From NCBI GenBank assembly GCA_034696485.1, contig JAQIWT010000112.1, positions 1 through 34,429 on the forward strand: DNA of 34,429 bases, read 5' to 3'. Position 1 is the first letter of the stretch, and each line of letters begins with the position of its first letter. Below, one piece after another: positions 1-34,429 of the stretch. A model generated the notes under the pieces. The model saw nothing but the letters and a program-made list of their open reading frames with translations. It did not search any database and was not told the DNA's origin. The position numbers were made by a program, and so were the translations under genes. The stretch comes from Isohypsibius dastychi. Its lineage: Eukaryota; Tardigrada; Eutardigrada; Parachela; Isohypsibiidae.

Positions 1-397
1 CAATCGATAGATCTTGAGAAGATCTTTCGAATGGTATATAGTTTTCTTTGGTCAGACCAAAAAAATGGGGGTGTCCAGAGTTTTACGCAAATCCAAGCAG
101 TGTCCAGACTTGTTGTCTTTACTGGTAGTTAGAATATTGATCAAATATTTTTACCATAGAACCTGTGAAGAAAAAATGCTCAAGACTGCGATAGCTTTGT
201 TTTGTATTTTGCTAATTTTCCTTGTCATACAGACAGATACGTTGAGTGGTCACTGTCTATATTCTGCCTACAATCGATGTGGTGAAATCAGCAACATGGA
301 GTTTTCCCTGTTTTAGGTTTCGGTAGTCCGGTCGACAGCTGCTACGGATCATGCACCAACACTGTCATCATCGGTGGAGATCATACTTTGAATGTCG
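1..397. other. No gene recognised; left flank of the foldback block
   Basis: I see no supported gene. A short plus-strand open frame (14-316) has no recognisable domain, and its C-terminal part is only a generic hydrophobic stretch. The segment ends at the 9-bp repeat that borders the first foldback element. Confidence 0.5.
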
Positions 398-406
398 GAA
401 AGGTTG
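398..406. repeat. 9-bp direct repeat, left copy of probable target duplication
   Basis: GAAAGGTTG lies immediately outside the left terminus (GGCTATTGC) of the first foldback element. The identical 9 bp in the same orientation lies immediately outside the right terminus (GCAATAGCC) of the second foldback element at 11278-11286. Direct orientation excludes it being part of the inverted terminus. Confidence 0.7.
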
Positions 407-1321
407 GGCTATTGCTTTAACTCAGAACTCGGAACTCGGAATTCGGAACTCGGAACTCGGAATTCGGAACTCGGAACTCGGAATTCGGAACTCGGAACTC
501 GGAATCCGGAACACGGAACTCGGAATTCGGAACTCGGAACTCGGAATTAGGAATTCGGAATTCAGAACTCGGAACTCGGAACTCGGAATCCGGAACACGG
601 AACTCAGAACTCGGAACTCGGAATTTGAAAACAAATTCAGAACTCGAACTATAAACGCGAAATTCATATTGGGGAATTTGAAATTTGAATTTTGTAATTT
701 GACTTCGCCAGTCACAGCTACAGGTCAAGGGCTTATTCGGTACTAGGACTAGCTTGTTTTAGTTACCATCAGGTACACAAATTTTTTTCTTAACATATCC
801 TCTTCTGAACTTATTCTGACCGCGGCATTAGCAGCATTTCAACAGATCTGTCACTATGATGAGCAACGCTATTTTGAGGCCAGGAATTTTCACTGTCTTG
901 AAATGGAACAAATGCATGTGAGAAATTCCAGCGTTGTGGACTGCATTTTCAAGATATTTTAATCAAAGTACCCGCGTTGGAAATACTAACGTTCTGGAAA
1001 CAAGTTGAATTTGTCGAACTCTTCGCGGTCAAAATAAGATTGGAAAAGGATATTAAGAAAAGGATTTTTTAGTAACAAAAACAAGCCAGTATCGAAATAG
1101 CCCTCTACCTGCAGCTGTGACTGGCGGGGTTCAATTACGAACTTCAAATTTCAAATTGCATGATCCAAATTTCAAGTTTATTGTTTCGAGTTCTGAATTT
1201 GTTTTCGAATTCCGAATTCCAAATTCCGAGTTCCGAATTCCGAGTTCCGAGATCCGAGTTCCGAATTCCGAGTTCCGAGTTCCGAATCCCGAGTTCCGAG
1301 TTCTGAATTAAAGCAATAGCC
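407..1321. mobile_element. Foldback-type DNA element, copy 1 (915 bp)
   Basis: The termini are inverted: GGCTATTGCTTTAACTCAG at the left, and GAATTAAAGCAATAGCC at the right. Inside each end is an array of the heptamers GGAACTC/GGAATTC (about 420-635), mirrored as GAGTTCC/GAATTCC (about 1188-1310). Beyond the arrays the arms still pair: CCAGTCACAGCTACAGG near 708 matches the complement of CCTGCAGCTGTGACTGG near 1108, and the segment around 820 (CTGACCGCGGCATTAGCAGC) resembles the other element. Nearly the whole element is one long imperfect inverted repeat with a small loop. No transposase is encoded, so it would be non-autonomous. A second copy of almost identical length lies at 10365-11277. 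Drosophila FB elements have this architecture; homology to FB is not claimed. Confidence 0.75.
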
Positions 1322-2770
1322 ACATTTCTGTTTGGAAAGGCCATTTCAGTGAACCAGGGCAGATAGCGCATAAGACCATGCGTACCATGACCGCTGATTT
1401 TTTCGGCAGACTTCGCATTCAGGTTCGGCGAAATCGTATGATGTCTGACATTCTGACAACTTATTTTATATCGAGATATTAGTCTCTAACTTAATGAAGA
1501 GCATCAAATACTTGGCTAGATCATACTATTTTTTTCCGGGTAACCAGTGAACAAGCCGAGTTTTCCCAGGTGTGTTCAGCACAGCACTGTTTGAGTTGCA
1601 TTGTTCAGTATCTTTTTTTCAGTATGAGATTATGCTGAACTTCTGGACCACTGAAGCGTTCCACTGAGAACTTCACAAAAAATATTTAAACCATTTTTAA
1701 TGTTGTATTGTACTGTATGTGAGAAAAGATCACTTGGGCCTAAATTGACGCATTGACCTTGATCGTTTCAGTGACGTATCAGACGAATAACCTCTGTTTT
1801 CATTCTTGCTTGATCAGATACGGACTGACTTACACGGAAGATCGAAAAAGGATTGGTTTGATGCTAGCTGGGCGAATGAAATGTTGCGCTTATCAACCTT
1901 TGTTCGCTATTTTTACCAAGATAGGGTGCTTTCGAGAACTCTCGCTTGTTTGCATTTGAAGAAATGGAAGTTACTTTGCTTATGGAATTAATCCTAGTTG
2001 TTTAACTTACGGAATGATGACTGACCTATGATACCAATCACACTTGAATCAAGAACCAAATCAACAAAGAGACCGATGCTGTAAGAGACGCGAGTTAAAT
2101 CGGTGTGATGATGGCTGGTATGTGGTTGCCATTTTGGTCAATAATATTACAGAAGTAGCTTTCCTTCAGCTTTCCCTCGGTAGGTATATAACTTCCTGAA
2201 CGGGAACCAATTGAAGATTCATGCTGGCCTTAGTACTGTGTACTCATCAAGACTGAGCGTTTCAGGGTCAGACCAAAGCACCACAATTATTGATACGGCT
2301 GTAATGATATGTAATGATGACAGAATTTGCGGCAGAGAGTTTTTATGATTGCAGGGTCATGGTGTGAGAAATGGAAATATTTTATGAATCTCGATCCGCT
2401 CCTGATTGACTAGCTTTTTTCGTTGGCATACCACGATCTTGTTTGTGTGGCAGATGGAGCTCCACACCAAAGTGACACTTCTGATATCTGCGAAATGAGT
2501 CAGATTAGCCTTTCTTTGTCAAACTGTCTTATCTTATCACACGCGCATTCAATGTCACGAACTTGCAGTTGCAGTCACAACTCACAATCATATCGCGGCC
2601 TGAATAAACTTCCGGAGTGTGCAATTTATTGCTGTGGAGAAGGTTGTTCAAATCGGACTCAGACGTCGAGTACCTTAGTTATCGTGTGAGTTAGTTTCAA
2701 GCTTACTCTTGATCGTTGCTGTTGCGTTTATTGACTGAAGTCTATCTCAGCTGAGGTATAAACTTTTACC
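1322..2770. other. Intergenic; upstream region of the ankyrin/RING gene
   Basis: I see no supported gene in this 1.45 kb. Short open frames occur around 1753-1991 and 2423-2689 but lack recognisable domains, paired splice sites or homology to the rest of the window. The promoter of the downstream gene is presumably here, but no distinct element could be identified. Confidence 0.4.
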
Positions 2771-4979
2771 ATGGAACAAGCGAATACACAGGTCTTTATA
2801 GACGCTTTTCGTGGCAATGTGGATGGCCTGAAAAAAGCTGTAACTCAACTTGGATTTGATGTGAACATGAAAGGAGCCATCAACTTGAACGGAGACATCA
2901 AAGGAAATATCACCATTTTGTGGGCAGCTTGTGTTGGAGGACAGCTGAAGATGGTCCAGTATTTATTAACAACATTTCGTCCAGATCTAGAAATTGTTGA
3001 TGAACGGAATTGTGGTCTGCTCTGGGCTTCGTGCTTTGGTGGTAATTTAGATGTAGTCAAGCTAATATCTTCCAAAAACACTGTTTAGGCATCCAAATGG
3101 ATGACCCCATTGTCTGCTGCATGTCCCGGAGGCGGTCATGTTGATGTGGTTGCTTATCTAATAAGCAAAGGCCATGATGTCAATGCTCGGCTTGTATGTA
3201 ATCAAACCGCACTCCATATTGCATCTGCGAAAGGGCAGCTGAAAATCGTCGGAATGCTCATAAAAGCCGGAGCCAAAGAGCTGAAAAATGACTACGGTTT
3301 AACACCTATCGAGACTGCCGCAGCATATGGGCAAGCAACTTGTGTCGAAGCCTTCATCAAGCTTCTACCCCATAAACATTCTGCAGAATTTCTCAAACAG
3401 ATGAAGCTTCTTGTTGCTGCTGGAAAATTTCTAGAAGAAGGCGACGACTCAAACCCCCTTTTCCTTAACGCTGTCGAAGAGCTCGAGAAAAATCACGGGG
3501 ATCTTGGTAGTAACTATCCGCCTGCTGCACTGCTTAATGCAGCTCACACCTGTTCAATGAAGCCTGGGAAGATGAGAAACACGAAGCTGGCTTTGTTGAT
3601 CTTTCAGCAAGTTCTCGGTATGGGACATCCGGGGACTATATCTGCATTCCGTTCGTACATGCAAGTGAAAAAACCTGACTGCAACAATGAGTGGCTATTC
3701 TTATTCGATTCACTCTCGAAAGAACTGAAGGTAAGAAGAATTTCACTGGATCTGAGAGTTGTGTTGCAAAGGTGCCTAATGTTTTCAGCCGCTGGATAAT
3801 CAACTGATTTATTCGCTGGAAAGATACATGACCCGGGTTGGTACTATCCTTTCTTTTTACGTGGAAAAGTCGATGTCCGACATTCTGAACATTCTACTTG
3901 GTGAATTGATCCGTGGGTATCGGGCCATTCGGCCGCCTCGACGTACATTTGGTGTTTCGTACACGTACACGTGGTATTTCGACCAATGTCCCTACATGTT
4001 GACATCGAACTTCGACGACCTCCTCCTTCTGTTTCTTCGGCTCATGCGAAATGTCTGCAAGTCTGCTAATCGCATGCTTGAAGGTGAACTGCTATCCCCT
4101 TGTGTTTGGATGGCGCAAAATTCTATCAGAGATTCAAAAGAGCGGGTATTCATTCAGTTGTGGCTGACAGATGCGTTGGAAGAAACCGACCATAGCCTGT
4201 TCATTGGTTTACTAAACCTAGTCTCGAAAATCGGCAAGGACGACTTATTTGCCTCTCAAGACTGTCAAGGTCGGACTGTTGTGGACGAAGCAATCTGCTT
4301 AATACACGTCAATGCCGAGATCATCAGCCATCTACTTAAACATTCTTCAGTGCAGCCAAAGGTCACCAAGCAGCTGTTCATAACTATGGAAAAACTGAAG
4401 AATGGCAACCATGCTGATGTTGCGGTGGAGCTCAGAAAGCGGGTTCCCATAACCGCCGAAAGTGTCCCTCTGTTGATTGCCATCACCGACGACATCACCT
4501 CCCTGATTGAATTTGCTGGAACGGTCACCGATAAGTCGATACTCTCACATGTTGCTAATGCATGCCTGGAGAGGAACAAGCTGGCAGAATCTATAAAGCT
4601 GTATGAGCAATGTAAAGATTTCAGTCACCATTCTGCAATCTTCGAGAAAGCTTTGAAGGATAACAGTTTTACACAATGGGCATTAGTGGCCAAGTATCTC
4701 ACTTCTGCGCTCAAGGTTTCAAGAGATCCAGAAGTCGAGAAGGAGCTTGTTGCGGCGAAGCGCATGGCTGCGTTTGTGAGGAACGAGGATTCAATGCCAG
4801 TACCATCCAGTCAAAGCATGGAGGATAACCTATGCGATTTATGTTTCGATCGGGAGAAAGATGCCGTCTTCGTACCTTGTGGCCACATGGGCTGTTGCAT
4901 GAGTTGTAGTCAGAAAGTCAAAATTTGTCCATTTTGTTCAACAGTTATCACTAACAGACAGCGAATCTTCCGGACGTAA
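2771..4979 (+). CDS. FEM-1-like ankyrin-repeat protein with C-terminal RING finger (internal TAG)
   Basis: Two exons (2771-3730 and 3789-4979) flank a 58-bp phase-0 intron running from GTAAGA to TTTTCAG; joined they give 717 codons. Residues about 10-205 are ankyrin repeats, with TPLSAAC, TALHIAS and HVDVVAYLI cores. Residues about 265-330 (VLGMGHPGTISAFRSY, then LDNQLIYSLERYM) resemble the helical region after the ankyrins in FEM-1 proteins. The last 50 residues form a complete C3HC4 RING: CDLC, CGHMGCCMSC, CPFC. FEM-1 proteins are substrate receptors of cullin-2 E3 ligases and normally have no RING, so a self-contained ubiquitin ligase is inferred. Codon 106 (3086-3088) is an in-frame TAG within an ankyrin repeat whose pattern continues on both sides. 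This may be a disabling mutation, a sequence error, or a 36-nt intron (3053-3088, in frame). The start ATG has ACC before it, and AATAAA follows 94 bp after the stop. Confidence 0.8.
3086..3088 (+). other. In-frame TAG inside the ankyrin/RING gene
   Basis: The frame is identical before and after this codon, and the ankyrin periodicity runs straight through it: GNLDVVKLISSKNTV before, ASKWMTPLSAAC after. A single base change from AAG or CAG would explain it. The only in-frame GT-AG alternative is a 36-bp intron from 3053, shorter than any other intron in the window, and it would delete part of an ankyrin helix. Confidence 0.75.
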
Positions 4980-5072
4980 ATCCCTGACCTCCTGAAAGTC
5001 TTACTTTTTTTTCTATCAGTTTTGATGTTCTACTGGCCAAGAATATTTTTATGTTTTACGGTAAATTACGAG

Positions 5073-5078
5073 AATAAA
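5073..5078 (+). terminator. Polyadenylation signal AATAAA of the ankyrin/RING gene
   Basis: AATAAA lies 94 bp downstream of the TAA stop on the same strand and is the first such hexamer after the gene. Confidence 0.5.
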
Positions 5079-5339
5079 GTAAAAAATGCGTACACAGCAA
5101 TGCGACATGTTCTTCGGAAGCACAAGTACTATAGACTGCTGAATGGTGGTCACTTTTGAAAACTCAAAAAAAAGGCAATCACCATATTTTATCGGCGCCA
5201 AGCATTAATACCGACTTTGGCATCTTGCCAGCTCTTTCTTCCATAAGTCAACATACAGTCTCGCTCTCAAAAGTCATAATACAAGCTTTTGTTTGGCGAG
5301 TACAGTGAACCAAAGTCAATCAAAAAGAGAAACTGTTCA

Positions 5340-5898
5340 TCATTTCCATCCGCATCCAGCACGATGAGAGGCTCCGCATCCACAGCTCCCAAAACGACCA
5401 TGTCCATTTCCAAATGATCCACAGTGTTGGCCGGGTCCATGATCACAAGTAGCTTTTCCAGCTCCTTGAGGATGACCATGTCTATGCTTATGTTCCACAT
5501 CCAGAACGACCGTAATTTCCGGTACAAGTTTGAGGTAAGGTAACATCACGATTTCTGAAAAAGACCGTATTCATTTCCGTTTGAAGTTCTGAAATAGCGT
5601 GGATCTGGTATGAGAGGGCTTACCTTGAAAATTCGGGTTCCTGCTTAGTAAAAAAAATCAGAAGAATGAATCAGGAATGCTCCGCTGACAGAGACTTTTA
5701 ATACAAATTTTGTTTTTCGCATGGGATTGCATTGTCAATATCGGTGGCAAGAAAAAAGACTGCGTTCCGATAACACTCTGTGGTAAAAATCAAGATTAGA
5801 AATTTCGATTCAGCGATCATATCGCCCCAGGCGATGCTTGGTACACTATGAAATAAAATGAAGAGAATGCGCAGTAAATGCAGGATTGTACTCATCAT
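5340..5898 (-). CDS. Predicted small secreted Gly/His/Cys-rich peptide (3 exons, one 17-nt microexon)
   Basis: Exon 1 (5898-5777) begins MMSTILHLLRILFILFHS, a clear signal peptide with likely cleavage near SIAWG. A 17-nt microexon (5640-5624) sits between CTAAGCAG and GTAAGC. Exon 3 (5554-5340) follows TTTTTCAG. The introns are 136 and 69 bp, and the exons total 354 nt, exactly 118 codons, without internal stops. The C-terminal 50 residues are rich in Gly and His with five Cys (HKHRHGHPQGAGKATC, then GHGRFGSCGCG), resembling antimicrobial or metal-binding secreted peptides in composition only. The exon 1 donor (GTGTTA) is weak, so that junction is uncertain. A different frame of exon 3 also reads a Gly/Cys-containing stretch (TCTGNYGRSGCGT) before a stop, so a past frameshift is possible. 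No family is assigned. Confidence 0.4.
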
Positions 5899-6806
5899 AA
5901 TTTTATAAAAGCACTCACAGTCAAACAGTTCATATGTTTGTTCATATATCACGCAAAAAAGCAGATGAAACGCTGACAAATCCTCAGCCTCCTTTTATCC
6001 CGGTGTCAAATGTTCCGGGATGGCACAGTAGCAAAACCATAGATCTCACATTACAATATTATTTAGGCTTTGTGAGTTCTCGAAAATCATTTCATGAGAT
6101 GAATATATTAGGGAGAGGCTAATCGGACAAGCTTTTTAAACCAAATGTTATTCCCACAACCGTTTAAAAAACTATCTGTTATTCCCACAGCCTTTTATCA
6201 ATTTTTCTAAACAACCTTTTGTTATTGCCAGAACTTTTTCTTCCCTTTTTTGTCCGCTCCAGCACTCGTAATCACGCGCCTCATTATCCAGGTATTTTTT
6301 ACGCAAACAATGCTAACTTTTCCACGTCTCAGTTTTCAAATCTGAATTTTTGGGTTGCCGAGATTTGCTTGTCAGCTCGTGTTTCAACATATCACAAGAT
6401 ACATATCTGGATCGAACAAGTACACTTTTTAGCGTCATGAATGTCATGATTTCAATGAAAATGAGCTGCTGCAGCTGGATTGAGTGCATCTCTCTTTCAT
6501 TCAGAAAAGCACATCGAACAAGATTCTGGGTGGAGGACACCTATACTCAGCGCTCATACAAATACACTCAACCGTAACAAACTTAAACGTCCAGCTCTGC
6601 GGATCTGTGCATCCAGTTTCACTAATAGTACCACACACCCATGATGCCAAACTGTCTTGTTTATCCAACTCTCATCAAATTGACTTGCAAAATCCAGGAT
6701 GTTCCAAAAGGTGGACAAATGGACTAAAAATTGATAACTAGGCGTTAGAAAAAGATAAAAGAGGTACTCCAACGATTCACGAACATGGGGGATCCATGAA
6801 AACTAA
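5899..6806. other. Intergenic, no gene recognised
   Basis: This 0.9 kb holds only short overlapping open frames on both strands with no domain, signal peptide or credible splice structure. It lies between the Gly/His-rich peptide gene and the Ig fragment, both on the minus strand. Confidence 0.4.
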
Positions 6807-7351
6807 TCAACGTCGGTATCTATCGGTCACTACACCACGATATCCACACCCAGTAACCCCGAGACCAATGCATATGGTGGCCTTCCACAACGCCGTCACT
6901 TTCGCGCAAAACCATTTCCCTATATCACGGTCGGTCAATAAAAGCTCGGTTCCTCTTTTCTGCTTACTGAGGAACACACCAACTCCTTTGTTATCCGCAT
7001 CCGTGATGTAGATACACGGCCTTGTAAATAAAGACTTAATAACCCCGAGCAAGTTAAAAACAGGGCCCTTTACCTTTAATATCCAAATTGGGTGGTTCAG
7101 GCTTCAGGTCAATAGGGAAAGTCCACTCGATGTTTCAATTATGAATGACATCACCTTTCAGACAGATGAGCCTCTTGTTGGTCAACATGAGATTATATCG
7201 TCTATCTCTTGAAGTGATCAAATGTGAGATATTATTACCAGTCTTGGCATATTCTCCATTCTTCAGAGTGTTGAAAATGAGCCCTCCTTCTGTCTGACCG
7301 CAGTTGTAGGGATGACTAATGCAGAGACTCGGATCAATTCGTACGTCATAG
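6807..7351 (-). pseudogene. Decayed immunoglobulin-domain gene fragment
   Basis: Reading leftward from about 7351, one frame gives FYDVRIDPSLCISHPYNC, then GEYAKTGNNISHLITSRD, then NKRLICLKGDVIHN, an in-frame TGA, and IEWTFPIDLKPEPPNLDIK. A GTAAAG donor (7073) and an ACAAG acceptor bound a 53-bp intron (7021-7073). The next block (7020-6807) gives RPCIYITDADNKGVGVFL and ends in TDRDIGKWFCAKVT. Together this is an Ig fold: B-strand Cys, C-strand Trp and the D-x-G-x-W-x-C motif. The TGA and a one-base phase mismatch at the intron argue for a pseudogene. It is not visibly a copy of the Ig gene at 17230, so it probably represents another Ig family member. Confidence 0.55.
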
Positions 7352-7631
7352 AAGGGAGTTTATGTGATCAAGACTTCTAGTAATCGCAAAAAGAAACTGA
7401 CAGCAAGCTCGAGATGTGCAATAATATCTCAGGAACGTTGTGACTTTGTCTGCTTGATTGATGCACTTCCACTAAGCGAGAGCAGTGAGTCTCGCTCGAA
7501 TTTGGTCCGATCTTATCTGAGATGCTTTTTCCACATTTTGATTGTCTGTGCTGTGTCGCAGCTGTTTCCAATTCTATTTTATGAAAAATACTAACAGTTT
7601 TCCCACAGAACTCCGGACAGGTGAAGTCAAA

Positions 7632-7637
7632 TTTATT
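7632..7637 (-). terminator. Possible polyadenylation signal of the apple/LRR gene
   Basis: TTTATT on the plus strand reads AATAAA on the minus strand, about 90 bp beyond the stop codon of the gene at 7728-9355. Confidence 0.35.
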
Positions 7638-7727
7638 CAAAGTGTTTCTGGCTTTATCAAAATCATTTTGTGTAGGATGAACGAAGAAGATTGTGATAAT
7701 CGATATTGAAATGCGATATTGAGATGT

Positions 7728-9355
7728 CTAGTTTTCTGAATTCAGTGAAAACTCCGTTTGATTATCAAGACCTTTCAGATCGTCTTTTTGACAGTCCACA
7801 GCGCCGTAAATCATTCGCCTCGACCAAATAAAATTAACAATACCCGCTTCTGGATATACCTCTCCTTGACTTCGTGGCTGAATGAGGTGTGGGTTCTTGG
7901 TCAGATAAGTGCGGAACCACGAATATTCACGGCTGCAATGGAGTTTCCATATATGCGACCGATTATCATCATCAAGCGGCCACTGGATAAGCCAATCAAG
8001 GATCAGGGTTTTTAAGTGAGGCAATCCTTCGAGAACTCCCGCCTCAAAGTCAAGTATTGTTGAATAACGGAATTCCAACACACGGAGTTGAGGAAAGTTG
8101 TTCATGCTTCCTTTTCGAACAGTGACATTTCTACTGTCAAAAAACGACAGATGCATCAGATTTGGAAAATGTAGGGAAGACAACGTCGCGAAGTCGAATC
8201 CTCGCGTGCGCTCGATATTAAAACGGATAACTCTGTCCGAGATTGGTTCAAATAAAGCTGGCTCCAATCTGAGTTTTCCATCGATCTGCACTTGAATTGG
8301 GCTACGTTCTTCCAAGTACCGGCCTGCTTTTTCGATATGCTTGCCGATATCAACATCTGATGCGGAACTACTGCATATTATCCAAGTGCAGTCCCGCATA
8401 TAGCAGCCTCCCGTTTTCCATGACATGCATTCCTCGTCGGACCATAGACTATTCCGTATGAAATCCTTCTTCCAGTTGCTGAAAAAAGTAATTGTACCTT
8501 GATCAGCAATCGGTTTCTGTCGAAATTTGGATCGTTGGCTATCTTGTCTTTTCAGTTGACATGACTCCAGCTCGACGCTGAAGATGGCTGCTTCACATTG
8601 CGGATGAAGGAGACAAAGTTTGTGACATAGTAACTCTGTCATTTCTCCATTTAGAGATCTTTCAATATCTTCATATTCAAGCTCAATCAAGCCACCGCCT
8701 TCTCGAAATCCTGGCAGCCTAGCCAATTGTTTCCGAACTGGACTGAAGATCGCAGAATAATAACTTTGAACGAATTTGATGTCTGCAGTTCCGTTGTAGG
8801 CGGTGCAAATCTGCCCACGGTTGTCGTAGTCAACAACCCGACATTCATTCTTACACAGCTCCATGCACACTTTCATATCCGAGGCGTCTTTTTGCCAAAG
8901 ACGGTTCCTGAGGCTTGCTACTATACGAAGGTCATACAGGAGAGTAGAGTTGACGAACGTCGTGTTAGTTGTCCAAGGGAACGTATCGATTTCAAGCGAA
9001 TTTTTGTGCGCTGGCCTGATGGGGATCGGTGGAGGGCAGCCATTTTCAGAATCGGAACATTCGTCGCATATTCCACCTGAAAAGAGGGGAAACTCCTTTG
9101 GGAGAATAACAATGGCTATTACAACGGCAATACACTCGAGTGCAATGGTTACATTCGATCATAGTTCATTCAAAGACGGATAAGGTAGACGCAGTATCTG
9201 TTCTACTTGGACTGATGTTTGTCCTGTAAAGTTTATCAAAAAAAGCTGATCCTAGGTCAGATGGAGGTCAATCCGGCGAAGAAAGAAAAAACTCACCTGT
9301 TGCTGCATAGACAATAATGAGAAATAAACCAACCAAAGCTCTGTATCCAATCATC
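7728..9355 (-). CDS. Secreted apple/PAN-like and leucine-rich-repeat protein
   Basis: The main exon (9076-7728) follows a TTTTCAG acceptor and stays open for about 449 residues. It starts GICDECSDSENGCPPP. Two Cys-rich apple/PAN-like segments follow: one around MKVCMELCKNECRV, the other around LCHKLCLLHPQCEAAIF to SCQLKR. Then come about three leucine-rich repeats (LMHLSFFDSRN, LRVLEFRYSTILDFEAGVL, LKTLILDWL) and an LRR C-terminal cap-like stretch (LHCSREYSWFRTYLTKNP). An upstream exon (9355-9297) encodes a signal peptide, MIGYRALVGLFLIIVYAA, with a GTGAGT donor. Joining the two directly leaves the frame off by one, so a small exon is probably missing from the 220-bp gap; for example, a 17-nt segment after TTTACAG near 9228 would restore phase. 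No transmembrane segment is seen. Binding of an extracellular ligand is inferred from the domains only. Confidence 0.7.
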
Positions 9356-10364
9356 ACTGCGCAGGTCAATAAGAAGGTAAATAAGAAGAATTTCTGTCAA
9401 CAAATTTACTTCTGCTTCTTCAAATGCGAAACAGGCGAGAGTTCTCGAAATCACACTATCAAGATCAAAATTGAGAGTACAAAGGTTGATGAGCGCAACA
9501 TTTCATTCGCCCAGCGAACGTCAAATTCAACCTCTTCACGTTCTTCCGTTCCATGTATGTCAGTCCATATCTGATCAAGCAGGAATGAAATCAGATGTTA
9601 TTCGTCGAATATGTCATTGAAACTGATTCAAGGTCAATGCGTTAATTCAGACCAGAGCGGTCTTTCCTCACCTCAGACCACACCAGTGTAGTATCAGCAG
9701 CACTACATGAGCACCGCTGTTATCCAGTAGTAATACTTATAAACCTTATTCTTATTTATTTAGTACCACATTATGAGATTCTAGCAGTAGCTGCTTTATG
9801 AGAAATTACAACATCTAATAGTGTTTAATGCTCGCATTAAAATATGTTAATTAGAAGCGAGCAAAGGAAGGGACAACCGTTTGCGACAGGACACCAATCG
9901 TCGACTGGCCACTCCTATAGGAATCGCCTGGAGCAAACTCGTTCGCTTCTATCCTGTCCTGCTCTTTCCTTTCTCACTTCATTATTTAGTCTTCACTTTG
10001 CTCGCTCGATGTTTACTGCGCTTGCTCAAGCAAGTTTACGAATTGTGTGAAGAAGTGAAGGCTATTGTTATCCCGACCGGATTGCGCTATTGTTCTGGCA
10101 AATTCGGGGAATCTGCATGTTATCGATCTGCCTGTTCTCTATCTGTCGACACGGTTCTGACCTTAATAGCTCTCCCAACTGCTTTGTGCGATATTGGCCG
10201 AACGATTTATATCTGATATCCATTATTAAATATTGGACTACGATCATCACTACCCGATTACGGAGTAATATAATGGCACCCATTAGGAACGCTCGACTGA
10301 ATCGCGGTGGCAGGAACGCGGCCACACAGCCACCGAGAACCAATAACCCATGACGAGCCGCAAA
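9356..10364. other. Intergenic, no gene recognised
   Basis: I see no supported gene. It contains the presumed promoter of the minus-strand apple/LRR gene and A/T-rich sequence. Open frames around 9844-10353 have no domain or splice support. Confidence 0.4.
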
Positions 10365-11277
10365 GGATGTAGCTTTAACTCAGAACTCGGAACTCGGAAT
10401 TCGGAAGCCGGAACTCGGAATTCGGAACTCGGAACTCGGAATTCGGAATTCGGAATTCGGAAGCCGGAACTCAAAACTCGAAAATCGGAACTCTGAAATC
10501 GGAACTCAGAATTTCGAAATTTAAAACTCCAAATACGTTATTCAACGATGAAGGTCGCAACCGCAAGTCAGGGTCGAAGTGATGGTTTGTTTTGTAACCT
10601 ATCAATCTCGTTATTCTTGATCTCATTCTGACCATAGCAGTAGCAACATCATTACGAATTAGATTCTATCGTGAGTTTCTATCTCTGTACGAATTCGTGT
10701 TTAATTATTCAGCACAATGCGAAGTGACACTTTTGCATATAGGAACGATATGTTCGACCTGTCAAACACATCACTGTTTTTGAGGGTTGTACTTCGGGTT
10801 TTGCCTGAATACACCTTAAAAATGTAATCAAAAACGCTCGATTTCAAGTCAAAAACTTTTGTCTAGTTTCATGTGAGTGGAAACTTTAGGCCACTAAAAC
10901 AGCGTCGCTCACGATAATGACTAATCTGTTACGATGTTGCTACTGCCGCGGTCAAAATGAAATTGAAAAAAACGATCCGTTGGTTACAAAAAAACAAACT
11001 GGTACTGGAACAGGCCCTGACCTGCGGTTGTGACTTGCGAGGTTAAAACTATGGTTTTTAAAATTCAAATTTCTTGATTCGCATTTTATATTCCTGTTTC
11101 AAGTTCCAAGTCCGAGTTTCAAATTTCGGGTTCCGAGTTCCAAAGTCCGAGTTCCGAATTCCGAGTTCTGAATTCCAAGTTCCGAGTTCCGAATTCCGAG
11201 TTCCGAGTTCCGAGTTCCGAATTCTGAGTTCCGAGTTCCGAATTCCGAGTTCCGAGTTCTGAGTTAAAGCAATAGCC
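10365..11277. mobile_element. Foldback-type DNA element, copy 2 (913 bp)
   Basis: This is the same family as 407-1321. The left end reads GGATGTAGCTTTAACTCAG, a diverged terminus; the right end reads GAGTTAAAGCAATAGCC, a match to copy 1. GGAACTC/GGAATTC heptamers run from about 10380 to 10515 and their complements from about 11090 to 11265. Inner arms pair: CCGCAAGTCAGG near 10559 against CCTGACCTGCGG near 11017, and CATAGCAGTAGCAACATC near 10632 against GATGTTGCTACTGCCGCGG near 10933. Inner sequence (GACCGCGGCAGTAGC on the complement) is shared with copy 1. It carries no coding capacity. The immediate right flank is GAAAGGTTG, matching the left flank of copy 1. Confidence 0.75.
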
Positions 11278-11286
11278 GAAAGGTTG
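11278..11286. repeat. 9-bp direct repeat, right copy of probable target duplication
   Basis: GAAAGGTTG directly abuts the right terminus GCAATAGCC of the second foldback. It is identical to 398-406 outside the left terminus of the first foldback. The inner flanks of the two elements (ACATTTCTG and AGCCGCAAA) match neither it nor each other. Confidence 0.7.
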
Positions 11287-12584
11287 GCGGAAACGTTGCA
11301 GGGAATATTGCCGAATGAGGAGAGCCTCACTAAACGGTTCATTTAGGCATGTTCAGTTGCATGTAACCAGATCGTATAAGTCAATTACGTATCAGTCGTA
11401 TCTGTGTCTTGTAAGGCACTTCTGTAAGCCACCTATGGTGACTACCTATTGCTGTGGCGTTCTATGGGGCCCCTATAGGCCAACATGAAGCGATATCACC
11501 AACTTTACCATACTGTAGCTTGGCGACCATGCGGTTCAAACGAAAAGAAAACTATTATTTCATACATTCATTTCATACACACCAATCATATGGCACATGA
11601 AACACGTCCCATGGTCGTCCACTGACCGATGCGTTTCGTACTCTAAACACAATTTTCTGAATCTCACCCTCCCAGCATTGACGCAAGTCTGACCTCATGT
11701 ACCATACAGCAAACACCAGTATATCCCCACATCGAACATCCCGTATACTACTTAGGTAAATCAAACGCACCACAATGCTCGAAACTCATGGGACAACCAA
11801 ATCTTATTTTTTGATAAGATTTCTCTTAACAAAACGTGACCCTCTCAATATGAACACGAACGTTTTCACGAAATTAGTTCTCTGAAAACCTATGAGCCGA
11901 TTGGAATTGTTAGATATAACCTACCATTTGCCAGAACCTTTGGAGCAAAGGGAGGGGGCTGAAGGGGTTAAGGAGTGAACGAAGTGAAGAAGCGAAAGTA
12001 CCAGAGAAACTGAGCCTTGATCAGCACCATAGATGAACTGATTTTCGTAGCATGTGTTACTCGAAACTCTCACACTCTTCATGCGTAGTGGATGTCTCTG
12101 AAATCTAATGGTCGAATGGGAAGCGTGTGATCTGTATACAGATCTGTACCCTAGAATGATGTTTGTTGCTTGATATTTGTGGTCAGACTTTAAACCTGAA
12201 TGATATTCCGTACGAGTCGGGTTGCCATCTGAAATGAACTGTCGGCATTGCATGTCATGTTACCTACTTACCATGTGAAGATGAAAGCCATGAAAAGCAA
12301 ACTTTTCGATAGACACCTGGAATCAACTAAATTGCCCATTGCAAACGTAACCAAGAATAGATTTGTGACGAGAACGGCTCAATCCGCGTCGCAATTTCAG
12401 ATCGACGCCCCTCCCCTTACCGTATCATTCAATGACATAACCGGGCATTTTAAAGTGGAAATCGCCAAAGGCAGCCGCTTTCGAAGTCCCGGCCTGAACC
12501 GTCCTGTTGATAAGTTTGTCAAGCTATCACTTCTCTTTTCAAATGCTCAAGAAATCTCATGAGCCAAGACTTCCGTACGCCGAG
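11287..12584. other. Intergenic, no gene recognised
   Basis: Short frames occur on both strands. The most protein-like is a 94-codon frame at 12281-12562, without a recognised domain. A purine-rich patch (GGAGGGGGCTGAAGGGG) lies near 11951. I could support no gene. Confidence 0.4.
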
Positions 12585-13045
12585 CTCACAAGCAAACCAC
12601 GGGAACCCGATAAATTCAAAAAAATAACTGAAGAGTGCAAATGATAGAGCGTTTTTCACTGATAATTGTCGTACTAATGACTTGGTTGATTTGGGGTGCT
12701 TTAGAAGACAAAAAAGGGAAAGAAGGGACGAAAAACTCATGTATGGGTAGAAACGATTTGCGCAGTGGGGCTTACCAATACGAACACTAATGGGGCTCAC
12801 GCTTTCGCGACTGTACGACTTCGCGCATGCACTTCGAGATAGAAACATTCCAAGTCGTGAACCCCGCCAGTATGTATATGGTATGTACACGTAAGCCCCG
12901 GGTTCTTTCTTCCCTTTTTTGTCCTCCAGATCACCCCAAATCAACCAAGTCATTAGTAAGACAATTATCAGTGAAAAATGCTCTATCATTTGCACTCTTC
13001 AGTTATTTTTTTGAATTTATCAGGTTCCCGTGGTTTGCTTGTCAG
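12585..13045. mobile_element. Inverted-repeat element (MITE-like, about 460 bp)
   Basis: The left arm (about 12585-12733) runs CTCACAAGCAAACCACGGG and on through AAAATAACTGAAGAGTGC and TGATAGAGCGTTTTTCACTG to AAAAAGGGAAAGAAG. The right arm (about 12900-13045) is its near-perfect reverse complement, ending GGTTTGCTTGTCAG. The loop of about 165 bp has no open reading frame of note. Two open frames seen in the arms are mirror images and not genes. No target duplication is obvious at the ends. Confidence 0.7.
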
Positions 13046-13600
13046 CCCAACCCTGTTTTTCGAGAGAGCTTCCTCTTTCCAGTAAGACTAATTATTGTTT
13101 TTATCTTCGACTTCGATACTCGAACCCTTTGATCGTCAGGATCAAGTGAATTAGTGAGGTCAGTTACAGTTACTCAGAGTCACGGATGGTTTACTGTATT
13201 TCGATATCGACGTACAAAAAACGAGTGTTCAGAATTATTGGGTATAAAATCAGATTTCGCCCAGGGCGACAATTTTAATTTTTTCCAGGTCATATCACGG
13301 GCTTTCGGAAACTCCTGCCGATTGCAAAAGAATGCTTCAAATGATGTTTTAAAGATTTTAAATGCAACAACTCTGAACGATCAACGACGACAGGAACTTT
13401 GACCGAAGAAAACACTAAGAACAGCGGTACTCCCGCCAATAACTTGGAGATGAATAGTCTTGATTTAGTCAATCAAGACCGTTACCCCATCTATCTATCA
13501 ACCGGACCCCACAGTCTTGATTGACTACATCAGAACGGTTTAACTCCAAGTTATCGACAGGACGGATTATATAGTCCCGAGCGGCAGGAGGGGGCAAGCT
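13046..13600. other. Non-coding stretch with nested inverted repeats
   Basis: I see no gene. CCAATAACTTGGAG near 13436 pairs with CTCCAAGTTATCG near 13542. Between them lie GTCTTGATTTAGTCAATCAAGAC (self-complementary arms) near 13457 and a further AGTCTTGATTGACTACATC near 13512, suggesting another small palindromic element. Confidence 0.45.
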
Positions 13601-13831
13601 ACCCCATAGTATCAATCAAGTATCCACAACTGGAGCCGAGCAGCTGCCAGCAGGCGCCTGGTTCGCGACCCCAAAGTATCGCAAGATTCCCATTGGTCCA
13701 TTCTGTCTGTTCGGCTAGAGCAGCATTTGTGATACTTGGTGGTCGAGACCAGAGGGCTGCCCACAACTGCTAGGCCCAAACCAGCAGGCCATTTGTGATA
13801 CTTCGGGGTTCCGAGTCAGCAAAAAGAATGC

Positions 13832-13925
13832 TCCCGAAAGGATTCGAACCCAGATCCTCCATCCCCAGTGCTCGCAGTCATTTACCACAGCCGAACGCCT
13901 GTAGCCACCCGACCACCGCTGCTCT
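13832..13925 (-). ncRNA. tRNA-like segment, probable SINE head or tRNA pseudogene
   Basis: On the minus strand an exact B-box-like GGTTCGAATCC lies about 60 nt after an A-box-like TGGCTACAGGCG, and a T-run (TTCTTTTTG) follows, as expected for RNA polymerase III transcription. The 3' end (CGGGAGCA) has no matching 5' acceptor strand, so a functional tRNA is not supported. A tRNA-derived SINE or a relic is more likely. Confidence 0.4.
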
Positions 13926-13931
13926 TCTGAT

Positions 13932-14031
13932 ACTCTATCCTCGCGCGTAACTGGCACAATCAAATTTGATTGAGTATGTTAACTCTACCTAAATCAAATT
14001 TGATTGTGCCAGTTACGCGCGAGGATAGAGT
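13932..14031. repeat. Perfect inverted repeat, 40-bp arms with 20-bp loop
   Basis: The arms 13932-13971 and 13992-14031 are exact reverse complements over 40 bp, running from ACTCTATCCTCGCGCGTAAC to TCAAATTTGATT. The loop is A/T-rich. The perfect pairing implies a recent origin or maintenance by conversion. It directly adjoins the tRNA-like segment. Confidence 0.9.
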
Positions 14032-14515
14032 ACCTTTGGTATTTTGATTGCGAACAGTTTGATTGCGGAACATTGACATCTTCCACATTTTGCTACTTAG
14101 ATGAGACGTATCAAAACATCGATAGTTTTTCTACGTGCTAAATTCGTCCCGCGGACCGGGTGACGTTACAATTTGCCGAAATCATCGATTTTCAGACTGG
14201 AAGAATTTTGAAAAGTTTTGGAAAAAATTGTGGATTTGTTTTGGGTTTTTTCGGATTTTAGAAGGCGATTGGTGAACTGGGGCAAGTCGTTCAAAATTTA
14301 TTCAGAAACAACAAAATTGAGGGTGACGTAATAATTGGGTTGGTGGGTGGAGCCCAAAGTTGGCTACTTGTGATACTATGGGGTTCCGAAGGCAGCTTGT
14401 GATACTTTGGGGTCGCTTTGGCTTGGTGCACACCAGCAGTGCTCAGTTCAGCTGCATTTGTGATACTCGGAGTTCTCGACCCCAGAGTATCACAAATCAG
14501 CCTAGTATCAGAAGT

Positions 14516-15813
14516 CTCGTCCCGCTTGGGAGTTTTCACTGAGCTCTCGATCTTGAAGAGGAATCAACTCGGAACGTTTGGCTTTTGACTTACAGTTAGG
14601 CGGTGAAGTTTTGGAGATTTTCGAATGTGACAACTGGGCACAAGTGTGTGTAGACATACTCAGTGGGCCCTTACAAAGGTAGATTATCTGAATGAAATAT
14701 TTGAAATAATTCTATTCCATGGTCCCCAATTTCGAGCGGCGCGAGGCGAGGTGAGACGACCAGATAATCCAGACCAGATAATCAGGAAAACCAGCTCCTG
14801 AGCTCGTTATTTATATAATTCAGAATTATATTCCACGCCAATTGGTGATTTTCAGAAAATACTAAATCAGAAGTACAATCAGGATAATAATTATTTAGAT
14901 AATCTATCTTTGTAATGTGCCAGTGTTTCGTAAACCGTGTGCTTCGAGACAAGTTCAGTGAATATCATAAGTCAGTGAATTTGTATATTTTCAAGAACGC
15001 GCCGCGCTTGCGCAAAGGTTTGCCGTGACAGAAAAAAGGCTTGCTGCCATTCACGATTGAATTGCATTCCGTAACACGAGTCACCACTCACCAGGTGCCG
15101 GAGAAAAAAAAGCAACCTTGAACCCACCCTTCTCCTCGTTATCTGAATTCATTTTTTATCGCAACTGACATTTGCTTTTTTGCAGGTTGCATATTTTCAG
15201 CTTTCCGATGTGACCCTAGTCTGCAGCGTTTATATCCGGCGGAGTATGAAGAGAAAACAGCTGCTGGGATGGATTCCACTTTGACACAATAATTCCTCAA
15301 GAAAATGTAGCTCACATTGGAGAGATTTCCAAGAAGCTCATGAACAAATGTAGCGTTGGCATTTTTTGGTCAAATGTTGATGGTCGTTCTCAATGTTTTT
15401 AATTTGTTAATCAAATTTGATTCAGATTTATCCATTCGAACACTCATTCATCCCAGTTGTTCAGAACGAGTGAATCAAGTGTTTGCAAATTCTTGGGAGT
15501 CGTAAAACATATTTCATGCGACAAGGAGAAGAAGGACAGCATCTTTTCACTCGTTATCCACGAATTAACATTGTAGGTGAATGGTCAGATCGAGTATCAT
15601 CTATAAATCGGACTAGACCCCATGCACATAATCAGTATTTAATCATGCTACATGTAGATTGACACCTTTCTTTTCGAACGCACGCATGTAATGAAATTTG
15701 ATGGATTGGAAGAGATAAAAAAAAACGGGCGGCAAATTATCTACTTGCCCGAGTAAATGCCTAGCGATCAAATCATCCAGTTGTTCTCGTCCGCCTAGAA
15801 GCTTGCGCTTAAC
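14516..15813. other. Intergenic, no gene recognised
   Basis: This 1.3 kb of A/T-rich sequence has no supported gene. A local duplication, CCAGATAATCC followed by AGACCAGATAATC, lies near 14760. The stretch before 15814 is the presumed promoter of the small membrane protein. Confidence 0.4.
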
Positions 15814-16518
15814 ATGACATTTTTCATAATATATACTATTTGTGGCCTACTACCTTACTCAATGATATCTCAAATACTACCATTGGATCCTAAAATAACT
15901 CTGAAAATCAGAGTCACAGGACACGATTCTTATTTTTGGATTCAAGAGATGACTATCGCTGATCAAAGCGATTACGTGAAAGTGCGCAGGGTGGAAGTCC
16001 CTGCGGGGGGAACTTATTTATTTTCCGCGAAGTATGGACGTGTATACAATTCTGTCGAAAGAACAGCCAAATCAGGTAAAATCCAGTCTACCGTAATCAT
16101 CTATTGTATTGTATGACCAATCGATGTGGAACAATTGGCAGCACCTGTATCCAGATCCCAGTGCGATCGAACACTTACAATACTGGTTGGAGTACGTAAA
16201 TTGGGGCGAATTCTAACATCAATTCTGTTCTTCCGACCCTTTGGATCTTGTCCCAAAAGCAGAAACGTGTCCAGTTAACGACACGGCCTCATCTATACCA
16301 ACAGAACAAAACCAAGCAGTTCTAGTTCCTACTCCAGTTCCTACCAGAACAGAGGTGGGTACAACTGGACAAGTTGATCTCTGCTAACTATTGTTTTTCT
16401 TCAGGATAATCATGGTTTCGCTGCCTTGATTTCTTTTATAGTGGTTGCTGTATTTGTTCTGGGTATAGGTTTTGCCATGTGGATTCAACGACATCATATC
16501 CAGCCAACCAATCTGTGA
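15814..16518 (+). CDS. Predicted small single-pass membrane protein
   Basis: Three exons: 15814-16075, 16263-16354 (or from 16260) and 16405-16518. The N-terminus MTFFIIYTICGLLPYSMI is a signal peptide. The ectodomain (about 100 residues) has alternating polar and hydrophobic strands (KITLKIRVTGHDSYFWIQEM, KVRRVEVPAGGTYLF) that look like a small beta-sandwich. A Pro/Thr-rich stalk follows (VLVPTPVPTRTE), then a transmembrane helix (ALISFIVVAVFVLGIGFAMW) and a short basic tail ending in a TGA stop. Donors are GTAAAA and GTGGGT; the last acceptor is TTCTTCAG. Exon phases agree throughout. The first acceptor (CCCAAAAGCAG) is poor, so that boundary is less certain. AATAAA follows 118 bp after the stop. 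No family is recognised. The gene lies upstream of the secreted Ig gene on the same strand. Confidence 0.6.
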
Positions 16519-16635
16519 ATCTTCTCATTATTTTCTACATTTTTGTCATCAAAGTGATATTGTGAAATTTGTATTTGTCATACAAAATAACATCGCACGC
16601 TACTGTTTAATTATGTTTAATTTTGACTTTTTATA

Positions 16636-16641
16636 AATAAA
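16636..16641 (+). terminator. Polyadenylation signal AATAAA
   Basis: AATAAA in TTTATAAATAAAATAGG lies 118 bp after the stop of the small membrane protein. Confidence 0.45.
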
Positions 16642-17229
16642 ATAGGGTAGCTTATTTGATCCAAAATGAAAACCACTAGGAGAACTAGGAGGGCTTTGAT
16701 AAGGCCGACTACTTTCATGATTTGCAACTGCAAACATTTAAACTACAAACACTTCGGTGATCACTAATGTGGAATTATAAAACCTACGAGAACTTCGAAA
16801 ATTGCGGTCATATCCGTCTTCGATGTTTAAAGTCTAGTGAAGAACGCTTGCCTCACTCAGTAATTCTCCTACGACTAATTCGTCATCGCTGTCAAAATGG
16901 TAGAAGCACAGCCTCCAGATTTGCTCACCCACGTTTTTCTCCCTCGACTCCCATATCACAGGGAAGCATAACTAGAACGATTTCAGACTTTAGGCCTTCG
17001 ATCAGGTGGACTGAAGATTTGAGTCAACATATGTTCGTAGTCATTTTAGATACATTTTGGTAACTCTGTTTCCAAGGAACGACTAGCAATCTTCGCAGTC
17101 AGATTTCCGTTCGAAAACTCATTTGACTCCTATTGTTTCCAACCTGAGTTAGCCGTGAAAAAATTCACGATTTTTGAGCGTTTCAGACGGAAGCGGAAGC
17201 AGAATTTTGACAGAGTTATTAAATTCATC
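16642..17229. other. Intergenic; upstream region of the Ig gene
   Basis: No gene is supported in this 0.6 kb. A plus-strand open frame at 16767-17063 has no domain. The promoter of the Ig gene is presumably here. Confidence 0.4.
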
Positions 17230-20200
17230 ATGGCTCCACTCTTCAGTGTGTATTTCTTGCTGTTAACCACCGAGATAGCGTTGCTCGGGTCAATGGCGAT
17301 CCGCGAACATTCAGAAACGTGAGTTTCGAGTCTGTAGTGAATGAAAAGCAATGTAGACGTGAAGTTGGTGATTTCTCGAATGTCTGAATTGTCCATGACT
17401 CAGAACAAGTTCTGTAACAGAGTGTGCCCTCATGTAGCACTTATACTTTAAAGCCCTTAACTTTGTCGATCTCTTCAGGCACACCAACTCAGTGACGCAT
17501 CAGAATCCGTCAATTTCAATACTGCCGGCTGCCGATCAAATTGAAGAACTCAAGCCCGTTATTGTAGAGTGCACATATACTTCAACTAATATTGACTCAT
17601 CAAACCCACAAATCGGGTGGTATGCTTATTATGTCAACGGTGGAGGCCAGCCGACAGAAAGACATCTTAGAATTGAGAAACGGCGAGACGGTAACTTGAC
17701 GATTTTAACCCGAGAGTTCATTGCAAGTGAAATCTGGAACGGCACTGCACACATTTGCGCCGCAACTTTTGACAATGGCACACGAATCATCGCTTCCCTC
17801 CCGCATCCCGTCATGGTCAAAAGTGAGTACTTATTCTAACAGATGTTGATATGGCCCTCTACCAATCTACATAATCCGAATGGCCATTTGTCAGGAGGAC
17901 CAGATATCCTCCTTTCTCTCACAACACAGAGCAGTGATTCTCCAGACGATCAAAAGATATCTTTCACTAGCATGACAATTGACCTCACCGAACGGATAAG
18001 TTTCGATTGTTTCTACCGAGAATCAGGATTGTGTACGGAAGAGCCTATCTTCACAGGAACCGACTCAGCTCTTAGGAAGTTTCAGATCCCGGAACACCAT
18101 CCTGGTTATAAATGCAAAGGTATTCCAAACTGGCAACGGACACGGAGGGACATGAACAGCGGTCGGCTTACTCTATCCTTGAATGACACAGGGAGCTACT
18201 CCTGTGTATGCGGTGCAACTCGATCAAACAGCGTTATGCTAAATGTGAATCGGTTGAGCTCTGCTGTTGTGATGCCTTCTCCAAACATCAATGATGTCAA
18301 TTTCCTTGAGGGTGGAGACGGATTGGTGGTTCTCAGCATTATCCCACCATTCAACGTGAAAGATGTCTCATGTATGGCTCCGAATGGCCTGAATGTCTCT
18401 CTGCGCCGGCATGACACAAATCAGGTAGCGTTCGACTTAGGAACTGTCGACAGAAGTCAAAGTGGTGTTTACCTTTGTACGAGCTCAAAAGCACAATTTG
18501 ACCTTCCATGGAGAAACCAGCTGATGAAAATTGCGGATGTGGACCGCAGCGCCGTAAAAGCCAGCGTGAATGTTCACTGTAAGTCTTTTATCTATCAGTG
18601 ATATTCACTTGACGGCAGCCTGGCCACCTCACGATCTATTCAATGCCGAAATGATTTAGTAGATTTTATATATCTCTCTCAGGTGATTTCGTGCAAACCA
18701 ATCCCGGCTTTTGCAGTGTGTTCAGTAGTTCACCAGAAAACTCTCTTAATCTTAACACCTGAGTTTTTCAGTAAATTTCTGGACCTAGTGTACAAATTTA
18801 ACATGTAAGGCGGCGCTTGATTTGCCTTTGAATTACGTTACCTGAAAGTATTAATTCACAAAAACACTTGTTTTGATTTTCTCTGTACTCTGACCTCGAA
18901 AATATACCCGCGGAAAAAATGAACTTTTTCTAAAAATCTGATGTAATCAGATGGTTGGTCCACCCTAAATATCACTGTCGTTCCTCAGGAATCTTTCCTA
19001 ACGTTTTCTCAAGAACACACTGCTGAATGTGGTGGGCAGAAATGTTGAGTGTTGAGAATAACCACTTGCACTGCAGGTTGATCATTCTTTGGCTGACCAC
19101 TGGCCAGAAAATTGAGGAAGAGGGTAGGCAGACAACTAATAGAGTCACAAGGGATGGATCAAAACTCAACAATTCTGCCAAAGGCAGACATAACTCAACG
19201 ATTCTGCCAAAGGCAGAGAGAAACTCGACAGTTCTATCGAAGTTTCATACTCCCATACAAAATGAAGGTGTGCAGTCTGTTTAGAACCCCAAAAAACTCA
19301 ACAATGTCGCCAAATGGATCTTATGTCGATCTTGAAAGTTCTGATCATGATCATAACCTGGCTGATGATAGTCATTTTGTTAACAGTGTTATCGTTGTCG
19401 CTTAGCGAGTATTGTTATTTTGAACCGATAGCCCGTGGGGTCGGTTATTTCAAGGATTTTTCCCTCTCATCTGGCCAGCTTAACCATCGGACACGTTATT
19501 CTTTATATTGGTAATATAGACATTGCAAGTCGCGGTTTGGACCAATCAGTCTTCCTAAAACTGGACTGAATCAGCTGAACTCGCGCAGCTGATCCGGTCT
19601 ATTCAGTCAGCAAAAGCGCGATTTTTGCTGACTGATCGGATAGCTGATCAGGGTACCAGAGCAACTTGCAATGTTTATAATGAGCTGTACTGATATTATA
19701 AATTCAATCTACTGTTTCGCTCTGCATTTGAAAATATTGTTGAGTTTTGATCCAGCCCTTGTGACCCTATTAGTTGCCTGCCTACCCTTTCCTTCAATTT
19801 CTGGTCATTGGTCAGCCGAAAAATGGTTAACCTGCAGAGCAAGTGGTTATTCTCAACATTCAACATTTCTGCCGACCAGACTCAACAATTCTGCCGGCTA
19901 CAGTTTCAGATGTTCTTGAATCTCAATTGATCTTGAACCAAAAAATGCGAGGCGGGTGGGGGGGGGGAGGGGGGGGGGAAGGGGTGAATTGCTGTTTTTG
20001 TTTAGTGGAATTGCAATACTGCGGTGATACCTCTGCTGTGAAGAGGCTCTGTAGCCTGAGCCGTGGCATAACTTTTCGTAGGCCACCTTTCGTAGTCAGA
20101 ATTTTCGTAGTAGAACTTTCGCTGTCATACTGTTCGTAGTAAAGGAATCTCGTAGTTTGCTGACCTCGTAGGCAAGAGGTTTCGTAGTTGAAAAATTGGA

Positions 20201-21240
20201 GTTTCGTAGCTGGAACTTTCGTAGTCATTACCTTTCGTTGTCTGCAAATTACGTAGATGCCACTAGACTTAGTTCGAAGAATCACGCAAAATAGAATCAT
20301 TTCTGTGGGTGGTGTTGCTTCCGGTCGAAGTGAGTTTGACCGTTTTAACAGTGTAGTTTATGGAGAATAACGTTATTCGGACAGGGCGGGGGCTCGAGGG
20401 CGCAGCCCCCGCGTGGGGGTTGCGGGGCCAAGCCCCCGCATTTGTTTTTTTATTTTTTTTACATTTTTGGAATATGAATTTTTGGACTGCGTACAAATTT
20501 TCTAGGCTACGAATTTTCACTCCTAACAAACCTCTGACTACTAATTATCTACGACGAGATTTCTGGCTACCAATAGTCCTGAATACGAAAGGTTCGTACA
20601 ACCAAAGTTCTTGACTACGAAAGGTAGAGACTTCGAAAGGTGAACTACGAAACCTCCACACTACGAGATTTCTGCCTACGAAAGTTCATAGCGCCAGCCT
20701 AAGCAAGGGATCCAGAACAATGTGAACTAAGCGTTCGTGGCTCACCGAAAGCACAGCTTGGTCTCTTCCAGATTTCAAAGAACTTTGTTTTTAGTCGCAC
20801 CTGAGATGAAGCACCAACACCTTGTTGTGAGGATCTGCCCGGTTCGGCCCTTTCGGTTACCCTGTTCTTTTCAGTCCTCCATTTCAGGACTGCAGGTCAA
20901 GTGGATGAATTTGCTCCCATATCAAGAAGCAAGCATACGGCATACATTTCAGGGTCGGAAGAGAGAACGCGCACGGGTTCAGGCGGATACTCTTATTATA
21001 TTTGAGTCAAATTGGCCTTTTACGAATTTTATACCCGGCCAAAGGGCGTTGGATGGTTTGACACCCGCGATTGAATACGGGTCAAAGCCGAGCGATTTCA
21101 CAACTTTTCTTGATTCTCGTATGTACTACGAAGAACATACCTCTACTTACGCATGTGTTGTCACAAATTCGGTTGGTTCGGCTTCGATGTGGGTTACCTT
21201 GGAACCCGACAACGACTGTCCTCCCTTGAAAATGTTTTGA
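17230..21240 (+). CDS. Secreted four-immunoglobulin-domain protein
   Basis: Four exons (17230-17318, 17479-17822, 17895-18578, 20795-21240) total 1563 nt, an exact 520-residue frame, with donors GTGAGT, GTGAGT and GTAAGT and acceptors TTCAG, GTCAG and TTTAG. Residues 1-22 are a signal peptide (MAPLFSVYFLLLTTEIALL). Ig1: VECTYT, IGWYAY and TAHICAAT. Ig2: FDCFYRE and DTGSYSCVC. Ig3: VSCMAPNG and SGVYLCTSS. Ig4: LPCSFQS, LQVKWMN and STYACVVTNSVGSA. No transmembrane segment or GPI-type tail is seen, so it is probably secreted. AATAAA lies 6 bp past the stop. The third intron (2216 bp) is far longer than the others and contains two foldback-type elements. A decayed inverted copy lies at 22309-31890. 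The ligand is unknown; an adhesion, receptor-decoy or immune role would be guesswork. Confidence 0.8.
19009..19919. mobile_element. Foldback-type element in the third Ig intron (about 910 bp)
   Basis: The left arm (from TCAAGAACA at 19009 to about 19280) contains GGGCAGAAATGTTGAGTGTTG, GAGAATAACCACTTGC, GGGTAGGCAGACAACTAATAG and repeated ACTCAACAATTCTGCCAAAG modules. The right arm (about 19735-19919) is an imperfect reverse complement: TTGTTGAGTTTTGATCCAGC, CAAGTGGTTATTCTCAAC, TTTCTGCCGACC, ending TGTTCTTGA. No transposase is encoded. The left arm also exists as a near-identical isolated copy at 21639-21857. Confidence 0.6.
19951..19984 (+). repeat. G-rich tract, potential G-quadruplex
   Basis: Runs of three to nine or more G separated by single T or A bases occupy about 34 bp inside the third Ig intron, in the sense strand of the Ig gene. 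Read depth or assembly artefacts at such tracts are possible. Confidence 0.6.
20062..20695. mobile_element. Foldback-type element built of TTTCGTAG modules (about 630 bp)
   Basis: From 20065 to about 20260 the sequence is a string of irregularly spaced TTTCGTAG motifs. From about 20500 to 20690 the complement CTACGAAA recurs with similar spacing, so the two halves fold on each other. The ends pair approximately (GGCATAACTTTTCGTAGGC against GCCTACGAAAGTTCATAGCGCC). The flanks AGCCTGAGC (20053-20061) and AGCCTAAGC (20696-20704) match at 8 of 9 positions, consistent with a 9-bp target duplication. The centre carries a GC-rich palindromic block near 20385-20440 (GGGGGCTCGAGGGCGCAGCC). It lies wholly within the third Ig intron. 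Confidence 0.6.
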
Positions 21241-21245
21241 TTTCG

Positions 21246-21251
21246 AATAAA
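21246..21251 (+). terminator. Polyadenylation signal AATAAA of the Ig gene
   Basis: AATAAA starts 6 bp after the TGA stop, supporting 20795-21240 as the terminal exon. Confidence 0.5.
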
Positions 21252-21638
21252 GCAATTATCTTCTGTCAGCACTACATATTATAGAAACCGATTTCGAACT
21301 GAGAACTGTTTAAATGTGATTGGTTCGGCAAACTCACAGCGAATCACGAAAACTCAGTTCTGGAACTTGAAGCCAAGAGCAATTATCTGACGAGTGAAGT
21401 TATTTTTTTTTTCTCGCCCAATTTTCGCTCTTTGGCTGATTTTTAGCCTGTTTGAGCTAAGACTTCTTTGCTTGTACGTGAAAGGTTCTCTTGAAGGCCA
21501 GAGTAAGCACACAGGCTCACATCAGATTCAATCCGGAGCGGAGCAGAGCTACGAAACATCTCACGAAGCGACAGTACATTATCTGCTCAATCGATGCCCC
21601 TCAGTTCAAGTTCCCCCGAGCTCCTGTTGGGCTTATCA

Positions 21639-21857
21639 TTGAGAATAACCACTTGCACTGCAGGTTGATCATTCTCTGGCTGACCACTGGCCAGAAAATT
21701 GAGGAAGAGGGTAGGCAGACAACTAATAGAGTCATAAGGGATGGATCAAAACTCAACAATTCTGTCAAAGGCAGACATAACTCAACGATTCTGCCAAAGG
21801 CAGAGAGAAACTCGACAGTTCTATCGAAGTTTCATACTGCCATACAAAATGAAGGTT
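21639..21857 (+). repeat. Isolated copy of the foldback arm at 19050-19268
   Basis: About 215 bp, starting TTGAGAATAACCACTTGCAC and ending ATACAAAATGAAGG, match the left arm of the intronic foldback with only a handful of substitutions visible. The homology starts and stops abruptly on both sides and no inverted partner is present here. Confidence 0.8.
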
Positions 21858-21926
21858 TGACCCCGAGAACAAAGGAAAAGTTTTTTCCGAAGATGGGATT
21901 GGTCAGCTATTGGATGAAGGAATGTA

Positions 21927-21950
21927 GGTCCCCCCGCCGGGGGGGGGGGC
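21927..21950. repeat. C-run/G-run hairpin
   Basis: GGTCCCCCCGCC followed by a run of G bases makes a simple hairpin. A very similar context (GAATATAGGTCC, C run, TC, G run) occurs at 26170-26200. Confidence 0.6.
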
Positions 21951-22743
21951 AAAAACATTAACAATTAAAAAAGACGAATTGAACGAAATCATTTATGGTA
22001 CACTATTCTCTGACGATCAGAGCATAACAATGTCGCGAACACTTGACGTCAGTGGGCATCGTTGGATGGGTGACTGTTCATATTCATATATTGAGAACTT
22101 CCCATCGGAACTGGTCCTGCTTGGGCTCACTAGATAGACAGCGTTTATTTATCACGGAAGATGGATGCTAAGAGCGGCAACTGACCACTAGCTGTTCTTT
22201 GGGGAAAAGGTCACGAAAATCCGGCAGCATTTTCATCAAGGTTTCGAATATTGTTTCCGGACGGTTTCAGTTTTGAGTCTTCAAATTCACTGACTGCTTT
22301 CGCAACGTTCAAACGGGAGGAGAGTCGTTCTTGGATTCCAACCTGACCCAAAGAGAAGTCGAGCCAACTGAATTTGTGACAACACACGCATAAGTAGAGG
22401 TGTGCTCTTTGTGGTACAGTCGAGAACCAAGAAATGACGTAAATCGAACGGCTCCGGTCCGTGTTCAGTTGCATATGTCAAACCATTCACCGCCGTTTGA
22501 CCAGTTGTGAAGTTCGCAAACGGCCAAGTTGATTCAAATATCATTTCAGTGTCCGCTTGAACTTCTGAACGATCCATCTTAAGACCCTAGAAATAATGCT
22601 GTATGCTGGGTTCTTGATACAGGAGCAAATTTATCCACTTGACCTTGAGTCCCGAACTGGAAGACTTGAAAGAACAGGGTAGCTGGAAAGAATGAAACGG
22701 GCATATCCTCAATACAGGGTGTTTATGCTTCCCTTCGGGTACG

Positions 22744-25025
22744 ACTAAAAACAAATATTTTAGTTAAGGACAACAGGCAATCGGTCTGTAGACGCCACAC
22801 TGAATGAAGAGGACGTCACTTTCTCTCTCGCTGCCCTTTTTCTCAGTCGATTTACAATAAACCAGATTCAAACTTCGAATGCGAAATTAAACTACTGAAT
22901 ATTCAGCAATTTGGATTTTTTTTGTTTCATTCGGTAACGAATGCAATTTTACACATTCCCGGAGAATATTGAACGAGTCATACCCTTCGTTTATGAGTTA
23001 TATCAATCTGAAAATTTCAAATTGAAATTTTGAAAAAACTTGTAATAATTAAGAATTTTCCAACGTCGGGAATCAAGTATTAGTATCAACTAAGAGAATG
23101 AGCTGTAAAAATGTGCGATCAGAGAACTTTTAGGGGTTTAGTTTGGCGCTAGAAGTTTATTCGGTTTTGCACCCGCCAGAGGTCAACCGATTACTGCGCG
23201 CACAAAATGACTTTAAATTAAAATTGATTGAACCTTGGCCTGTTAATATTTGATATGATGGCATAAAAACCACATTTACCATGCGCACCAGGCGGTTTTC
23301 CCCGACACTCCAAAACCGATTGCCTGTTGTCCTTAATACAGAAAGGTCCACAACTGAGCATTCAGCGATTCAACAACGTTACTTCTCGAAACGTCTTAAG
23401 TTGACTGGTCCGGCTGCACTTTTGGAGTGGGAATCTTTGAAATATTCGGGGTTTACTTACTTTTGAAATACCGTCTTAAACGAGTTGTATGTTTATCCAA
23501 ATATTCGGAACTACGGATATTCAGAGTAGCCAATACCCGAGAGCTAAGAAAATCAGAGTTGCGAACGTTTGAAGTCGTGTCTTTTCGGAGGCCGAACTTT
23601 GGGTTGACTTCGAGTGCTGAAGGCCTGCGCGTAAACAGCTTGAAATTAGAGATGTGGAGCTGGGTCTTCCACAGCCCCTACACGCCGATCCATCTGTTGC
23701 TTTCAGATTTTCGATCGGCAGAATTGTGAACTGGCCTCGGGTTCAGATTATTGTATTGCAATTCTTTGTAAATTCTTTGAAGTATTTTGGTAAATTTCTA
23801 TGGTTCTCGAGGCAGCAAGGTCTGACGAAGCGAACTCAAAACGTAGAAGAGGAGACATGCTAATTTACAGTATACGTCGTACTTTGGACCAAGCATATTG
23901 CACGAGAACATGGCTTTATCGTTTGGGTAATCACAAGCGACGCATAACCCACTGTGAAAAAACCAAATTTTCGCGATCGCTGGTCTTTGATAATTCTAGC
24001 TCTACGAGGGTCAGTCTGTATCTCACTGAGGCATCACGCAAACTTGAATTCGTTTGCTGGGACAAATCTTACGCTGTAGATTGCATTTGAAAAGTCTTGA
24101 AGATGCAAGGAGGTAACGTACTCTTGGGTTGGCGCAAAGCCGATCTCGAGCAGCTTTTTGCAGTTGCACAACGCTATAAAGCCTCCAAACTGTGCCACGC
24201 GGCTTGTACCACGTGTCAAAGGGGGGGGGGGGGGACCATTTACAACGACTTGGGAGGAAATATTGTCTTCGGAATTTATTTCGGACAGATTCCGACCTGA
24301 CCTCACTAATGTGAGCCGACATATTTTGTAGAGAATTTTAAGCTCTACACTTGGTTTTAAGTTTTAACAGGTTATCTGAAAACCCATCAGAAGAGCCGTA
24401 CCCCTACTTTTAGACAAACTCGGTGAAAACATGGGATTTTTCAGACTACCGCCCGACGAGTATATTGTCTTCCCCCCCCCCCCCTCCTAGTAAATCCTGA
24501 GCAGAATCAGGCAAATAACCCAGCGCAAATATCTTCAATCGATAGATTTCTTCACAGATTCTTAGAAAACTCGGATCAGAATAGGATAACGATCAAATGT
24601 GGAAGAAACGATCTCAGAAAGACGGAAATTTAGCGGGGGCTCTATTAAATCGGTCCCCCTGCTCTGAACGACGCAAAAAGTGTGTGATGGCTTGTAACAC
24701 CGCCAGAGGCGTATGTTCATTGAGAAACTCTTTGTGACTACATACTGCATTTTTAACCCCCCGCCCCCCGATACCGAAGACCACATTGCTAAATTTACGT
24801 TCACCTTTTGGGGAGTGTGACTTTAGAAATAGGCTTGTGTTGAGCACTGACTCACTTAAAGTTGGGAGAACGTGATTTTCCGGGTTCGCAAAGTGGAGGT
24901 TTGAGGTGTAAGTTGGATTCAGCTTTTTCTTGTCTGGAGCCGGTCTTAAATTCTTAAATCAACCTACACTTCCAACCTCCACTTTCAAGTCACCCAAAAT
25001 CGCGTCCTCCCAAGTGTACCTTCAC
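22744..25025. other. Intron-equivalent spacer of the decayed Ig copy
   Basis: This 2.3 kb corresponds in position to the third intron of the intact gene but shows no obvious similarity to it. I see no gene. It contains a G run (24221-24234), a C run (24472-24484) and a hairpin element (24858-25018). Confidence 0.45.
24858..25018. repeat. Inverted repeat with about 65-bp arms
   Basis: The left arm (about 24861-24925; GTTGGGAGAACGTGATTTTC, then AAGTGGAGGTTTGAGGTGTA) is an imperfect reverse complement of the right arm (about 24955-25016; ACTTCCAACCTCCACTTTC, then AATCGCGTCCTCCCAAGTG). It abuts the end of the Ig3 homology in the decayed copy and may be a small MITE. Confidence 0.6.
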
Positions 25026-25659
25026 GTTGACTTTTACGGCATTGCTGTCCACATCCGCAATTTTGAACAGCTGACTTTTCCACGGGAGGTCGGATGTGCT
25101 TTTGAACTCGTACAAAAGTAAATACCACATTGATTTCTGTCGACAGTTCCCAGATTGAATGCCACCTGAATTGTGTCGTGCCGAGGGACTGAGAGATTAA
25201 GGCCATTCGGAGCTACACATGTGACATCTTTCTCATTGAATGGTGGGATAATGCTTAGAATCACCAATCCGTCACCACCCTCAAGGAAATTGACATCATT
25301 GGTGTTCGGGAAAGGCATCACAACAGCAGAGCTCAACCCGAGAAACAAGAGAGGAAAAAGGTGTTTGGACACCGTTTCCGATATATCCGCATCCTCAAGG
25401 ATGCGCACATATTGTCCCCCTTCATATCATAAGTCTGTTATTACCTTGAGCACGTTGTCGTTTTTAGCTGGAGCTCAGAAAAAAGAGCTAAACTGTACGT
25501 GAAAGAATCCAGAATCTTTTTTTTTCTTTGTAAAAGCACAAGGAAAAAGGTGAGAACATGGAACTAAGTCAACTGGAAAGGTTGAGAGCGCGTCGTGGGC
25601 CGTCATCTTCCTCCAGAAGAATGCCGTCCCCCGCCGCTGACCCTTGCAACCACGTAGAG

Positions 25660-25835
25660 CCACAAAGAATAACTTATGATTTGGCTGGGCCTGGCTAGGT
25701 TGATTATGCTGAATTTGGTTGGCTTGGGTTGGGTGGCTCAGGTCAGGTAGCATGACTCGCATTGGTTTGGGTGAATCAAAATTGGTTGGGTGGCTGGGCA
25801 AGGTTGGTTCGGATAGCCCGGGTAGGACCTGTATC
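25660..25835 (+). repeat. GGTTGG-rich imperfect repeats
   Basis: Recurrent TTGGTTGGGTGG, GGCTTGGGTTGGGTGGCT and similar words make a G/T-rich strand within the left part of the 6-kb insertion. There is no coding potential. Confidence 0.5.
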
Positions 25836-25859
25836 GTGCATTCCGAATGACTATGCAGA

Positions 25860-26166
25860 ATGAATGATTGCGCAATCAGGAGTTACTGCGTAATAATTCA
25901 TACTTTCATTTTTTTATTGTTTTATAGTCCCTTGGATGAATATACAGAGGTATATTGCAATATTGCGCAATCGGGTGTCATTACGCAACATTTTATACTT
26001 TTATAGTCTTATGGTCTCGTGGACGAATATACACAGGTATATTCATTTCGCCCATACCCATACGCTCACACCCCCACCCATGCGCCCACACGTGGGCGTG
26101 GGCAGTTTATTGTTTTATTGTTTTATTGTTTTATACTCGCCCGTTGGCTAATATAGCCCGGTGTCG
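25860..26166 (+). repeat. Tandem repeat, about 100-bp unit, two units plus a diverged partial
   Basis: Unit 1 has ATTGCGCAATCAGGAGTTAC, a TTTTATAGTCC stretch and GATGAATATACAGAGGTATA. Unit 2 repeats it as ATTGCGCAATCGGGTGTCAT, TTTTATAGTC and GACGAATATACACAGGTATA. A diverged third part (TTTTATACTCGCCCGTTGGC, then AATATAGCCCGG) follows after 26120. Confidence 0.6.
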
Positions 26167-26179
26167 AGGGAATATAGGT

Positions 26180-26200
26180 CCCCCCCTCGGGGGGGGGGGG
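26180..26200. repeat. C-run/G-run hairpin
   Basis: A C run, TC and a G run follow GAATATAGGT, closely resembling 21921-21950. Confidence 0.6.
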
Positions 26201-26350
26201 ACTAAAATTACCAGTTTACTAAACTTATACTAAACGGCTAATCACCATGTCAGCGGCTGACAATGCCAGCAAGCGGATGTCTTTAATAAGATGGAAACCG
26301 TGCGAATAACCATTGGTTGTTGTCTGGTTGGCATTGCTAGCTTTTGTTGT

Positions 26351-26577
26351 TTAAATGGAAATTAATAAATGAAATGATTCAATTGTGGTTAATTCTCTGC
26401 GTGATGTGTTATGAGCGGTATCTTTGTTCTTGTTTATGTTCCTCCTCTTTTGTCTGAAACGGTTTCGAGCCGATGCGCACTTCTGCGCAGTTACGTCCAC
26501 TGTTGTCTACAGCTTTATTTGACGTTCCTGGGCTCATTCGCAGTCAGTCTAAGATTTGCCGGGTTGTACAGTTTTCC
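26351..26577 (+). repeat. Split direct repeat A1
   Basis: Matches A2 (30353-30582) over its whole length from TTAAATGGAAATTAAT to GTACAGTTTTCC, with few substitutions and one 3-bp length difference. It contains the GAGCCGATGCGCACTTCTGC segment in both copies. Confidence 0.92.
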
Positions 26578-26677
26578 AGTTTTGTAAGATTTGTTTTCTC
26601 CGCATTTGTCCGCCTTGACCTTTCCCAATTGTGACATTTAGTCCTTATTGTTATCGTATTATTTCCGAAACATCGTC

Positions 26678-27717
26678 ATGTCTGGCTCTGAATCATCTTC
26701 TCATCCATCAGAGGATTATAATATGGATAACCTATCGGCTGCGGAATCAGACCACCCTATCGCTAACCGAACTCGTCATGCTCATATCCAACCCAATCAG
26801 GCCCATTCTGGAAAAGTTCAAAAGAAGAACAAGAAAAAGCCTGGTCGACCATCCCAGAGCGCTCGAGTTATCGAACTCGAGAAGAAAGTCAAGGAATTAT
26901 CAGCTCGTCTTCCCCCGTCTTCAGGTGAGACTCTGTTCCGCTTGCCTTCCCCGTCCCCTGTCTCTCCTATTTCCGTTGTGCCTGTGTTGTCCCGGATTTC
27001 TGATCGTGGTAGCGTGTTTTCTCGATTGGGTCATCAGGATGTCGGTGGGCACACTTCAGCACCTGGTTTTACGATCTTGTGATCGGACCTACCCGCTGTC
27101 CCTGCCTATCTTCGTCCTGCTCTGGCCACTTTATCCGAGCACGTTGTTCTTGAAGCTTCGCTGCCTGGTAATCGTGCCAATCGCTCTGATCGCGAACGTC
27201 GGTCTAATCGTGGGTCACAATATATCCACGAGCAGATTACCAGCTTCGCCGCTTGGTTTCGTGCTTTTCATGTGTTTTCTCTTTATCGTTCATTTTACCA
27301 TCCCCATATTGCCGTTCCACTACAAAAGTATGCTGAAATCATTGCGGGTTTGGCTGATCCAATTTCCGGATAGCCCAGTCATGTCTCCTTGCCCGCAACG
27401 CAGTGCAGCCAAAGTTCCTCGGTCAACAACAACCAATTATCCGCCGCTGCTGGAAATGTGGTGACCTTTCACATTTCGCATCCCAGTGCCCGCAAATGGA
27501 TCAAGGCCCCAGTCGCCAGCCCTTTCGTCCTCGCCCCGCCTCGAGCGGGGATCCTTGTTTCAAATTCAACTTGGGGAAGTGCAACAGCTACCCCTGTCCC
27601 AACGGGTACACACACAAGTGCCTCAGCTGTGGGAAAGAAACTCATGGTCAAATCAACCACCATGCTTCGAAACCCGGCATCCGTCCCAGCGGGAATCTTG
27701 ACGCCCCTCAAGCCTGA
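26678..27717 (+). pseudogene. Gag-like protein of the YR retrotransposon, interrupted
   Basis: It starts MSGSESSSHPSEDYNMDNL in frame 2, with a basic stretch (KKNKKKPGRPSQ) and a short heptad-like helix. TGA at 27080-27082 interrupts the frame, which then stays open (DLPAVPAYLRPALATL, QYIHEQITSFAAWFRAF) until TAG at 27371-27373. The zinc-knuckle region continues in frame 1 (27403-27717): CWKCGDLSHFASQC is a CCHC knuckle, followed by CFKFNLGKCNSYPC and CLSCGKETH. Both stops can be explained by single C-to-T changes (CGA to TGA, CAG to TAG). A frame change is needed between 27374 and about 27430. The zinc-knuckle frame overlaps the start of the RT frame. It would form the nucleocapsid-like particle if intact. 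Confidence 0.7.
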
Positions 27718-28825
27718 TGGTTTCCGTCAGCTCCTCTCCAACCATCCCGATCCAAGCTTTGTAGATGAAATTGTACATATCTTGAGTTTTGGTGCTAACA
27801 TTGGTTTTGTGGGTCCTCAGCACCCACGGTGTACAGCGAATGCTCGGACTGCTTTTGATAATGCTGATGTTGTTGTTGCATATGTTGCGAAAGAAGTCGA
27901 GTTACGTCATTCTTTTGGTCCATTCTTTTCTCCTCCATTTGAAAACTTTGTCTCAAGCTCGCTTGGTGTCCGCACCAAGAAGAATGGTGGTTTCCGCCTC
28001 ATAATGGATCTTTCGAGGCCATTCGGCGACAGTTTTAACGACTTTATCGATCGCGATTCTTACTCTTTTGCTTATTGTACCATTGATGATGCCGTCAGCT
28101 TAGCCATTAACGCAGGTCGTGGTTGTATCATGGCTAAAATGGACATCAAGCACGCTTACCGCTTGATCCCAGTCCGGCCTGACGACTGGCACCTGCTTGG
28201 CTTCATGGTTGGCGATGAGTACTATTTTGATGTTGTTTTACCGTTCGGGTTGCGGTCTTCCGCCTACCTTTTTTGCCTTTTCTCAGAAGCCTTCAACTGG
28301 ATTCTATGTGATCACACGAAATGCAATGCCATCCTTCACTACGTCGACGACTTTTTCTCCGTCGGTGCCCCGTCCTCTGACCAGTGCAACAACCTCCTTC
28401 AGTCCACCCGCGAGATTGCCCCTATACTTGGAATTCCCTTGGCTGAAGAAAAGACTGAAGGGCCTTCCACAAAGATTACCTTCCTTGGAATCGTCATCGA
28501 TTCAGTGTCGCAAACTGTCAGTCTCCCTCAAGGGAAGCTAAAAGAGCTCCAAGATCTCCTTGTACTCTGGAAGTCAAAGGTCACCTGCACAAGGACTGAA
28601 TTGCAAAGTCATATCGGGAGTCTTCAATTCGCGACAAAGTGCATTGTTTCAGGCCGGTTGTTCACCCGGCGTTTGATCAGTCTTCTTCGCGGTCAGTCTC
28701 ACAAGACAAAGATTGAACTTGATGATGAGTTTCGTCGGATCTCGATTGGTGGCAAGAATTCCTTCCCAAGTGGAACGGAACCTCTTCATTCATCCCGATC
28801 AAGTGTTGGTCTTCTGATGTTTTGA
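27389..28825 (+). CDS. Reverse transcriptase of the YR retrotransposon
   Basis: This frame is open for 478 codons. The first 90 or so codons overlap the zinc-knuckle frame and are probably not real RT. RT-like sequence begins near 27690 (NHPDPSFVDEIVHILSFGA). Recognisable blocks are KKNGGFRLIMDLSRPFG, AKMDIKHAYRLIPVRPDDW (first catalytic Asp), LPFGLRSSAYLFCLFSEAF, and HYVDDFF (YVDD catalytic pair) near 28340, then LGIVID in the connection. From about 28739 the reading passes into another frame, where the WWQEFLPKWNG motif that links RT to RNase H in this order is found, so this frame's last 30 codons are an artefact of a frameshift. Confidence 0.9.
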   Translation: MPATQCSQSSSVNNNQLSAAAGNVVTFHISHPSARKWIKAPVASPFVLAPPRAGILVSNSTWGSATATPVPTGTHTSASAVGKKLMVKSTTMLRNPASVPAGILTPLKPDGFRQLLSNHPDPSFVDEIVHILSFGANIGFVGPQHPRCTANARTAFDNADVVVAYVAKEVELRHSFGPFFSPPFENFVSSSLGVRTKKNGGFRLIMDLSRPFGDSFNDFIDRDSYSFAYCTIDDAVSLAINAGRGCIMAKMDIKHAYRLIPVRPDDWHLLGFMVGDEYYFDVVLPFGLRSSAYLFCLFSEAFNWILCDHTKCNAILHYVDDFFSVGAPSSDQCNNLLQSTREIAPILGIPLAEEKTEGPSTKITFLGIVIDSVSQTVSLPQGKLKELQDLLVLWKSKVTCTRTELQSHIGSLQFATKCIVSGRLFTRRLISLLRGQSHKTKIELDDEFRRISIGGKNSFPSGTEPLHSSRSSVGLLMF

Positions 28826-29289
28826 AACTTTACACCGATGCAGCTGCTGCAGTTGGTTTTGCTGGCTTCTTTGGTGGTCGATGGTTTCAAGGCAAATGGC
28901 CCTCTGAAATCGTGTTTTCGTCTCAGTGCATCGAGTTGCTTAAATTATTTCCGATTTTCGCTGCGTGTATGTTGTGGTGTACCAATCTGTCTGGCAAACG
29001 CGTGCTTTTCCTTTGCGATAATCTCGGCTTGGTGCAAGCTTGGGCAAAATTGGGTTCCACTAACCGCGGGGTTCTCCACCTAATGCGGGCGATTGTTGCA
29101 ATCGCATCTGAGTTCAATTTCGCGCTCAACTTGACTCACATTGCTGGCTGTACTAACACCATTGCTGACGCCTTATCACGCTTTCAGATGGCGAGATTCC
29201 ATCAACTCACTCCAACTGCCGACGCGAATCCAACTCCTTTACCCCCCAAGTTTTACGAAGTCCTAGACGAGGCCATGAAGAGCGTCTGA
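28739..29289 (+). CDS. RNase H domain of the YR retrotransposon (frame-shifted from RT)
   Basis: From about 28739 frame 1 carries DLDWWQEFLPKWNG, then the RNase H core: Asp in KLYTDAAAA, Glu in CIELLKLF, Asp in FLCDNLGLVQAW, Asp in TIADALSRFQ, which are the four expected acidic residues. It ends with EAMKSV and a TGA. A one-base indel near 28739 separates it from RT. Whether this is a mutation of this copy or programmed frameshifting is not decidable here; the site has no obvious slippery heptamer, so mutation is favoured. Confidence 0.85.
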
Positions 29290-30227
29290 CTTCAGCAGCC
29301 AAAGAACTCTTGTCAGATCATATTTCGGCTTCCACTCGTAAAACGTATCGATCAGGAATTCGCCAGTTTCGTCCGTTTTGTCTGCAAAATTCCGTCCCAT
29401 CACTCCCTGCGTCTTCGGTCTCGGTGGTCAATTTCATCGCGAGTCTCCGTCCGGATGAAGTGGCCTATTCAACAGCGAAAGTCTACACCGCCGGGATTAA
29501 TTGCCATCATGTTGAACATTTCTTCAGGTCACCAACTCAATCCGCCATTGTTCGTCGCGCCCTGAAAGCCTATCGTCGCCATCTGCCGCAACGGCCAGAT
29601 CAGCGTCGGCCAATTACCACTTCGGTTATGATTCACTTGAAAGCTGCGATACGTGCATCTGATATGTGCCTTTATGATCAACGCTTGCTGTGGTGTGCCT
29701 TCTGCTTCGCGTACTTCGGCTTCCTACGTGTGAGCGAGTTTACTTGTGCTTCTTCCACCGTTTATGATCGCCAAAGAGTGTTACGTTTCTCTGACGTCAC
29801 CCTTGATCAGAGCTCCAACACTCTGGCCATCGGACTTCGCCGGTCAAAAACCGATCCTCACGGGCTGGGACATATGTTTCATCTGGAAGCCACTGGTAAA
29901 TCCGTTTGTCCAGTCACAGCCTTCCACAAGTTCAAACCTGTCCTTCCGTTCCGTTATCCACACCTGTCTCCCAGACCACTCTTCACCCTCTCCACCGGGA
30001 AGTTCCTCACCCGGTCATCTTTCCACTGCTACATGAAGCTGTTTCTTAACGGTGTTCAAGACGCCCATCTTTTCAACTCTCACAGCTTTCGCATTGGCGC
30101 AGCTACCAGCGCTGCCAAGCATGAAGCCTCCCCTTCCGTCATCAAAGCCGCTGGACGTTGGAAAAGTCAGATCTACCAAGGGTACATACGACCCCAAAGC
30201 ACCGTTTTCCAGCCTCGCCTGGTTTAG
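29277..30227 (+). CDS. Tyrosine recombinase (integrase) of the YR retrotransposon
   Basis: The frame is open from before 29250 to TAG at 30225-30227. The likely N-terminal SAM-like domain starts AAKELLSDHISASTRKTY, overlapping the end of the RNase H frame. There is no clear ATG, so it may be made by frameshift or from an unassigned start. The catalytic set is complete: Arg in GFLRVSEFT, Lys in LRRSKTDPHG, His and Arg in HSFRIGAAT, Trp in AGRWKSQ and the nucleophile Tyr in YQGYIR. It would integrate a circular double-stranded DNA copy by site-specific recombination instead of by a DDE integrase. The frame is intact, unlike gag. Confidence 0.92.
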   Translation, partial: EERLTSAAKELLSDHISASTRKTYRSGIRQFRPFCLQNSVPSLPASSVSVVNFIASLRPDEVAYSTAKVYTAGINCHHVEHFFRSPTQSAIVRRALKAYRRHLPQRPDQRRPITTSVMIHLKAAIRASDMCLYDQRLLWCAFCFAYFGFLRVSEFTCASSTVYDRQRVLRFSDVTLDQSSNTLAIGLRRSKTDPHGLGHMFHLEATGKSVCPVTAFHKFKPVLPFRYPHLSPRPLFTLSTGKFLTRSSFHCYMKLFLNGVQDAHLFNSHSFRIGAATSAAKHEASPSVIKAAGRWKSQIYQGYIRPQSTVFQPRLV

Positions 30228-30249
30228 CTTGGAGATTTGGGGGAATTTT

Positions 30250-30356
30250 GGGGGTCTTTGAGTGGTCAGTTTTATGCCTACGCATTTGGCTTTCTGACCT
30301 CTTGGAGCCCCCGAACCGGCAATCCCTTCGGGTTGGTTCCATAAGCACAGAATTAA
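30250..30356 (+). repeat. Split direct repeat B1
   Basis: This 107 bp matches B2 (30630-30736) with a few substitutions, from GGGGGTCTTTGAGTGGTCAG to GTTCCATAAGCACAGAATTAA. Its last bases overlap the start of A2. Confidence 0.92.
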
Positions 30357-30582
30357 ATGGAAATTAATGAATGAAATGATTTAATTGTGGTTAATTCTCT
30401 GCGTGATGTGTTATGAGCGGTATCTTTGTTCTTGTTTATGTTCCCCCTCTTTTGTCTGAAACGGTTTCGAGCCGATGCGCACTTCTGCGCAGTTACGTCC
30501 ACTGTTGTGTACAGCTTCTTTATTTGACGTTCCTGGGCTCATTCGCAGTCAGTCTAAGATTTGCCGGGTTGTACAGTTTTCC
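30353..30582 (+). repeat. Split direct repeat A2
   Basis: Second copy of A1, directly joined to B1. Near-identity to A1 suggests either recent insertion or repair between the repeats. Confidence 0.92.
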
Positions 30583-30629
30583 CCGCCCGGCCCGCCCTGG
30601 ATCATTTCTTGATTTCATTTGTGAATAAA

Positions 30630-30736
30630 GGGGGTCTTTGAGTGGTCAGCTTTATGCCTACGGAACTGGCTTTCTGACCTCTTGGAGCCCCCGAACCGGC
30701 AATCCCTTCGGGTTGGTTCCATAAGCACAGAATTAA
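30630..30736 (+). repeat. Split direct repeat B2, right end of the retrotransposon
   Basis: Second copy of B1. It ends CACAGAATTAA, followed by host-element sequence CAGTTGAG. Confidence 0.92.
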
Positions 30737-30783
30737 CAGTTGAGTAAACTGGACTTGTCAGCATCCGATTTTTTGGTTCCTCC

Positions 30784-31117
30784 CACCAGCCGTTGGAAAT
30801 TCCTCGTTACCTCATCTCTTCCTCAACAATCTCTTCATCCCAGCATCTGCATCCTTCTTCTTCGAATTACTGAAATCTGAAAACTTCGACGAAGAGAAAC
30901 TGAAAATGAAAGAAGACTGAATTCCCATGGAATGACAGAATTTGCATGAGTCAATTTCAGATCTTCTCACCTTCCACCAGTTCTCACGACACGATCCTCC
31001 GGAATATCTGGAGATATCCGTAATTCAGTAATTGGAAGAGGGCGGATGCAGATGCTGGGTGAAGAAATCGTTGGAGATGAGAGGCGAAGAAACGAGGATT
31101 TCCAAATGCAGCTGGTG
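30784..31117. repeat. Imperfect inverted repeat, about 70-bp arms
   Basis: The arm 30784-30854 (CACCAGCCGTTGGAAATTCC to CCCAGCATCTGCATCC) pairs with 31044-31117 (GGATGCAGATGCTGGGTGAA to GCAGCTGGTG). The loop is about 190 bp. It lies in the right part of the 6-kb insertion, outside the retrotransposon. Confidence 0.65.
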
Positions 31118-31890
31118 AACACATTGAAATGGATTTTCCGTTTTCAACTGAAACGCACATCTCCGAAGCCCAGCCCCTTTTAAGGTTCAGTCAAGTGAAC
31201 TGATAGTAAACTGAAAACTTGGAAACTTTTTGATTATCAAGTGCACTGTTCACGGTTTTCAGTTTATTGAGGTGCAATTCTGTTACCAAACCCAAAACCA
31301 CGTTCATATGCTTGTCTCGGGCAACCGATTTTCATTTATCAGAACGTTGTTCGACCGAGTTGCACCGCATGCACAGGAGAAGTTCCCTGTGTCATTCATG
31401 GATAAAGTAAGTGGGCCGTTGTTGATGTCTTTCCGTATCCGTTGCCAGTTGGGAATATCTTTCCATTTGTAGCCAGGATGGTGTTCAAGGATTTGAAACT
31501 TTTTAAGAGCTAAATCGGTTCCTGTGAAGACAGGCTCTTCCGTACACATTCCCGATTCTCGGTAGAAACAATCGAAACTTATCCGTTCGGTGAGGTCAAT
31601 CGTCATGCTAGTGAAAGATATCTTTTGATCGCCTGGAGAATCACTGCTCCGTGTGGTGAGTGAAAGAAGGATATCAGGTCCTCCTAAGAAACTGTGCATT
31701 CGAATTAGGCAGATTGGTAGATGGCCATGTCAAGATCTGCTAGAATTTAGATACTCACTCTTCACCAGAATGGGATGAGGGAGGGAAGTGATGATTCGTG
31801 TACCGTTGTCAAAAGTTTCTGCGCAGGTATGAGCAGTGCCGTTCCACGCTTCAGTTGCGATGAATTCCCTGGTTAGAACTGTCAAGTATA

Positions 31891-32306
31891 GCTGACGCAG
31901 GCACTGAAAGGTCATGCATTAACTATCACATTGTGTTGACGAATTGAGGAGCTAGGCGATTTATTTCGTGCCATGCCCAAAACTTCAGCACTCTGCTCAA
32001 AGCAAGTCACCTGCATCTGCTATCTGCACTACGTCAGCCATACAGCATCACCGATACCTTGCGATTCGCGTTGATTGTACAAGTTTCGAAAACACGTTTT
32101 ACTTTAACTGACCACACCTCCTCGTCGTCCTTCCATGTAATCTCGAAGCCGGATCTTGCGTTGGCCATTCACAGTAGCAAGTTCAATTCAATCATTCCTT
32201 CAACAACCAGCTTTTCCGAATATTGGTGATACGAGTGGAAAATCATCTCATCGGAGTACCGGATCCTTTGTTCAACGCTGTGTGGTAAAGCAAACCATTT
32301 ATAGAC
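31891..32306. other. Spacer between the decayed Ig copy and the EGF gene
   Basis: No gene is seen. Homology to Ig1 stops abruptly near 31890, marking the breakpoint of the inverted duplication or a later deletion. The rest is the presumed promoter of the EGF gene. Confidence 0.45.
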
Positions 32307-33827
32307 ATGAGAGCAGCTTATTTTATCTTTATCATCTACTGGCTGCTTGGTATGTTCATGTCCACTCTTTTCTCGCCTAATCCCTATGCTATCTCTGACG
32401 GTAATCACGAGATGACACTCACGGAAGCAGCTCTTTTCACTGACTTGATCTTTTTTCATCGCCGAGAGATCATTTCTGTCTGTTTTTAGGTCAGAGCAAC
32501 CTTGTGCATTTGGATGTTGCTGAGCATCCTCAAGTGGGCACTCCAATCTGTGTTGCTCAAGATTCTAACGGAGACTGCAGCAATGCCTCACTCGACTGCC
32601 GGCCTTGTCCGCGTAATGTATCGATATACACAGACGAAGGCTCTCTGCTATATTCATCAATCTGGCCGATTAGATGTCGTTTCAACGAGCGAGCCCGGTT
32701 CTGTCCGCTAGACCCTTGCGCTAATTTACCATGTTTGAACGGTGGGACCTGCGAGAATTACATGGGTGTCTATAAGTGTTCGTGTCCAACGAATTTCAAA
32801 GGTCAGTCCCACAGCACGACTTGAATTTTAACAAGCATTAACTGAATTTTGCCGTCTATCATCCACACGATACCCAGGCCGAATCTGCTGAACCAATCAA
32901 GCTTTTCAAGAACCATCACATTTCTTACGAGATTCGTTCATGAGATATTTTTCTTTTCCTCATACTTGCGATGCAGTGAATGACTGCATAATCATAACAT
33001 GACATTTTGTGGAGGCAGTACAGTACTGTCACATGAAATATGAACATATCGTTGCCGCTTAGGTCAGAACTGTGAGCTGGACACACTCTTGAAGCGACCT
33101 GGCAAGAACCAGTCAACCAGCTGCTATGATGGTGCCTGTTTCCATGCTGGGGAATGCCTAGAATCTTCCCAAGGTTACGAATGCAAATGCGATTACGCGT
33201 CAAGCGGGCCAAGGTAGTGGAACTCGATGTACAAAGGACAATGGTACATTATGGGATAAAACGAGTTTTGACCCGACTAGATGCGACTGGAGCTGGAGCA
33301 GCAGCGTGGATGTGACGTTTTCGACCTACGTGGTAAAGTGGACACCGTGCTTTCTCAATGGGACTCTGTACCAGTTGACCAACTTCTATAATGACTACCA
33401 TTGCGAATGCCGCAGTGGATTCATTGGTCGTTACTGCGAAATCAAAGCTTTCGTGTGCAGCGACGGTCATTGTCTTAATGGTGGCTCCTGTCAGATTTTA
33501 CACGGTCAAGCACGATGTCTCTGCGCGAAGGATTTCACCGGGCCAAGGTAGAATTCGCAGATCACGGGAAAACATGGTGCGCTATAGTTGTGCATTCGAT
33601 TCAGATGTCAGTATATCAACGTGACGTCGGGATGTAACAATAACCCATGTCGCAATGGGGGTGAATGCATAACTGATTTGGCGAGCTATCACCCCGGGAC
33701 GTTTCGATGCTCATGTGCTTTCGGCTATAAGGGACTTCGATGTGAAATATTCATTCTACAAAGCCAGAACCTTCTAAGGACGAACGTGAGTCAATACGGG
33801 AAATGGCGTCCAGCGTTTCCGATATAG
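32307..33827 (+). CDS. Secreted multi-EGF-domain protein (five exons)
   Basis: Exons 32307-32349, 32490-32801, 33063-33213, 33281-33547 and 33605-33827 total 996 nt (331 residues) with matching phases; introns are 140, 261, 67 and 57 bp with GT-AG ends. The N-terminus MRAAYFIFIIYWLLG is a signal peptide. A Cys-containing N-terminal region is followed by EGF-like modules: CANLPCLNGGTCENYMGVYK, CYDGACFHAGEC, a poorly conserved one ending YHCECRSGFIGRYCE, CSDGHCLNGGSC, and CNNNPCRNGGECIT ending GYKGLRCE. Exons 3 and 4 both end in SGPR/TGPR with the next Cys in the following exon, hinting at exon duplication. A strong GTGAGT at 33786 could instead splice to an exon beyond the recognised part; otherwise the frame ends at TAG 33825-33827. 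An extracellular binding role is inferred. No family name is assigned. Confidence 0.78.
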
Positions 33828-34429
33828 ATGTTAATCACGTTTCCACCACATCACGCGCGTGATGGAATGTGCGTGATGTAGTAACTACGTCGAGCTGCCC
33901 GGCGTGCGTGGTATGTGGTGGCGTGACTGGAATGTGGTGACGTAATGGAAACGTGGTCACGTGATGGAAACGTTGTAGTTTCCAATGGTACTTTTAACGC
34001 TAAAAAACCAAAAAATGACGTAAAAAACCTTCACCTGAAGAGGGAGGGGGGGGGGCTCCAGTGAGGGGGAGCTCCCTGGATCACGGAGGAATTTCCTTAC
34101 CTCCCCCGCAAATCCACCACTGCATGAATCTGATTTTCGAGCATTTGTCGATGAAAGAACCAGAAGAAAAGATTGAGCTCGATAATTCTCGATTCATCAT
34201 TTGCAAAAGTTGTTCGGAAATTCACCTGGAAGCAAACCTGACCCGTTTTCCATTTCCGGTCAGCCGCTCCCGTTCCGTTAAAACTGTTCCGTTAAACCCA
34301 TCGAACCCGTTAACCATCCCACTAACGCGTTAAATTAAATTCTAATGAAAATACAAGTTCACTTTATTCCTGGTCAACATAAAAATCAGGTTCACGAATT
34401 CCCTTCAGCAAATGAATTTCCTTGAGAAT
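33828..34429. other. Non-coding, palindrome-rich and simple repeats; no gene recognised
   Basis: It contains the palindromic cluster at 33834-33985, a G run near 34047 and a CCGTTAA-rich patch near 34270-34335. The open frame 34061-34333 has no domain. Confidence 0.45.
33834..33985. repeat. Palindromic element with CATCACGCGCGTGATG core
   Basis: The 16-bp perfect palindrome lies at 33849-33864. AATCACGTTTCCACCACATC near 33834 is mirrored by GGTGACGTAATGGAAACGTGG and GGTCACGTGATGGAAACG near 33937-33973. Repeated TGGAAACGT and GTGATG words suggest a small inverted-repeat element. Confidence 0.55.

Follow-up and report, generated by a model that had tools for sequence, protein, structure and literature searches.

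A gene-bearing block between two foldback elements in the tardigrade Isohypsibius dastychi, a candidate composite transposon

The window, that is, the whole stretch of DNA analysed here, is an entire contig of I. dastychi (C112; 34,429 bp, no N), and the genome comparison covered 30.4 Mb in 1648 contigs. Near its left end, two foldback elements, FB1 and FB2, enclose about 9 kb with two protein-coding genes, and the outer end of each element adjoins a copy of the same 9-bp word. The features of the block are as follows.

398..406, + strand: left copy of the probable 9-bp target-site duplication, GAAAGGTTG, an exact string adjoining the FB1 terminus
407..1321, strand not assigned: FB1, a foldback element of 915 bp with both termini GGCTATTGCTTTAA intact and arms of approximately 7-bp repeats
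1322..1330, + strand: ACATTTCTG, the inner flank of FB1 and presumed old FB1 target-site copy from a donor locus
1322..2023, strand not assigned: left part of the block, a copy (three matches) of the region upstream of a PAN gene on contig C24 (29005-27554)
2762..4979, + strand: ankyrin-repeat and RING gene, identified by Pfam, with paralogs on C1100, C24, C757 and C421
7728..9158, - strand: main open reading frame of a PAN-domain and leucine-rich-repeat gene, identified by Pfam, with paralogs on C470, C24, C1326, C193, C748, C209 and others
10365..11277, strand not assigned: FB2, a foldback element of 913 bp whose subtype differs from that of FB1 and which is colinear with C220:249-1161
11278..11286, + strand: right copy of the probable 9-bp target-site duplication, GAAAGGTTG, an exact string adjoining the FB2 terminus

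Each of the two cargo genes is a member of a multi-locus family of paralogs. The ankyrin-RING gene has a probable intron at 3731-3788, with splice sites read by eye, and an in-frame stop at 3086-3088. Since this stop is absent from the four paralogous loci, the block's copy may have decayed. In the PAN gene, the PAN domain (PF00024) scores above the Pfam cut-off and the leucine-rich repeat (LRR_8) below it. A sequence-only reading of this DNA had placed at least three gene models in the block; Pfam supports two genes, and four further open reading frames of the block gave no match to Pfam. A protein search with the RING exon returned 3798 candidates, none with an E value of 0.001 or better. 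Across the window, the domains found are ankyrin, RING, PAN and EGF, together with weak Ig-like matches, a gene content that points to an animal, and Rfam at the gathering threshold gave zero matches. Genes of the ankyrin-RING and PAN kinds also lie within about 10 kb of each other on C24, where they are arranged otherwise than in the block.

FB1 and FB2 are both foldbacks in structure: their arms are built from units of about 7 bp (GGAACTC/GGAATTC) at spacings of 14 and 21, and the arms are 72-87% complementary within each element. The family terminus GGCTATTGC is present at every end except the inner end of FB2, which reads GGATGTAGC instead and so carries three changes in nine bases. The tips of the four arms in the window are 85-94% alike, and the interiors differ. 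FB2 matches the single element at C220:249-1161 over nearly its full length (80% identity), and compared half by half the interiors of the two are 78% and 87% identical. The right half of FB1 is instead 95% identical, over 274 columns, to half of an element at the C136 contig end, and its left interior is only 52% identical to the left half of the C220 element. By these comparisons, FB1 and FB2 are foldbacks of different subtypes.

The outer termini of the two elements are both intact and face outward, and the repeat that adjoins them is exact to the base: GAAAGGTTG (398-406) runs into GGCTATTGCTTTAA (407-420) on the left, and TTAAAGCAATAGCC (11264-11277) runs into GAAAGGTTG (11278-11286) on the right. 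The + strand of the window has one further copy of the word, at 25576, making three in all. Judged from base composition, the probability that a single predetermined site matches exactly is 3.7e-6, in keeping with the earlier view that such a match is very unlikely to be fortuitous. The outer pair (left of FB1, right of FB2) agrees at 9/9 positions, the two flanks of FB1 at 3/9, those of FB2 at 1/9 and the inner pair (right of FB1, left of FB2), already described as non-matching, at 1/9. The duplication supports the block well as a unit: as in a composite transposon, it flanks the pair on the outside and brackets neither foldback singly. In Pack-TIR and Pack-MULE elements, the two arms of a single element enclose host sequence. 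The block is not of that kind, as both of its ends are foldbacks complete with two arms.

To calibrate the length of the duplication, we examined other members of the family. Allowing no more than one mismatch, the terminus pattern GGCTATTGCTTTAA is found 52 times in the genome, compared with 18 for a reversed-pattern control, and the ends analysed were these matches plus weaker ones within the same loci. From 54 foldback-like rows, 49 entered the all-pairs test; those on C11, C1151 and C1260 and two on C1336 were dropped because the sequence past the terminus was not foldback-like or because they repeat within one element. In 12 single elements, both ends lie on one contig. The identity of their flanks averages 0.70 at 9 bp, compared with 0.21-0.39 at 4, 5, 6, 7, 8, 10, 11 and 12 bp, which makes 9 bp the sole length with a clear excess. 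Their individual 9-bp scores are 9/9 (two elements), 8/9 (two), 7/9 (two), 6/9 (one), 5/9 (three), 4/9 (one) and 3/9 (one), so that 6 of the 12 reach at least 7/9 and 2 of the 12 are perfect, whereas mismatched pairings (n = 132) reach a maximum of 6/9. Among all 1176 pairs formed by the 49 ends, nine score at least 7/9: six belong to single elements, two join ends from different contigs, and one is the outer pair of the block at 9/9. Both cross-contig pairs, C1083-C378 and C322-C899, match at 9/9; they were found post hoc and had not been sought beforehand. In each, the contigs end within a foldback and the ends face each other. From the matching flanks and facing ends, we infer that these are halves of elements split by assembly; the repeat units at the two ends of C322-C899 are unequal in length. 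No end among the 49 pairs at 7/9 or better with the inner flank of FB1 or of FB2. The sequence-only reading would have been contradicted by individual copies with duplications of another length; single copies of this family in fact make 9-bp duplications. By these data, the 9-bp repeat behaves as the target-site duplication of this foldback family, spanning the whole block and neither foldback alone.

A coincidental match could arise in two ways: FB1 and FB2 might have inserted separately next to 9-bp words that happen to agree, or FB2 might have inserted singly, with CAAAGGATG and GAAAGGTTG as its own decayed duplication and the match on the left being fortuitous. The second version draws on a reading by eye in which small deletions are allowed in the inner terminus of FB2, its flank then becoming CAAAGGATG, which aligns to GAAAGGTTG at 7/9. 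Such an alignment would hint, if weakly, at a single FB2 insertion; we judge it weak because it takes two small deletions and two substitutions, more than the three substitutions that the terminus otherwise requires, and because the GG.T common to terminus and duplication accounts for part of the likeness. The low probability that a predetermined position would match exactly, the discordant flanks of FB1 and the all-pairs test, in which nothing besides the block, same-element pairs and two facing contig-end pairs reached 7/9, speak against coincidence in either form, and we consider it very improbable.

The inner edge of FB1 offers a view of where the block may have come from. The left part of the block is linked to C24 by three matches, which span 1322-1835 and 1898-2023 at 81-91% identity. 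The first begins at the first base past FB1 (1322-1457 against C24:29005-28869, 91% identity), and at this point C24 reads TTGACAGTCGAG followed by ACATTTCTG uninterrupted, without a foldback. A second copy on C24, near 36130, reads GTCGAG followed by ACATTTCT and is foldback-free as well. The outer side of FB1 (181-406) has no second copy in the 30.4 Mb searched, and positions 1-128 are the terminal part of a different repeat family, truncated where the contig starts. FB1 thus stands between DNA of two origins, since its inner flank runs on without a foldback in the C24 copies and its outer side lacks a second copy. This is what would be expected if FB1 had first inserted alone at ACATTTCTG and had later moved with the block. 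The C24 copies themselves are paralogs and not the donor. At the other edge, the last ~220 bases before FB2 have no copy seen elsewhere in the genome.

The flanks also bear on two explanations that involve rearrangement or misassembly. Paired palindromic foldbacks favour inversion, and the different gene arrangement on C24 could be taken to suggest that recombination between FB1 and FB2 inverted the block, as described for Galileo, exchanging the duplications. Inversion predicts that each outer flank is the reverse complement of the other element's inner flank, yet GAAAGGTTG bears no such relation to ACATTTCTG or AGCCGCAAA, and a matching outer pair is not expected. With no exchanged duplications, the flanks rule this explanation out for practical purposes, and we give it almost no credence. 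Alternatively, the assembler may have threaded reads through foldback repeats and placed a block from elsewhere in this contig; several contigs (C136, C322, C330, C378, C818, C899 and C1083) do start or end inside foldbacks. Such a chimera would nevertheless have to re-enter the same locus with a matching duplication, which leaves the block foldback-bracketed anyway. The interiors of FB1 and FB2 differ, the contig contains no N, and none of the 49 ends pairs with either inner flank at 7/9 or better. We regard a chimera as very improbable.

We propose, with moderate confidence, that 407-11277 is a composite transposon, FB1-genes-FB2, that moved as a unit. FB1 would have inserted singly at another locus, between GTCGAG and ACATTTCTG, beside both genes, with FB2 on their far side. 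A Mutator-like transposase acting in trans could then have paired the outer (left) end of FB1 with the outer (right) end of FB2, perhaps because the inner end of FB2 was already degenerate, and the whole of FB1-genes-FB2 would have entered a GAAAGGTTG target. We favour this course of events because FB2 resembles one other element over almost its entire length, the subtype of FB1 is a different one, and the block has a complete foldback on either side. The interiors also hold similarities that count against it: the right interior of FB2 is closer to the left of FB1 (67%) than to its own left (58%), and the left interior of FB1 is only a little closer to the right of FB1 (70%) than to the right of FB2 (67%), and no closer than to C378 (72%). 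Because the two halves of the C220 element, which stands singly elsewhere, are equally unlike (53%), we read the low likeness between the halves of FB2 as a trait of its subtype, although it lends our proposal no support; comparing arms within and between elements does not by itself decide the matter.

The other account begins with a lone resident foldback flanked by GAAAGGTTG, in which a break was repaired from, or which recombined with, an FB-genes-FB segment elsewhere. The block would have entered through arm homology, and the duplication would be that of the resident element. The likeness of the four arm tips and the affinity of FB2's right interior to FB1's left fit such an exchange, and ectopic recombination between foldback-like elements is described, in the available part of the report, for Galileo (PMC2775673). 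A central crossover in a C220-like resident nonetheless does not fit: the left of FB1 should then resemble the left of the C220 element, yet the two are only distantly alike, and FB2 is like that element as a whole. To escape notice, the exchange would have to be confined to the tips, or the resident would have to be of some type absent from this sample. An exchange inside the terminal repeats would be compatible with the data, as the tip arrays do not separate composite transposition from tip recombination. Entry through a resident foldback also costs an extra step, since the donor must already carry two bracketing foldbacks, and none of the 49 ends matches either inner flank at 7/9 or better. 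We therefore consider it a possible but rather unlikely origin. Composite transposition and insertion into a resident foldback, the two options named by the sequence-only reading, both still stand, with the former favoured and the movement itself deduced from the flanks.

A single copy of the block was seen, and the searches of these 30.4 Mb turned up neither an empty site nor a second allele nor a donor; both results count against composite transposition. A query of the joined flanks matches the window alone, and the two flank searches scored 40 candidates each, out of 79 and 127. These searches likewise showed no locus with the outer flanks of the block but lacking the block itself, so that neither observation named by the earlier reading as contrary to its proposal was made.

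The transposase of the foldback family is probably Mutator-like; 9-bp duplications combined with foldback arms recall Tm1 and FB4. The genome contains 16 matches to MULE domains. Scanning 6 of these 16 loci revealed none with foldback termini and arms and no DDE-domain transposase tied to foldback termini; one of them (L090) has a single weak terminus match with three mismatches and no foldback arms. This outcome is a further point against the proposal. A 3.4-kb element at C115:30155-33564 has the same termini as the foldbacks and contains an open reading frame of 226 amino acids with a SWIM zinc finger (24.3 bits, cut-off 19.6), in which no DDE domain was seen. SWIM zinc fingers are common in MULE transposases. 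At the locus around the SWIM relative on C493, the only terminus match has four mismatches and lies inside the coding stretch.

Composite DNA transposons that move intact genes are textbook knowledge in bacteria. The block suggests that foldbacks of this kind can move gene blocks outside Drosophila, and it represents a case at base level in which the duplications are calibrated and the two foldbacks differ. It also offers a simple screen for further cases, in which the outer flanks match at 9 bp and the elements' own flanks do not. On C24, foldback sequence ends about 1.5 kb away from the start of the ankyrin-RING gene, and on C421 the distance to ankyrin-RING sequence is about 2.3 kb; both were noted post hoc. 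Because of this proximity, one may speculate that Mutator-type foldbacks in this lineage routinely pair the ends of different copies, carry multi-gene blocks and have helped to spread the ankyrin-RING and PAN families, although we hold this broader idea to be doubtful.

The foldback cases with host genes that we found in the literature come from Drosophila (PMC6431247, PMC8277862, as far as the accessible parts of these sources go). Composite foldback jumps are accordingly known already, and the block would add a new case outside that genus. Among related systems, the Galileo element of Drosophila resembles FB1 and FB2 in its foldback-like arms and in rearrangement between copies; it differs, according to the available text, in belonging to the P superfamily, making 7-bp duplications and exchanging them by inversion, whereas the block has no such exchange (PMC2775673). 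The Tm1 Mutator/Foldback family of Meloidogyne shares the 9-bp duplications and has inverted repeats that are composites of short tandem units. Its units measure 13-15 bp and its termini are CGGTTAA/CCTACCC, as against units of 7 bp and GGCTATTGC here, and a putative Phantom-like transposase is known for it; unlike the present case, the accessible sections of that report describe no gene block bracketed by two elements (PMC3169594). Tm1 (PMC3169594) and FB4 (PMC8277862) are both placed by their authors with or near MULE elements, in the parts of these papers available to us. The Ssk-FB4 Pack-TIR of D. melanogaster (Tan et al. 2021, PMC8277862, same portion) likewise has a host gene carried by a foldback, and its probable MULE type and 9-10-bp target duplications liken it to the block. 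Ssk-FB4 is an FB4 with one gene inside and exists in several copies, while the block consists of two complete foldbacks, of different subtypes, around two genes and was seen in one copy. A further parallel is Ising's composite TE of D. melanogaster, one of the foldback-bounded giant transposons of Ising and of Lovering et al. 1991, as cited in the available part of a review (PMC6431247). As proposed for the block, DNA lying between two foldbacks moves as a unit in Ising's TE, which spans hundreds of kilobases and is cytologically visible, whereas the block measures 10.9 kb and is known from sequence alone.

A candidate coding relative of the foldback family that brackets the gene-bearing block lies at locus L043, on another contig (C115) of the same assembly.

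C115:30155-33564, 3.4-kb element with foldback arms and the GGCTATTGC termini of the FB1/FB2 family

Between its arms lies a 226-aa ORF bearing a SWIM zinc finger, and the element's flanks are identical to each other at just five of nine positions. A 71% relative, carrying one stop, is found at C493:135-707.

Foldback ends also occur in the neighbourhood of other ankyrin-RING copies: at 35070-35148 of contig C24, approximately 1.5 kb away from the ankyrin-RING start, and at 225-365 of contig C421, approximately 2.3 kb away from a stretch of ankyrin-RING sequence.

Further repeat families are represented within the window itself:

1-128, a repeat family's right end, truncated where the contig starts
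6100-6242, lone end of a different terminal-inverted-repeat family
12584-13046, 463-bp foldback with 142-bp arms that are 93% complementary

The first family forms inverted pairs approximately 610 bp apart on several contigs (for example, C51 and C591). Copies of the lone end on C746 and C1492 adjoin matches to Mutator-like elements, the one on C1492 being below the cut-off. The 463-bp foldback has additional copies on other contigs.

The segment 17694-18495 recurs, inverted, at 25095-25338 and 31322-31887 (81–88% identity), and these segments show weak, sub-cut-off Ig-like matches; they probably represent a local gene cluster.

Finally, the window harbours a retroelement:

26351-30736, retroelement with a reverse transcriptase match and direct repeats

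The reverse transcriptase match (47.6 bits) exceeds its cut-off; matches to a zinc knuckle, an RNase H-like domain and a tyrosine recombinase fall below theirs. The direct repeats form two pairs (26351-26577 with 30353-30582, and 30243-30356 with 30623-30736). Going by its overall layout, we take the element to be DIRS-like.
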